Shown here piece by piece: positions 1 through 64,000 of a stretch of 64,000 nt of DNA. The first letter of the stretch is position 1, and the number at the start of each line of letters is the position of its first letter. Source of the stretch: Oxalobacteraceae bacterium (GTDB lineage Bacteria > Pseudomonadota > Gammaproteobacteria > Burkholderiales > Burkholderiaceae_D); contig JAJTGE010000007.1 in the NCBI GenBank assembly GCA_021298555.1, forward strand, positions 1 through 64,000. The letters are read 5' to 3'. The notes beneath the pieces were generated by a model that was given only the letters and a program-made list of their open reading frames with translations, searched no databases and was not told the DNA's origin. The translations under genes and the position numbers were made by a program.

Positions 1-468
1 ACAAAGACTCAATCCAACAAGATTTTTCTGAAAAAAATCTAAGGATGCTCTCCAAATTGTGGGGGATATCTCAGGATCTGCCAGAGCCTGGCTATGCTCA
101 TTTAACCACTCATCACTGGCAATGGAAAAGGGAATAGCATGTTTTAGTAATACTTCACGTTCTAAATTGACTTGAGTGGTTTGAGGAATTTTTACCGATA
201 TCAGTTTAGTCTGATCTTTAATTTTTATTATGTAGCGTGGAAAATCATCTAGTGGGCGGGCAAGCAGCACAAAATCAAGTTGTTGTCTTTTTTCTGGAAG
301 CTTAGTTAAAAGTGAAATATCTTGGCTATAAATAACCGATGAGCTGTGTACTATCTGCGGTGATGTATAAACAGATACTATTAATGCAGCTAATAGCACT
401 ATCGCAAACATCCAACTATCATTCGTATTTAAGGTTAATGAACGAACCAACACTAAAAAATTTGGCAT
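1..468 (-). CDS. Partial CDS (3' end beyond window): membrane-anchored protein of unknown function, MPNFLVLVRSLTLNTNDSWMFAIVLLAALIVSVYTS...
   Basis: Manual minus-strand translation from the ATG at 468 is open for 156 codons to the window edge; one N-terminal hydrophobic segment. Absent from the ORF track, probably because it has no stop inside the window. Confidence 0.6.
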   Translation of the reverse strand, partial: MPNFLVLVRSLTLNTNDSWMFAIVLLAALIVSVYTSPQIVHSSSVIYSQDISLLTKLPEKRQQLDFVLLARPLDDFPRYIIKIKDQTKLISVKIPQTTQVNLEREVLLKHAIPFSIASDEWLNEHSQALADPEISPTIWRASLDFFQKNLVGLSLC

Positions 469-542
469 AGAGCGAAGATTTATTGAAGGGCGAGTGGTGT
501 TCGACCTTTACGTAGAACAAAAGTTGCCCTCCTGATCGCTTT

Positions 543-848
543 TCAGACCAAGCCCAATATTCTGGCTATTTCAGTGAGATAGGGTGTGTCTTTTAACGCT
601 TCGCCTTCAATACTGGCTAAAAAATCATCGAGTCGACTGTGAGTACTTTTAAGCTGATGCTGCCATCCTTCTGATGGCTTGTCTGCCGCCTGCAAAGTTG
701 ATTTCAAGGTAGTGATTTCATCTTTAAGTGCTTTAAGCTTTAGTGAATCGATAGACACGAGTGACAATTCTTGCTCAAGATCAGAGACAAGTGTCCAAAC
801 CCGTTCGAGACTAGCGGCAGGGTGGGGTGGTTGATTTTCAATTGACAT
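543..848 (-). CDS. Small coiled-coil-like hypothetical protein, possibly DUF4404-like
   Basis: 101-aa ORF with heptad-like Leu pattern; weak resemblance to DUF4404 from memory. Confidence 0.5.
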   Translation of the reverse strand: MSIENQPPHPAASLERVWTLVSDLEQELSLVSIDSLKLKALKDEITTLKSTLQAADKPSEGWQHQLKSTHSRLDDFLASIEGEALKDTPYLTEIARILGLV

Positions 849-943
849 AATTTATATCTCCAAAAAGATAAACAAAACATCGTTTTATATTGTGTCCTCG
901 CCAGCAGGTTGTCAACTCAATGTACTAATACCAAGGAATTCAA

Positions 944-1396
944 ATGCCTATACGGGAGTATTGCAACCCCAATGTGGTTTGTTGTGAGCCAGATGCACCC
1001 ATCTCAGAGGTGGCCGCTCTAATGCGTAAGCATCACGTGGGTGATGTGATAGTGGTGGCCAACCAACATGAGGGTAATCAAATTCCTTTGGGCATACTTA
1101 CTGATCGCGACATCCTTATTGAGACTATTGCATTGGATGTAGAAGCACGGCTTTTTACTGCCTCTGATTTGATGTCAACGCCAGTGACAACTGTTCATGA
1201 AGAAGCAGGATTAAATGAAGCGTTAGGCATCATGCGAGGCAAGCGCATCCGCAGACTACCTGTTGTTAATCATGCTGGTGGAGTCGTAGGCATCGTAACC
1301 ACCGATGACTTACTCAATCTACTTTCAGCCGAACTCAGTTCATTGTCTGCGGTGGTTGTTGAGCAAACCATAAAGGAAGAACGATTGCGCAAATAG
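944..1396 (+). CDS. CBS domain-containing protein
   Basis: Two CBS motifs (GILTDRDI, GIVTTDDL). Confidence 0.9.
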   Translation: MPIREYCNPNVVCCEPDAPISEVAALMRKHHVGDVIVVANQHEGNQIPLGILTDRDILIETIALDVEARLFTASDLMSTPVTTVHEEAGLNEALGIMRGKRIRRLPVVNHAGGVVGIVTTDDLLNLLSAELSSLSAVVVEQTIKEERLRK

Positions 1397-1495
1397 TCGC
1401 GGGACGATTGACCCGCCTCAGCCTGAATTACGCAAAATGGCCTTAGCATGCAGGGAGTTCAATGCAGTTTTATTTCACATCAGAGGAGATACGAT

Positions 1496-1960
1496 ATGGC
1501 ACGTCAACTCATGCGCAGCACACCTTTTGGGGACATCGCCCGTTTAGACCCATTCCGCTTTGATCCCTTTAGAAATATCGAAGAAGTCATGCGTGACTTA
1601 TCCATGATGCCAACTCTCAGGGGCTTTGACGTCGAACCCACCATACGCATGGATGTGGAGGAAACTGACAAGGAATACGTAGTCAAAGCTGACATGCCAG
1701 GTATGAAAAAAGAGGATATACAAGTCGCCATTGAGGGCAACGAAGTCACTATCCAATCAGAAAGCGCCGAAGAAAAAGAGGAAAAGCACGAGGGTAAGCT
1801 TGTACGTCGTGAGCGTCACTGGGGTCAGCAATATCGTCGATTTAGCTTGCCCCAGGAGATCAATGATCAAGGTGCCCAGGCCCATTATGAAAACGGCGTA
1901 CTCATGCTGAATTTGCCCAAGAAAGCTGGTGGCATCAGCAAAACACTCGCGATCAAATAA
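1496..1960 (+). CDS. Hsp20/alpha-crystallin family small heat shock protein
   Basis: ACD motifs (VKADMPGMKKEDIQV, ENGVLMLNLPK); internal ATG at 1496 preceded by AGAGGAG is a better start than 1448. Confidence 0.92.
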   Translation: MARQLMRSTPFGDIARLDPFRFDPFRNIEEVMRDLSMMPTLRGFDVEPTIRMDVEETDKEYVVKADMPGMKKEDIQVAIEGNEVTIQSESAEEKEEKHEGKLVRRERHWGQQYRRFSLPQEINDQGAQAHYENGVLMLNLPKKAGGISKTLAIK

Positions 1961-2030
1961 ACACTTTGCTCATCGCGTTATTCATCGCGTAATTCGTCGC
2001 GCAGATGTCTTCAGGTTTGATTAAGAGCGT

Positions 2031-2056
2031 ATCCCGGCATGGGCCGGGAACGTTCT
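2031..2056. other. Strong hairpin downstream of hsp20
   Basis: TCCCGGC-ATGG-GCCGGGA, extended by GAGCGT/ACGTTC with one bulged A; no T-tract. Confidence 0.6.
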
Positions 2057-2176
2057 ACAAGGCGGTAGGGTGAGTACAATTGAGTGATAGAACCTCAATT
2101 AACAAGGGATTCTTCCCTCATTGCTAGTTTTACATAATACAAATTATGCGCGTTTTATGTAGGTGCTCTGGCAGAG

Positions 2177-2860
2177 TTATCGGTTCACCCAACCACCGCA
2201 AACCGGGAAAATCTGACCCACAAAACAGTCTGCATAAGAGCTGGCCAGATACGCGGCAAACATTGCATCCTCTCGAGCCGATACCAAACGACCTAACGGT
2301 ACCTCGCGTTTTAGTTTGTCCTTGAATACCGGGTTAGCTTGCACTTCAGCTGAAAAATACGTTGGGTTATCCACGTAATTTTGTGCAATCGCATTGACCT
2401 GTACGTTTTTACCAGCCACTTCTACGCCTACAGACTGTATATACGCCAGCTGAGCCCCACGCGCGGCGCTGTAGGTCGAGGCTCGTTTTATGCCACGCAA
2501 AGCCGATGCGCTACCTATCAGTATGATTTTGCCGCTGCCGCGGGCCGTCATCTGAGGCAAAACTGCTTTTACCAAGCGATGCAATGGATCAACCATGTGC
2601 CTGAAGGCTTCCTGCCATTCATCCTCGGTAGCATCTGAAGCCAAGGTCGATGCCGCCGGAGTACCTAGATTAGCTAGCAAAACATCCACATGCCCGACTT
2701 CGTTAATCAATTCTGAAGGTCGTTTAGGGTCTAGTAGTGAGCCGTGATCAGCAAGCACGGTCGCACCCAATTCTCTAAAGACTTCCTGCAGCACGGGGCC
2801 CATAAAGTCATTCGACTGAGTAAGCAATACACGTTTGGATGAAAGATCGAGCGGATTCAT
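2177..2860 (-). CDS. SDR-superfamily protein, halohydrin dehalogenase-like
   Basis: T14-x4-F19-x-G21 in place of the TGxxxGxG NAD motif; S117-x12-Y130-x3-R134 (YSAAR) in place of YxxxK; C-terminal resemblance to HheC. Confidence 0.75.
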   Translation of the reverse strand: MNPLDLSSKRVLLTQSNDFMGPVLQEVFRELGATVLADHGSLLDPKRPSELINEVGHVDVLLANLGTPAASTLASDATEDEWQEAFRHMVDPLHRLVKAVLPQMTARGSGKIILIGSASALRGIKRASTYSAARGAQLAYIQSVGVEVAGKNVQVNAIAQNYVDNPTYFSAEVQANPVFKDKLKREVPLGRLVSAREDAMFAAYLASSYADCFVGQIFPVCGGWVNR

Positions 2861-2969
2861 AGCAAAGTCCCTGAATATTTAGAAAATCTTAGCTTAGCAG
2901 ACCGCGATCAACTAATTAGCTTGCGCCAGCTCCAAGGAATACTTCGCAGCGAGCTATAAGCTTTCGTGC

Positions 2970-4187
2970 ATGAAGATTCTCGTAGCGCATAACCGCTATC
3001 GCTTTCGGGGCGGCGAAGACACCGTCGTTGATGCAGAAGTTGAATTACTAAGGCGCCATGGTCACGAAGTGCTGGTTTATCTTCGTGATAATCGTGAAAT
3101 AAGCAGCATGAAGGTCCATGAGTTAGCTATTCAAACCGTGTGGTCGTCAAAAGTTATAAATGATGTACTTAAATTAGCGGGTCAATTTAAGCCAGATCTT
3201 ATACATGCTCACAATATCTTCCCCTTAATTTCGCCATCACTTTACTCAGTAGCAAGTCGATTCAACATTCCCATCATACAAACGCTGCATAATTTTCGGC
3301 TAGTGTGTCCTCAAGCGACTTTGCTGCGCCGTGGACAGCATTGTGAAGATTGTCTTGGAAATTCGCCCTGGCGTGCAATTCTCCATCGCTGCTATCGAGA
3401 TTCGTTACCGCAATCGGCGGTAACTGCTAGCATGATCATGATGCATCGATTCCTGCGTACCTGGCAGCGTAAAGTCACGCGCTACATCGTATTAAATCAA
3501 GTCTGCCGCGATAAATTTATTGAAGGCGGCTTGCCTTTTGAGCGACTTCGAATTAAACCCAACTTTACAGAATCCACTAAAGAGCCACAGTGGCAGCATC
3601 GTCGTGGCGGACTTTTTGTGGGCCGTCTATCGGTAGAGAAAGGTCTTAATGTGCTTGCCGAAGCACTGATTGATTTACCCGGTGTCGTTATTTCCGTTTA
3701 CGGAAAAGGCGATATGCAATCGTTTGTCGAAAAGACGCTGGGCTTTAATTACGGTGGTTTTCAAGAAGCACGGCAACTACAAGCGCGTCTGCATGAAGCA
3801 GCTTATTTAGTAGTTCCCAGCACAGGAATGGAAAGCTTTGGCTTAGTCGCAATTGAGGCATTTGCTTGTGGAACACCTGTTATCGCTAGTGCTCACGGTG
3901 GTTTACGAGAGATAGTCGTGCATGGAAAAACCGGGCTTTTAGTTGAGCCAGGTAATTCACAAGCATTGGCCCGTGCCATAGCCTACGCTGAAACTCATCC
4001 AGAAAAAATGAAGGCTATGGGTCAGGCAGCCAGGCAAGCGTACTTAACAAAGTACACACCCGACATTAATTACCATTTATTGATGACTATCTATCGTGAA
4101 GCACTGCAATCACTTAAAAGCACAACTGCACAGGCTCTGCCCTCAAAACGATTAGGCGCGATAGATCAGCAAAAAACGATCTATTAA
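2970..4187 (+). CDS. Glycosyltransferase family 4 protein
   Basis: GT-B features: LFVGRLSVEKGLNVL, PSTGMESFGLVAIEAFACGTPVIAS. Confidence 0.9.
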   Translation: MKILVAHNRYRFRGGEDTVVDAEVELLRRHGHEVLVYLRDNREISSMKVHELAIQTVWSSKVINDVLKLAGQFKPDLIHAHNIFPLISPSLYSVASRFNIPIIQTLHNFRLVCPQATLLRRGQHCEDCLGNSPWRAILHRCYRDSLPQSAVTASMIMMHRFLRTWQRKVTRYIVLNQVCRDKFIEGGLPFERLRIKPNFTESTKEPQWQHRRGGLFVGRLSVEKGLNVLAEALIDLPGVVISVYGKGDMQSFVEKTLGFNYGGFQEARQLQARLHEAAYLVVPSTGMESFGLVAIEAFACGTPVIASAHGGLREIVVHGKTGLLVEPGNSQALARAIAYAETHPEKMKAMGQAARQAYLTKYTPDINYHLLMTIYREALQSLKSTTAQALPSKRLGAIDQQKTIY

Positions 4188-4211
4188 TTTCTACTACATA
4201 CCGTTTTTAAC

Positions 4212-5345
4212 ATGCCCAAACTTGCACTGGTAGTCAACGAACCTCCTCCGTATCGAATTCCTATATTTAATCGCGTAGCTGCTTCGGCAAATATCGACTT
4301 AAAAGTTATTTTCTTTTGTAAGCATGAGCCTAATCGTTTATGGAATTTACCTGAGATAAAATTCAATCATGAATTTTTACGTGAACGTATCTATAACGTA
4401 AACGGTCGGTACATACATAACAATCCGGATGTAATTTTTGCACTCGGGCGATTTGATCCCGATGTGGTGATTGGTAATGGATTTAATCCCACCCATTTGT
4501 ACGCAATGCTATGGACTATGCTGCGCAGGCGGGCCTATGTGCCTATGACGGACGGCACATTGCAGTCTGAAATAGGTCTTAGCCGCATTCATCGCTGGTT
4601 ACGTAGTTTTGCCTACGCTCGTAGCCCAGCATTTATCGCAGCGAGTCAGGGTGGTATGGAACTGTATAAGCATTACGGTGTAAAAAAAGAGCGTTGTTAT
4701 CAATCGTGCTTATGCATTGATAACAACCGCTATGATTCACCTTCACTACAATCACAGAAAAAAATATGGGATTTTATTTTTTGTGGGCGCTTAGAACCTG
4801 CTAAATCGCCTGATTTTTCATTACAGGTAGCAGCGCGCTGTGCGCAGCGATTGGGGCGACGTGTAAGTATCCTGATGGTGGGTTCAGGCAGCATGGAGAC
4901 ATCATTACACACTCAAGCACATGCATTACGCGAGCTGATTGAGGTTAGTTTTAGCGGTTTTGCCAAGCAAGAAGAATTGCCACGATTGTATAAATCAGCA
5001 AAATTATTTTTATTTCCTACCAAAGCCGATGTGTGGGGCGTGGTTGCCAATGAGGCGTGTGCGGCTGGTTTACCCGTACTAATATCGCCCTATGCTGGAG
5101 CCGCTGGCGAATTAATCATCGATGGGAAAAATGGTTTTATTCGAGAGCTGGATGCCGATGCCTGGGCTGATTGCGCCATACGTTTACTACAAAATGACCG
5201 GCGGCGTGAAGCCTTCGGCCAGCATTCACAACTGCTCGTAAAACCCTTTGATTTTGAAGCGGCAGCACGAGGCATTATTGATGCCACGCTATCAGCTTAT
5301 TACGCTAAAACCGAAAGTCAGACGGATGTCAGGCGACCTGCCTGA
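4212..5345 (+). CDS. Glycosyltransferase (GT-B, GT4-like)
   Basis: FCGRLEPAKSPDFSL, FLFPTKADVWGVVANEACAAGLPVLIS. Confidence 0.88.
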   Translation: MPKLALVVNEPPPYRIPIFNRVAASANIDLKVIFFCKHEPNRLWNLPEIKFNHEFLRERIYNVNGRYIHNNPDVIFALGRFDPDVVIGNGFNPTHLYAMLWTMLRRRAYVPMTDGTLQSEIGLSRIHRWLRSFAYARSPAFIAASQGGMELYKHYGVKKERCYQSCLCIDNNRYDSPSLQSQKKIWDFIFCGRLEPAKSPDFSLQVAARCAQRLGRRVSILMVGSGSMETSLHTQAHALRELIEVSFSGFAKQEELPRLYKSAKLFLFPTKADVWGVVANEACAAGLPVLISPYAGAAGELIIDGKNGFIRELDADAWADCAIRLLQNDRRREAFGQHSQLLVKPFDFEAAARGIIDATLSAYYAKTESQTDVRRPA

Positions 5346-6190
5346 TAATCCATAATAGCCTGCTCTATTTCTGCGACGGTATTCATAACAAACGGTCCGT
5401 ACTGAACTATGGGTTCGTTCAAAGGCCGCCCTGCCAGCAGTAAAAATCGAGCAGCCGATACACCGGCTACAAATGTCGCATGGTCACCATCGGTTAATAC
5501 CATGCCGCTGTGGGTAGGAAACATCGTTGCATGGTCGGCTATACCCAGCGTACCTTCAAAAAGATAAGCCATAGAATTATGACCACGTGATATCGGTATC
5601 GTTACGCTGGCGCCAGCAGGAAGCTGTACATCAAGGTAGAGAGGGTCTGTTGTTAATCCAGCGATCGGACCTTGAGTGATCTCACTGTCATAATCTAGGC
5701 TACCTGCAATTACTTTGATGCTTACGCCATCATTCAATATTTTTACTGGAATTTCTTCTGGCAAGATATCTTTATAGCCCGCCGGCTTCATTTTTTCTTT
5801 CGCGGGCAGATTAATCCACAGCTGAAAACCCCGCATGCGCCCTTCTTCTTGCTGCGGCATTTCTGAATGTATGATCCCCCGCCCTGCCGTCATCCATTGC
5901 ACTCCTCCACTTTTTAAATCACCTTGATTACCCAGATGATCTTCATGACGCATATGACCGTCGAGTATGTAGGTAACCGTTTCAAAACCACGGTGTGGGT
6001 GCGACGGAAAGCCCGCAATATAGTCGCCTGGGTTTACAGACGAAAATTCATCTAGCATCAGAAAAGGATCTAAGCGGGTAGATTCACCACTACCTAAACT
6101 ACGCCTAAGTCTGACGCCCGCACCATCCGATGTATTTAGCGCAGGAATAACGCGTGCAACTGTACGGGGTTGAGAAGAGGCTGTTGACAT
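5318..6190 (-). CDS. Pirin family protein
   Basis: PHPHRGFETVTYILDGHMRHEDHLG, QWMTAGRGIIHSEMP. Confidence 0.93.
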   Translation of the reverse strand: MSTASSQPRTVARVIPALNTSDGAGVRLRRSLGSGESTRLDPFLMLDEFSSVNPGDYIAGFPSHPHRGFETVTYILDGHMRHEDHLGNQGDLKSGGVQWMTAGRGIIHSEMPQQEEGRMRGFQLWINLPAKEKMKPAGYKDILPEEIPVKILNDGVSIKVIAGSLDYDSEITQGPIAGLTTDPLYLDVQLPAGASVTIPISRGHNSMAYLFEGTLGIADHATMFPTHSGMVLTDGDHATFVAGVSAARFLLLAGRPLNEPIVQYGPFVMNTVAEIEQAIMDYQAGRLTSV

Positions 6191-6208
6191 TGCGCGATCC
6201 TTATATTG

Positions 6209-6916
6209 TTAGAGTAGTTTTAATTGGTCCGGCTGTAGAAAACACCATTCACCTTCGTTTAGTTTTAGTGATTCCAGCGTCAAGCTACCGATGGCAATGC
6301 GTTGCAAAGCAGAGCAATGATTTCCTGCGGCTGCCAGCATGCGTTTGACTTGATGATATTTACCCTGCTCCACCACAATTTCCAGTTGATACTCACCGCG
6401 CGCTATGCACGTCACAGCCGCCAGTGATTGTTGTTCATCATGCAGAACAACGCCTTTGAGCAAGGACTCCATTAGTTTTTGTGTAACGGGTTCTGCGGTA
6501 GTCGCAAGATACAACTTCGGCACATGCCGCTTCGGTGAAGACATCGCATGATTGAACGCGCCATCATCCGACAATAATAATAATCCGGTGGTATCGTGGT
6601 CTAGGCGACCTATGGCCTGTACATCGCGCCAGTCAAATTGCTCAGGCAGCAAAGTCATTACGCCAGGATGGCTGCTAGGTTTACGCGAACACTCAATACC
6701 TGCAGGCTTGTTTAGCGCAATATAGACATGCTCACGGTAAGTCCATTCTTCTTCGAATAGTCGAAATTGCAAATCCAGCAGCTCGACTTCCTGTTTGTAG
6801 TCGGTAACGACCTGGCCGTGGATGCTCAATTCCCCATCGTCTATCAGCTGACGGCAATATTTACGCGTCCCAAAGCCTTGGGATTGAAGCATGCGATCAA
6901 GAGTAGTTTTCTTCAT
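6209..6916 (-). CDS. rsuA: 16S rRNA pseudouridine synthase, RsuA family
   Basis: S4-like N-terminus; GRLDHDTTGLLLLSDDG motif. Confidence 0.85.
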   Translation of the reverse strand: MKKTTLDRMLQSQGFGTRKYCRQLIDDGELSIHGQVVTDYKQEVELLDLQFRLFEEEWTYREHVYIALNKPAGIECSRKPSSHPGVMTLLPEQFDWRDVQAIGRLDHDTTGLLLLSDDGAFNHAMSSPKRHVPKLYLATTAEPVTQKLMESLLKGVVLHDEQQSLAAVTCIARGEYQLEIVVEQGKYHQVKRMLAAAGNHCSALQRIAIGSLTLESLKLNEGEWCFLQPDQLKLL

Positions 6917-6961
6917 ATGGGCACTTTAGCAGAACTAAGGTGCCCACAAGAACCTGCCAGC

Positions 6962-7324
6962 TTATTTTGTGGGTTGGGTTTCCTCAGTTTTCTTTTCTGT
7001 AGAACTCGGCATTTCTGCACTTGTCGATGCTCCTGAACTCATATGTTTACGTGATTTTTTATGTGTTTTTTTATGCTTTTTTTTATGTATTTTTTTCTTT
7101 TTACCAGCAGCTTTTTTTGTCTCCGTGGGTGTATCAGGCGTTGTGCTGGCTGCTCCTGTTTCTGACGTACTTTGACCTGAAATTTGACGAGCTTTGTTTT
7201 CTATTTCTTCAGCACGCTGGGGATCAGTGCTTTCTCTGATACCACCGTAGCGTGATGTCTGTGCATGGGCCGCACTACCTAGCGCCATTATCAAAAAAAA
7301 TACGACAGCAAGTAATTTATCCAT
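6962..7324 (-). CDS. Predicted secreted Lys/His-rich low-complexity protein
   Basis: Signal peptide MDKLLAVVFFLIMALGSAAHAQ; KKKKIHKKKHKKTHKKSRKH tract. Confidence 0.65.
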   Translation of the reverse strand: MDKLLAVVFFLIMALGSAAHAQTSRYGGIRESTDPQRAEEIENKARQISGQSTSETGAASTTPDTPTETKKAAGKKKKIHKKKHKKTHKKSRKHMSSGASTSAEMPSSTEKKTEETQPTK

Positions 7325-7506
7325 AGCTTCTCCATGATCTGTTTACCGAGGTAAAACCGTGTAACAAAACGGCGCGACATCCTAGCTGAGCTCAGACTAA
7401 TTCATGTCTGGGTAGTTTCAACGGGAAGGTCAACAGAGTAAGAGAACTATCGATAGCCATGATGATGAACGCCAAGTTCAATCACATTTCAACGATTTTT
7501 TAACGA

Positions 7507-8205
7507 CTAATCAGATTTTCTTTCGTTTAAAAGTCGTTGTGTGTGAAGTTCAAGAAGTTTAGCAACGCTCGTGTGTTTTTGCGAATTCGCAAAGTCGATA
7601 GCAGTTAAACCGAGTTCATTAGTGACTAAAACATCTGCGCCCTCGTCTAGCAATAATTGGACTGAGGCCACATGCCCACCACGGGCCGCCATCATCAAAG
7701 GTGTAGTTTTGTTGGGAGACTCTGCATCAATGTATGCAGAGTGATCGATGAGCTTGCGAATAACGGATACATTACCCACTGCACTCGCATAATGCAGCGC
7801 TGTCCATCCAGGGCTATTAATTTCTGCGCCCTTATCTATCAGATCGATTGCAGCTTTCGTTTCACCCGTAAATGCAGCAATCATCAACGCCGTATCCCCA
7901 TTACGTGAACGCGCATTGAGCTGGATATCAGGATTTTTTAGCAGTAGCCCAAATACTTTCCATGACCGGTAGCGTACCGCTAGTATCAAGGCCGTATCAA
8001 GTCGCTCAGCTTCTATGGTGTTGGGATCAAAGCCGCGCTGCATCAGCTGTTCACACTGCCGCGCATCATCGATTTCTATCGCAGCAAACCAATCATTATA
8101 AGAATTTGGTTTGCGCGATAAGGGCTCGAGGAGTTTTTCCAGGCCCGGCAACAAGGCCGCAGCGAACAGTTGGCGCCGGGTGGGATCGTGTCGGTGATCT
8201 TTCAT
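7507..8205 (-). CDS. Ankyrin repeat protein
   Basis: Multiple ANK repeats (GDTALMIAAFTGETKAAIDLIDKGAEIN, TTPLMMAARGGHVASVQLLLDEGADV); RRQLFAAALLPG N-terminus. Confidence 0.88.
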   Translation of the reverse strand: MKDHRHDPTRRQLFAAALLPGLEKLLEPLSRKPNSYNDWFAAIEIDDARQCEQLMQRGFDPNTIEAERLDTALILAVRYRSWKVFGLLLKNPDIQLNARSRNGDTALMIAAFTGETKAAIDLIDKGAEINSPGWTALHYASAVGNVSVIRKLIDHSAYIDAESPNKTTPLMMAARGGHVASVQLLLDEGADVLVTNELGLTAIDFANSQKHTSVAKLLELHTQRLLNERKSD

Positions 8206-8222
8206 AGACGTAGAGCGACGCG

Positions 8223-9002
8223 TTAGTGGGGTATTTGAAATAGCGTTTTAAAGTTACGTGTCGTTGTATCGGCCAACACAGCCAAGGGGATTTCTTTTAG
8301 GTCTGCCAGATACTCGGCCACATGACGAACAAAGCCAGGTTCATTCATTTTGCCGCGCATAGGCACTGGGGCTAGATACGGCGAATCCGTTTCTATGAGC
8401 ATTCTTTCCAACGGAACTGCGCGTGCAACCGCTTGCAAATCTTTTGCATTTTTGAAGGTCACGATGCCTGAAAAGGAAATATAAAATCCCATTTCTATCG
8501 CTGCAGTGGCTACCTCAAGAGACTCTGTAAAGCAGTGCATAACGCCAGCCAACCCACCATCGTCGGTTCCAGCCTTTTCTTCACGCATAATTCGCAGCGT
8601 ATCGTCAGCTGCACTTCGGGTATGAATTATGAGCGGCTTACCACTAGCACGCGAAGCGCGTATATGCACACGAAAGCGTTCACGCTGCCATTCGAGATCA
8701 CCTTTCATACGAAAGTAATCCAGGCCCGTCTCACCTATGGCAACTATGCGCGGATTTTGTGCCAACTCGACTAACTGATCAACGCTGGGTTCGGGGGTGT
8801 CATCGTAATCAGGATGTACGCCGACCGATGCAAAAATATGGGGATATGTTTCTGCGAGTGCCAGCACCTGAGGGAAATCTGGCAGCGTAACTGACACGCA
8901 CAAAGCGTGGCTGACCTGGTTAGCTCGCATCGTATCGAGTATGTCAGGCAGCCTTTCAGCAAGCTCAGGAAAATTTATATGACAGTGAGAGTCTACAAAC
9001 AT
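8223..9002 (-). CDS. TatD family metal-dependent hydrolase
   Basis: FVDSHCHINFPEL, GETGLDYFR, LIIHTRSA, ETDSPYLAP. Confidence 0.95.
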   Translation of the reverse strand: MFVDSHCHINFPELAERLPDILDTMRANQVSHALCVSVTLPDFPQVLALAETYPHIFASVGVHPDYDDTPEPSVDQLVELAQNPRIVAIGETGLDYFRMKGDLEWQRERFRVHIRASRASGKPLIIHTRSAADDTLRIMREEKAGTDDGGLAGVMHCFTESLEVATAAIEMGFYISFSGIVTFKNAKDLQAVARAVPLERMLIETDSPYLAPVPMRGKMNEPGFVRHVAEYLADLKEIPLAVLADTTTRNFKTLFQIPH

Positions 9003-9079
9003 AAATCCGGAATATGGGTGTAACTGATTGTGAAATCAGTGCTGTACAAATAATAACGCTCATATTGTACGCTGCTCCC

Positions 9080-9454
9080 TCATATCGTATGGGAAGAGCG
9101 ATTTGATCCTAAGGCTGTGCCCAGTAGCTCTTCTATACGCTGACGTAAAAGACGTCCAGAGTCGTCATCAGACAAATGAATGCCAAACCCCTGGGTATGG
9201 CGGTTACCCGCGCCAAGCGGGGTAATCCATGCCACCTTTCCAGCAATAGGATAGCGCTGCTCATCCTCCATTAGGCTTAGCAATAGAAAGACCTCATCTC
9301 CCAGTTTGCAGGGGCGGGTGCTTGGAACAAAAATACCACCGTTACGCAAGAACGGCATGTAGGCAGCATAGAGAGCGGCTCGGTCACGAATTGCAAGCGA
9401 AACAACGGATGGGCGTAGTAGAGATGATTCTGGCGAGGTAGAAAATTCTTGCAC
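9080..9454 (-). CDS. PilZ domain-containing protein
   Basis: FLRNGGIFVPSTRPCKLGDEVFLLLSL; GNRHTQGFGIHLSDDD; position between holB and tatD. Confidence 0.8.
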   Translation of the reverse strand: MQEFSTSPESSLLRPSVVSLAIRDRAALYAAYMPFLRNGGIFVPSTRPCKLGDEVFLLLSLMEDEQRYPIAGKVAWITPLGAGNRHTQGFGIHLSDDDSGRLLRQRIEELLGTALGSNRSSHTI

Positions 9455-9499
9455 GACGAATGGGCCTATTCAAAACTGCCAGCCGCCAATCGCAAATAA

Positions 9500-10537
9500 T
9501 TATTGGAATAGCTTGGCGTAATCCAGCAGCATATCTTCAATAAAAAGCTTTGCCGATAAAGGATGTTCTGAAACGGCGCGGCGATTAGCGGCATCGCGCA
9601 CGGCTCGCTGCAAACTATCAACCGTAACAAGTGCAGCCAATGCAGCCAAGCTGGTGCGATGCTCTGGGTAGTAGCGTACACGCGCCGCGAGTTTGAACGA
9701 CAGAAGGTCGTAAAGCCAACGCTGATGCCAAGCCAGCAGTTGCGGCAAAGCGATTTTTTGTAGCCGATCAGCCACGCCTAATAACGTCGACATATCCGGT
9801 CTGGCGAGCTGTGATAACCAATCTTTTTGAGCGTCGGCAAATTCACCTTGCGATGCCTCTAAGGCGGCTAACGGCGCACCACCCTGCTCCGCAAGCCATC
9901 GTTGAGCGTCATCCACACCTTGGGTGCTAAGCCATGCCAGCGATGCTGTGCTATCCGGCATTGCCATAGCAAATTGGCGGCAACGCGAACGTATGGTAGG
10001 TAACAAGCGATCTATCCGATGCGACACCAGCAGAAATACGGTCTCGGGTGGAGGCTCTTCCAGCGTTTTTAACATAGCGTTGGCAGAAGCTGCATTGAGT
10101 GCTTCTGCCGGATACAGCACAACTACGCGGCGGCCAGCCCGGTGCGTAGATATGTTCATGAAGCCTGCTAGCGAACGAATTTGCTCTATGCGGATATCGC
10201 GCGATGGCGCTTTGGTAGCTGCTGATTTTTTTGTACTGCCCTCATCACCCTCACCAGATGCATCGTCATCATCTGCTTCTAATACTTCAGGCCGTACCCG
10301 GCGATAGTCGGGGTGGCTGTATTGCTCAAACCATCCGCACGAAGCACAGCGACCGCAGGCATGTCCTTCAGCTGAAGGCGCTTCGCACAGCAACGATCGT
10401 GCAGCGTGTTCTGCAAACTGAACTTTGCCTATGCCATTGGAGCCATGAATCAAAATGGCGTGCGGAAGGCGTTCGCGCATTTGCTGCCAGCGCTGCCAGT
10501 CGTGTGACTGCCATGGATAAAGAGCATCAGTCATCAA
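9500..10537 (-). CDS. holB: DNA polymerase III subunit delta'
   Basis: [47 protein letters not shown]. Confidence 0.93.
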
Positions 10538-11141
10538 GGGCCGAAACGAGTTGTTCTAATTGCTGGTTAACTTCGTGCATGGGCTGTGTCGAGTCTATGA
10601 CACGTATGCGATGTGGGAATTGCGCTGCACGCTGTAGATAGGCATTGCGAACTCGTCCAAAAAAATCCTGTTGTTCGCGTTCAAATTTGTCCAGTGAACG
10701 AGTTTTATCCAAGCGCTCTCTGGCAACTTCCAGCGGTACATCAAACAGCAGCGTTAACTGTGGCTGAAAGTCTGCATGTACCCACTGCTCCAAAGCTTCA
10801 AGTTTGTTGATAGCTAGCTGTCGACCTCCACCCTGATACGCAAAGGTAGCATCGGTAAATCGATCTGAAATTACCCAATCACCACGTTCAAGTGCGGGGG
10901 CGATTAGTTTGGCTATGTGCTCACGACGGGAAGCAAACATGAGCAAGGCTTCGGTTTCGAGATGCATGGGCTCATGCAGCAATAACTCGCGCAAGCGCTC
11001 ACCTAAGGACGTGCCACCTGGTTCGCGGGTAGTGACGACTGTTTTACCGCATGAGCGTAAATACGCAGCAATCGTTTCAACGTGAGTCGATTTGCCAGCA
11101 CCATCGATACCCTCGAAGGTGATAAATTTTCCTTTAACCAT
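10527..11141 (-). CDS. tmk: dTMP kinase
   Basis: [49 protein letters not shown]. Confidence 0.97.
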
Positions 11142-11181
11142 GAATGTCTGCTGGCTATGCCTTAGTTAATGCGGATGAAAA

Positions 11182-12171
11182 TCAGCGCTGATATTTATTG
11201 ACAGCCTTATTGTGTTCTTCAAGGCTTTCCGAGAAATGACTACTGCCATCACCTCGAGCTACAAAATATAAATCATTACCCGTTGCTGGATTAAGTGCAG
11301 CATCAATTGCGTTTCCACCCGGTAGTGCAATCGGTGTTGGTGGTAATCCACGACGTGTGTAGGTATTGTAGGGTGTATCAGTCTGCAAATCGTGTTTACG
11401 AATATTGCCATCAAAACGTTCACCCATGCCGTAGATAACCGTGGGATCTGTTTGCAACAGCATATCGCGCCGTAATCGGTTAACAAACACCGAAGAAATA
11501 CGCGCTCGCTCTGCTGCTTTGCCCGTTTCTTTTTCCACGATAGAGGCCATAATCAGCGCTTCATAGGGATTGTCGTAAGGAAGATTTGCTGCGCGATTGG
11601 CCCATGCTTGCTTGAGCTTTTTCATTAATTGCTGATGTGCTTGTTGGTAAATCGTCAGGTCGCTGGCACCGCGTTCAAACACATAGGTATCCGGATAAAA
11701 AATTCCCTCTGGATGAGGAAATCCGGGAGCCACCTTCTCTAGTAACTGCTCGGTAGTTAATTTGGCGCTTTCTTGCTTGAGCCATTTTTGTTTAGACAGC
11801 TCAGCACGCATTTGCAGGAAATTCCAACCCTCGATAATGGTGAGTGATTCTTTGATGGTAATGCCGCGCACGAGCTGGTCAAGCAAACCTATGGGCGTAG
11901 TACCTGGCTCTAGTCGGTAACCTCCGGGCTTGATGACTCCTCCCTTACCCATGCCGCGCGCTAAAAATTCCATCAACCAGGGATGAGCTGGAACACCCTC
12001 GGCAGACAATTGCTTCATAGCAGAGCGCAGGCCGCTGCCGGGGGCGATGTTAAATTCTATGGGCTGACCATTGGCAGCAATCAGCGGGTCACGCACCCAA
12101 TAAACCAGAAAGGCACTGGTCAGTAACCCCATTAAAACAATGACTGCAATGAGTTTTTTTACTAATCCCAC
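11182..12171 (-). CDS. mltG: Endolytic transglycosylase MltG
   Basis: ASIVEKETG, VFVNRLRRDMLLQTDPTVIYG, NTYTRRGLPPTPIALPG. Confidence 0.96.
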   Translation of the reverse strand: MGLVKKLIAVIVLMGLLTSAFLVYWVRDPLIAANGQPIEFNIAPGSGLRSAMKQLSAEGVPAHPWLMEFLARGMGKGGVIKPGGYRLEPGTTPIGLLDQLVRGITIKESLTIIEGWNFLQMRAELSKQKWLKQESAKLTTEQLLEKVAPGFPHPEGIFYPDTYVFERGASDLTIYQQAHQQLMKKLKQAWANRAANLPYDNPYEALIMASIVEKETGKAAERARISSVFVNRLRRDMLLQTDPTVIYGMGERFDGNIRKHDLQTDTPYNTYTRRGLPPTPIALPGGNAIDAALNPATGNDLYFVARGDGSSHFSESLEEHNKAVNKYQR

Positions 12172-12312
12172 TGTCGACCCCCTCGCCTTGCTTGGCTGCG
12201 CTAGCTTTTACGACCGCGCATACTTATTAATGGTGTTCTCAACGCGTTTTTGCGTGCGCCTCTATAATCCGTCCCGTAATGATAACGTCCTATAGGAAAT
12301 TATCCCGAATTC

Positions 12313-13350
12313 ATGACTGAATCCTTATCTCTATGGCTGGATTTTCTGAGTAAGCAAGGTGTCCCTGCGTTGGTGGCCGCTGGCTCAGAATCTACCCCCG
12401 TCTTACCCCCTTCTCTTTTGCAGCAAGGGTTCATCACAGCCTTGCATGACGTGGGTGTGCTGGCAGTTTCTGGCGAAAATGCGCTGGATTTCCTTCAAAA
12501 TCAACTCACTAACGATCTAGTCGCATTGGATGAGCAGCATGCTCAGCTCTCAGGCTATTGCGCGGCTAATGGTCGTTTGCTGGCTACGCTGCTACTTTGG
12601 AAAACTAAGGATCACATACTGATTCTGCTGCCTCAGACTCTGTTGGCTTCCATACAAAAGCGGCTGCAGATGTTTGTGTTGCGCGCCAAAGTGCTCATCG
12701 AAGATAAAAGTTCAACCCTGGCCATCATAGGTATGGGTGCTACTGCGAACAGCCCGCTGCCATTGCCCGCTCCTGCTGCTGCATTTGAGTTGTCCCCCTC
12801 ATTTGATGGCCAGATCATTCATATGCCAGATACCCTAGAGCTTTCTCGATATCTCTGGATAGGCCCTCACGAGCAGGCACCCGCAGTTTGGTCTAGGGTT
12901 GCAACACTACTGCCGCCCTGCTCCCCTGCGGCGTGGCATTGGACGCAGATACATGCTGGATTACCGCAAATTCTGGAACCCACACGAGAAAAGTTTGTAC
13001 CCCAAATGGTCAATTATGAATTGATCGGTGGCGTTAATTTTCGTAAGGGTTGTTATCCCGGTCAAGAAATCGTCGCTCGCAGTCAGTATCTGGGTAAGCT
13101 TAAACGACGCATGCAGCTTGCCAGCGCCGAAGCAGGTATGGTTGCACCCGGCACCGAAGTATTTTCTTCTGCTGACCCTGGCCAACCGTGTGGCATGGTG
13201 GTTAACGCCGAGATCGGGCCCGATGGTCGCCTAGCCTGCCTGATTGAAATAAAAACGGAACTTTTAGGATCGGATATCCATCTCCAGACATTGGTTGGGC
13301 CGCGGTTAACTTTCGGCACACTTCCTTATTCGCTGGAAGCGACTATCTGA
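12313..13350 (+). CDS. ygfZ: Folate-binding protein YgfZ (GcvT-like)
   Basis: KGCYPGQEIVARSQYLGKLKRR signature. Confidence 0.93.
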   Translation: MTESLSLWLDFLSKQGVPALVAAGSESTPVLPPSLLQQGFITALHDVGVLAVSGENALDFLQNQLTNDLVALDEQHAQLSGYCAANGRLLATLLLWKTKDHILILLPQTLLASIQKRLQMFVLRAKVLIEDKSSTLAIIGMGATANSPLPLPAPAAAFELSPSFDGQIIHMPDTLELSRYLWIGPHEQAPAVWSRVATLLPPCSPAAWHWTQIHAGLPQILEPTREKFVPQMVNYELIGGVNFRKGCYPGQEIVARSQYLGKLKRRMQLASAEAGMVAPGTEVFSSADPGQPCGMVVNAEIGPDGRLACLIEIKTELLGSDIHLQTLVGPRLTFGTLPYSLEATI

Positions 13351-13351
13351 G

Positions 13352-13639
13352 ATGGATGTGTATGTCTACTATCGCGTCTCTGATGGTCATGCCTCGGAGT
13401 TGCAATCGCGGGTACGCGAGATGCAAAAACAATTGACCGAACTAACGCGTGTGACCACATCAATTAAGCTGCGTTCCGAGCAAGCAGCCCCGCTGCAAAC
13501 GTGGATGGAAATTTATTTTTCTGTACCTGATGGTTTTTTAGATTTACTCAATGACACCGTTGCAAATCTGGGTTTGATGGATTTGATAGAGGGTGTACGT
13601 CACGCTGAAATGTTTGTGGACATGCCACCATGTGCCTGA
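13352..13639 (+). CDS. DUF4936 family protein
   Basis: VYVYYRV...TWMEIYFSV; position next to ygfZ and NRDE. Confidence 0.7.
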   Translation: MDVYVYYRVSDGHASELQSRVREMQKQLTELTRVTTSIKLRSEQAAPLQTWMEIYFSVPDGFLDLLNDTVANLGLMDLIEGVRHAEMFVDMPPCA

Positions 13640-14346
13640 TTGTTTTTGCATGGAAGTTACTTCCAGCCTATCCCCTGATTATGGCCACTAATCGCGATGA
13701 GTTTTTTAATCGCCCAAGCAAAGCGGCTACCTGGTGGGAGGATAGCCCGGATGTATTTGCCGGACGTGATTTGCACGCTGGTGGTACCTGGCTAGGGATT
13801 AATCGTCAAGGCCGATTTGCTGCACTGACAAATATTCGTAATAGCCTATCCGCTCGGGCAGATGTGCGTACGCGTGGCGAGCTGGTTGCAAGCTTTCTTA
13901 ACTCCGAGCGCGGGGTCGATGATTTTCTTTCCCAAGTGCAGAAAACAGCTGATCACTACAACGGATTTAATCTGCTCGTGGGTGATAGCGAACAGGCGTT
14001 TTGGTTTTCAAATGAAAATGAATCGGCTGCAGTGAAACTAGAGCCGGGTATCTACGGTTTATCCAACGGTAGCTTGGATAGTCCATGGCCAAAAGTCGTG
14101 CGGGCTAAAGCGCAATTTGCCAGCTTGCTTTGTCAGAGTGCTCCTGATGAAGCTTATTTCGAGATGCTGGCCGACACAACCCCAGCGCCTGATCATCGTT
14201 TGCCTACCACCGGAGTTAGTCTGGAATGGGAACGGTTACTCTCTCCCATATGCATAGAGTCTCCAGACTACGGCACACGCGCCTCTACGCTGGTTAAAGT
14301 AACTAACTCTGGAAATGCTCAATTGCTGGAACGCGTCATTCGTTAA
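13630..14346 (+). CDS. NRDE family (TANGO2-like) protein
   Basis: MCLIVFAWKLLPAYPLIMATNRDEFFNRPS; GTWLGINRQGRFAALTN. Confidence 0.94.
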   Translation: MCLIVFAWKLLPAYPLIMATNRDEFFNRPSKAATWWEDSPDVFAGRDLHAGGTWLGINRQGRFAALTNIRNSLSARADVRTRGELVASFLNSERGVDDFLSQVQKTADHYNGFNLLVGDSEQAFWFSNENESAAVKLEPGIYGLSNGSLDSPWPKVVRAKAQFASLLCQSAPDEAYFEMLADTTPAPDHRLPTTGVSLEWERLLSPICIESPDYGTRASTLVKVTNSGNAQLLERVIR

Positions 14347-14364
14347 ACACCTCGCCATAAATTG

Positions 14365-14805
14365 TCAATCGAGTTGTTTGCGCATTAATCGATGCGGTAT
14401 GTCGGCTTCTATAAATTCGTCGCCTTCAACGATAAATCCCTGCTTCACATAAAAAGGAATAGCGTAGGTTTGCGCATGTAATATCAATTCTTTGTGCCCA
14501 TCGCTGCTAGCCTGCTGCAACAGTGCCTGTAAAACCTCTTTACCCAAACCTTGTCCACGCAGCGGCTTTATAACTGCCATACGACCTATATGCCCATCTG
14601 GAAGTAATCGACCCGTAGCGACTGGCTGCCCTTGTTCATCATAGGCTATTGCATGGATGCTTACATCATCGCCTTCGTCCCATTCCAATTCGATGGGAAC
14701 ATTTTGTTCAATAACAAAAACTTCTACGCGTACACGCTGTGCATCTTCGCGTACGCTGTCCCAGTCACCAGTAATGATACGAAAGCTCATGTTTTGACAG
14801 GACAT
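14365..14805 (-). CDS. GNAT family N-acetyltransferase
   Basis: RVEVFVIEQNVPIELEWDE; IGRMAVIKPLRGQGLGKEVL. Confidence 0.93.
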   Translation of the reverse strand: MSCQNMSFRIITGDWDSVREDAQRVRVEVFVIEQNVPIELEWDEGDDVSIHAIAYDEQGQPVATGRLLPDGHIGRMAVIKPLRGQGLGKEVLQALLQQASSDGHKELILHAQTYAIPFYVKQGFIVEGDEFIEADIPHRLMRKQLD

Positions 14806-15224
14806 TCCGTTTCATAGCGTATGAGTACATTACGCCAGTTGTTGGGCACAGGTTCGCTTTTACGTAGGCGACTGTCTGCATGTACGTACATCATTTCGCC
14901 AGAGACGAGTAATTCATCTGATTTGTAAATTTCTAAAACAAAGCGCATAGAGCTACGACCCAACTCGGCGCAGCGAACTCCAATATCCAGCACATCATCA
15001 AAGCGCGCTGGGGCGTGATATTCAATGATGGCTTTGCGAGCAAACAACTCTAGCCCAGATTCCGCTTGCGCTATTACATCCGGTAACGCCAGCTCGCGCC
15101 AATATTCTGTAAAAGCGACATCAAAATAATTCAGGTAATTGCCATTAAAAACAATCGCCTGCATATCGACTTCAGACCAGCGCACGCGCAAGTCATAAAA
15201 AAAAGAAAAGTCGTGTCTCGCCAT
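14787..15224 (-). CDS. Acyl-CoA thioesterase (4HBT/FadM-like)
   Basis: RVRWSEVDMQAIVFNGNYLNYFDVAFTEYWRE. Confidence 0.9.
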   Translation of the reverse strand: MARHDFSFFYDLRVRWSEVDMQAIVFNGNYLNYFDVAFTEYWRELALPDVIAQAESGLELFARKAIIEYHAPARFDDVLDIGVRCAELGRSSMRFVLEIYKSDELLVSGEMMYVHADSRLRKSEPVPNNWRNVLIRYETECPVKT

Positions 15225-15235
15225 AATGAAAAAAA

Positions 15236-16132
15236 TTATTCAGTAAGAAAACGTGCAATCAGTTGATTAATCAGTGCGGGGTTTTCATGCACCACCCAGT
15301 GGGTATAGTCAGGCAGTCGCTCGATAACCACATCATCCACCAGCGATGGCAAATCATCTAACAAGAGCGGAAGCAAGGCCTTATCTTGCATGCCCCAAAT
15401 AACACGCACAGGCACTGTGCAATGAAAATTTTTCTTATCTAGTGTTAATTTACCCGCACCCGCATCACCGTCTGTCGGTGGATACAAAGGTGTGGCTCGG
15501 TAGTAGTTAACACCACCGCTTACACCACGCGACCAGCAGGCGTGATAGCGCTCACGCGTGGCTGCATCAAACCAATGATCGGAAGGTCGACCCATACCGA
15601 GCATGAGTTGTTCCATCACGCGGAAATTATCTTTTGTGAGAGCTTGCTCAGAACCCGGTGAGCGCAACCAATTCATATACGCGCTGGCATCTTGTTGCGG
15701 CTTATCGTGCGCCAGCGCCATCGCGAATGGGTAAGGATGAGTTGAGTTAATGATGATTAGTCGCTGAACCAACTGCGGCTGGCTGATCGCCACATTCCAC
15801 CCTGACGCTCCACCCCAATCATGGGCAACAATTACGCAGCTTTCGTATCCCAAATGAGCGATCAATTGCTCCACATCTTGAGTCAACAGCTTGGGTTTGT
15901 AATCAGCCACATTGGCAGGTTGATCGGAAAGATTAAACCCGCGCAGATCAGGTGCAACCGCAAAATAAGTCGCTCCAAATTCCTGCAATTGCGCATGCCA
16001 TGCGTACCAAAATTCGGGAAAACCATGCAAAAAAAGAAGCAGCGGTTTACCCCGTTCACCGGCACTGGCATAGTGCAAGCGTATACCGTTAGGTAGTGTT
16101 GCAAACTGCCCTACGGTTATCGCGGCTTTCAC
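15236..16132 (-). CDS. Alpha/beta hydrolase, epoxide hydrolase-like
   Basis: LHGFPEFWYAWHAQL; VAHDWGGASGW; THWVVHENP. Confidence 0.88.
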   Translation of the reverse strand: MKAAITVGQFATLPNGIRLHYASAGERGKPLLLFLHGFPEFWYAWHAQLQEFGATYFAVAPDLRGFNLSDQPANVADYKPKLLTQDVEQLIAHLGYESCVIVAHDWGGASGWNVAISQPQLVQRLIIINSTHPYPFAMALAHDKPQQDASAYMNWLRSPGSEQALTKDNFRVMEQLMLGMGRPSDHWFDAATRERYHACWSRGVSGGVNYYRATPLYPPTDGDAGAGKLTLDKKNFHCTVPVRVIWGMQDKALLPLLLDDLPSLVDDVVIERLPDYTHWVVHENPALINQLIARFLTE

Positions 16133-17040
16133 GCGCTTTGCCCTTTCAGTCCGGCCTGAAGTTTTTCTCGCACGTGCGGTGCAGCCTCATATGGATCACT
16201 CGGATTGCGACCAGTGACTATGTCTTCCATGCGGCGTTGTACATTGCCCAATGCCGCAGGATGAGAGTAAATATAAAACGTATTTTCGCGAATGGCATCA
16301 AAGGTGCGCTGAGCCACATCGGCTGCACTGACTTTGCCAGACGATACAGCTTTTTCCAGTACTGCTTGCGATACTTGCTGACTGATGGTTGGGCCATCAC
16401 CCGTTTTCAACTCATCAGGGCGATGCTTGTGTGATTGGCTAATACCTGTTTGTACAAAATAAGGGCACAGTACCGAGGCACCTATAGGTGCCTCGACTAA
16501 AGACAGGTCGTGATACAGACTTTCGGTAAGCGACACCACGGCATGCTTGGATACATTGTAGATACCCATAGTCGGAGGATTTAACAAACCCGCCATCGAT
16601 GCTGTGTTAACGATGTGTCCTTCGTACTCGGGATCATGCTTTGCGCATTCGAGCATAAGCGGCGTAAATATTCTTACGCCATTGATCACGCCCCAAACAT
16701 TCACACCCAAAACCCATTCCCAGTCTGCGCGGGTGTTTTCCCAAACAAGACCACCAGCACCTACTCCTGCATTATTAAATACCAGATGCACAGCACCAAA
16801 ACGTTTCATGGCGGCGTTGGCTAGTGCTTCAACTTGCTCGCCTTTGCTGACATCGCATAGCTGCGCAATAACGTCAGCACCTGCCTTTTCCAGCTCGTTA
16901 GCTGTTACAGATAGAGCTTCTTGCTGCACATCAGCGAGTACTAATTTCATACCCAAGCTCGCCCCTAAAAATGCAAACTCGCGCCCAAAGCCGCTGGCAG
17001 CACCTGTAATAACAGCAACCCGGTTAGTAAAATTTTTCAT
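16129..17040 (-). CDS. SDR family oxidoreductase
   Basis: TGAASGFG; NNAG; YNVSK. Confidence 0.93.
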   Translation of the reverse strand: MKNFTNRVAVITGAASGFGREFAFLGASLGMKLVLADVQQEALSVTANELEKAGADVIAQLCDVSKGEQVEALANAAMKRFGAVHLVFNNAGVGAGGLVWENTRADWEWVLGVNVWGVINGVRIFTPLMLECAKHDPEYEGHIVNTASMAGLLNPPTMGIYNVSKHAVVSLTESLYHDLSLVEAPIGASVLCPYFVQTGISQSHKHRPDELKTGDGPTISQQVSQAVLEKAVSSGKVSAADVAQRTFDAIRENTFYIYSHPAALGNVQRRMEDIVTGRNPSDPYEAAPHVREKLQAGLKGQSA

Positions 17041-17052
17041 TGCGGTCTCAGT

Positions 17053-18048
17053 TCAGATCAGTTTGACTAATTGTTTACCGAAATTTTTACCGCGCAGTAG
17101 ACCCATAAACGCTTCAGGCGCACTCGCCATGCCTTGCGACACAGTTTCGCGGAATTTTAATTTTCCACTGGCGACCAGACCGCCTATCTCACCTAATCCT
17201 TGAGGCCATAATTCCATGTGTTCAGATACGATGAAGCCTTGCATCATCAGACGCATAGAAAGTACGACGCGCAGATTATGGATAGGCATGGGTTGACCGT
17301 CATAACCTGAAATCAAACCACACAACGCAATACGGCCATACGGATTCATGCGCGCCAGGACAGAATCCATCACCACACCGCCGACATTTTCAAACAAGCC
17401 ATCTATACCATCGGGTGCGGCAGCTTTTACATCCTTGTACAAATTACCGCCTTTGTAATCGATGCATGCATCAAAGCCTAATTCATCCACCACGAAATCA
17501 CATTTTTGCTTTCCACCAGCAATACCAATAACGCGGCATCCTTGTAGTTTCGCTAATTGTCCAACCACGCTACCCACAGCGCCGCTAGCGGCTGACACAG
17601 CGATTGTTTGCCCCGGTTTGGGTTGTATGATTTTATTCAGGCCATACCAGGCTGTCATGCCCGGCATGCCCACTGCACCCAGATAGGCCGACATAGGTAT
17701 ATGCGTGGTGTCGACTTTTTTAAGCAACATGCCATCGGACACACCCATCTCGCTCCAACCCAACATACCGACCACGTTGTCGCCTACGCTGAATTTTGGA
17801 TTGTTTGATTCAACGACTACACCTACGGTGCCGCCTATCATGACCTCATCGAGTGCTTGCGGAGCTGCATAACTTTTCAAATCTTCCATACGCATACGCA
17901 TGTATGGATCAAGCGACAGATAATGATTGCGCACTAAAACTTCGCCTTCTTTTATAGCGGGCACTGGCCTAGTCTCTAAACGAAAATTTTCTGACGCTAC
18001 TACGCCCTGTGGACGAGCAGCGAGAACGATGCACTGATAGGTAGTCAT
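17053..18048 (-). CDS. NADP-dependent oxidoreductase (MDR superfamily, quinone/2-alkenal reductase-like)
   Basis: LSLDPYMRMRM; AASGAVGSVVGQLAKLQGCRVIGIAGG. Confidence 0.92.
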   Translation of the reverse strand: MTTYQCIVLAARPQGVVASENFRLETRPVPAIKEGEVLVRNHYLSLDPYMRMRMEDLKSYAAPQALDEVMIGGTVGVVVESNNPKFSVGDNVVGMLGWSEMGVSDGMLLKKVDTTHIPMSAYLGAVGMPGMTAWYGLNKIIQPKPGQTIAVSAASGAVGSVVGQLAKLQGCRVIGIAGGKQKCDFVVDELGFDACIDYKGGNLYKDVKAAAPDGIDGLFENVGGVVMDSVLARMNPYGRIALCGLISGYDGQPMPIHNLRVVLSMRLMMQGFIVSEHMELWPQGLGEIGGLVASGKLKFRETVSQGMASAPEAFMGLLRGKNFGKQLVKLI

Positions 18049-18488
18049 GATGATTCCTTGGTTGAGACAAGTTTGCTTGAAATATCTAATCGCTTAATGT
18101 ACTTGAAGGTGCCCATGGCCTTTGCGACTAACCTGTCACCATCGTGCAAATCCGCTTCACAAAAACACAGTGTGGTAGAACGATGAAACGCATGACCACT
18201 GGCAACCAAACGACGGCCAGGCTGACCACCCGGTTGCAGAAAACTCGTTTTCATTTCGACGGTAACACTCGCGCGTGATTCAGGATCTAGCGACCGACCT
18301 GCTAATGCCATAGCCACATCCAGCAGCGTCATCACGACCCCACCATGAGTTACCTGCCAGCTGTTCATGTGACGCTCTTGCAAATTGAGTGCCACTTGCG
18401 CTTTACCACCCTCCATCATCAAAAATTCAACACCAATTTCATCCAGAAATGGAATATCAAATGGGAACGCTGTGCTCGACATAATCAA
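18045..18488 (-). CDS. PaaI family hotdog thioesterase
   Basis: HMNSWQVTHGGVVMTLLDVAMA. Confidence 0.88.
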   Translation of the reverse strand: MIMSSTAFPFDIPFLDEIGVEFLMMEGGKAQVALNLQERHMNSWQVTHGGVVMTLLDVAMALAGRSLDPESRASVTVEMKTSFLQPGGQPGRRLVASGHAFHRSTTLCFCEADLHDGDRLVAKAMGTFKYIKRLDISSKLVSTKESS

Positions 18489-19267
18489 ATCAGCACAGAC
18501 GATACGCCACCATCTACCGCCAGTGTTTGCCCTGTAATGTGTTTACCAGCCGTGCTGGAAAATAGAATCACTGCACCCTTGAGATCTTCATCGTCACCCA
18601 ATCGACGCAACGGAGCACGTTTTATGGCGTCCTCGCCCATAGTCTCGAGTAATCCACGCGACATTTTTGAAGGGAAAAATCCTGGGGCTATCGCGTTCAC
18701 AGTAATTCCGTATCTACCCCATTCGCCGGCAAGCGTGCGAGTGAAATTTATCACCGCTGCTTTGGAGGTGTTGTAAGCCAGCGTCTGCATGTTTGCACCA
18801 TTGCCTGCTAAGCCCGCAATAGAGGCAATGTTAACGATGCGTCCGTACTGACGAGGAATCATCGAGTGTTTGCCTATTGCTTGCGACAACAGAAAAATAC
18901 TTCGTACATTTAAATTCATCACCTTATCCCAGGCTTCTAAGGGATGATCTTCTGCAGGTGAACCCCAGGTAGCTCCCGCATTATTGATGAGGATATCCAC
19001 ATGACCAAGATGTTTAATGGCAGCTTCTGCGAAAGGTTTGATAGCGGTTTCTTTACCTAAATCAGAGGCCATGGCTACGACATCGATACCCATTTTTTCT
19101 AGATGAGCCACCGCCTCATCTAATTCATTTTGCTTGCGCGATGAAATAACCAATTTAGCGCCCTGCTCACCCAGAGCCTCGGCCATTTGCAGACCCAGAC
19201 CGCGCGAGCCGCCAGTAATCAGTGCGGTGCGTCCACTGAGATCGAATAATTGTTTGGTTGTGTGCAC
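18485..19267 (-). CDS. SDR family oxidoreductase
   Basis: TGGSRGLGLQMAEALGEQGA; NNAG; YNTSKAA. Confidence 0.93.
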   Translation of the reverse strand: MHTTKQLFDLSGRTALITGGSRGLGLQMAEALGEQGAKLVISSRKQNELDEAVAHLEKMGIDVVAMASDLGKETAIKPFAEAAIKHLGHVDILINNAGATWGSPAEDHPLEAWDKVMNLNVRSIFLLSQAIGKHSMIPRQYGRIVNIASIAGLAGNGANMQTLAYNTSKAAVINFTRTLAGEWGRYGITVNAIAPGFFPSKMSRGLLETMGEDAIKRAPLRRLGDDEDLKGAVILFSSTAGKHITGQTLAVDGGVSSVLI

Positions 19268-19323
19268 TTGGCCTCCCTAATTATTTTTATTTTAAATTTG
19301 ACTCGAATTCACTAGAACTGATG

Positions 19324-19629
19324 TTAATTGACTTCGTAATCCATACACTGCCTTTCAAGACGCACAGCACCCACAAAGGGTTTCAGGGCGACGTGCTGAG
19401 GATGATTTTGATACGCTTCTAGCGTGGCTAACGAATCAAATTCCGAGTACAGCACCACATCGTAGGTGCAGTCGTATCCTGGCTTAGCCAGCTCGACCTC
19501 AAATGCATGTATGCCGGGCACCACGTTAGCGCAGGCATCTAGCAGAGCTTTCATTTTTATAGCGTTAGCAGATTTGTCAGCGCCTTCTGCGTGATCTTTG
19601 AGTCGCCACATGACTATGTGCTTAATCAT
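19324..19629 (-). CDS. Dabb family (stress responsive alpha/beta barrel) protein
   Basis: MIKHIVMWRLKDHAEG; YQNHPQHVALKPFV. Confidence 0.9.
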   Translation of the reverse strand: MIKHIVMWRLKDHAEGADKSANAIKMKALLDACANVVPGIHAFEVELAKPGYDCTYDVVLYSEFDSLATLEAYQNHPQHVALKPFVGAVRLERQCMDYEVN

Positions 19630-19664
19630 TTTTGATCCATGAAAATTTTTTATGGGTACGGTGC

Positions 19665-21476
19665 TTAGAACCAGTCATCTTGCATAGCTAAGCTGGTTGC
19701 ATCAAGCGACTCAAGTAAATCTAACTGGGCATCCACGCGTGGCAGCTCGCAGCGAAAAAACCAATCACAGGCTTGTCGTTTGCCAGAATAAAACGCGACA
19801 TCGTTATGCTTAGGCGTATGAGCTGCGATGGCTTGCTCCAGCCATATCCAGCTAATAACTAAATGCCCAAACGCTTCAAGATAGACCGCAGCATTTGCTA
19901 ACGTCAGATTTAAGTCATTTGTGGCATGCAAAATTTTGGTCGTCTGTAGCAAACGATCCCAACGTTTTTTGAGCGCTAAGCTATGCTCCGATAATTGCCT
20001 GCTATTAGCGCGGGCGATAGTGGCTGAAATTTTTTCGGATAACAAAGTCAACGCAGCGCCATTGTTCATAATGACTTTGCGACCTAGCAGATCGAGCGCT
20101 TGTATACCGTGTGTACCTTCATGGATAGGATTTAAGCGATTGTCACGGTATAACTGCTCGACATTGTATTCGCGCGTGTAACCATAGCCGCCATGAATTT
20201 GAATAGCGAGGTTGTTCGCTTCTAAACACCATTGTGATGGCCAGGATTTTGCAATCGGGGTCAACATATCGAGCAACAAGGTGGCCGATGTTCTTGCGTC
20301 CTCACTATCAGCCGTTTTTTCTTCATCAACCAATCGAGCGCAATACAAAATTAATGCTAACCCACCTTCCACATAGGCCTTTTGTGCCAACAGCATGCGC
20401 CGCACATCGGTATGCATCACGAGTGGAATTTGAGGCTGCGCAGGGTCTTTGTTTACTGCAGATCTGCCTTGCGGGCGATTGCGCGCGTAGTCTAGCGATT
20501 GCAGATAGCCTGTGTAGCCCAGCATAACGGCACCAAGTCCAACACCTATGCGTGCTTCGTTCATCATATTGAACATGGCCGCCAATCCATGGTGCAGTTT
20601 GCCGACTAAATACCCAACAGCACCGGGCTTGTCATGCGGGCGAAATTTACCTTCGCCAAAATTAAGCAAACAATTCGCTGTACCGCGATAACCCATTTTG
20701 TGATTCAACCCAGCGAGTACCACGTCATTGCGCTCGCCCAGCGAGCCATCATCATGGACCAAAAATTTTGGCACGATGAATAACGAAATACCTTTCACGC
20801 CCGGAATTAATTTGCCATCGGCGCCGGGCACTTTCGCCAGCACAAGGTGAATGATATTTTCAGAGAGATCGTGTTCACCACCTGAAATCCACATCTTGTT
20901 GCCACGCAGGCGATAGCTACCGTCGGATTCTGGTGTGGCCTGAGTAAGAATGTCAGATAGACTGGAACCCGCTTGCGGTTCAGATAAACACATGGTGCCG
21001 AAAAAACGTCCGGCTAGAATAGGTTTTACGAATTGCTCAATTTGTTGTTCTGAGCCGCATTTCAAAACCGTATTGGCATTGCCTATGCTGAGCATGGGAT
21101 AGGCCGAGGTGGCCACATTGGCGCCATTAAACCAGGCAAATCCTGCTTTCTCTATTAAGCAGGGTAATTGCATACCCCCTAGCTCTACATCCTGACCCGC
21201 AGAGATCAAACCTGCTTGGGAAAATGCGTCTAGCGCCTGCTGAACTTCTGGAATGATGTGTACACGTTTACCGTCAAAGTGCGGTTCGTTTTGATCTGAT
21301 TTTTTATTGTGATTAGCGAATTTATCGGTGGCTAACTGCTCGCACAGGTCGAGTACTGCATCAAAGGTTTCGCGACTGTGATCAGAAAAGCGCTGACGCT
21401 GAATCAATGATTCAGCGTCTAGCCATTCGTAAAGAAGAAAATCCAGGTCACGTCTGGAAAGAATGAGCGATGCCAT
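19665..21476 (-). CDS. Acyl-CoA dehydrogenase
   Basis: MCLSEPQAGSSLSDI, GNKMWISGGEHDL, QIHGGYGYTREYNVEQLYRDNRLNPIHEGTHGIQALDLLGRK. Confidence 0.95.
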   Translation of the reverse strand: MASLILSRRDLDFLLYEWLDAESLIQRQRFSDHSRETFDAVLDLCEQLATDKFANHNKKSDQNEPHFDGKRVHIIPEVQQALDAFSQAGLISAGQDVELGGMQLPCLIEKAGFAWFNGANVATSAYPMLSIGNANTVLKCGSEQQIEQFVKPILAGRFFGTMCLSEPQAGSSLSDILTQATPESDGSYRLRGNKMWISGGEHDLSENIIHLVLAKVPGADGKLIPGVKGISLFIVPKFLVHDDGSLGERNDVVLAGLNHKMGYRGTANCLLNFGEGKFRPHDKPGAVGYLVGKLHHGLAAMFNMMNEARIGVGLGAVMLGYTGYLQSLDYARNRPQGRSAVNKDPAQPQIPLVMHTDVRRMLLAQKAYVEGGLALILYCARLVDEEKTADSEDARTSATLLLDMLTPIAKSWPSQWCLEANNLAIQIHGGYGYTREYNVEQLYRDNRLNPIHEGTHGIQALDLLGRKVIMNNGAALTLLSEKISATIARANSRQLSEHSLALKKRWDRLLQTTKILHATNDLNLTLANAAVYLEAFGHLVISWIWLEQAIAAHTPKHNDVAFYSGKRQACDWFFRCELPRVDAQLDLLESLDATSLAMQDDWF

Positions 21477-21515
21477 TGCAAGAGCGCAGCAGAGTCAGTA
21501 GATTTAAAAACTCTG

Positions 21516-22694
21516 TTAGACAACCTCAAACAATCCAGCAGCACCTTGTCCGCCACCGATACACATGGTGACCACAACAAATTTAGCACCGCGGCGCTTA
21601 CCTTCAATCAAAGCATGACCCGTTAAACGCGCACCGGAAGTGCCATATGGGTGACCAACAGCGATCGCACCACCGTTTACATTGAGTCTGTCCATGGGAA
21701 TACCCAGAGTATCTGCGCAGTACAGCACTTGCACAGCAAAGGCTTCGTTAAGCTCCCACAATCCAATATCCTCAACTTTCAGTCCGGCTTTTTTGAGTAA
21801 TTTGGGTATAGCGTAAACAGGACCAATACCCATTTCATCCGGCTCGCATCCTGCAACAGCAAAGCCACGGAAAATACCTAGCGGTTTTTTACCCGCAGCA
21901 GCAGCGGCTTTATCACTCATAACGATCGCAACTGATGCACCATCTGAAAACTGACTGGCATTACCCGCTGAAATAACGCCTCCGGGAATCGCTGAACGAA
22001 TTTGTGACACGCCTTCAAAGGTAGTATCGGCGCGTATGCCCTCGTCTACGGATGCTGTGACTTCACGCGTGATGATTTGGCCAGTCTCTTTGTCGGCAAC
22101 CGCCATAGTGGTTGTCAACGGAACAATTTCGTCATCAAATTTTCCGGCAGCTCTGGCCGCTGATGCGCGTTGCTGGCTTTGTACTCCGTAATGATCCTGA
22201 CGATCGCGGGCGATGTTGTAACGCTTAGCTACCGTCTCAGCGGTTTGCAGCATGGGCCAATAAATTTCTGGTTTGTGTTGATTCAGCCATGCGTCATTGA
22301 CCATGTGCATGTTCATCTCATTTTGCACGCATGAGATTGATTCGACGCCACCTGCGGCATAAATATCGCCTTCGCCTGCAATAATGCGTTGTGCTGCCGT
22401 AGCAATCGTTTGCAGACCGGAAGAGCAAAAACGATTAATCGTCATGCCCGATGTCGTTACCGGGCAGCCACCGCGCAAAGCAACCTGGCGTGCGATGTTA
22501 AAACCGGTAGCGCCCTCAGGATTGGCACAGCCCATGATGACATCTTCCACTTGCGACGCTTCTATTCCAGCTCTTGAAATAGCCGCTTGCAAGGCATGTC
22601 CGCCCAAGGTAGCACCGTGGGTCATGTTGAATGCGCCTTTCCAGGATTTGGTCAGTGGCGTGCGGGCAGTCGATACGATGACAGCGTCGGTCAT
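21516..22694 (-). CDS. Acetyl-CoA C-acyltransferase (thiolase)
   Basis: [44 protein letters not shown]. Confidence 0.96.
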
Positions 22695-22894
22695 GAGAGT
22701 CTCCAGTTGTATTTTTTAATTTGCTAGTATTTAGGCGCGTTATCTACGTTGACGCGAAGCTCAAGCATGCCAACGTATTCGCAATTGTGCATAGGCTGGT
22801 GTGATTTAGTCATGCATGCGATAGTCTGGCAACGAGAATAGCACAGCTAAGAGCACGACCGTTCGATAAACTGACTGCGCGCTTGGAACCGCGC

Positions 22895-22936
22895 GTAAGT
22901 TTTTGTAAGTTTTCGCAAGTTACATGTAAGCTTGCG
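22895..22936. promoter_or_regulatory. Phased direct repeats GTAAGT/GCAAGT/GTAAGC plus near-perfect dyad CGCAAG-TTACATGTAA-G-CTTGCG
   Basis: Repeat starts at 22895, 22905, 22915, 22926; dyad arms differ by one nt; about 75 bp upstream of the MFS start. Confidence 0.45.
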
Positions 22937-23008
22937 TGCCTACACTCGCGTTCATTGCTCGAATTTGTATTCGTGCAATTAAAATTGTAAAAATATTAAG
23001 GAGAGATC

Positions 23009-24667
23009 ATGGCTACTGCCGATGCGCAAGCACAAGGCATCACTGCCGAGGAACGCAAGGTAATTTTTGCCTCGTCGCTGGGTACTGTTTTTGAGTGGTA
23101 CGACTTCTATCTTTACGGCTCACTCGCCGCCATCATTGCCAAACAATTTTTTGCTGGTACTGATCCCAACACCGCCTTCATTTTCGCGCTGCTGGCTTTT
23201 GCTGCTGGATTTTTGGTTCGTCCGTTTGGCGCGATCGTATTCGGCCGCTTAGGCGATATGGTGGGTCGTAAATACACGTTTCTAGTCACCATACTACTTA
23301 TGGGCGCCTCGACTTTTATCGTCGGACTGCTGCCTAACTACGCCAGCATTGGTATAGCTGCTCCTATCATTCTAATTACTCTGCGTATTTTGCAAGGTCT
23401 GGCTTTGGGTGGTGAGTACGGTGGCGCTGCTACCTACGTCGCTGAACATGCGCCTGATCACAAACGCGGCGCGTTCACTGCGTGGATACAAACAACGGCC
23501 ACTCTGGGCTTGTTCCTTTCGCTAATGGTGATTCTGGCCACACGTACTGCAATAGGCGAAGAAGCCTTTGCTGACTGGGGCTGGCGTATTCCTTTCCTGG
23601 TATCGATCTTCTTGCTCGGTATATCGGTGTGGATACGCTTGTCGATGAATGAATCTCCAGCGTTCCAACGCATGAAGGATGAGGGCAAGATTTCCAAGGC
23701 GCCTTTGTCAGAAGCGTTCGGCCAGTGGAAAAACCTCAAACTGGTTATTCTTGCTTTGTTTGGTTTAACGGCAGGTCAAGCAGTGGTTTGGTATACCGGT
23801 CAGTTCTATGCGCTGTTTTTCATGACGCAAATCTTAAAGGTTGACGGTCCTACCGCTAACATACTGATTGCCGCATCACTGCTCATTGGTACGCCATTCT
23901 TCATTGTGTTTGGCACCATTTCAGACAAGATCGGACGCAAGAGAATTATTATGGCGGGTTGCATCATCGCAGCGCTAACCTACTTCCCGATTTTCAAAGC
24001 CCTCACCCATTACGCTAACCCTGCGTTGGAAGCTGCTCAAAACAGTTCGCCTGTCGTTGTGGTTGCTGACCCGGCAGAGTGTCAGTTCCAGTTCAACCCA
24101 ACCGGAACCAAAAAGTTCACTTCATCGTGTGACATTGCCAAAGCCAAGCTAGCTGCCGCCTCGGTGAACTACAAGAACGAGGAAGCTCCGCCTGGTACCC
24201 CAGCGTCGATCAAGGTGGGTGACAAAGTTCTTAATTCTTACAGCGCTGTTGGTCTTTCCAAAGAAGACGCAACTGCCAAGGATAAAGAATTCACCGATCA
24301 GCTGAAAGAGTTGACCAAAGAAGCCGGCTACCCTGCGAAAGCGGATTCGGCTCAGATCAACAAACCTATGGTCTTGCTATTGCTGTTCATTTTGGTGCTG
24401 TATGTGACCATGGTTTATGGACCGATCGCAGCGATGCTGGTTGAGATGTTCCCAACCCGTATTCGCTATACCTCGATGTCCTTGCCGTATCACATAGGAA
24501 ATGGCTGGTTTGGCGGCCTGCTGCCAACCATGTCATTTGCTCTGGTGGCTTACAAGGGCGATATTTATTTCGGTCTCTGGTACCCAATTATCATCGCGTT
24601 GATGACTGCAGTTATTGGTTCCTTTTTTGTGGCAGAAACAAAAGACAACGATATTCATCAACACTGA
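23009..24667 (+). CDS. MFS transporter, MHS family, with large central extramembrane insertion
   Basis: SLGTVFEWYDFYLYGSLA; GRLGDMVGRKYTFL; GLALGGEYGGAATYVAEHAP; AGGAG-type RBS upstream. Confidence 0.93.
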   Translation: MATADAQAQGITAEERKVIFASSLGTVFEWYDFYLYGSLAAIIAKQFFAGTDPNTAFIFALLAFAAGFLVRPFGAIVFGRLGDMVGRKYTFLVTILLMGASTFIVGLLPNYASIGIAAPIILITLRILQGLALGGEYGGAATYVAEHAPDHKRGAFTAWIQTTATLGLFLSLMVILATRTAIGEEAFADWGWRIPFLVSIFLLGISVWIRLSMNESPAFQRMKDEGKISKAPLSEAFGQWKNLKLVILALFGLTAGQAVVWYTGQFYALFFMTQILKVDGPTANILIAASLLIGTPFFIVFGTISDKIGRKRIIMAGCIIAALTYFPIFKALTHYANPALEAAQNSSPVVVVADPAECQFQFNPTGTKKFTSSCDIAKAKLAAASVNYKNEEAPPGTPASIKVGDKVLNSYSAVGLSKEDATAKDKEFTDQLKELTKEAGYPAKADSAQINKPMVLLLLFILVLYVTMVYGPIAAMLVEMFPTRIRYTSMSLPYHIGNGWFGGLLPTMSFALVAYKGDIYFGLWYPIIIALMTAVIGSFFVAETKDNDIHQH

Positions 24668-24683
24668 TGAAACACGTTTTCTG

Positions 24684-24715
24684 AAAAAACCGCCGGTCAA
24701 CCGGCGGTTTTTTTT
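24684..24715 (+). terminator. Rho-independent terminator
   Basis: AAAAAACCGCCGGT-CA-ACCGGCGGTTTTTTTT. Confidence 0.93.
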
Positions 24716-25177
24716 CACCCAAACAAATAACAATCAATGCTGCTATTGGGAAATTTATTTGCGTTAAACAGCTTTATCTCATGCCTTCCACAGCAAAAAT
24801 TTTGAGTGACTGTTGCATCATGTCCTTACATAATCCACGGCCATCGAAGGTTTTGCACTGAGCACAATCACGCTTCAGTTATCGTACTTTTTCTCCAAAA
24901 TTGATGTCGCAGCTTTGAGTTTCAGATTCAATGTTTCTAACCATGACGATGACGCTCACGCTAAACGTTGCGCCTAAGTCACAACCCCACCCTCATTTGT
25001 TGTAAATCTCATGCGGTGAGCCTTTTCCCGATGCACTACCCACTACCTCAATGGAACTTTTTTGAGTACAGTCGGCGCTAGTAAAGTTATCTAATAATTA
25101 ATAAAACTAACTGCGATTGCCACTTTTTTTAAAAATGGCGACTGCAACAACGACGATCAAAGTTCGCAGGAGGCAAT

Positions 25178-26098
25178 ATGGATATCGAGTGGCTGGAGGA
25201 CTTCCTGGTACTTTCCGATTTATCCAGCTTTACTCGCGCGGCGCAAAGCCGCAACGTAACCCAATCAGCCTTTAGCCGGCGCATACGCTCTCTGGAAGAC
25301 TGGATAGGAATACCCCTGATAGACAGGGATACCGTACCTCCCAGACTAACGGTTGCTGGTCATCTGTTTCGCGATGCTGCTCGCGAAATGGTCAGGCAGC
25401 TGCAAGATACTCGCATCGCGCTCGGGCACAAAACCCGCGCCTTCTCTGGCGTCAAACTCTTCATATCGCACTCATTAATTGATCATTTTTTACCTGAGTG
25501 GATACAACATCTTAATCGCCGTATCACCGGCTTGAAATTAGATATCACCGCGGGAGAAACCTACGACGGCATGGTGGCTTTGTCGAACGGGCGGTGCGAT
25601 TTGCTGATGGTGTATTACAGCTCCATTGCACCGATGACCATTGATGAAAAAGCGTGTGCATCCATAGTTCTTGCGCATGACAGGCTCATACCCGTGTGCG
25701 TTCCCAACACCGAAGGAGAACCGACGTTCTCTTTATCGATGTTTGAAAGCAGCGCTATACCTATTGTGCTCTATCCGCCTGAGACTTTTTTTGGACGCAT
25801 AGTCAATGGCATAGTCCGCTTCGGACCGCGTACACCCCATTTTTCAGTCGTCGCTCAAAGTGCTAATTCCAGAGTTCTGCGCGGGTTAGCTCTCAATGGG
25901 TCTGGCGTTGCCTGGTTACCCGAACGCTGCGTTCGTGAAGATCTCCATCACGGCACATTAGTTCACGCGGGGGGCGAGCAGTGGAATTCAAATATTGAAA
26001 TCCGGCTGTATGCATCTCCGGAAAGAGCAAAGCTACTTGAATTCAATCTGTGGGAAAACATCAGAGATTGGCAAGAAGCGAGTCTTGCCACTACGTGA
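25178..26098 (+). CDS. LysR family regulator, HypT(YjiE)-like
   Basis: HTH AAQSRNVTQSAFSRRIRSLEDWIGIPLIDR; NGSGVAWLPE; overall resemblance to YjiE. Confidence 0.85.
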   Translation: MDIEWLEDFLVLSDLSSFTRAAQSRNVTQSAFSRRIRSLEDWIGIPLIDRDTVPPRLTVAGHLFRDAAREMVRQLQDTRIALGHKTRAFSGVKLFISHSLIDHFLPEWIQHLNRRITGLKLDITAGETYDGMVALSNGRCDLLMVYYSSIAPMTIDEKACASIVLAHDRLIPVCVPNTEGEPTFSLSMFESSAIPIVLYPPETFFGRIVNGIVRFGPRTPHFSVVAQSANSRVLRGLALNGSGVAWLPERCVREDLHHGTLVHAGGEQWNSNIEIRLYASPERAKLLEFNLWENIRDWQEASLATT

Positions 26099-26124
26099 GA
26101 ACCAGTTGTAACAGGGGATAGCTA

Positions 26125-26979
26125 ATGAAGATCGTATTGAGAGTCATGGGGCATGCACTGTATCAACGTATAACCAAAGCATTAGCTTCAACCAAATCGC
26201 CTTTCCCACGCGCCGGCACGGAAGGCAAACTGATCAACTGGCAACTCGTACCACTAACACCTCCATTTAATTCCGACTACGTAGAAAATCCTACAGGCGA
26301 GTTATCGGTCGTCATCATGGAAGCGCAAGATCTGGCAACCATAGAAAATTTACGCATGATAGAACGCCGTGAATCACTCCATGTGCGATCCAAGCACGGC
26401 CTCACACAGGAAATAACACCTGTTGTAATGGTATTGGGAAAAGAAATACCAGCTGCAGAATTACTTGATATGCCAGAAATCGTATTTGACTGGCTGACCG
26501 AACCCGTATCGTTAGATGATCTGGTGCGACGTATTTTTGCCAGTTTAAAACGTAATCAGCGCCTACGCTCTGAACATGGTTACGGTGTTTTAACGTTGCT
26601 TCCTGATTCACGCATGCTTTGCTATGCCGGCGATACGGCGCAGTTAACAGCCTCCGAGGTTGCAGTTGCCGAATTATTTCTTAATCATTTCGGAACCCTC
26701 ATACCTACCGAAGATATTCATTTACTTTTTAAGCTCTCAGGACGGTCTACCGAGGGCAGTAATATTAGGGTAACAATGTTTCAGTTGCGCTTCAAAATTG
26801 AGGCCGTCACCCGATGTCAATTTACCTTAACGAACGCCTACAATTCGGGCTACGTCATGCGTCACGTTAACGCGTATGACTCAAAACCACCCGCGCCCAC
26901 ACTAGAGGCATGGCAGGAAACCGCCAAGTATGATTACCTGCCGCCGATCTGGCGTCCGGGCTCAGGAAGCCTGTCATAA
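26125..26979 (+). CDS. Orphan OmpR-type winged-helix regulator with degenerate receiver-like N-terminus
   Basis: C-terminal wHTH (LTASEVAVAELFLNHFGTLIPTEDI...AYNSGYVMR); N-terminus lacks a clear phosphoacceptor motif. Confidence 0.65.
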   Translation: MKIVLRVMGHALYQRITKALASTKSPFPRAGTEGKLINWQLVPLTPPFNSDYVENPTGELSVVIMEAQDLATIENLRMIERRESLHVRSKHGLTQEITPVVMVLGKEIPAAELLDMPEIVFDWLTEPVSLDDLVRRIFASLKRNQRLRSEHGYGVLTLLPDSRMLCYAGDTAQLTASEVAVAELFLNHFGTLIPTEDIHLLFKLSGRSTEGSNIRVTMFQLRFKIEAVTRCQFTLTNAYNSGYVMRHVNAYDSKPPAPTLEAWQETAKYDYLPPIWRPGSGSLS

Positions 26980-27086
26980 AAGGATGGCGGCATGATTTGC
27001 GGCATAATTCTGTCTAATTCCATCAAATACGGCGCTCGCCACTGCGACACCGCGTTTTTGTTGATGCCAGAAAGCCGAAACAACGT

Positions 27087-27764
27087 ATGTATCACCAGAC
27101 TACCACCGAGCCTTCCCTCTCCCTTGAGCACGCTGCACACTGCGCCCTACCCACTCCCTGGGCGACATTTGAACTGCATGCGTTTGTTGAAAAATCCAGC
27201 GGTAAAGAACATCTCGCACTTACACTAGGCTCCATTGATGATGGTCAGCCAGTACTAGCCCGCATACATTCCGAATGTTTGACAGGAGACACCCTGTTTA
27301 GCCTGCGCTGCGATTGTGGTACCCAGCTAGAGTCTGCGTTAAAGCAAATAGCCAAAGAAGGCCGCGGCATAGTGCTTTATCTTCGACAAGAAGGCCGTGG
27401 TATCGGTTTGCTCAATAAAATCCGCGCCTATGGCCTCCAAGAATTAGGTGCTGATACTGTAGAAGCCAATCATCAGTTGGGATTTGCTGATGATCTAAGA
27501 AGCTACGCACTGTGCGGCCCTCTGTTCAATCACTTTGGAATTCAGTCATTGCGTTTAATGACGAACAACCCACGCAAAATCACCGCTCTGGAAGAATTAG
27601 GACTACACGTCGAGAGAGTAGAACACGTTGCTGGCAGCACGCGTTTTAACTCACACTATCTTGCAACCAAAGCCCATAAGTTAGGCCATCTGCTTCCGCA
27701 AGCGCCAGCTCACACCACCGGGCCTGCGACTAATCCCCTAGCGACACCAATCACAAAAAAATAA
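27087..27764 (+). CDS. ribA: GTP cyclohydrolase II
   Basis: [46 protein letters not shown]. Confidence 0.96.
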
Positions 27765-27812
27765 CGCGCTCAATCAGACGCTCGTCGTTTGTATTTTTTA
27801 AGGTCTTTACTC

Positions 27813-28931
27813 ATGACTACCCCGCTACTTTTTACACCCTTACAACTGGGCCCTGTGCATCTGCCTAACCGCATCATGGTTTCGCCCATGTGTCAGTACT
27901 CTGCTGTTGACGGTAATGTCAATGAATGGCACCACGCACATTTAGGTTCACTTGCGCTGTCAGGTGCTGGTTTGCTGTTTATTGAAGCAACGGCTATAAG
28001 CCCTGAAGGACGAATCACACCCGGCTGCGTAGGGTTGTACAACGACGATAATTTTGCTGCATTAAAAAAATTAGTCGATTACTTGCGCGCTGTATCGCCT
28101 ATCAAACTAGCTATACAGCTAGGGCATGCAGGCAGAAAAGCTTCCAGTCGCAGACCCTGGGAAGGAGGCGAATTAATGACACCTGATGAGGGCGGTTGGA
28201 AAACCTACGCGCCTTCAGCGCTAGCTCATAAAGAGGGTGAATTAATTCCTGCTGAATTAAGCAAACAACAGATTACCGATTTACTAAACAGTTTTGCTAT
28301 CAGTACTCGTCGTGCTCGCGACCTCGGTTTGGATGTCATTGAAGTGCATGCTGCACACGGTTATTTGCTGCATGAATTTTTATCACCGATATCCAATACT
28401 CGCACTGATGAATACGGCGGGTCATTGGAAAATCGCATGCGCTTTGTTTTAGAGGCTTACAAAACAGTGCGTGAATCAGCCGGTACCGGTATAGCCGTAG
28501 GCGCCCGCTTGTCTGCAACGGATTGGGTTGAAGGTGGATGGGATGTTGAGCAAAGCATCGTTTTGTCTAAGCGTCTCGAGGCCATGGGAGCTGATTTTCT
28601 GGATATTTCATCGGGCGGTGTGTCACCTCACCAAAAAATCACCTTGGGCCCAGGTTACCAAGTTCCGCTCGCAGAAAAAATCAAAGCCGAGGTAAAGATT
28701 CCTATCATTACCGTCGGCTTAATCACCGAACCCAAGCAAGCTGAGGCCATACTTGAGCAAGGTAAGGCCGATATGGTTGCACTGGCTCGCGCCATGATTG
28801 CAGATCCACGTTGGCCATGGCGCGCTGCAGCAGAACTAGGTGGCAGCGTGAGCGGCTCACCACAATATTACCGATGCCTGCCATCGGGCTACCCTTCTGT
28901 ATTTGGCGCGATAAAAACAGCGCAGCGCTAA
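27813..28931 (+). CDS. NADH:flavin oxidoreductase/NADH oxidase (OYE, YqjM-like)
   Basis: NRIMVSPMCQYSA; VIEVHAAHGYLLHEFLSPISNTRTDEYGGSLENRMRF; start at internal ATG 27813 preferred. Confidence 0.94.
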   Translation: MTTPLLFTPLQLGPVHLPNRIMVSPMCQYSAVDGNVNEWHHAHLGSLALSGAGLLFIEATAISPEGRITPGCVGLYNDDNFAALKKLVDYLRAVSPIKLAIQLGHAGRKASSRRPWEGGELMTPDEGGWKTYAPSALAHKEGELIPAELSKQQITDLLNSFAISTRRARDLGLDVIEVHAAHGYLLHEFLSPISNTRTDEYGGSLENRMRFVLEAYKTVRESAGTGIAVGARLSATDWVEGGWDVEQSIVLSKRLEAMGADFLDISSGGVSPHQKITLGPGYQVPLAEKIKAEVKIPIITVGLITEPKQAEAILEQGKADMVALARAMIADPRWPWRAAAELGGSVSGSPQYYRCLPSGYPSVFGAIKTAQR

Positions 28932-29127
28932 ACTAATCAGTGCATCTTTAGAAACCCAGTACAAGAATTTTCATCCTTGGGTGAAAATTTCGCTGTATTA
29001 CTCACCGACGGAACGTGGACAAGGTTTCAAGCGTTCAATATCATGGCGGGTTACATAATAACAAGGGGCTCATCGCTCGCCATGCGAAGATGAAGCCAGA
29101 CATAAAGTCTTTTCAGGAGATACGATT

Positions 29128-30780
29128 ATGTGGTCACAAATCTACGACCCATTTAATAACGTTTGGCTGTCCACACTTGCGGCTGCCATTCCGGTTGTGG
29201 TGATGCTGGCCGCTCTGGCCTTCTTTCATATCAAAGCGCACATTGCTGCATTGATGGGATTGATTGCCGCGCTGGTCGTTGCCATTTGGGGTTTCACCAT
29301 GCCAGCCAACGTCGCGGTATCAGCCGCTTTGTATGGCGCTGCCTATGGCTTGTTTCCTATCGGTTGGATTATTCTCAACGTTATCTTTTTGTATCAGCTC
29401 ACCGAGCGCAAAGGTCAATTCACCATACTGCGCGAAAGCATAGCGGGTATTAGTAGCGATAGACGATTGCAGTTATTGCTGATCGCTTTTTCGTTTGGTG
29501 CATTTTTTGAAGGTGCCGGTGGATTCGGCACACCAGTTGCTGTGACCGGTGCCATGCTGATTGGTTTAGGCTTTGCACCGTTAGCTGCCTCCGGTTTATC
29601 ATTGATTGCAAATACAGCGCCTGTTGCCTACGGTGCTTTAGGAACACCTATCATCGCGCTGGCTGCGGTCACGGGTCTTGATATGCTGGAGTTATCCGGC
29701 ATGGTCGGTCGTCAGTTGCCTGTGTTTTCGTTGATCGTACCGTTTTGGTTGATTTGGGCTTTCTGCGGTTTTCGCGGCATGTTGGCTATTTGGCCGGCCG
29801 TATTAGTTGCTGGTGCCGCCTTCGCGATTCCTCAGTATTACATCTCCAACTACCACGGCCCTTGGTTGGTGGATGTGGGCGCAGCGGTCTCGTCCATGGT
29901 CTGTCTTACGCTATTTCTAAAAGTCTGGCAGCCCAAAGAAATTTGGACTTCGCCTACCGGCAAGTTTGACGATAACGAGAAAAATCCTGCACCTAACGCC
30001 GGTGGTCACGGTTACACCCGCGCAGAAGTCATGAATGCGTGGACACCCTGGCTGGTATTGTCAGTGGTGGTTCTGATGTGGGGTATCCCCGAATGGAAAA
30101 AAGCCCTGGATGGCATTTCCATCATCAAAATTGAGTGGTCGCATTTGCACATGCTGGTTCAAAAAATGCCTCCTGTAGCAGCTGTACCCAAAGTAGAAGA
30201 AGCAATTTTTAAACTCAATTGGTTGTCTGCGACCGGTACCGGTATTTTCATATCAGCGGTAGTGTCCGCCTTCCTGATGGGCTACAAAATTCGTGAAATG
30301 CTGGCAGTCTATTGGGATACATTCAAATTACTGCGTTATTCACTGCTAACCATTGCTGCCATGCTGGCCCTAGGTTATGCAACACGTTATTCAGGTGTTG
30401 ATTCTGCACTGGGCTTGGCATTTGCAAACACCGGTGTTTTTTATCCATTCTTTGGAACCTTGCTCGGTTGGTTAGGCGTAGCCTTGACTGGTTCAGATAC
30501 AGCATCGAATGTACTGTTTGGTGGCTTACAACGAACTTCGGCTGAGCAGCTCGGTCTGAGCCCAGTACTGATGGCAGCAGCCAATTCTTCAGGTGGCGTC
30601 ATGGGCAAAATGGTCGATGCGCAATCGATTGTGGTCGCATCGACTGCCACCAAATGGTACGGCCATGAAGGTGAAATTTTGCGTTACGTTTTCTTCCACT
30701 CGATAGCACTCGCTGCACTCGTGGGTATATTGGTGACACTGCAAGCGTATGTTCATCCGTTCACACTATTAGTGAAATAA
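29128..30780 (+). CDS. lldP: L-lactate permease
   Basis: FEGAGGFGTPVAVTGAMLIGLGF; GSDTASNVLFGGLQ; ANSSGGVMGKMVDAQSIVVA; GGAG RBS. Confidence 0.95.
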   Translation: MWSQIYDPFNNVWLSTLAAAIPVVVMLAALAFFHIKAHIAALMGLIAALVVAIWGFTMPANVAVSAALYGAAYGLFPIGWIILNVIFLYQLTERKGQFTILRESIAGISSDRRLQLLLIAFSFGAFFEGAGGFGTPVAVTGAMLIGLGFAPLAASGLSLIANTAPVAYGALGTPIIALAAVTGLDMLELSGMVGRQLPVFSLIVPFWLIWAFCGFRGMLAIWPAVLVAGAAFAIPQYYISNYHGPWLVDVGAAVSSMVCLTLFLKVWQPKEIWTSPTGKFDDNEKNPAPNAGGHGYTRAEVMNAWTPWLVLSVVVLMWGIPEWKKALDGISIIKIEWSHLHMLVQKMPPVAAVPKVEEAIFKLNWLSATGTGIFISAVVSAFLMGYKIREMLAVYWDTFKLLRYSLLTIAAMLALGYATRYSGVDSALGLAFANTGVFYPFFGTLLGWLGVALTGSDTASNVLFGGLQRTSAEQLGLSPVLMAAANSSGGVMGKMVDAQSIVVASTATKWYGHEGEILRYVFFHSIALAALVGILVTLQAYVHPFTLLVK

Positions 30781-30802
30781 GTTATTACCTTTTTTTGTAT
30801 AC

Positions 30803-30841
30803 AAAACCGTGCAGTGCTGCAAAGCCTGCGCGGTTTTTTTT
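30803..30841 (+). terminator. Rho-independent terminator after lldP
   Basis: AAAACCGTGCAG...CTGCGCGGTTTTTTTT (one G-T pair). Confidence 0.85.
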
Positions 30842-31044
30842 CATCTAAAAAAAATTAAAACAATTAAATAATTTCTATACGGTTTTTTCTAATCTACAAA
30901 CATGCAGTCGATTCTTGAGGCCTCTCAAGTAAAGTCTCAATCCATTTGCAATCATTAGCCTCCAAGATAACCATACGCTGTACGTGACGCAGAAGCTTGC
31001 GTTGCAATGATCGAGGTTCATCTTTTCTATTTTTAGGAGCGACT

Positions 31045-31869
31045 ATGAATGGCATTCAACAATGGGGCGGCTATAGCGGTCAGCAGTTAGCACCGCAGGG
31101 TCTGCTAGGTAGCATGATCGGTGGAACATTAGGAGGCATAGCCGGAAGTGAGCTCGGTGGCTTGGCAGGCAATGCAAATTGGGGCAATCAGCTAGGTCAA
31201 ACGCTGGGTGGAATCGGCGGCGCACTTCTTCCGTTTCAAATGGATCCGATAACGCAGGCTTATGCACAGCAGCAGCAACTTGCACCACAAGGATTTTTCG
31301 GTAACCTGATAGGACAAATAGGGCGTCCACTGGGTAGCACCATAGGCGGCATCTTTGGTCGATCAGGTTTAGGCGGTCAAATAGGAAACGTCGCTGGTCA
31401 GTTGGGTCGTTTACTACCGTTTCAGGCCGATGCGATTCAACAAGCCAACGCAATTCAACAAGCCAACGCAATTCAACAGCAACTGCAGCAACTGCAGCAG
31501 CTTCAACAACTCCAGCAACTCCAACAACAACAGCAGCAGTTAATGCCGCAAGGTGTGTATGGCAATTTTCTGGGGCAAATAGGACAACCGGTTGGTGCAG
31601 CCATAGGCGGTATTTATGGCCAGCCTGCGTTGGGTGGAGCTATCGGTAACTTGGTCGGACAAGTTGGTCGGCTGATGCCATTCCAAACGGATGCACTACA
31701 ACAAGCCTGCGCGCAGCAGATGCAACAACTACAGCAACTTCAGCAACTACAACAGATGCAGCAATTGCAGCAACTCGCGCAGCAGATCGCACAACAACAA
31801 CAGCCTTATCAAACCTACCAAGGTGGAATTCAACAAGGCTATGCAGGATCGCAGCAAACGCTGCATTGA
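31045..31869 (+). CDS. Triple glycine-zipper repeat protein with Gln-rich linkers, unknown function
   Basis: Three about 60-aa repeats PQGxxGxxIGx...GGxxG...GxxxGQxLGxLxPFQxD separated by QQLQQLQQ tracts; AGGAG RBS 5 nt before ATG 31045 (upstream ORF start 30997 not supported). Confidence 0.85.
   Translation: MNGIQQWGGYSGQQLAPQGLLGSMIGGTLGGIAGSELGGLAGNANWGNQLGQTLGGIGGALLPFQMDPITQAYAQQQQLAPQGFFGNLIGQIGRPLGSTIGGIFGRSGLGGQIGNVAGQLGRLLPFQADAIQQANAIQQANAIQQQLQQLQQLQQLQQLQQQQQQLMPQGVYGNFLGQIGQPVGAAIGGIYGQPALGGAIGNLVGQVGRLMPFQTDALQQACAQQMQQLQQLQQLQQMQQLQQLAQQIAQQQQPYQTYQGGIQQGYAGSQQTLH
31435..31545 (+). repeat. In-frame tandem repeats (ATTCAACAAGCCAACGCA, then CAACTGCAG/CAR codons)
   Basis: Direct reading; encodes IQQANA IQQANA IQQQLQQLQQLQQLQQLQQQQQQ. 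Confidence 0.9.
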
Positions 31870-31893
31870 TTGGCGGTATATCAACACTAGCTT

Positions 31894-31914
31894 CCTGCCG
31901 CTTTATGCGGCAGG
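31894..31914 (+). other. Intercistronic hairpin CCTGCCGC-TTTAT-GCGGCAGG
   Basis: Perfect 8-bp stem, 5-nt loop, only a weak T-run after. Confidence 0.75.
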
Positions 31915-31934
31915 ATTTCTAGACAGGACATCGT

Positions 31935-32198
31935 ATGCAGACACTCGAAGAAAAATCCGGCTCTGGTCGCTATCTGATTAGTTGCGTTAACCCCGACAAA
32001 CTGAATGAGTTCATCAGTACCGGCTATGAAGATCCATCAATACAGTTGATCGATACCGTTGGACCGATAGGCTCACCTCATACCGCTGTGTATGAGATGT
32101 CCCATGCTAAAGCTGCGCAGCTCAAACAACTATTTAGCACCGTCGGTGAGCTAAAAATCGAGGCTGACCAATCATTGTCAATGTTTGAAAAACAGTAA
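31935..32198 (+). CDS. Stand-alone protease-propeptide-like (I9-like) protein, paralogous to the prodomain of the next gene
   Basis: 87 aa; aligns by eye to residues about 58-152 of the S8 protease: G[RQ][YF]LI, DPSIQLIDTVGP / SPDIEIIDRVGP, TAVYEMSHAKAAQL / TAVLVARMTDDKARSL, GELKIEADQSLSMF / GQLIVERDQPLQLL. Confidence 0.78.
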   Translation: MQTLEEKSGSGRYLISCVNPDKLNEFISTGYEDPSIQLIDTVGPIGSPHTAVYEMSHAKAAQLKQLFSTVGELKIEADQSLSMFEKQ

Positions 32199-32232
32199 TT
32201 CCTTATCGGTCGATTAATGGGAAAGGACTACC

Positions 32233-34146
32233 ATGGCTAGCAAATCGGAGTCATCTGCAACTGAAACGCAAAGTAGTACAAGTGCGGCATCAGATACCAG
32301 TGGTGCGCAGAGCGGTGCATCAAGCACTACAACTGCTGCGGCCTCTGGCACCTCATCTGCCAGCGCTCAAGGAGGTAAAACACGCGAACTAAAGCAACGC
32401 AAAGGCCAGTTTCTGATTGCGCCGCGACGTAATCCACAAATGCAAATGATGGGGCTGTCCCCTATGCAGTTTTCTGCTGTCGAACAGGCCTTGCGAGAAA
32501 GTCCTGACATAGAAATCATCGATCGTGTTGGACCTAAGCATGCGGTTGGAACGCTGGCAACGGGCATGCCCGACAGCACCGCTGTGCTGGTGGCACGCAT
32601 GACTGACGACAAGGCGCGTTCACTCTCCCTGCAAGCACAAGGACAACTCATCGTCGAGCGCGATCAGCCATTGCAGCTGCTCGACGTTAATTACCCACAG
32701 GTGTCGCTCGTGAACTGCAATCTACCCACGACAGGTACTGCATTCACAGCAGAATTTCTTGTGCTGGGCAATGGCAATCCTGTTAAAGATGCCGAAGTCT
32801 ATTTGTTTGGTGGTTTGCTTCCCGCAACCGGTATCACGGATGCCAAGGGTCGCGTTAAGCTCAGCCTTATCGGTGAAACAGCGCAAAGTTTGCGACGGCT
32901 TTACGTAAAGCCACGCATGGATTACTGGAGCTTTAGTCAGGAACAACCCGACGTCAGTAACAGCGAAGTCAATGTCATAGGATTGCGCGCCCTCTCCGAC
33001 TGGCCTGCATTAGCGAATTTCCCACAACAACAGCAACTGACTTGGGGCCAGAAAGCAATGCGCTTGGATCAGCTGCCTGCACATTATCGCGGTCAAGGTA
33101 TACGTATTGCGATCGTTGATTCGGGTACAGCAACCAGTCATCAAGATCTAGTAAAAATCACCCGTGGTTATGACATCATCAATAAAACGCTTGATGCCAG
33201 CAGCTGGAGTGTAGATACCCTTTCTCATGGCTCTCATTGCGCTGGTGTCATCGCAGGTAAAGATTCAAGCTGGGGCGTACGGGGCTTTGCTCCTGAAGCA
33301 GAAATCCATACCTGCAAGCTCTTCCCCGGCGGTCAAATTAGTCAATTGATAGAAGCGCTCGAATACTGCATTGAAAAACAAATCGATGTCGTCAATCTGA
33401 GTCTGGGCGGTGCTGAACCTTCCGAGGCACTCGAGCAGCAAATCATACGTGCCAAACAAGCAGGAGTAGCATGCATAGTCGCTGCGGGTAATTCATCCGG
33501 CGCGGTGCAGTATCCGGCGTCGTCGCCCAATGTCTTGGCCGTGGCTGCGATAGGTCGCATTAATGAATTTCCACCCGATAGCTACCATGTGCAGAGCCTA
33601 ACGCCGCAAGTCGATGCCAATGGTTATTTTGCTGCGCGATTTAGTTGCTTTGGACCCGAGGTTGGCGTGTGCGCGCCAGGTGTAGCGATTACATCGTCTG
33701 TGCCAGAGAATAACTTTGCTGCATGGGATGGCACCTCCATGGCTGCGCCACATGTCACAGGGTTAGCTGCTTTAGTGCTGGCACACCATCCCGAGTTTCA
33801 AGCGGCAGTTGGTCAGCGCAGTGCTGAACGCGTTGATCGACTTTTTCAACTCATTAAAATGTCATGCCGTCAGGTGGTTCCAGGTGATCAGCGACGCACA
33901 GGGTACGGTTTGCCGGATGTAGTACGCGCCGTGGGTCTTGCACCTACCTATTCAACACAGATGATGGGTGCCGGTATGGGTACGCCCATGCTGCAAGCCT
34001 TGGCCAATGCCTACCGAGAACCACCCCGCTTAATGCCACAGCCCATGACTATGGGCATGGGTGCGTTTGATCCCTACGGGCAGTTTCGGCCTTATGTATC
34101 CAGTCCTATGACTATCCCAAGTGGATACACCTTCGGCTTGTGGTGA
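32233..34146 (+). CDS. Subtilisin-like S8 family serine protease with Ser/Thr/Ala-rich N-terminus, prodomain and Met/Pro-rich tail
   Basis: Catalytic triad motifs AIVDSG, SHGSHCAGVIAG, DGTSMAAPHVTG; oxyanion region AAGNSS. Confidence 0.95.
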   Translation: MASKSESSATETQSSTSAASDTSGAQSGASSTTTAAASGTSSASAQGGKTRELKQRKGQFLIAPRRNPQMQMMGLSPMQFSAVEQALRESPDIEIIDRVGPKHAVGTLATGMPDSTAVLVARMTDDKARSLSLQAQGQLIVERDQPLQLLDVNYPQVSLVNCNLPTTGTAFTAEFLVLGNGNPVKDAEVYLFGGLLPATGITDAKGRVKLSLIGETAQSLRRLYVKPRMDYWSFSQEQPDVSNSEVNVIGLRALSDWPALANFPQQQQLTWGQKAMRLDQLPAHYRGQGIRIAIVDSGTATSHQDLVKITRGYDIINKTLDASSWSVDTLSHGSHCAGVIAGKDSSWGVRGFAPEAEIHTCKLFPGGQISQLIEALEYCIEKQIDVVNLSLGGAEPSEALEQQIIRAKQAGVACIVAAGNSSGAVQYPASSPNVLAVAAIGRINEFPPDSYHVQSLTPQVDANGYFAARFSCFGPEVGVCAPGVAITSSVPENNFAAWDGTSMAAPHVTGLAALVLAHHPEFQAAVGQRSAERVDRLFQLIKMSCRQVVPGDQRRTGYGLPDVVRAVGLAPTYSTQMMGAGMGTPMLQALANAYREPPRLMPQPMTMGMGAFDPYGQFRPYVSSPMTIPSGYTFGLW

Positions 34147-34189
34147 CCTTGATAGGCTGTAGGGAAACCACTTTGATGTGAGGATATTC

Positions 34190-34513
34190 ATGAAACACAC
34201 GCAACGCGATCGTCAATCACCAACCCAGTCCTATGATGAAACCTATGATCCGAATCGGCTGCTAGATACTTTGCGTGAGCGCATGCATTTGAAAAATGAT
34301 GCCGCCTTATCCAGAGCGCTGGAAGTCGCTCCGCCTGTCATTAGCAAAATACGTCATCGCACCTTGCCAGTAGGAGCTTCTTTGCTCATACGTATGCACG
34401 AAGTGACGCAGTTAAGTATTCGTGATCTGCGCGATTTGATGGGGGATCGTCGGGCGCGCTATCGTGTTTCGGATACCCAAGGAAAACAAAAACGAAAAAT
34501 GATGAATGCTTGA
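34190..34513 (+). CDS. Small HTH (XRE-like) putative regulator
   Basis: LKNDAALSRALEVAPPVISKIRHRTLPVGASLLIRMHEVTQLSIRDLRDLMGDRR; ATG 34190 preceded by GTGAGG. Confidence 0.7.
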   Translation: MKHTQRDRQSPTQSYDETYDPNRLLDTLRERMHLKNDAALSRALEVAPPVISKIRHRTLPVGASLLIRMHEVTQLSIRDLRDLMGDRRARYRVSDTQGKQKRKMMNA

Positions 34514-34516
34514 TTA

Positions 34517-34545
34517 CAGGGAGTGCTGTTAACAGCACTCCCCTG
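34517..34545. terminator. Perfect 24-bp palindrome, possible bidirectional terminator between convergent genes
   Basis: GGGAGTGCTGTTAACAGCACTCCC at 34519-34542; no strong T-tract. Confidence 0.55.
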
Positions 34546-34610
34546 CGACAGGCTGTATCAACAAGCTAAAGCGACAAGGCACGCCAACACAGCAGATGAA
34601 AAAAACGCTC

Positions 34611-35735
34611 TTAAAAAACTACCAGATCACGCATGCTTTCACCGGCATCAAGTTTATCGAAACCACGATTAATATCATCAAGCGCGAGGCGCTCGCCTAG
34701 TAATTTGTTTATAGGCAGCTTACCCTTCAAATACAAGCCTATATAACGCGGAATATCACGCGCCGGTATGCACGATCCTATATAGCTGCCCTTGAGTGTG
34801 CGTTCTTCCGCAACCAAACTCACCTGCTGTAGCGGCCAGGTATGCTGCGGGTGAAACAGACTAGCAGTCACTGTGGTGCCGCCGCGTTTGGTAATACGAT
34901 AAGAGAGTTCCATCGCAGGTACAACACCGGCCATCTCAAATGCAAAATCAACGCCGCCCTTGGTGTATTCCCTCACCTTGGCAGCGGCATCAGGATCACG
35001 TGCGTTGATAGTGAACGTCGCACCCAGATCGCGGGCGGCTAATAACTTGGCATCATTCAAATCGATCGCTATGACTTCGCGTGCGCCTGAAGCGACGGCG
35101 CCCAACAAAGAACACATACCCACACCACCCAAGCCAACCACCGCCGCAGTTTGACCAGGCTGAACTTTGGCTGTGTTGACCACCGCTCCAACACCCGTCA
35201 ACACAGCGCAACCAAATAACGCTGATTCCACCGGATCGATATCCTGATCAACCTTCACGCAAGAGCGTTGAGACACCACAGCATGCTCAGCAAACGCCGA
35301 CACACCTACATGATGATTCACCGCCTGCTGACCTAAATGCAAACGACGCTCACCAGACAACAAGGTGCCTTTACCGTTTGCTTCAGCACCCGGCTCACAC
35401 AATGCCGGACGACCTTCCATACATGGCATGCAATTACCGCAGCTAGGTACGAATACCAAAACCACTCTGTCGCCCGCTTTTAAATTCACCACACCATCAC
35501 CCACTTTAACGACCGTGGCTGAGGCTTCATGACCCAATGCCATAGGTACGGGTCGCGGGCGCACACCGGTAATGACGGAGAGATCCGAATGACACAAACC
35601 CGCAGCGGTCATTTTGACCAGTACTTCACCCATACCTGGATCGTCGAGTTCTATCTCTTCAATCTTTAATGGCTTGCTCTGTGCAAAAGGCACTTTCATA
35701 TCCAGCGTATGCAGTACTGCAGCACGTGTTTTCAT
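34611..35735 (-). CDS. Zn-dependent alcohol dehydrogenase
   Basis: GLCHSDLSVITG; LGHEASATVVKVGDGV; CGNCMPCMEGRPALC; GLGGVGM. Confidence 0.94.
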   Translation of the reverse strand: MKTRAAVLHTLDMKVPFAQSKPLKIEEIELDDPGMGEVLVKMTAAGLCHSDLSVITGVRPRPVPMALGHEASATVVKVGDGVVNLKAGDRVVLVFVPSCGNCMPCMEGRPALCEPGAEANGKGTLLSGERRLHLGQQAVNHHVGVSAFAEHAVVSQRSCVKVDQDIDPVESALFGCAVLTGVGAVVNTAKVQPGQTAAVVGLGGVGMCSLLGAVASGAREVIAIDLNDAKLLAARDLGATFTINARDPDAAAKVREYTKGGVDFAFEMAGVVPAMELSYRITKRGGTTVTASLFHPQHTWPLQQVSLVAEERTLKGSYIGSCIPARDIPRYIGLYLKGKLPINKLLGERLALDDINRGFDKLDAGESMRDLVVF

Positions 35736-35761
35736 ACAGATTCTCCGAAAATATCAACGCG

Positions 35762-36517
35762 TCAGATAGTGCGGCCACCATCAACCGGAAATTCTATTCC
35801 GGTTAAAAACTCAGCCGCATCGGTACCCAGAAATACCGCAGCAGCCGCCATATCGCGGGGTTCACAAAAGCGACCTAATGGTATGGTCGAAACAAACTTC
35901 GCACGATTTTCCGGTGTGTCAGGAACACCCATAAAATCAGCGAGCAAACCAGTTGCACCCATGACTGGGCACAAAGCGTTCACGCGTATGCGATCAGGTG
36001 CTAGCTCAACAGCCATCGATTTAGACAGCAAATTTACTGCGCCTTTAGAGCCGTTATACCAAGACAAACCCGGACGTGGGCGTATACCCGCAGTAGACCC
36101 CACATTCAGAATCACACCACCTTTGCCGCGTTCACGCATGGCAGGTATCACCGCATGCGCCATGTAATAAATAGATTTCACATTAACTGCAAACATGCGA
36201 TCAAAGGTTTTTTCATCCACCTGCAACATGGGTTGATTTTTATGTGTTGTGCCGGCGTTGTTAATGACGATATCAGGCACGCCAAAGCTGTCGATACAGA
36301 TCTTAAGCATCGCAGCGACTGACTCCATACTCGCCACATCAGTGGCTACCGCTTTTGCATTTGCACCCAATCCGTTAGCTACCCGTTCGCCTGCGGCTGC
36401 ATTGAGGTCAGCAATAATGACTTTTGCACCCTCACGTATATAGGCCTCGGCCATGCCTTCACCAAAGCCACTCCCTGCACCCGTAATGATGGCTACTTTT
36501 CCCTGAAGTTGTCCCAT
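35762..36517 (-). CDS. SDR family oxidoreductase
   Basis: ITGAGSGFGEGMA; NNAGT; YNGSKGAV. Confidence 0.94.
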   Translation of the reverse strand: MGQLQGKVAIITGAGSGFGEGMAEAYIREGAKVIIADLNAAAGERVANGLGANAKAVATDVASMESVAAMLKICIDSFGVPDIVINNAGTTHKNQPMLQVDEKTFDRMFAVNVKSIYYMAHAVIPAMRERGKGGVILNVGSTAGIRPRPGLSWYNGSKGAVNLLSKSMAVELAPDRIRVNALCPVMGATGLLADFMGVPDTPENRAKFVSTIPLGRFCEPRDMAAAAVFLGTDAAEFLTGIEFPVDGGRTI

Positions 36518-36548
36518 GTCGTCTCCGTTACTTCGCTGTTTTGAATAA

Positions 36549-37982
36549 TCAACCGTGGTACTGCACGACGGTTTTGAGTGTGCTGAATTCTTCTAAAGCG
36601 ACAAAGCCTTTTTCACGGCCATGTCCACTGCGCTTCATGCCACCGAAGGGCAATTCAACGCCACCACCGGCTCCATAGCAGTTGATGAATACTTGTCCCG
36701 ATTGCATACGCTTAGCCATGCGTTGTTGACGCCCGCCGTTCTCTGTCCAGATACCCGATACCAAACCATATTCAGTCGCATTGGCTAAGTGAACCGCATC
36801 ATCCTCATCGTTGAATGGCATCGCTGCCAGCACCGGGCCAAACACTTCTTTGCAGGCTAAGCGATGATCACGCGGTACTGCACCAAACAAGGCAGGTGCT
36901 ACAAAATACCCGTCTTTAGAAACACCGTCAGCGACTATTCCTTGAGCTAGCAGTGGTACGCCGCTTTTAACAGCGTCATCAATAAAATGCGTGACTCGGT
37001 CGAATTGTTTTTTATTGACGATAGGGCCGCAATCGAAATCCATCTCCGGTGTACCCACACGCACTTTTTTGAAAGCTTCAGCCACACGAGCAACGAAGAC
37101 ATCATAGATATCGTGCTGTATCAGCAGACGACTACCCGCGGAACATGTCTGACCTGCATTTTGAGTAATAGCTTTAACGATGATAGGTAACGCTTTGTCG
37201 AGATCGGCGTCATTAAATACAATCTGAGGTGACTTACCACCGAGTTCCAACGCGCAAGCGACAGAATTTTTCGCAGTTGCTTCCTGCACCATGACACCCA
37301 CTTCAGGTGAACCAGTAAAACTGACGAAGTTAATGTCGGCATGTGAGGTCAGTGCTGAGCCGGCTTCATAGCCATAGCCAGTGATTAAATTGAGTGCTCC
37401 CGGAGGCAATCCCGCCTCCACCATTAACTCGGCTAGTTTTAATCCTGACATGCAGGCATCTTCAGAAGGCTTTAGTACACAGGCATTACCAGCCGCCAGC
37501 GCGGGCGCTACCGTGCGGCCAAACATTTGCGCCGGATAGTTCCAGGGAATGATTAAGCCTGCTACCCCATGAGGTACACGTACTACCTGCACGTTATACC
37601 CATTAAGGTAAGGAATTTGTTCGCCGTGATGCTTGTCAGCTGCGCCACCGAAGTATTCAAAATAGCGTGCAACAGCCACCACATCAGCGCGTGCCACTGA
37701 GACAGGTTTGCCCGTATCGCGGGACTCTATTTGCGCTATTTCTTCCGAATTTTTTAAAATCAGCTCTCCTGCCTTAACTAAAATACGACCACGCTCAGTC
37801 GCAGTTAGATTGCCCCACGTACCGTTCATCGCGCGCTGTGCGGCTTTAACAGCTAAATCAATATCTGCGGCAGTACCACGATCTATGGTGGCGTAAGCGA
37901 TTGCATCACATGGATTGATGACATCGATAGTCTGGCCACCCGTGGCCGCAACCCATTTACCATCGATTAATAAAGTTGGCAT
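36549..37982 (-). CDS. Aldehyde dehydrogenase family protein
   Basis: IPWNYPAQM; FTGSPEVG; LELGGKSPQIVF; NAGQTCSAGSR. Confidence 0.96.
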   Translation of the reverse strand: MPTLLIDGKWVAATGGQTIDVINPCDAIAYATIDRGTAADIDLAVKAAQRAMNGTWGNLTATERGRILVKAGELILKNSEEIAQIESRDTGKPVSVARADVVAVARYFEYFGGAADKHHGEQIPYLNGYNVQVVRVPHGVAGLIIPWNYPAQMFGRTVAPALAAGNACVLKPSEDACMSGLKLAELMVEAGLPPGALNLITGYGYEAGSALTSHADINFVSFTGSPEVGVMVQEATAKNSVACALELGGKSPQIVFNDADLDKALPIIVKAITQNAGQTCSAGSRLLIQHDIYDVFVARVAEAFKKVRVGTPEMDFDCGPIVNKKQFDRVTHFIDDAVKSGVPLLAQGIVADGVSKDGYFVAPALFGAVPRDHRLACKEVFGPVLAAMPFNDEDDAVHLANATEYGLVSGIWTENGGRQQRMAKRMQSGQVFINCYGAGGGVELPFGGMKRSGHGREKGFVALEEFSTLKTVVQYHG

Positions 37983-38051
37983 GCGTTTCTCCGCTTGTAT
38001 AGTTTGATTTAATTGTTGTTCGTTATGCGTTGTGCGTTGCGCGTTGTGACT

Positions 38052-38597
38052 TTAGTGTGCAGCCAACTCACTATCAACAAGCTCACCGCGTTCTAGTGTC
38101 AACGTTGCATCTGGCAAATCACGCAGCAAGCTGCGGTTGGATTCCGTCACCACGATGCATAGCTCAGGTGATAGCTGATGTAATTTGCGCAGCGCTTCAG
38201 TGTATTGATTCGCCAGTACCGGTGCTAAACCCTGAAAAGGTTCATCAAGCAGCACCAAGCGGGTACCCGCCATGAGCGCTCGACCAAGTGCCGCCATTTT
38301 TCCTTGACCACCTGACAGCGCAGCACCAGAACGCACCAACATAGGTTCTAGTTGCGGCACGACTTCCAGCACACGCGCCAAACGTCGATCAGCTTCTGCT
38401 TTTGGCAGTCCTAACACTTCACACGAGAGGCGAAGATTTTCTTCCACCGTAAAGGTTGGAAACATCGCTCGGTCTTCCGGTGCATAGCCGATACCAAATT
38501 CAGTACGGCGATGGCCTGGTATTTTGCTCAGATCATGGCCATCAATAGAAATGCTGCCTGTAGAAAGCGGAAGCAAACCCATGATAGAGCATGTCAT
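38052..38597 (-). CDS. livF: Branched-chain amino-acid-type ABC transporter ATP-binding protein (LivF-like), N-terminally truncated, lacks Walker A
   Basis: LSGGQGKMAALGRALMAGTRLVLLDEP retained; begins MTCSIMGLLPLSTG, just after where GxxGxGKTT should be; the preceding gene ends at 38594. Confidence 0.85.
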   Translation of the reverse strand: MTCSIMGLLPLSTGSISIDGHDLSKIPGHRRTEFGIGYAPEDRAMFPTFTVEENLRLSCEVLGLPKAEADRRLARVLEVVPQLEPMLVRSGAALSGGQGKMAALGRALMAGTRLVLLDEPFQGLAPVLANQYTEALRKLHQLSPELCIVVTESNRSLLRDLPDATLTLERGELVDSELAAH

Positions 38598-39337
38598 TCT
38601 CCGATCACATTTTTACGAATTTCAGGATCAGCCAGCACGGCCTCTGGTGTGCCATCAGCAGCAATTCGACCCGCAATCCAGGCAGCCACGCGAGTGGAGT
38701 ACTGCGAAACGATATCCACATCATGCTCGACAAAAATAGCCGTTACTTTTTGTGCATCCAACGCATTCATGATGGTTTTCATCAGCCCATGTTTTTCGTC
38801 GGTTGATACACCCGACGTTGGTTCATCCAGTATGAGTAAACGCGGCTTCATAACCAGCGCCATCGCTATATCCAGTAATTTTCGCTGACCCTCTGGCAAC
38901 GCACCCGACAATTCGTCGGCACGTTTATCTAATCCCACCATGGCCAATACGTGGTCAACTTCATCGTTGTCAACTGCCTTAGCCAGTGGTGTCCACAGGC
39001 CCAGGCGATTGCGTTTGCCAGCTGCAGCAATACGAATACAGTCACGTACGGTATGTTCAACAAACAGTTGCGGTAATTGGAAAGAACGCACCATGCCGCG
39101 CAAGGCAATCGCACGCGGTGATAATTCGGTAACGTCCTGGCCTTCAAAAAAAACTCGCCCTGCCTGCGGCCGTATCAAACCGGTGCATATATTAATGAAG
39201 GTCGTTTTACCTGCTCCGTTTTGTCCTATGACAGCCAAGCGCTCGCCTTCGTTAAGCGAGAAATCGATATGGTCAGCCACAACAACGGCACCAAATGCCA
39301 GCTGCAGATCCTTGGTTTGCAATAGCGGCGTACTCAT
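38594..39337 (-). CDS. livG: ABC transporter ATP-binding protein (LivG-like)
   Basis: GQNGAGKTTFINICTG; LPEGQRKLLDIAMAL; LLILDEPTSG. Confidence 0.94.
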   Translation of the reverse strand: MSTPLLQTKDLQLAFGAVVVADHIDFSLNEGERLAVIGQNGAGKTTFINICTGLIRPQAGRVFFEGQDVTELSPRAIALRGMVRSFQLPQLFVEHTVRDCIRIAAAGKRNRLGLWTPLAKAVDNDEVDHVLAMVGLDKRADELSGALPEGQRKLLDIAMALVMKPRLLILDEPTSGVSTDEKHGLMKTIMNALDAQKVTAIFVEHDVDIVSQYSTRVAAWIAGRIAADGTPEAVLADPEIRKNVIGE

Positions 39338-40281
39338 ACGTCCTCCCGCTTCTGCGCAGGTTTTTCTTCAAGCATGGCGGACAATCCGCGTGGTGCTAAA
39401 AACACCATCGCAATCAGCACAAAACCTAGCACCATCTGCCAAGCACCTGTTAAGTAAGCCGCAGCAAACAATTTCACGAATTCAAAAATTCCCGCACCTA
39501 TGAATGCGCCTACCGGATGCCCCACGCCGCCAAGAATTGCAACGAACACAATCTCACCAGAACGTACCCAATAGCCCATTTCAGGTGTGACCAATCCTTG
39601 CGCTATAGCGAAAATGGCTCCTGACAATCCGCACAGCGTGGCCGAGATGATGTATCCAATCCACAGCGTCTGATAGGCAGAAATGCCTACATACTCCAGA
39701 CGTGTTTCATTGGTTTTCAGTGCTGCTAATGCTTGCCCAGCGACAGAGCGCAAGTACCGATGTACCAGCCAACCTGACAGCAGCGCCAACACCACACCAA
39801 CAACGAGCAGCAAACTTTCAAATGCATCGCGCTCAAGGTACATGCCAAAGAAAGGCGCACGCTCCAAACGCAGTCCGTCGGTGCCACCCGTTAAATTAAA
39901 AAATTTACCTAGCGCGGCAAATAAGACCATGGACAAAGCCAAATTCAACATGCCAAAGAAAATAGCGCGATAGCGAACCACAAACGATCCTACGATGATG
40001 CCCAAGATCACACCCGTGCCTGCTCCCATGAGCAGCAAAAATGCACTATCCATGTGCGTCCATTTTCTGGAAATGAATGCCACCGCATAGCCACCAGAAC
40101 AAACGAACATCGCATGTCCAAATGAAATCTGGCCAGAGATGATTAATATAGAAATACCTAAAGCGGCGATACCAAATGCTGTACCCAAAATTAAAGGCGT
40201 CTTAATCCACGGCATGGCCAAGGGCAGAAGCAACGCTAACAGCGCCAAAATAATGACGACAAATTTCGCGCGGTTCATCAC
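39334..40281 (-). CDS. livM: Branched-chain amino-acid-type ABC permease (LivM-like)
   Basis: ISFGHAMFVCSGGY; LGGVGHPVGAFIGA; gene order. Confidence 0.93.
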   Translation of the reverse strand: MMNRAKFVVIILALLALLLPLAMPWIKTPLILGTAFGIAALGISILIISGQISFGHAMFVCSGGYAVAFISRKWTHMDSAFLLLMGAGTGVILGIIVGSFVVRYRAIFFGMLNLALSMVLFAALGKFFNLTGGTDGLRLERAPFFGMYLERDAFESLLLVVGVVLALLSGWLVHRYLRSVAGQALAALKTNETRLEYVGISAYQTLWIGYIISATLCGLSGAIFAIAQGLVTPEMGYWVRSGEIVFVAILGGVGHPVGAFIGAGIFEFVKLFAAAYLTGAWQMVLGFVLIAMVFLAPRGLSAMLEEKPAQKREDV

Positions 40282-41183
40282 ACTCTCCTTGCCTGAGCGA
40301 CCGAGAATAAACCTTGCGGCCTAAACAGCAACACCAGCACCATAATCAAGAAAGGAACCAGCACTTCAATTTCAGGCAGCAGATACACAGCAAATGAGCG
40401 GGCTAATCCAATCAAAATTGCAGCGACTAACGCGCCCTCTATTTGCCCTAGACCGGCCGTGGCCACCACAGCAAATGACAACACGATCATTTCTCCGCCT
40501 ATGCCTGGCACCCACGACACCGTAGGCGAAGCAAGCGCACCTGCGAGCGCACCTAAAATAGAGCCAACCACAAAGGTGAGTAAAGAAATGCGCTTAACAT
40601 TAATGCCAAGAGCAGTAGAAATTTCGCGGTTATGCGAAACCGCGACTATCTGCCGACCTATACTGCTAAATTTTAGAAAACTGCGTAGCGCAATAAAAAC
40701 TACCAACGCTACACCGGGTATGACCATCAATTGATAGCGGGTATAGGTAATACCCAATACATCCGCTGTACCCAGAAAATTGACGATGTCGGAAACAAAG
40801 TAAGGCTGCGTACCCCACACCAGTCGCTGTAAATCTTCAAATATCATGAACGCTGAAAACGTAATCAGCAATTGCAGTATCGGGTCCTTGCTGTAAATGT
40901 GCTGCATCAGCGATGTTTCCATCAGCGCACCAAATACTATGCCCACAATAACTGCGGCAAGCGGAAGAATCAAAAATGACCAAGCCGGTGAAGCACCCAT
41001 CGCCGTGGCCCACAATCCCAGAGTCGCAGCCATGTAGCCGCCCAGCGCATAGAAACTGCCGTGCGCCATGTTCACTATATTCATAACGCCAAATACCAGC
41101 GTCATGCCCAGAGCGACTAAAAAAAGTAAAGCGGCGTAGGACAAACCGTCCAACACCGCCAAAATATAAATCTCCTGCGACAT
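40278..41183 (-). CDS. livH: Branched-chain amino-acid-type ABC permease (LivH-like)
   Basis: LVFGVMNIVNMAHGSFYALGGYMA; GLGQIEGALVAA. Confidence 0.94.
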   Translation of the reverse strand: MSQEIYILAVLDGLSYAALLFLVALGMTLVFGVMNIVNMAHGSFYALGGYMAATLGLWATAMGASPAWSFLILPLAAVIVGIVFGALMETSLMQHIYSKDPILQLLITFSAFMIFEDLQRLVWGTQPYFVSDIVNFLGTADVLGITYTRYQLMVIPGVALVVFIALRSFLKFSSIGRQIVAVSHNREISTALGINVKRISLLTFVVGSILGALAGALASPTVSWVPGIGGEMIVLSFAVVATAGLGQIEGALVAAILIGLARSFAVYLLPEIEVLVPFLIMVLVLLFRPQGLFSVAQARRV

Positions 41184-41271
41184 AGCTAGCTTTCAGATAC
41201 CTTCAGAAAAAAACCGATTCGTTCTGCCACGCCAGCATCGGCATGGCAGAACGGTGAAAAACTCACGACAA

Positions 41272-42573
41272 TTAGTTGTATTGCTTAATACGTGGGTTGT
41301 TAACTAACTCAGGCTTGAGTGTCTTGACCCATTCAGGAGATTTCTGACCTACCGGTGTGCTGATCAAATCTGCCGGATATATCGTTATCTTGTCCAGAAT
41401 AGGAAAATTGTAGCCAGGTACTTTGCGCGTGATACCTAACAACTGATCTTCCAAGCCTTGTCCGTCTTCACGAATTTTGACTGTGCCGGTTAGTCCACGG
41501 AATTCCATACCGCGCATAGCATCGGCTACTTGCTCGGTTGATGGCCACTGGCCTTTGTTCGCTTTAATCGCTTTTTGATAACCCGCTACTAAACCATCGA
41601 GTGCCTGCACCATGTGGTAGACCGGATAAATTGGATATGCACCGGTTTTTTCCTGAAATTTCTTGGCAAAGTTTTTTAACTTAGGCTCATCTTTGTACAG
41701 CGGATGCAAAAAATAATGGTCGCCGCGCGCACCCACTATTACACCATCCGGCAATGCCGTGCCCAATCGCTCTAACGAACTTTCGGCCAACGGTAAAACA
41801 AACAACGATGATTTCATCAAGCCGCGCTGTGATGCCTGACGCACAAAGGTATCCAGATCTCCGCCCCACGAAGTCGACAAAACGACGTCGGGATGTAACG
41901 CTTGCAAGCGGCTAATCTCAGTGGAGTAATCAGTGGCACCAAACTTAGGAAACAACTCAGCGACAATTTTTACGTCAGGTTTGAGTGCTTGTAGCGCATT
42001 ACGGAACAACTCCCATGAATCGCGTCCCCAGGCGTAATCCTGATTCATGACCGCGATAGTTTTCATGTCCGGCTTAGTTTTCAACAGATACAAGACCGTG
42101 GCCATCATCTCTATGGTGGCATTAGCTTGCGTGCGTATCACATAGCGATAGCGTTTCTCTTCCAGGACTTTTTCAGTACCGCAGTCCCATAAAATATTCA
42201 GTACTTTCAAATCTTCAGCTACAGGTGCAACGATGTTGCAGTTACCGCTGGACACAGCGGACAGCATCACTTTGGTATCGCTTTCCTGAACTACACGACG
42301 GTACTCAGACAACAATTTATCTGCGCCCACGCCCTCATCGATGAAGGTCGGGACTATCTTCACCCCATTAATGCCTCCAGCGGCATTGAGTTGTTCTATA
42401 TAGAGATCGGCTGCGGCCTTGCCCGGTACACCAAACACGGAAGCCGGCCCAGAAAGAAAGGTGGTTATGCCAACTTTGAGTTCGGTGGGCTTCGCTTGAG
42501 CGAGCGCGCCTGTAGCAGCAATGGCAGCCAGCGTTCCCGCGAAAACTCGGGTCAGTGTGTTGATTTTCATCAT
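41272..42573 (-). CDS. ABC transporter substrate-binding protein (LivK/Peripla_BP_6 type)
   Basis: Signal peptide; LKVGITTFLSGPASVFGVPGKAAADLYIEQLNAAGGINGVKI. Confidence 0.94.
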   Translation of the reverse strand: MMKINTLTRVFAGTLAAIAATGALAQAKPTELKVGITTFLSGPASVFGVPGKAAADLYIEQLNAAGGINGVKIVPTFIDEGVGADKLLSEYRRVVQESDTKVMLSAVSSGNCNIVAPVAEDLKVLNILWDCGTEKVLEEKRYRYVIRTQANATIEMMATVLYLLKTKPDMKTIAVMNQDYAWGRDSWELFRNALQALKPDVKIVAELFPKFGATDYSTEISRLQALHPDVVLSTSWGGDLDTFVRQASQRGLMKSSLFVLPLAESSLERLGTALPDGVIVGARGDHYFLHPLYKDEPKLKNFAKKFQEKTGAYPIYPVYHMVQALDGLVAGYQKAIKANKGQWPSTEQVADAMRGMEFRGLTGTVKIREDGQGLEDQLLGITRKVPGYNFPILDKITIYPADLISTPVGQKSPEWVKTLKPELVNNPRIKQYN

Positions 42574-42680
42574 GAGATCTCCGATTAAGAAATTATTCTA
42601 ACTCTATGATTAAGAACAAATCTTTTTATATATTTGAAAAATAGCTTGAAGATATATTTAAGCTAAAAGAAATTATTATG

Positions 42681-42695
42681 TGACCGCAGCGGTCA
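42681..42695. promoter_or_regulatory. Perfect dyad TGACCGC-A-GCGGTCA upstream of the liv operon
   Basis: 15-nt palindrome about 108 bp upstream of the substrate-binding protein start. Confidence 0.5.
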
Positions 42696-43095
42696 TTCTT
42701 GAAGCTAGTTAATAGGGGCAGGTCGTATTAATCAACCCATACTTTTTTAATAATAGTTTTCGCCCACTATTTGCCAGATTATTAGTCTGAACCACTGGCA
42801 TTTATAGAGCAAGACAAGTTTTTTAAAGAGTCCATTTTGAAAATACGAATTCATTCATTTAAACTTACGCACAGCATCATTACGTCAATAATTCTTAGCC
42901 TGTTAACATGATTCCCCTATGAAAAGTTACTTTTATTTTATTGTGTGCGGTGCAGCATGAGCCCACTGATCAGCTAATCATTAGAGAAAACGGGTGTTGA
43001 CATGGAGAAAGGCACCATGCACCATGTTGATAAGGTAAATACCCGACATGTTTTTTGTGCGCGTATTTTCCCTAAAAAAAAGTAGAAAATCGGAG

Positions 43096-43148
43096 TAAAT
43101 CCCTGACCGACGTTGATTTATCCGGGGATTTATTCGATACGCGCGTAT
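43096..43148. promoter_or_regulatory. Nested inverted repeats TAAATCCC/GGGATTTA and palindrome ATACGCGCGTAT upstream of the MBL gene
   Basis: 8-bp arms at 43096-43103 and 43125-43132; 12-bp palindrome 43137-43148, followed by TATAAA-like sequence. Confidence 0.45.
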
Positions 43149-43183
43149 AAAAGGCGATTAATCACCACCACGGAGGAAGACTC

Positions 43184-43942
43184 ATGAAAAAAACCGGTTT
43201 GTTGGCATCTATGCTGGCTGCACTGGCTATTTGCGCTGCTCCTGCAGCTCAATCGCAAGAACTTTACTGGGCAACCAGTGGTTTCTTCGGTCCTTTTAAC
43301 ATTCAAGGCCTGATTCCAACGTTCCCAAAAGCCAAGGACATCACGATCCCAGTATCAATGTGGATCCTGAAGCACCCTAAGGGCGTCGTCGTATTTGACA
43401 CAGGTAACAACGCTGCTATTTCTGATGGCGCTGATAACTGCAAAAAATACTGGGCCGCAGGTAACTGTGACTTCTTGAAGCCTAGCCAGAAGCGTTCGGA
43501 TGTCATCGATCAGCAATTGATCAAACTGGGCATCAAAGTGGACGACGTTAAAGTTGTCGTTTCATCACACAGCCACTTGGATCACTCGGGCAACATCGCT
43601 TTGTTCCCGAAAGCTATTCACGTCTACCAGAAGAAAGAACTGTATCAAGGTTACTGGCCTGAGAAATTCCAAGGTCGTGCAGCTAATGGTTCGTTCGTTC
43701 TGAATGACTTAGTAGCAGCTCGTGACTATGACTTCTTTGAACTTGACGGCGACTATGATCTGTTCGGCGACGGCACAGTAAAAATTCTCTCGACACCTGG
43801 CCACACCTTGAACTTCAGCGTACAGGCTTACGTGAATTCGGTTGAGCGACTCAAGCGTATGCGTGACCTGGAAGGCGCCAAGATCTTGATGGCTCACGAT
43901 GCAGGTCAGTTCGCATCAATGGGCAACAAGTGGCACAAGTAA
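43184..43942 (+). CDS. Secreted MBL-fold, N-acyl homoserine lactonase-like protein with internal deletion
   Basis: Signal peptide; SSHSHLDHSG (HxHxDH); STPGHT; MAHD; segment between GHT and NFSV missing; GGAGG RBS. Confidence 0.85.
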   Translation: MKKTGLLASMLAALAICAAPAAQSQELYWATSGFFGPFNIQGLIPTFPKAKDITIPVSMWILKHPKGVVVFDTGNNAAISDGADNCKKYWAAGNCDFLKPSQKRSDVIDQQLIKLGIKVDDVKVVVSSHSHLDHSGNIALFPKAIHVYQKKELYQGYWPEKFQGRAANGSFVLNDLVAARDYDFFELDGDYDLFGDGTVKILSTPGHTLNFSVQAYVNSVERLKRMRDLEGAKILMAHDAGQFASMGNKWHK

Positions 43943-43963
43943 TATAGAATCACAGCACCATGC

Positions 43964-43995
43964 AAAAAGCCCCCGTCATGCGGGGGCTTTTTTTT
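43964..43995 (+). terminator. Rho-independent terminator
   Basis: AAAAAGCCCCCG-TCATG-CGGGGGCTTTTTTTT. Confidence 0.95.
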
Positions 43996-44020
43996 ACCAA
44001 AGAAGTAACGACAGACGGCA

Positions 44021-44992
44021 ATGATAGAACTACATAATGTTGTAAAGCGCTACGGCTCCAAGACCATAATTCACAACATCTCTTTCGATGTGAAAAAAGG
44101 TGAAATCGTAGGGTTTCTCGGCCCTAACGGCGCAGGCAAAACCACTACCATGCGTATGATTGCCGGTTTTACCGAGGCCACTTCAGGCACAGTAAAAGTT
44201 GCTGGTTTCGACATGGCGAATCAGCGAGATATGGCAGCGACGCGATTAGGCTATTTGCCTGAATCACCGCCTCTGTATGACATCCTCGATGTCACCTCGT
44301 ACTTAACGTTTGTCGCCCGTGCTAAAGGCGTACCGACAACCCGCATACAACAAAATCTCGATCGCGTTATTGACGCTTGCCGTCTGGAAGCCGTAACGAC
44401 GAAAGAATGCTACAAACTCTCCAAGGGCTACAGACAACGCGTAGGGCTGGCGCAAGCGCTGCTCGGCGAACCTGATGTCTTGCTGCTGGATGAACCTACT
44501 GCCGGTTTAGATCCCGGACAAATTCAAGAAACCCGTGAAGTCATACGTAATTTCGGACGTGACCATGCAGTGCTCATCTCTACCCACATACTTCCGGAAG
44601 TCACACTCATTTGTCAGCGTGTGGCTATTATCAATGGCGGTCGCATATTGGCGGTCGATTCCCCCGAAGGATTGCAACGCGCTGCTGATCAAAGTAATAG
44701 TGTCTTGCTTGATGCTGCAGGTGATCGTCAGGCTATAGAACAATCATTGCGGGCTGTTGATGGTGTGTTGGATATCATTATTCATCCTCATCCTGTGCGT
44801 GCCGGTGTATTTAGTATTGAATGCCGCGTACAAAATGATGTGGGTGTTGAAGGTCGTATCGCACGCGCAGCGACCTCCACGTCTGAACTCTATCGATTAG
44901 AGCGACGTCAGCCTACGCTGGAAAACGTCTTCTTAAGCTACATAGGAAATGACGGCAGCCAATCAACTGCAAACCGCAAGGAAGCCGCATGA
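44021..44992 (+). CDS. ABC transporter ATP-binding protein (GldA-like)
   Basis: GFLGPNGAGKTTTMRMIAGF; LSKGYRQRVGLAQALLGEPDVLLLDEPTAGLDP. Confidence 0.95.
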   Translation: MIELHNVVKRYGSKTIIHNISFDVKKGEIVGFLGPNGAGKTTTMRMIAGFTEATSGTVKVAGFDMANQRDMAATRLGYLPESPPLYDILDVTSYLTFVARAKGVPTTRIQQNLDRVIDACRLEAVTTKECYKLSKGYRQRVGLAQALLGEPDVLLLDEPTAGLDPGQIQETREVIRNFGRDHAVLISTHILPEVTLICQRVAIINGGRILAVDSPEGLQRAADQSNSVLLDAAGDRQAIEQSLRAVDGVLDIIIHPHPVRAGVFSIECRVQNDVGVEGRIARAATSTSELYRLERRQPTLENVFLSYIGNDGSQSTANRKEAA

Positions 44993-45705
44993 ACACGATG
45001 ACCGCCCTGAAGGCTATCTACACCAAGGAAATGCTCAGCTACTTCCGCTCGCCGATCGCGTATTTCGTGATTGCGGTTTTTTTGCTGGGTACCGGATATT
45101 TTTTCACTTACAACATCTTCCTGACCGGTGTCGGCACGATGGATTCAACCCTGCAAAACATGGGTATCTTGTTGCTGACTATTGCGCCCGTTTTGACCAT
45201 GCGTATCTTCTCCTCAGAATACAACGCACGCACTATGGAATTGCTAATGACTTTGCCAATTAAAACCTGGCAGGTTGTCATGGGCAAGTACTTGGGTGCA
45301 GTGAGTATCTTTTTGCTTATGACGGCGGCGACCTGGATCAACTTGATTCCACTCTACCTGTACGGTAATCCGCAAACACTGAACATCATTTCTGGTTACA
45401 TAGGCTTTATTTTGTTGGGCATGACGTGCATTGCTATCGGCCAGTTTTTTTCAGCCTTAACTGAAAACCAAATTGTTGCAGCCCTCATTACCATACCGGT
45501 GCTACTGGGATTCTGGTTTATAGGCCATTTGCAGCAACTGCAATCATCCATGATGCTGCGTGACTTGGTCGCTCATTTGTCGTTTGCACTGCATTTTGCG
45601 GATTTCATACGTGGCTTGCTGCGCTCTGATGGCGTGATCTTCTTCCTTGCCGTCATTGCCTCGGCACTGACTCTTAACACCAGCTATCTGCAACTGCGTC
45701 GCTGA
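44989..45705 (+). CDS. ABC transporter permease (GldF-like)
   Basis: KEMLSYFRSPIAYFVIAVFLLGTGYFF; ARTMELLMTLPI. Confidence 0.92.
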   Translation: MNTMTALKAIYTKEMLSYFRSPIAYFVIAVFLLGTGYFFTYNIFLTGVGTMDSTLQNMGILLLTIAPVLTMRIFSSEYNARTMELLMTLPIKTWQVVMGKYLGAVSIFLLMTAATWINLIPLYLYGNPQTLNIISGYIGFILLGMTCIAIGQFFSALTENQIVAALITIPVLLGFWFIGHLQQLQSSMMLRDLVAHLSFALHFADFIRGLLRSDGVIFFLAVIASALTLNTSYLQLRR

Positions 45706-45730
45706 ACCAAACACATAAAGTAACTGATCC

Positions 45731-47362
45731 ATGGAAAATTCACTCCGTAACGGTCTCTTTCTCATTGCAGGCGTGCTGATACTAGTATCCTCAATGTTTG
45801 CAAGTGCGCTGATTGTTAATTCATCGTTTGTTTCGATTTTGTTGCTCGTCGTTGGTCTGGGATTGACCGGATTTTCGATATTCCAACTGCGCAGCGAATT
45901 ATTGCTACTGCTGCGTGGGCAACGTGGTGAGCTCATGCTCATGACCGTTGGCATGCTCATCCTGTTTACCGCCATCGCCTGGATATCGTCTTTATACGCA
46001 ACGCGTTACGACATGACGGCTTCGCGTGAACACTCGTTAGCGCCGCAGACGATACACATGCTCAAAGCAGTCGATAAACCGGTACACATCACCTTCTTCC
46101 ATGATCGTGGCATGCGTGAAACCGTCGAGCTGTATCAACAGATCGCCTCGCAAAACGACAAAATAACGGTCGAATTTTTCGATCCTATGCTCAATCCTTC
46201 GCAGGCTAAATTACGCGGCGTGGAATTCCCAGGTACGGCTCTGATGGAGAGCGAAGGCAGAAAAATCAACGTTAACGGCCCAACAGAAACCGATATCGCT
46301 AATGGTATTTTGCGTGTCACACAAGGCAAACAACAAATGGCCTGCTTTACCGATGGCCATGGTGAACCAGATCCGTTTAGCTTAGAGTCGCATGACCACA
46401 CCGAGGGTGAAGCAGGACATGCGCACGGTTTAGAGACAAAAACCGTCGCCCATGAAAACCACGGCATGGCCAAGGCGCGCAATGCCTTGGAGGCGATGAA
46501 TTATCTGGTTGAAAAAATCGCGCTGATGAAATCAGCCAATGATTTGTCCCGCTGTTCAGTATTGATCGTTACCGGACCACAACTGCCATTCCTACCCGTC
46601 GAAATCAAGATGATAGAAAAATTTCTTGATGACGGAGGCAATGCATTATTCCTGATCGATCCATTTTCTAAAACGGGTCTCGAACCTATTCTACGCAAGT
46701 ACAGCATCGTGCTAGACGACGGCATGGTGATTGATGAGGCCAGCCATTTTTGGGCGGATGTCTCCGCACCGGCGGTGACTGACTACAACCGTCATGACAT
46801 GACAACGCGTTTGCCTTTGACCTTCTTCCCAGGTGTGCGAGCCATTTTCCCCGCACCTGTCAAAGTCGCTGGCACAGCAGTTCGGCCAGTGATTAATTCG
46901 TCAACCAAAAGCTTTACGACGCCTGATAAATCCCGCGCGGATTTCGTCAATGGTAAAAGCCGTAACGGCCCATTAACAATGATGGTCAGTGCTGGCTTTA
47001 ATCCCAAAACAGAAGAGTCCGCATCGCTCGTAATGAAGCAGCTGCGCGGAGAAAGTGTTACCGACGCCAACGAACCAAAACCCGACCCTAACCGCAAAGC
47101 ATCACGCATAGTCGTTGGTGGCGATTCCGATTTTGCGACCAACTCCTACTATCACATACTGGGTAATGGAGCGCTATTTTTGAATGCGGTTAACTTCCTT
47201 GCTGCACGCGAAAACCTGATCGGTGTCGAGCCTCGCACCTTTGATCTACCCTACGTCAACATGACCAATACGCAGATGAAGGGAACCTTCATCATGTCAT
47301 TGATTTTGGTGCCCTTGCTCATGGCAGCCTTGGGTGTAGCTGTATGGTGGAGGCGTCGATGA
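45731..47362 (+). CDS. GldG family protein with His-rich insertion
   Basis: YDMTASREHSLAPQT; FTDGHGE; VGGDSDFATNSY; C-terminal TM. Confidence 0.9.
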   Translation: MENSLRNGLFLIAGVLILVSSMFASALIVNSSFVSILLLVVGLGLTGFSIFQLRSELLLLLRGQRGELMLMTVGMLILFTAIAWISSLYATRYDMTASREHSLAPQTIHMLKAVDKPVHITFFHDRGMRETVELYQQIASQNDKITVEFFDPMLNPSQAKLRGVEFPGTALMESEGRKINVNGPTETDIANGILRVTQGKQQMACFTDGHGEPDPFSLESHDHTEGEAGHAHGLETKTVAHENHGMAKARNALEAMNYLVEKIALMKSANDLSRCSVLIVTGPQLPFLPVEIKMIEKFLDDGGNALFLIDPFSKTGLEPILRKYSIVLDDGMVIDEASHFWADVSAPAVTDYNRHDMTTRLPLTFFPGVRAIFPAPVKVAGTAVRPVINSSTKSFTTPDKSRADFVNGKSRNGPLTMMVSAGFNPKTEESASLVMKQLRGESVTDANEPKPDPNRKASRIVVGGDSDFATNSYYHILGNGALFLNAVNFLAARENLIGVEPRTFDLPYVNMTNTQMKGTFIMSLILVPLLMAALGVAVWWRRR

Positions 47363-47967
47363 GTCAACGTCGTAATAAACTCGTCATCATTTGGATCGCT
47401 GTGGTCGTCTTGGCGTCGATTATCTTTTTCAAAGAACGCGAACTCTCACTAGCTGTCGAAGATCCTAGTGGGCAGGAACCCAACTGGCTAGTGACCGTTC
47501 CGTACGAAGAAATTGGTGCACTTGAAATTCTTCGCAAAGGTCAACTACACCGGTTTGAACGTGACAACAAAGGCATCTGGTTTTATCACGGACAACAAGA
47601 CGATCCAAATGCAAAAGATCACGCACACCGTGCTGATCCTTTGGCTGCTACAACCATCGCCGAAGCGGTTGCCATATTCAGCCGCACACGGAAAGAACAA
47701 CCCATACCGCTTCAACCTGGCAAAGACGAATACGGAGTCAGCCGACCTGACATATTGATCATGTTATATCGCCCCAAGAAGAGCGAGCCTGCAGCGCGCT
47801 ATTCAGTGGGTACGGTCAGCCCCAACGGCTACAGCCGTTATATTTTGCCTGTGGGCGCTACCGAAGCCGTTACCATCCCTGAATATCAAATCACCAATCT
47901 GATGGCAATGATTGACGCTGTTAGTAAAAATCCTCTACCAACCACTGAGGCACCCTCTAAAAAATGA
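47359..47967 (+). CDS. DUF4340 domain-containing protein
   Basis: N-terminal TM; position after GldG; start at ATG 47359 (overlaps the GldG stop) preferred. Confidence 0.8.
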   Translation: MSQRRNKLVIIWIAVVVLASIIFFKERELSLAVEDPSGQEPNWLVTVPYEEIGALEILRKGQLHRFERDNKGIWFYHGQQDDPNAKDHAHRADPLAATTIAEAVAIFSRTRKEQPIPLQPGKDEYGVSRPDILIMLYRPKKSEPAARYSVGTVSPNGYSRYILPVGATEAVTIPEYQITNLMAMIDAVSKNPLPTTEAPSKK

Positions 47968-48938
47968 TGAGACTGTGCAGCCTGCTCGCCGGGCTGGCGC
48001 TGCTGGCCTCATCCGCTGTCTTTGCCCACTCCGGTGATGCAACGGGATTTGCTGCTATAGCCATCGATGGCTCTAGCGTCATCTATCGCTTAACACCCAC
48101 TGTTGCAGGAACCGATGATGCCAAACTCACGCAGCTCATGCGTGAAAAAATTACCGTCACTGCAGATGGCTTACCCTGCCCCGCTTCCGAGCCTGTGGGA
48201 ATGTCCATTGATTATGTATGCGCCTCTGCGCCTAACCAGCTGGTCATTCGTGACGACCTGGCTGATGAATTAGGTGAAAAACACCACGTCATTGCTGTGC
48301 TCACTTGGAGCGGTGGTAGCAGCTCATTAAATTTTTCAGCCACCGAGCGAGTAGCTACCGTTACGCTTAATGGAGCTGAGCAGCCCAAGGGTGCAGCCAG
48401 CTTTTTCTTGCTAGGTATTGAACACATAGCCACAGGCTACGATCATTTGTTGTTTTTGCTGGCACTGATACTGTGTGGCGGCAATCTGGTTCAGCTACTT
48501 AAAATCATCACGGCATTTACTTTGGCGCACAGCATAACGCTAGGCGCCGCTGCACTAGATATTGTTACTCTGCCGTCTGTGCTGGTGGAGTCCGCGATCG
48601 CTTTATCAATTGCTTACGTGGCCTTTGAAAATCTCTTTCCACGCTTTGCGATTTCACGGCGATGGACTATCAGTTTTCTGTTTGGCTTAGTTCACGGTTT
48701 TGGATTTTCATCCGTCCTAAAAGAAATAGGGCTACCCAGAGACAGCTTGCTGCTATCGCTATTGAATTTCAATCTGGGGGTGGAGGCAGGACAGTTAGTG
48801 GCTGTGGTGGTGGTAGTGCCGCTGCTCATTCAGCTGCGCAAAACGGCCTGGGAAGAAAAAACTGTACGCGCACTGTCCTTGATAGTGCTGGTTGTAGGGA
48901 TAACACTGTTTATACAACGCATAGTCGATGGCGCTTAG
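47964..48938 (+). CDS. HupE/UreJ family protein
   Basis: LGIEHIATGYDHLLFLLALIL; AFTLAHSITLG; FGLVHGFGFSSVL. Confidence 0.9.
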   Translation: MMRLCSLLAGLALLASSAVFAHSGDATGFAAIAIDGSSVIYRLTPTVAGTDDAKLTQLMREKITVTADGLPCPASEPVGMSIDYVCASAPNQLVIRDDLADELGEKHHVIAVLTWSGGSSSLNFSATERVATVTLNGAEQPKGAASFFLLGIEHIATGYDHLLFLLALILCGGNLVQLLKIITAFTLAHSITLGAAALDIVTLPSVLVESAIALSIAYVAFENLFPRFAISRRWTISFLFGLVHGFGFSSVLKEIGLPRDSLLLSLLNFNLGVEAGQLVAVVVVVPLLIQLRKTAWEEKTVRALSLIVLVVGITLFIQRIVDGA

Positions 48939-49008
48939 TAGGGCTTACTGGGGCTTACGGCGCCTCACACCACCATCGATCAGCTAGTTGTAGGTGCTAC
49001 AAATTATT

Positions 49009-50388
49009 TTAAATATCTTGCGTCCAGGGTGCGAGCAAATCACTGACTATCGCTTGATCAGCAATAGACCAAATACCGCCAAAAGCAGTTTTCATTTCTG
49101 CTGCAGTCGCAGCTCCAGCAAATTCTGCCAGTTCTATCGCTTTTTGCTCTAGCTCGACTCGACTTAAAGTATTGCCCGGATCGCCTTTAGGCTCATCGAC
49201 CCGACCCGTAAGCTCGCGACCATCAGTAGTTTTAACAGTGACCTTTCCTATCCAACGCACAGGATATGCACCATCGACTTCATCATCGAGTACCATGCTC
49301 ACGCGCTGGCAAAAATCGCTGACTTCTTTGTCGCGGTAGCTTGCATCAAATTCGCGCACACCCGCTTTGCCATGCACCGCCAGCAAACCTAATACCGTGC
49401 CCATAGAAAATTTGGCCTGATGCGTGGTCGCAGGATGAACCACCGGGCCCAACACATCAATCGCACCCTGATGCACATGCGTGATCACGGTAGCAATCTG
49501 ATCAGCTTTTAAGCCATGCTGCTGCATGACCTGCTGCAATGCGTCTGCTGCTGGATGGGTATGACGACAAGAAGCATGAAACTTAAATGACGTCTCTATC
49601 GTGGCCCAGCGCTCACCCAAGCGGTCAGTTAAGCAGTCGGGGTTAGCATCAACCGACATACCTGCTGCCATACCTTTGCTGCCTTCGAGGATTTGTTTGG
49701 CGCCACTAAACCCTTTTTCAGCTAACAGCGCTGCCAACAAACCATCCGATGCTGCCTTGGCGGTATGCAGCTGTTTTGAGTTTGCCGCATCTTTTAAAAA
49801 TTCCCACAAGCCAGCCGCTTGTGTCCCTGCTGAGCCCATCGCATTAAGCATTTTTTCAGGAGACAAGTTAATTAAACGACCCACGGCTATGGCTGCAGCA
49901 ACAGTGCCTACGGTACCTGTGGTGTGAAAAACCTTGTAGTGTGAGCGGCCCAGAAATTCGCCTATGCGTATACCTGCTTCATAACCAGCTACTGCGGCCG
50001 TCATTAATTCTTTACCGCTGCAACTACGATCTTGAGCAATTGCGAGCACCGCCGGAAAAATCACCGCTGCCGGATGAAACACAGATCCATTATGGACATC
50101 ATCTTGTTCTATGTAGTGCGACGATGCACCATTAACCATCGCTGCAAATAAGGGGGAAGTTTTACGACGCGAAATCAGCACTTCGGATCGACCCTCAGTC
50201 GGGCCCATCTCGCGAGCGATGGCTTCGATGGCTTGTACAGGTCGACCTACTTTTCCGGCTAAAGCCGAGCCAAACCAGTCAAGGAATAAATCCTCTGCAC
50301 GACGCATCACGTCGGAAGGTATGTCATCAAACTGCAAATTCGCAGAAAAATGCGCGAGTTGAGAACTGGGGGTAACGTTAGTTTTCAC
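49009..50388 (-). CDS. MmgE/PrpD family protein
   Basis: LFLDWFGSALAG; ASSHYIEQDDVHNGSVFHPAAVIFPAVLAIAQ. Confidence 0.94.
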   Translation of the reverse strand: MKTNVTPSSQLAHFSANLQFDDIPSDVMRRAEDLFLDWFGSALAGKVGRPVQAIEAIAREMGPTEGRSEVLISRRKTSPLFAAMVNGASSHYIEQDDVHNGSVFHPAAVIFPAVLAIAQDRSCSGKELMTAAVAGYEAGIRIGEFLGRSHYKVFHTTGTVGTVAAAIAVGRLINLSPEKMLNAMGSAGTQAAGLWEFLKDAANSKQLHTAKAASDGLLAALLAEKGFSGAKQILEGSKGMAAGMSVDANPDCLTDRLGERWATIETSFKFHASCRHTHPAADALQQVMQQHGLKADQIATVITHVHQGAIDVLGPVVHPATTHQAKFSMGTVLGLLAVHGKAGVREFDASYRDKEVSDFCQRVSMVLDDEVDGAYPVRWIGKVTVKTTDGRELTGRVDEPKGDPGNTLSRVELEQKAIELAEFAGAATAAEMKTAFGGIWSIADQAIVSDLLAPWTQDI

Positions 50389-50397
50389 ACAGAGCTC

Positions 50398-51552
50398 CTA
50401 AAACGATCGCGGCATACCTAGCACATGCTCTGCCACGTAAGAAAGAATCAAATTGGTTGAAATAGGTGCGACTTGATACAGACGCGTTTCGCGGAATTTG
50501 CGCTCAACATCGTATTCCGATGCAAAGCCAAATCCACCGTGATATTGCAGGCAGGCGTTAGCGGCTTCCCATGAGGCGTCTGCAGCTAATAGCTTGGCCA
50601 TATTCGCTTCGGAACCGCACGGCTGGCCTGCGTCAAACAATTCACACGCTTTGTAGCGCATCAGGCTGGCGGCTTCGATATTGATATAGGCTTTTGCAAT
50701 CGGAAACTGCACGCCTTGGTTTTGGCCTATGGGTCGTCCGAACACGATGCGTTCGTTTACATATTTCGTTACTTTGTCTATAAACCAGTAACCATCACCT
50801 ATGCATTCAGCAGCGATCAGTGCACGCTCTGCATTTAATCCATCGAGTATGTATTTAAAGCCCTTACCTTCTTCACCAATTAAATTTTCTACCGGGATTT
50901 CCAGGTTCTCGAAAAACAATTCGTTGGTTTCGTGATTGACCATATTACGTATAGGTCGCACTGTCATGCCATTGCCTATCGCGGTGCGTAAGTCCACAAT
51001 AAAAATCGACATGCCTTCGGATTTTTTTGTGACTTCTGCTAATGGCGTAGTACGAGCCAACAAAATCATCAAGTCGGAATGCTGGATACGACTAATCCAA
51101 ACTTTTTGACCATTGACTACATAGCGATCGCCTTTTTTCACAGCGGTCGTTTTAATTTTTGTGGTGTCGGTACCCGTGGTCGGTTCAGTCACGCCCATGG
51201 ATTGCAGACGTAATTCACCACTGGCTACTTTTGGAAGATAAAAATCTTTTTGTACTTTGGAACCATGACGCAGCAGCGTGCCCATGTTGTACATCTGACC
51301 GTGACATGCGCCGGAATTACCGCCGCAACGATTGATTTCTTCCATAATCACAGAAGCCTCAACCATACCCAATCCAGAGCCACCGTATTCCACCGGAATC
51401 AACGCAGCTAACCAACCCGCTTTGGTTAAGGCCTCAACAAAGGCTTGCGGATATGCGCGCTCGTCGTCAACCTGACGAAAATATTCCGCTGAAAATTGTG
51501 AACACAAATCGCGAATAGCATCGCGTATGTCCTGATGATTGCTAGGAGACAT
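50398..51552 (-). CDS. Acyl-CoA dehydrogenase family protein
   Basis: MGVTEPTTGTDTTKIKT; NGQKVWISRIQHSD; CLQYHGGFGFASEYDVERKFRETRLYQVAPISTNLIL. Confidence 0.94.
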   Translation of the reverse strand: MSPSNHQDIRDAIRDLCSQFSAEYFRQVDDERAYPQAFVEALTKAGWLAALIPVEYGGSGLGMVEASVIMEEINRCGGNSGACHGQMYNMGTLLRHGSKVQKDFYLPKVASGELRLQSMGVTEPTTGTDTTKIKTTAVKKGDRYVVNGQKVWISRIQHSDLMILLARTTPLAEVTKKSEGMSIFIVDLRTAIGNGMTVRPIRNMVNHETNELFFENLEIPVENLIGEEGKGFKYILDGLNAERALIAAECIGDGYWFIDKVTKYVNERIVFGRPIGQNQGVQFPIAKAYINIEAASLMRYKACELFDAGQPCGSEANMAKLLAADASWEAANACLQYHGGFGFASEYDVERKFRETRLYQVAPISTNLILSYVAEHVLGMPRSF

Positions 51553-51688
51553 AAATAACCTTGGTTGAACTGATATCGAGCGCACATGCTGCAAAGCAGC
51601 AGTGTGACGGATACTGTACTCGCGAACAATTCAGTAATTTATAACGCGGGCTTGAAAGGCTATTAACCCTGCAGAGATTACAGTCGGA

Positions 51689-52603
51689 TCAGGCTATAAG
51701 CGGGGTTTTTGCGACTAGTAACTCGACCAACTCACGTGCAAAGGCAGGAAGAGCTTGTACATTTCTTACACAAACTTGCATCTTGCGTATAGCCCATTCA
51801 TCTGTCAGTTCAACCATGCAAATATTCATAGTCTTGGCGTGGCGACTGGCCGATGAAAACGGAACCACGCCTATACCTACACCGGATTCAATCATGCGGC
51901 ACGCCGCTTCGAAATTACCCACCTGTATACGTATTTTTATAGGACGATTTAAATCATTAGCAGCCTGCGCCAAAAACGAATGAATCGCGCTCGCTTCTAC
52001 CATGCCAACAAAATCATGCGTTAGTGCTTCAGAAAAATCGATACGACCACGATTTGCTAAAACATGTGTTTCAGACGTCACCAGCACCAAACGATCTTCG
52101 CTTAAGGCTAAGGTTTCCAAACCATCGGTACGCACATTACCCGCCACAATACCAACATCGACCTTGCCTTCCGCAACAGCGCGCACTATGTCGTGTGATA
52201 GGCGCTCTTTCAGATCGACATTCACATCCGGATGCGTGGCTAGAAATTTTTGTAACAAGGCTGGCAGAAATTCAGCCATGGCCGTGGTGTTAGCAAAAAT
52301 ACGTACATGACCGCGTGTGCCTTTAACGTATTCAGACAGATCAGCACGCAAATCACTTAACTGCTGCAGTACGAGTCGCGCGTGATGCATAAAAGCCTGA
52401 CCCGGCGGTGTCAGCGTGACTCCTTGACTGGTGCGATAGAGCAGCTTGACACCCAAACCCTCTTCCAGATTTTTGATACGTATAGAGGCCGCAGGTAAGG
52501 ACATATGCGAACGCTCAGCACCGCGTGTCAGACTGTTCGCCTCGGCGATGTTTACAAAAAGTTTAATGTCGGGAAGATCGAAATGTGCCGCCATGGTAGT
52601 CAC
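51689..52603 (-). CDS. LysR family transcriptional regulator
   Basis: DIKLFVNIAEANSLTRGAERSHMSLPAASIRIKNLEEGLGVKLLYR. Confidence 0.95.
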   Translation of the reverse strand: MTTMAAHFDLPDIKLFVNIAEANSLTRGAERSHMSLPAASIRIKNLEEGLGVKLLYRTSQGVTLTPPGQAFMHHARLVLQQLSDLRADLSEYVKGTRGHVRIFANTTAMAEFLPALLQKFLATHPDVNVDLKERLSHDIVRAVAEGKVDVGIVAGNVRTDGLETLALSEDRLVLVTSETHVLANRGRIDFSEALTHDFVGMVEASAIHSFLAQAANDLNRPIKIRIQVGNFEAACRMIESGVGIGVVPFSSASRHAKTMNICMVELTDEWAIRKMQVCVRNVQALPAFARELVELLVAKTPLIA

Positions 52604-53811
52604 CCAAAAACTGGAAAAGTCTTGAAATCACCTGACAGCAGTGCTTTGCTATCGGCATGTTGCAGCCAACCTTCGATCAGAGTGGCGTACACCCTGCGAA
52701 AATCAGTTGTGTACTTCAGATTACCACCCTCATCCAGGTTTGTCAGTGAAGGTACTTCACCATAATGACCGCCCTTGACTGGCTTACCGATGACGTACAT
52801 ATGGTTAGCCGTGCCATGGTCGGTACCCAAACTGGTATTTTCAGATGCGCGGCGACCAAACTCTGAAAACACTAACAAAGTCACATCATCCGCGCGACCT
52901 ATACGCTCCATATCTTTCATAAAACCAGAGACGGCATCAGACACGTATGTCAACAGGCGTTGGTGCTGTTCGCCCTGCTGTACGTGCGTATCAAACGCAT
53001 TGTGGCGGTATCCCACGTAGTACAAGCGAGTCGGCAAATCTGCCTTGATCATTGCGGCGACCTTGGTCAAATCAACCGGCACTATGCCGTAATCCACCGG
53101 TGTTTTGTAGTTTTCCCAGGCAGCTCTCACCAAACCTGAAGCCTGACGCGCGCTGTCTGCTACGCCATGGAGAAAGCTTTGCGACGCATTACCACTGCCG
53201 CTCCGCGACACCACATCGAGCAATGACCGGCTCTGGAGTAAACCTTTGCGTGCAAAGCGATCAGGATCATCAAACACCACAGGTACATGACGCGCTGCTC
53301 TTACAGCGAGCGACTGCCGCTCATCGATATTGACTAAAAAATTAGGTGTTAATTGTGGATCTATCGCATCCGCAACCCGGCCCAGCCAGCCATAGGGCTC
53401 GCCACCATTCGGTACGCCCGTGTGCCAATACGCCATGGATGTGAAATGAGAAAACGAGGGTTGCGCATAACCACAGCCATGCATGATGGCCATTTTCCCG
53501 TCTTTAAACAGTCGCTCAAAACCCGACATGCCCGGACTAAATCCAAAGTGGTCGTCAATTTTCCTGACCTTGTTAGGCTTAATACCGATAGCAGGCCGCA
53601 AGCGATAGTAAGCATCATCAGCATAGGGCACGAGTGTGTTCAAACCGTCATTGGCACCGGAGAGCTCCATGACTACCAAGATGCGACGCGATGCATCGGT
53701 TTGCGCGGCTTGTGCAGGCATCCACGGCAAGCCCGCTGACAAGCCCGCACCCGCCAACGCCGTTAGCAACTGACGGCGCGTTAAATTAATGTGGTGATCT
53801 GACATGGTCAT
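52600..53811 (-). CDS. DUF1501 domain-containing protein, Tat-type signal
   Basis: TRRQLLTALAGAGLSAG; VVMELSGANDGLNTLVPY; SEFGRRASEN...GTDHGTANHMYVIG. Confidence 0.94.
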   Translation of the reverse strand: MTMSDHHINLTRRQLLTALAGAGLSAGLPWMPAQAAQTDASRRILVVMELSGANDGLNTLVPYADDAYYRLRPAIGIKPNKVRKIDDHFGFSPGMSGFERLFKDGKMAIMHGCGYAQPSFSHFTSMAYWHTGVPNGGEPYGWLGRVADAIDPQLTPNFLVNIDERQSLAVRAARHVPVVFDDPDRFARKGLLQSRSLLDVVSRSGSGNASQSFLHGVADSARQASGLVRAAWENYKTPVDYGIVPVDLTKVAAMIKADLPTRLYYVGYRHNAFDTHVQQGEQHQRLLTYVSDAVSGFMKDMERIGRADDVTLLVFSEFGRRASENTSLGTDHGTANHMYVIGKPVKGGHYGEVPSLTNLDEGGNLKYTTDFRRVYATLIEGWLQHADSKALLSGDFKTFPVFG

Positions 53812-55787
53812 TATCCTAATTGGTAATCGGGTAGCGACAAAATGACATGCAGTGCATTGCGCAAGGCGTCTTCCATGTAACTGTCTGCTGCTTTTAAATC
53901 AGTGGTACCGAGGTCGGCGGCTAATAACTCAGCAATCTTTGTTCGTAGTTCTGCGCTCACCGGCGTGGTTAAAAATCGAAGCAGTAAATGATCCACTGCT
54001 TGTTGCGTCGTCTTGCAACCCGCAGCACGCACCATGGCAGATACATCTAACTGAGCCGTTGCGCGCGGTATAGGTTTAACCTTTTCTATCGCTTTGCGCC
54101 ATGCGTGATAACTGGCTAAACGCGTATTGAAATCTTCATCACGGTCGGATTGCATAGACATAGAACTCAGCTCTTTACCATCAGGCTTGGTAGCAGTCGT
54201 TACATCCTTACCCATGGCCAGTTGCTCTGCTACCGGAATGATTTGATACTGATTACCAGGTACACGATCGTTAGCCACAAAATCTATCGGTGGAAAAACC
54301 GTGTCATAAATAAAATTACCCCGTACTAGCAGTAAGCCCGGCGTGATCCAGCTCGTTCCATTAGCCCAGCCAGCCACATTCGGCGGGAACATTAATTTCT
54401 GTCCCATAGCATCAGTTAATTCATTGAAGTCTGGTATGCCGGGCACTTCATTAAGCCCCATTTTTCGGTAGGTAGAAATGACGAGTTCTACCGGTGATTT
54501 AATGTGCGTGGCTACCGACGCATCGCTGTAAAAATCACGTGAACTCAATATCGTTTCAAGGAAAGGCGCAATCTCATAGCGCGAATCGCGTAACAGCTTG
54601 CCCAGTTTGGTACGCATTTCTGGCGATACGTCTTCACGGACAAAAAAGCGATATAACTTACTGGCTACAAATTCAGCTGTCACAGGTTGAGCCAAAATAA
54701 TATCTATTACCTGCACGCCATCAAATTTACCTGTACGACCCAATACTTTTTTTACCTCGGCATCATGCTGGGATGGGTTGACTACAAAATCTAAATCGCG
54801 ATAGTTCCAACCCGTGAAAGCGCGAGCCGCTTCACGTATATCTTCTTCAGTGTAATTACCCACGCCCATGGTGAATAGCTCCATGATTTCGCGTGCAAAA
54901 TTTTCGTTGGGTGCGCCTTTAACATTGACCGCTGCATCCAGATACGCCAGCATGGCGGGGTCTTGCGCTACGCCGATTAACAGATCGCGAAAATTTCCTG
55001 TTGCCTTAGCCCGAAACATTTCATTTTGTCTGAGCATTTTGCGATAGTCGCGTACCTTTTCTTCACCAGTAGCGAAATGCCCATGCCAAAACAGCGTCAT
55101 TTTTTCTTCCAGCGGACGACGCGTAGTCAGCATGCGATTCGCCCACCAATACCCTATGCGCTGATTTTCTAATTTGCTGGCACGCAGCCAATATAAATAC
55201 CTGTCGGCGACTTGTTGCATGCGACGGTTACCATCTGGCTTGACTTTCACACCGAGGGACTGCCCTGTATCGCGAGCTAATTCAGTTGCTGCGGGCCGCG
55301 ACGTTGCAAATGGATCCAAACCAGGATCAAAGGCACCCGAATGGACAAACGCTGGCTGAGGATTGGCAATACGCTGGTAACGCACCAATTGGCGCACCGC
55401 TTGTGCAGGCGTTAGCTTGGCAAATTCATTAATTTCTTCGGGTGTAGCTCCAAAGCCTGAGCGTTCCAGTAAATGCGCTGCTCGCTCGCGCGTCCAGTCG
55501 GCATCGCTGATAGGGCTAAGGTCATTCGTCCAGTTGGCAGGTGCCGCCAGTGCCGCTGAAAATAACGAGCTGGCGATCAGCAGTAGGGCCGCACGACACA
55601 CAGTAAATGGCCATGCATGCAGCACGTAAGCAATCGGATTTTTGTAAGAGAGGGAGTTGGAATATGTCAAACGAGAAGTCACGTGATACCAATGTAAGAG
55701 TGATGGGAATAAAGCCACTGCTGAGTCTAAGCAGGCCGCTCTTGCATTGCAATCATGCATTTCATGAAATGATTGCATGTCGATCAT
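53811..55787 (-). CDS. DUF1800 domain-containing protein (start uncertain, probably well downstream of 55787)
   Basis: AAHLLERSGFGATPEEI; FWHGHFATG; NENFAREIMELFTMGVGNYTEEDIREAARAFTGW. Confidence 0.92.
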   Translation of the reverse strand: MIDMQSFHEMHDCNARAACLDSAVALFPSLLHWYHVTSRLTYSNSLSYKNPIAYVLHAWPFTVCRAALLLIASSLFSAALAAPANWTNDLSPISDADWTRERAAHLLERSGFGATPEEINEFAKLTPAQAVRQLVRYQRIANPQPAFVHSGAFDPGLDPFATSRPAATELARDTGQSLGVKVKPDGNRRMQQVADRYLYWLRASKLENQRIGYWWANRMLTTRRPLEEKMTLFWHGHFATGEEKVRDYRKMLRQNEMFRAKATGNFRDLLIGVAQDPAMLAYLDAAVNVKGAPNENFAREIMELFTMGVGNYTEEDIREAARAFTGWNYRDLDFVVNPSQHDAEVKKVLGRTGKFDGVQVIDIILAQPVTAEFVASKLYRFFVREDVSPEMRTKLGKLLRDSRYEIAPFLETILSSRDFYSDASVATHIKSPVELVISTYRKMGLNEVPGIPDFNELTDAMGQKLMFPPNVAGWANGTSWITPGLLLVRGNFIYDTVFPPIDFVANDRVPGNQYQIIPVAEQLAMGKDVTTATKPDGKELSSMSMQSDRDEDFNTRLASYHAWRKAIEKVKPIPRATAQLDVSAMVRAAGCKTTQQAVDHLLLRFLTTPVSAELRTKIAELLAADLGTTDLKAADSYMEDALRNALHVILSLPDYQLG

Positions 55788-55938
55788 TTAGCAGCGCTAA
55801 TTTATGGTTATAAGTTGTCTATTTAGTATTTTTATACCTAAAATTAAACTGTTCTCGATATGAATACGTGCAGAAAAAAGGGAAAACGAGCACAATCATC
55901 GCTAAATGAAACAACCCCTCGCAGCTCAGGAGCTCCCT

Positions 55939-57009
55939 ATGACACTAAAAATAATCATTCGTAACGTATTAACCATAACTGCACTTTGTTCTATCGCCAT
56001 CGTAAGTTTGGTGAATGCTGAAGATACGGATAAGGCGCTGCTAAAGCGCGCGCAAGCTCTTTTTAGTCCCCTGCCAGACACCCTGCGCGTAGACGACTAC
56101 CCGTTTTCCGATGCACGTGTAGAACTTGGAAAAGCCTTATTCTTTGAAACGCGCGTCTCCACAGACGGGCGTATGAGCTGTGCCGCTTGTCACAATCCCA
56201 GCTACCACGGTGGAGATTCGCTGGCCCTCTCGGTTGGCCTAAACGGAAAAAAATTACCGCGTAACGCACCTACCGTTTTCAACACTCCTTTGCTCATTTC
56301 TCAACACTACGGCGGCAATCGCTTAACTGTCGAAGAGCAAGCCATGAAAGCACTGCTTAGTCCTCTAGCCTACGGTAATAAAAATTATGCCGAAGCCGAA
56401 GCCAAACTGAAAACACTGGGCTATGCAAAAAAATTCGACGAAGCATTTCCTAACGAATCCGATCCTGTTTCTGCAGAAAACTGGGCAACTGCGATTGGTG
56501 CTTTCGAGCGTACTTTGCTAACACCAGCGCCATTTGATCGTTATTTAAAAGGTGACCAGCGGGCGATCAGCAAAGAAGCGAAAATCGGTCTGGATAAATT
56601 TATGAGTGTAGGCTGCGCCGGTTGCCATAGTGGCGTGGTAGTGGGTGGACAAAGTTTTCAAAAATTTGGTTTAACTGAAGACTACTGGCTGGCTACAGGC
56701 AGCAAAGAACAAGAACTTTTAAAAGGCCGCGATAAAGGTAAGTTTCACGATACCCAAAAGCCCGAAGATATGTTTATCTTTAAAGTGCCGCAGCTACGCA
56801 ATGTGGCTATGACACCGCCTTATTTTCATGATGGCTCAGTCGCCAAATTAGATGATGCAGTCCGAGTCATGGCCAGACTACAACTAGGTAAGCAACTTAG
56901 TGATGACGATGTGAATCATATCGTCGCTTTTTTGCAGACCCTCACAGGTGAAGTTCCTGCGAATTTTGCCAAGGCACCAGTGCTACCCGTATCACCTTAC
57001 AACAATTAA
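55939..57009 (+). CDS. Cytochrome-c peroxidase family di-heme protein (MauG-like)
   Basis: Two CxxCH motifs (CAACH, CAGCH); signal peptide after ATG 55939. Confidence 0.94.
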   Translation: MTLKIIIRNVLTITALCSIAIVSLVNAEDTDKALLKRAQALFSPLPDTLRVDDYPFSDARVELGKALFFETRVSTDGRMSCAACHNPSYHGGDSLALSVGLNGKKLPRNAPTVFNTPLLISQHYGGNRLTVEEQAMKALLSPLAYGNKNYAEAEAKLKTLGYAKKFDEAFPNESDPVSAENWATAIGAFERTLLTPAPFDRYLKGDQRAISKEAKIGLDKFMSVGCAGCHSGVVVGGQSFQKFGLTEDYWLATGSKEQELLKGRDKGKFHDTQKPEDMFIFKVPQLRNVAMTPPYFHDGSVAKLDDAVRVMARLQLGKQLSDDDVNHIVAFLQTLTGEVPANFAKAPVLPVSPYNN

Positions 57010-57046
57010 GCGCAAAAACTGCGTGACCATGCTCCATTGTTCATTG

Positions 57047-57277
57047 GCGTTGAGCTAACTTTTTAATTCAACGCTGGTGAGCCCTATCGGGCCGGGTACT
57101 ATTTGCGTTGATAGATCCAACGCCATCGTCAGCTTTACAAGGCAGTGGAGGTTAAGCTGTCGTTACACAACCAGGATTTTGTCATCCTGAGTTAAGTGGT
57201 GCTGCTATCTACGTGCTGCCTGACTACCCAGGCCCGATAGTTATTTATTTCCTCCCTTAGGTATTTAAAGAAATACC
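57047..57277 (+). ncRNA. Candidate structured RNA / 5'-UTR element of unknown class
   Basis: Stem-loops GCGTTGA/TCAACGC; long-range CTATCGGGCC/GGCCCGATAG enclosing GCGTTG/CAACGC, CAGCTT/AAGCTG and CAGGAT/ATCCTG; then GGTATTT/AAATACC. Confidence 0.35.
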
Positions 57278-57334
57278 AGCCACTCTCTGCCTCTGCTGTC
57301 TTCCTTGGAAATAGCACCCAACAGCATAGAATTT

Positions 57335-57359
57335 CCAAAATTTTAATTATGAATTTTGG
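57335..57359. promoter_or_regulatory. Inverted repeat CCAAAATT-N9-AATTTTGG upstream of H-NOX
   Basis: Perfect 8-bp arms, about 65 bp upstream of ATG 57426. Confidence 0.4.
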
Positions 57360-57425
57360 TATGGTTTCTGTAACTTACTTATGGTATGTTATAGTAACCC
57401 AAAGTCAATTTTTTATTTAGCAAAA

Positions 57426-57986
57426 ATGAAAGGTCTCGTCTTTCGCGAATTCATCGATATGGTGGAGGATCAATTCTCTCTCCAGATGGTCGATGAAATC
57501 ATAGAAGCTTCGACGCTTGCGTCCGGAGGCGCATACACATCCGTAGGTACCTATCCGCATGATGAGATGATGCAGTTAGTTCATCAGCTCTCTATACGCA
57601 GCGCTATTCCCGTACCCGATTTGCTGAAGCATTTTGGCCGACATTTATTTCAACGTTTTACTGTCATACATCCAGAGTATGTAAAGTCCCACGTCAGCGT
57701 TTTTGATCTGTTGAAAGTACTTGATAACGAAGTCCATGTGGAAGTTCGAAAACTCTATGAGGGTGCTGAATTACCCGCATTTGAGTATGAAACGCTCAAC
57801 GATGATCGTATGCTTTTTATCTACAAATCAAGCCGACCATTGGCTGATTTTGCGCATGGATTAATTGAGGGTTGCATAGCGCATTTTGCAGAGCAAATGA
57901 CGATAGAAAGAACGGATATGCCCGTGGTCGCGGGTGCTCATACGCAATTCATTCTACACACCGTTGCTCATGCAGATTCGCGATGA
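57426..57986 (+). CDS. H-NOX (heme NO-binding) protein
   Basis: MKGLVFREFIDMVEDQF; heme-ligand context VHVEVRKLYEGAELPAFE; YxSxR motif (YKSSR). Confidence 0.95.
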   Translation: MKGLVFREFIDMVEDQFSLQMVDEIIEASTLASGGAYTSVGTYPHDEMMQLVHQLSIRSAIPVPDLLKHFGRHLFQRFTVIHPEYVKSHVSVFDLLKVLDNEVHVEVRKLYEGAELPAFEYETLNDDRMLFIYKSSRPLADFAHGLIEGCIAHFAEQMTIERTDMPVVAGAHTQFILHTVAHADSR

Positions 57987-59796
57987 TATTTACACTCGTC
58001 AATTAGGCCGAGAAAAGCGGGCGCGTGAGGAAGCCGAACGCCTGCTTGAACAAAAAAGTCGCGAACTATACAAACAAGCAAACGAACGTAATCGAGCATT
58101 AACTGCGCTTGCAGAAAGCGAAGAGCGATACCGATTAATTGTTGAGCTGTCACCAGACGCTATTCTCATTGAGTCTGAGGGAAAAATTGTTTTCGTAAAT
58201 CACACCGCGCGGCTGCTGTTCAAGGAAAGCCAATCTCGCACCTTAAAAGGCCTGAGTGTTCTTGATATCACAGCACCTCAAAACCGTGCTCAGGCAACTG
58301 AGGTAATTAAAACTCTCATACAGGGCGCTGATCCACGACAAACCGAGGAATTTGCCCTGCGTCTTGATGGCTCGCTAGTCGAGGTATCGGTCAGGCGTGC
58401 CTTTGTAATATTCGCAGGACAACCAGCGATACAAATGGTGGTGCGAGACATTTCAGTGCGCAAGACACTGGAAAAACAGCTCGCGTATCAGGCAACCCAT
58501 GACACACTCACAGGCGTCAGCAACCGAGCCGCTCTCTTTGCCCACTTATCAAAGTCACTTGCAGAAGCAAAAAATCTTGGACAACCTGTATGGGTAGCAT
58601 TTCTGGATTTGGATCGGTTTAAACAAATTAATGACCGCTTTGGCCATCGTGTAGGCGATCAGTTGCTAATTATCGTTACAGAGCGATTAACCCACGTACT
58701 TCGACGCACGGATATGTTGGGTCGATTTGGTGGTGATGAATTTGTCATAGTTTTACAAGGCTGCCCAACAGGAAATACCACCTCCGATTTATTTGAACGC
58801 GTAATGGCTAGCATACGTGAGCCCATTACCATTGATAGTAATACGTTACACGTAGGCTGCAGCATAGGAGTTGCTACCTACCCTGGTGATGGCGAAACAC
58901 CGGATGAACTACTAGCCAATGCCGATGCCGCTATGTACCGCGCAAAACAATCGGGCCGTAATCGCTGTCAGTTTTATAACAGCGATATTCAAGAACAACT
59001 CGTAAAGCGCACCCGCATAGAAATGGGGTTAGTGGATATTTTGGATCGAGGTGAATTGTTCATAGAATATCAACCGCAGGTATCCATAGAAACAGGCATG
59101 GTTTCAGGTGCTGAAGCATTGTTGCGATGGGAACATCCTGAACTGGGAAGTTTAACTCCCAATGAATTCATACCTATTGCAGAAGAAAGTTCGACCATAA
59201 ACAGCATAGGCGCTTGGGTAGTCAGAAACGCATGTAATCAAATCGCTCAATGGGAACGCGAAGGATTGGGTAAGCTTCGAGTTGCAGTTAACCTTTCAGC
59301 TCGCCAATTGCCCGAATTGTCGTTGTCCAGCATAGTTCAATCGGCCTTAATCAGTTCCGGATTGGCACCCGATCGGCTTGACCTTGAACTGACCGAAACA
59401 CTGATGATGTCGGATATCAAACTGACACAAGAAACCCTACTCGAATTGAAGCAGCAAGGAGTACAAATTTCGGTTGATGACTTTGGAACTGGGTACTCAA
59501 GTTTAGTTTATTTGCAAACACTGCCTCTATCGAGCTTAAAAATTGATAAGCAATTTATTCAAGCTTTACAGAACGACACCAAACATACCAGCAACAAAAT
59601 CGTCATTACGCTGATAAAGCTAGCGCACAGCTTAAAGTTACGCGTTGTGGCCGAAGGTGTAGAAACACAGTCTCAGTTACATTTTTTACGCCAGCACGGT
59701 TGTGACGAGATACAAGGTTATCTGTGTAGCCCTCCTCTGCGAGCAGCTGATTTTTCAGCTTTTATGAAAAATCATCAACCACAAGCGTGGTGCTAA
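57970..59796 (+). CDS. PAS-GGDEF-EAL protein, H-NOX-associated
   Basis: Coiled coil REKRAREEAERLLEQKSRELY; PAS; RFGGDEFVIVLQ; GAEALLRWEHPELG; DDFGTGYSSLVYL; start 57970 preferred. Confidence 0.95.
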   Translation: MQIRDDIYTRQLGREKRAREEAERLLEQKSRELYKQANERNRALTALAESEERYRLIVELSPDAILIESEGKIVFVNHTARLLFKESQSRTLKGLSVLDITAPQNRAQATEVIKTLIQGADPRQTEEFALRLDGSLVEVSVRRAFVIFAGQPAIQMVVRDISVRKTLEKQLAYQATHDTLTGVSNRAALFAHLSKSLAEAKNLGQPVWVAFLDLDRFKQINDRFGHRVGDQLLIIVTERLTHVLRRTDMLGRFGGDEFVIVLQGCPTGNTTSDLFERVMASIREPITIDSNTLHVGCSIGVATYPGDGETPDELLANADAAMYRAKQSGRNRCQFYNSDIQEQLVKRTRIEMGLVDILDRGELFIEYQPQVSIETGMVSGAEALLRWEHPELGSLTPNEFIPIAEESSTINSIGAWVVRNACNQIAQWEREGLGKLRVAVNLSARQLPELSLSSIVQSALISSGLAPDRLDLELTETLMMSDIKLTQETLLELKQQGVQISVDDFGTGYSSLVYLQTLPLSSLKIDKQFIQALQNDTKHTSNKIVITLIKLAHSLKLRVVAEGVETQSQLHFLRQHGCDEIQGYLCSPPLRAADFSAFMKNHQPQAWC

Positions 59797-62700
59797 TTAC
59801 AGAATTATATTACACACATCAGCGCCATCTTCCGGAACTTTCTGAGAAAATAATCGTTTGATCGGCACCCAAACCACCGAGGTTGCAAAACGAACGATAG
59901 TCTCTATTACATCCCCCGCATTGGGCCCGATAGTAAATTTATCCAGCCCGCCTTTAACTTCCAGTGGTGTTGCCAAACTAAGAAATTGCGCTGTCTTTGC
60001 CTGCGGCTGCAAACGCATGTGCAGAGTTTCATTGGCCAAATCTATCGCCGTTGTACCCTTTACTCGCACCTTGCTGGTATCAAGTACCAGCTGACGTTGA
60101 TTTAACTTTCCATTCACCAGCGTAAAGCGCCCTACTGCACAATTAACTTTGGATTCATTTTTCGGATCGATCGTGGGTAGTAGCGCCAGCAGTAAATTAA
60201 CTGCCCACAGATCAACCATATCAGCCTTCATTTCGTTGGGCCATACTAAAAAATCCAATTGCCCGTTACCGTACTTAAGTGCATCAGACAAACGGGGTGA
60301 TTTAGCTTGTACATCCATGTGCAAGCTAAAACGCCCAGAAACATCGGCTGCTGGCTTGATACGACGTGCAAGCACACCATAATCAAATTTATCAACATCG
60401 ATAGTCATGCTGGTCTGTATGTCGCGCTCTCGTGGCTCGTAGGTAACCTGGGCTTTTGCGGTGCCGCCTTGCATAGCGATACTGGCCGGCCCAATCACGG
60501 CACGGCCATCACTAATTTTTGCTTCCAGCGCACCGCTACCTAGCTGATCTTTGCCTGCAATCACGCTATCAACGCGAACCGATAAGTAAGCGGTAATTGA
60601 TCGCAGCGTTTGGGCACTTAAGAGACTTTGTATTTCCTCGCTAGTGTCTACTGCTTTTTTTCGGATGCTGTCGCTCTCAGTGGGCACAGCTGGGGCTTGA
60701 GTTGCAGACCACCCCGCCAAAGGAAAATCATCCAACTGTATCTGCGGCGTGGCTAAATTGATTGTTAATCGTGGGGGATGAGACGTTGTCTCGAGCTTGC
60801 CGTGCCCTTGCAGTGAGCTGCTTCCCATAGCCAGGTTTAATTCATCGACTGAGTAAACACCGGGCGCGATACGAAAGCGACCTTGTGCACTCCACGGCCC
60901 CCAGGGTGGCATCGCAACGCGCAGCAGGTGATTCACGCTATCCAACCGTTCACCTGAGGCCTTGAGCTGCAATTCCAGATCCGGTTCTTGCTTGGTGCGA
61001 TTTAATGTACCCACTAGCTGCAGCTGACTGCGCGCGGCAGATACAGTTAGTTCAAACGGCACGGGTAAACGAGGATTGAGTAATTCGTTTGCACTCGCAC
61101 TGCGCACCATTAACTCTACGGGGTGCTCATCAACACCACCTTCAAGCGACAGCGTTAGTGGCTGTGCGGGCGCAGCACTCAGCCGACCTTGATTTAATAT
61201 CAGCGTAGCCACCGAGCGCTGATTAGCATCACGCCAATTCAATTTTCCGCCGGTGATTTCACCTACTAGTTGGGCATTGGCGATCAGGCTGGCTAATTGG
61301 TGAGCATGGCTATCCAGGTAAAGTGAAAATCGTTCGGCTGTTAGATCGATCGTTTGTGAAAGTTTAAGATCACGTAAAACCTGACCACCATCGAGATTTT
61401 TTGCAAATAACCACAACTGCGCATGTGGCTCGGTACTGCGCATATCCAGCATGATGGCACCATCTAAGCGTTGTTTTCCCAGCTCGGCAAAAAAAGGTGA
61501 TGCAGGCATGTAACCATCCCGCAGTTGCGTATCAAAGCCTATATTAGTAATACTTATAGAGGTGGTTTTTAAAGATGAAACTCGTACGCGGATATCAGCA
61601 TCATCAAGTACTAATTGTTGCGGCAATATCGGAATGTTCAGAACAGCCGCTTGTGAGGTAGTACGTTTTTTAGCTAATAGCAGCTGGTCTAATTCAACGG
61701 CATCTAACTGCCCTATATTCAGTACTACGCCATAGATAGATTTACCCTTGAGCACGCGCTTTTGTAGGTCGGCATGCAAACCACTACTACCAACTTGTAG
61801 TACTAAATCAGATAAATGCCAGTGCTGTGAACTGGCAGAAATACGCCCAGCCACCGCAAGTGCTGCGCGTGCATCGGGACGTACACCCAACCACACAGCG
61901 ACATCACCTGCACGCTCTGCACCCAAACTAAACGAGACAGTCGCATCGCCTTTTTCGGCATTAAGTGTACTGGCGAGATGAGCTGCAAAGCCGCGAGCTT
62001 GAGCCGTTAATGTAAATTCTGTGGTGGCACTTTGCATGGCCGAACGCAAATCACTTCCTGTCAACCGCGCCTGTAACGATTTACCGAGCAGCGTAGCGGT
62101 AAGCTGCCCTTCCAGTGCGCGACCTGAGGGTAAACTTATGTGCATGCGTTGTATACGAAACGCTACCGGCTGACCGCCATCGAGATTGCCGTAACTGAGT
62201 TGACTATCACGCACATCCAGTTGTACTGATAATGCCTTCATCAGCGATGCGCCATCCTGACCTTGCGATGCCAGCTTAATGTGCAACTGCCCCGACTGAC
62301 CTTTGATGCCGCCTATCCCTGTTATGAGTTGAGCTAATCCACCCACATCAGCCTGATCACTGCTTAGTGCTAATTGAAATGTTGGTATGGTGCGTGATCC
62401 ATCAGCTCTCATTTCAGCTTTAAACGGCACACCGGCTATGCGTGCTGTCATTGGCATAGAAAATTTTCCACGATCCAGTTTGAGTGCCAAGGTGGTCTGT
62501 TGTACATCACCTGGCAAACTTATCCATTCATCGACTGACAAAGCCAGATCAACATCTTGATGATTGAGCGCCTGCAGATCTATTTTTGCGCGTGTAAGAC
62601 TACGATACAAAGCAGGTATATCTGTGGGTGGTTCTTCTTCAGCGTCTTGCCCCAGAAAAGGACGCAAATCCAAGCGCGACACGGCGAGCTTTCCACTGAG

Positions 62701-63666
62701 CTTAGTTCGCTCAGTGCGCGTATCGACTGCCAGTACTCCAGTCATAGACGATAGCCCTAGCTGCGCACTAAGTTCATTGAGTTGAATTTCACCGGGCTTG
62801 AGCGTTAATAAACCAGACACACCGGCTACACCTGCGCTAGGTAAATCGATATCAAACAACGCACCAAAGCCAGCAATGTCGTTCGTACCTAATCCAAATC
62901 GTAACTGGCTAAGAGTAGGACTAAGCGTGCCATACGTATTAAATGTGCTGTTTGCAAAACTAAGCTGTAATTCAACCGGCCAAGGGGATTTACCCTTGGT
63001 GAGTTGCAGAAGTGTGCCGCCTCGAATTTTTAGCGTGTAAGGTATATCTTGATTGATGTGCCCTTTGGCATTCAAAGACAGTTGACCATTTGCAGGTAGC
63101 TGCGCGTCTAGTTTATCTAGCGCCAATTGCGAGGTTTTTTCACTTGTGCCTTTATAGGTCACACGCAATCGTTCAATACGAATGTGTTTGATATCGAAAT
63201 GCGGGGTAAATGCAGACGCTGATGTGGGTTCTTGAGTATCTACAGCTGACGTTTCGTTCGCTGAATCAAAAATCCAATTCGCCTGACCCGAATCAGCCTG
63301 TATCAGCGTAAGCTCTACGTCACTTGCAGACAAACTCTCGGCGCGTAGCTGGCCGTGCCACAGCGGCAGCAAATCCAAACGTATTTGCAATTCACCAACG
63401 CGCGCAAAATCGCTACCAATAAATCCTTGCGGCTGTTGAATTCGTAGACCATGCACGACCAAACGAGGGTGTATACCGACTTCAAGCGCAACAGCACCTT
63501 CCAGATGAACGATCCTGCCCAGCTGCTCTGATAACCAACGCCCTAGCCATCCGCGGTAGGCATTGGCATCTATGGGTATGCCTACCCACAAACACAGCAA
63601 CAGAGCAAAGAATCCCGTCAGCAATAACGCTGTAAACCAACGTAAATGACGTAGTCGTAAAAACAT
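59797..63666 (-). CDS. AsmA family protein
   Basis: 1289 aa; N-terminal TM; GGTAKAQVTYEPRERDIQTSMTIDVDKFDYGVLARRIKP; AsmA C-terminal region. Confidence 0.88.
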   Translation of the reverse strand: MFLRLRHLRWFTALLLTGFFALLLCLWVGIPIDANAYRGWLGRWLSEQLGRIVHLEGAVALEVGIHPRLVVHGLRIQQPQGFIGSDFARVGELQIRLDLLPLWHGQLRAESLSASDVELTLIQADSGQANWIFDSANETSAVDTQEPTSASAFTPHFDIKHIRIERLRVTYKGTSEKTSQLALDKLDAQLPANGQLSLNAKGHINQDIPYTLKIRGGTLLQLTKGKSPWPVELQLSFANSTFNTYGTLSPTLSQLRFGLGTNDIAGFGALFDIDLPSAGVAGVSGLLTLKPGEIQLNELSAQLGLSSMTGVLAVDTRTERTKLSGKLAVSRLDLRPFLGQDAEEEPPTDIPALYRSLTRAKIDLQALNHQDVDLALSVDEWISLPGDVQQTTLALKLDRGKFSMPMTARIAGVPFKAEMRADGSRTIPTFQLALSSDQADVGGLAQLITGIGGIKGQSGQLHIKLASQGQDGASLMKALSVQLDVRDSQLSYGNLDGGQPVAFRIQRMHISLPSGRALEGQLTATLLGKSLQARLTGSDLRSAMQSATTEFTLTAQARGFAAHLASTLNAEKGDATVSFSLGAERAGDVAVWLGVRPDARAALAVAGRISASSQHWHLSDLVLQVGSSGLHADLQKRVLKGKSIYGVVLNIGQLDAVELDQLLLAKKRTTSQAAVLNIPILPQQLVLDDADIRVRVSSLKTTSISITNIGFDTQLRDGYMPASPFFAELGKQRLDGAIMLDMRSTEPHAQLWLFAKNLDGGQVLRDLKLSQTIDLTAERFSLYLDSHAHQLASLIANAQLVGEITGGKLNWRDANQRSVATLILNQGRLSAAPAQPLTLSLEGGVDEHPVELMVRSASANELLNPRLPVPFELTVSAARSQLQLVGTLNRTKQEPDLELQLKASGERLDSVNHLLRVAMPPWGPWSAQGRFRIAPGVYSVDELNLAMGSSSLQGHGKLETTSHPPRLTINLATPQIQLDDFPLAGWSATQAPAVPTESDSIRKKAVDTSEEIQSLLSAQTLRSITAYLSVRVDSVIAGKDQLGSGALEAKISDGRAVIGPASIAMQGGTAKAQVTYEPRERDIQTSMTIDVDKFDYGVLARRIKPAADVSGRFSLHMDVQAKSPRLSDALKYGNGQLDFLVWPNEMKADMVDLWAVNLLLALLPTIDPKNESKVNCAVGRFTLVNGKLNQRQLVLDTSKVRVKGTTAIDLANETLHMRLQPQAKTAQFLSLATPLEVKGGLDKFTIGPNAGDVIETIVRFATSVVWVPIKRLFSQKVPEDGADVCNIIL

Positions 63667-63707
63667 ACAACAACGCTTTCTGACAAAAATTAGTCTTGCC
63701 TAGCCAT

Positions 63708-64000
63708 CTAACTAAAATGGGTACGCAAATAATCTGCACAGAGTGCTACGGCAGTGTTGGCTTCATCGATGATGCCACCCATGATGATGAAACCATGAAT
63801 TTGCCGCTCAAAGCACACATACTGTACTTGATTGCCTGCTGCAGATAAGGCATCGGCATAGGCTCTGCCCTCATCACGCAAAGGATCAAATCCGGCCGTT
63901 AACACCAAGGCTGGTGGAAGCTTACTGAGATCGGTTGCTAATAAAGGCGAAGCACGACTATCGAGTTGATCCAATTCTGTTCGCAAATACACATCACGAA
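63708..64000 (-). CDS. Partial CDS: alpha/beta hydrolase fold (HSL/esterase-like) C-terminal part
   Basis: LPPALVLTAGFDPLRDEGRAYADALSAAGNQVQYVCFERQIHGF; frame open to the window edge. Confidence 0.88.
   Translation of the reverse strand, partial: RDVYLRTELDQLDSRASPLLATDLSKLPPALVLTAGFDPLRDEGRAYADALSAAGNQVQYVCFERQIHGFIIMGGIIDEANTAVALCADYLRTHFS

Follow-up and report, generated by a model that had tools for sequence, protein, structure and literature searches.

A conserved repeat protein, prodomain-like protein and subtilase unit in Oxalobacteraceae, a candidate protease-substrate module

Four neighboring genes, encoding a repeat protein (REP), an 87-residue protein (P87), a subtilase (S8) and an HTH protein, raise the question of which of them belong together and what they would do. 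They lie in the window, a 64,000-nucleotide stretch of DNA. The original prediction had described four genes on the same strand, and all four were found intact at those positions. The features of the locus are as follows.

31045..31869, + strand: REP, 274 aa, Q/G-rich and nearly uncharged, with three units, poly-Q linkers and a C-terminal -TLH
31087..31248, + strand: REP unit 1, LAPQG...LLPFQMDP (unit profile built from 217 units)
31279..31434, + strand: REP unit 2, LAPQG...LLPFQADA (same 217-unit profile)
31540..31695, + strand: REP unit 3, LMPQG...LMPFQTDA (same 217-unit profile)
31893..31915, + strand: REP-P87 stem-loop, TCCTGCCGC-TTTAT-GCGGCAGGA
31935..32198, + strand: P87, a stand-alone propeptide-like protein with predicted beta-alpha-beta-beta-alpha-beta order and C-terminal IEADQSLSMF
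32233..34146, + strand: S8 subtilase, 637 aa, with a Pfam match and conserved triad columns
32398..32688, + strand: S8's own prodomain, homologous to P87 (profile match, hhalign)
32740..32997, + strand: Ig-like/carboxypeptidase-regulatory-like domain of S8, weak and below Pfam cut-offs, limits approximate
33091..33909, + strand: S8 catalytic domain, D296-H332-S502 with N420
34190..34513, + strand: HTH protein, a genus-specific neighbor outside the conserved core
34519..34542, no strand assigned: palindrome 3' of HTH, 24 nt, perfect, without a T-run

The predicted palindrome is exact over its 24 nt, and is possibly a terminator or stabiliser. A hydrophobic N-terminus is absent from REP, P87 and S8 on Kyte-Doolittle profiles, which for these three core proteins agrees with the predicted lack of a recognisable signal peptide. 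The prodomain and Ig-like domain of S8 and the REP-P87 stem-loop had been overlooked earlier.

S8 is an intact subtilisin-like protease, as had been proposed. Its catalytic domain matches Pfam Peptidase_S8 (PF00082) at 4.5e-41, and the D-H-S triad and oxyanion Asn that characterise peptidase family S8 are present, with the D296, H332, N420 and S502 columns being invariant or nearly so among 33 homologues. The protein is laid out as a Ser/Thr/Ala/Gly-rich N-terminus, the prodomain, the Ig-like domain, the catalytic domain, and a low-complexity tail ending in W, a residue that closes nearly all S8 sequences. The Ig-like region was matched by CarboxypepD_reg and Big_1 in 12 of 18 members, below the cut-offs.

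We examined which genes accompany S8 across genomes. A search with P87 located 54 GTDB loci, each with P87 followed by S8. REP is also present in 53 of them, and in the last one a contig end interrupts the locus. Of 295 Oxalobacteraceae genomes, 70 have S8 and 65 have P87, and the two rarely occur apart: they do so at two contig breaks, in a loss clade of three genomes, at one divergent locus and at one that has decayed. REP homologues occur in 17 of the 21 genomes of the window's genus, and across the family they adjoin S8. The order recurs in every family locus examined, hence the association exceeds chance, and the sequence comparisons support REP, P87 and S8 as a conserved operon-like unit in Oxalobacteraceae. 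The conserved synteny that the original prediction called for therefore holds for three genes of its four-gene unit, but not for HTH. HTH belongs to a multicopy family present in 132 of 146 Oxalobacteraceae genomes; it lies 3' of S8 only in the window's genus and is missing beside S8 in other genera, and in a genome without an S8 match it adjoins the same ADH gene. As a ubiquitous paralogue with an S8-independent neighbor, it was rejected as a component of the system, also at locus L203; any regulatory role would be local and confined to one genus.

The S8 tree clusters sequences by genus, the pattern expected of long vertical inheritance. Massilia and Duganella loci share a common chromosomal neighborhood rather than occupying varied islands, and the 40 neighborhoods compared vary from genus to genus. 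Outside the family, P87 was found in none of 368 other genomes of the class, the S8 N-terminal region in none of about 376 other genomes of the order, and whole S8 in none of 248 other genomes of the phylum at 1e-60; phage records contained general subtilases only. Distant S8 relatives, two of them on Streptomyces plasmids, adjoin Q-rich proteins without LPF. The 80-aa proteins beside distant subtilases (L204, Rhizobium, Agrobacterium, Paracoccus, Duganella) have no significant similarity to P87. Within the family, the loss clade (G003, G004, G010) has retained S8 and a REP rich in Q, but P87, the glycine zippers and the LPF ends are gone; five conserved S8 columns are changed in it, a number within the zero to five found in other pairs.

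The 87-mer had been called prodomain-like, and profile comparison bears this out. P87 aligns with S8's own prodomain with an hhalign E of 2.4e-13, and the P87 HMM matches S8 at 32467-32685 (3e-8). MAFFT places P87 sequences onto the S8 prodomain. AlphaFold2 predicts a propeptide-like topology for both; the P87 model (mean pLDDT 79.6) has the order E-H-E-E-H-E, a fold common to many proteins. In two sister Noviherbaspirillum species, P87 and S8 are fused in frame. In the AlphaFold2 model of this natural fusion the P87, prodomain and Ig-like parts took shape, but the catalytic domain was modelled poorly (mean pLDDT 57.7), and therefore no docking is claimed. The C-terminus of P87 carries LS[LM]F, which in most members lies six residues past the IEPD aspartate and often within one to three residues of the end. 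The Pfam I9 profile matched none of 53 P87 members, and Foldseek with the P87 model returned generic ferredoxin-like folds first, with no subtilisin propeptide among the 50 matches listed. The homology shown here makes P87 a probable diverged copy of the S8 prodomain.

REP consists of three units of about 52 aa joined by poly-Q linkers. [ML]LPF is a classic subtilisin P4-P1 motif. As predicted, the units end in conserved LPF: LP[FL] is near-invariant over 217 REP units, with P4-P1 being [MLIFV]LPF, which fits the subtilisin preference. The LPF could also be conserved for packing, not cutting. Later units share a mean identity of 84%, reaching at least 90% in 8 of 21 proteins, and nearly all complete proteins keep a C-terminal T[LVIM]H. 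The maximum 19-residue hydropathy is 0.6-1.4, under the classical membrane threshold. Pfam matches of REP to FAM222A and DUF5832 are probably low-complexity artefacts. Between REP and the next gene, a strong stem-loop is found at every locus examined, and persists where P87 is lost or fused. Its primary sequence is little conserved, it shows compensatory changes, and it matched no Rfam family. Over 68 intergenic regions the folding has a mean z of -3.6, and the observed energy was reached by 48 of 1360 shuffles. The stem-loop is expected to set REP in excess. Intergenic stem-loops direct selective RNA processing and stabilisation in a cellulosome operon (PMC4423207); the likeness lies in an intergenic stem-loop expected to set operon stoichiometry.

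We tentatively favor, without quite holding it probable, a dedicated protease-substrate module that pairs an inhibitor-restrained cytosolic subtilase with an abundant low-complexity repeat protein. REP, Q/G-rich, uncharged and built of glycine-zipper units, would be made in excess because the conserved stem-loop follows its gene, and the stem-loop would limit or uncouple the expression of P87 and S8. Judging by its composition, REP would self-associate in the cytosol. S8 would fold with the help of its own prodomain, and the C-terminal LS[LM]F of P87 may then enter the active site and keep the mature enzyme inactive. Once P87 has been displaced by competition or removed, S8 would, given subtilisin specificity, cut REP after the unit-end [ML]LPF, and the units would be matured, disassembled or released. 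With such a module, these bacteria would produce a self-assembling protein and process it under close control. We counted for this reading the strict linkage and order, co-occurrence, P87-prodomain homology, fusion, LPF ends, stem-loop, distant Q-rich partners and S8 tree by genus, and against it the missing I9 match of P87, the generic Foldseek folds, the sub-threshold REP hydropathy and the possible packing role of LPF. As the loss clade retains S8 and a Q-rich REP without P87, zippers or LPF, LPF cutting cannot be S8's only reason to exist.

The same clade is what a scaffold role would explain, in which a cytosolic assembly of Q-rich REP recruits and concentrates S8, the enzyme, restrained by P87, in reality acts on other proteins with housekeeping, stress or defence roles, and LPF is a packing motif. 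Among distant relatives, too, what stays constant beside S8 is a Q-rich protein rather than LPF or P87, and REP-like stretches occur in a few S8 tails (3 of 57, above all 1140 shuffles). This likeness is weak and confined to three sequences, however, and LP[FL] is almost invariant beyond apparent packing need, so we consider a scaffold rather unlikely. A broader proposal, possible though doubtful, is that a clade of subtilases whose N-terminal part holds a prodomain and an Ig-like domain serves Q-rich, low-complexity, self-assembling bacterial proteins as dedicated partner, more than one phylum being involved (Oxalobacteraceae, Streptomyces), and that the two form a prion-like intracellular assembly under proteolytic control; the Oxalobacteraceae version would also be governed by a stand-alone prodomain copy and a stoichiometry-setting stem-loop.

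The tandem near-identical, glycine-rich units with LPF ends and the stem-loop 3' of the structural gene also resemble a multi-core precursor, from which S8 would free glycine-zipper units for export as bacteriocin-like agents against competitors, with P87 protecting the producer through control of S8. Against this, the genes recurring in the 40 neighborhoods include none recognisable as an exporter, leader or immunity gene, the units lack clear diversification and membrane-level hydropathy, S8 and a Q-rich REP persist in the loss clade without P87 and LPF, and distant Q-rich partners lack LPF; we judge this precursor improbable. Export of REP and S8 by an unrecognised route, to build or trim an extracellular matrix, would fit the conserved C-termini -TLH of REP and -W of S8, but these are equally explicable as interaction motifs, and with neither a signal peptide nor a recognised linked transporter it is very unlikely. 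We give even less credence to a gasdermin-like anti-phage or cell-death module, in which infection would lift the P87 restraint on S8, and the REP units it cuts would permeabilise the membrane. S8 does resemble the PADLOC 'subtilase' (1e-25) and IetS (1e-10) models and is patchy in occurrence, but the module lacks a sensor domain and any recognised defence partner such as the IetA ATPase, the S8 tree indicates vertical inheritance, and in Massilia and Duganella the chromosomal setting is shared.

Under the favored protease-substrate reading, REP would be a new class of repeat protein and a likely client of S8, and the module would be a model for keeping an active cytosolic subtilase safe and for processing low-complexity glutamine-rich proteins. 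It is found in cultured Massilia, Duganella, Rugamonas and Noviherbaspirillum species, which puts bench tests within reach.

Pfam, NCBIfam and PADLOC gave no informative match to the module as composed, and no description of it was found in the open-access literature searched. In cyanobactin clusters, the subtilases PatA/PatG lie beside the multi-core precursor PatE, whose repeated units end in a fixed motif, much as S8 adjoins REP. No cyclase or transporter was recognised, and the PatA/PatG model scored 33 bits (cut-off 421). Of the linked modification, export and immunity genes that would mark a multi-core bacteriocin or RiPP cluster, none was recognised among recurring gene clusters of the 40 neighborhoods, where most neighbors lack profile annotation. 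QhpE (named in PMC7876137) is the subtilisin-like protease that serves in the maturation of quinohemoprotein amine dehydrogenase. It is dedicated to a co-encoded protein, a pairing like that of S8, though no qhp genes were seen and its model scored 77 (cut-off 165). IetS of the IetAS anti-phage system shares the S8 catalytic domain; its model gave 29 bits (cut-off 900), IetA is absent among the window's neighboring ORFs, and REP and P87 are not IetAS parts. The Type VII mycosin model TIGR03921 gave 116 bits (cut-off 279). For P87, the closest parallels are stand-alone I9 proteins, namely yeast peptidase B inhibitor, Pleurotus peptidase A inhibitor 1 and Arabidopsis subtilisin propeptide-like inhibitor 1, and the I9 mimics TgMIC5 and Plasmodium SUB1-ProM (PMC6993865). 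Like P87, the MEROPS I9 stand-alone inhibitors are small separate proteins with prodomain topology, and SUB1-ProM is likewise encoded beside subtilases. The described members also lack significant sequence similarity (PMC6993865). Unlike them, P87, a putative inhibitor, is bacterial, has no Pfam I9 match and is detectably homologous to the prodomain of the neighboring protease. The novelty of the module would lie in its composition rather than its mechanism, the protease and the P87 fold being of known kinds, and P87 would be, so far as searched, the first bacterial stand-alone propeptide-like protein related to and located beside its subtilase.

All four genes claimed in the original prediction were confirmed at their positions in the window, and by reading the sequence each is preceded by a plausible ribosome-binding site. 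The first intergenic gap holds a stem-loop that had gone unmentioned.

Features of the REP–P87–S8 unit and its 3' neighbour in the window
31045–31869, + strand: REP, a Q/G-rich repeat protein of 274 aa, with three units of ~52 residues each and glutamine-rich linkers between them
31893–31915, + strand: stem-loop, TCCTGCCGC-TTTAT-GCGGCAGGA, z -7.8
31935–32198, + strand: P87, a stand-alone propeptide-like 87-mer
32233–34146, + strand: S8, an intact subtilase of 637 aa (PF00082 match, 4.5e-41)
34190–34513, + strand: HTH, a small helix-turn-helix protein, ATG 34190 being the most likely start

The domains of S8 are a prodomain of its own, an Ig-like domain (matched weakly by CarboxypepD_reg and Big_1 in 12 of 18 members), and the catalytic domain; its low-complexity tail has a terminal Trp. 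Residues D296, H332, N420, and S502 all fall in columns conserved among 33 homologues. REP, P87, and S8 had been described as lacking a signal peptide, and Kyte-Doolittle analysis, used by itself, revealed no hydrophobic N-terminus in any of them.

Within the window's genus, REP and S8 share one set of 17 genomes out of 21, in the order REP–(P87)–S8–HTH wherever contigs permit. Of the 295 family genomes, 65 have P87 and 70 have S8. The difference involves two contig breaks (G001 and G015), a clade of three genomes (G003, G004, and G010) whose REP–S8 gap is too small for P87, one divergent locus (G062), and a decayed locus in a Massilia-like genome (G094; L207 8684–9500) that retains a remnant of P87 alongside a truncated S8. 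An independent P87-profile scan of GTDB contigs yielded 54 loci, all from Oxalobacteraceae or unnamed relatives, which span Massilia, Duganella, Rugamonas, Noviherbaspirillum, one record labelled Herbaspirillum, and uncultured lineages. S8 lies downstream of P87 in all 54 loci and REP upstream in 53, the exception (L119) being cut by a contig end. As the surrounding neighbourhoods vary from genus to genus, general chromosomal conservation does not account for the three-gene order. In a tree of S8, the sequences cluster by genus, the pattern that long-standing vertical inheritance accompanied by losses would give. Sampled genomes outside Oxalobacteraceae gave no match at the thresholds used.

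Synteny of the proposed four-gene system hence holds for REP–P87–S8, but not for HTH, which adjoins S8 only in the window's genus. The HTH family is multicopy: 132 of the 146 family genomes carry it, a single genome can have as many as 14 copies, and the window's own genome has four. In G007, which has no S8 match, a close copy adjoins the same ADH gene (L203). HTH is not a defining component, and its proposed place as the unit's regulator is not supported; it is a neighbour, perhaps with a local regulatory role. The family is highly conserved, and neither Pfam nor NCBIfam gives it a name above cut-off.

The prodomain-like nature of P87 is upheld by homology and predicted fold. The P87 profile matches the window's S8 prodomain (3e-8), and profile-profile comparison of the two gives a probability of 98 and an E-value of 2.4e-13. 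Subtilisin propeptides and stand-alone I9-type inhibitors have a β-α-β-β-α-β topology (PMC6993865), and the same topology is predicted for P87 (mean pLDDT 79.6). The fold by itself is not diagnostic, since the Foldseek matches listed are all generic ferredoxin-like. Two sister Noviherbaspirillum species carry P87 and S8 as an in-frame fusion, with P87 joined to the S8 N-terminus (L124 7944–10349; L126 7956–10310). P87 ends with IEPDxPLS[LM]F, in many members with few residues beyond the Phe, and the S8 prodomain has VERDQxLxL[LMH] at the equivalent place. In subtilisin, a propeptide end of this kind sits in the active site. P87 is a candidate inhibitor of S8.

Complete REP proteins contain ~22% Gln and ~19% Gly, with ~2% acidic and ~2% basic residues, and almost all end with T[LVIM]H. 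The consensus of 217 units starts with LAPQG[WF]FGN, continues with many spaced glycines, and ends with [ML]LPFx[AV]DP. The predicted conservation of the unit ends is confirmed: the starting Pro, Gln, and Gly and the final Leu-Pro-Phe (LPF) are kept in ~98–100% of later units. The presumed P4–P1 residues are MLPF, LLPF, ILPF, or FLPF, with FSPL in place of the LPF-type end in one group. Subtilisin prefers a hydrophobic P4 and a large hydrophobic P1, AAPF being the standard substrate, and the presumed REP sites fit this preference. In the main rival reading, REP is a scaffold and the substrates of S8 are other proteins. In the clade lacking P87, REP has decayed zippers and LPF ends, but keeps the N-terminus, glutamine-rich body, and -TLH, which ties P87 to the zipper-LPF part through a single evolutionary event. 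The S8 of this clade is still intact, indicating retention for more than LPF cutting. Our best reading of the unit is a cytosolic subtilase that an inhibitor restrains and that is dedicated to an abundant repeat protein of low complexity. The analysis shows the gene content and order, the co-occurrence, the homology between P87 and the prodomain, the fusion, the stem-loop, and the motif conservation; from these we infer the excess and self-assembly of REP, the inhibition by P87, the cutting after LPF, and the biological purpose of the unit.

A strong stem-loop is present in every REP–P87 (or REP–S8) gap examined, and is kept where P87 is lost or fused. Over 68 gaps, including some near-duplicates from genomes sampled twice, its energy relative to dinucleotide shuffles has a mean z of -3.6, with 85% below -2; 48 of 1360 shuffles reached the observed energy. 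The sequence varies with compensatory changes, namely CTGCCG/CGGCAG to CTGTCG/CGACAG and CCTCCG/CGGAGG to CCTTCG/CGAAGG. The window's P87–S8 and S8–HTH gaps hold no comparable structure. Because a T-run follows in only 5 of the 68 gaps, simple termination is a less likely role than mRNA processing or 3' stabilisation. In other operons, intergenic stem-loops set subunit stoichiometry (PMC4423207).

Q-rich proteins also accompany distant S8 relatives, among them two divergent S8 paralogues within Oxalobacteraceae. In the divergent G062 locus (L204 7965–11730), an S8 of 40% identity lies 3' of a Q-rich repeat protein with other units (APQGFDFGS...SADPQ) and a TVH end; this locus has a stem with a T-run and, between the two genes, an 80-aa protein whose similarity to P87 is not significant. 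In G267, a second S8 (L206 8135–10309) follows another, different Q-rich repeat protein; a PKS/NRPS-like gene pair is nearby. Two Streptomyces plasmids (L216 5030–7578; L217 around 4000–6500) each carry a full-length S8 relative of 37% identity with a Q/G-rich protein upstream. In alphaproteobacterial relatives, the gene immediately 3' of S8 instead encodes an 80-aa protein. Over this small number of loci, the Q-rich partner thus appears as a wider trend, and P87 and LPF as features at the level of the family. An Ig-like-domain S8 is directly followed by an unnamed 77–83 aa protein at L218 3641–5390, L219 3788–5387, L220 3482–5284, and L251 4639–6444. These proteins are not similar to P87 by sequence and are possibly another stand-alone propeptide-like partner. 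On pTiCFBP5877, an Agrobacterium plasmid, S8 has a CHAT-domain protein as its other neighbour.

Profile searches gave no informative family match for P87 or REP, and against the PatA/PatG, QhpE, mycosin, and IetS models S8 scores far under each cut-off. No description of the three-gene set turned up in the open-access literature searched, outside which lie most subscription papers and all preprints. Within the reach of these searches, the unit is real, conserved, and undescribed, and the mechanism proposed for it is plausible.
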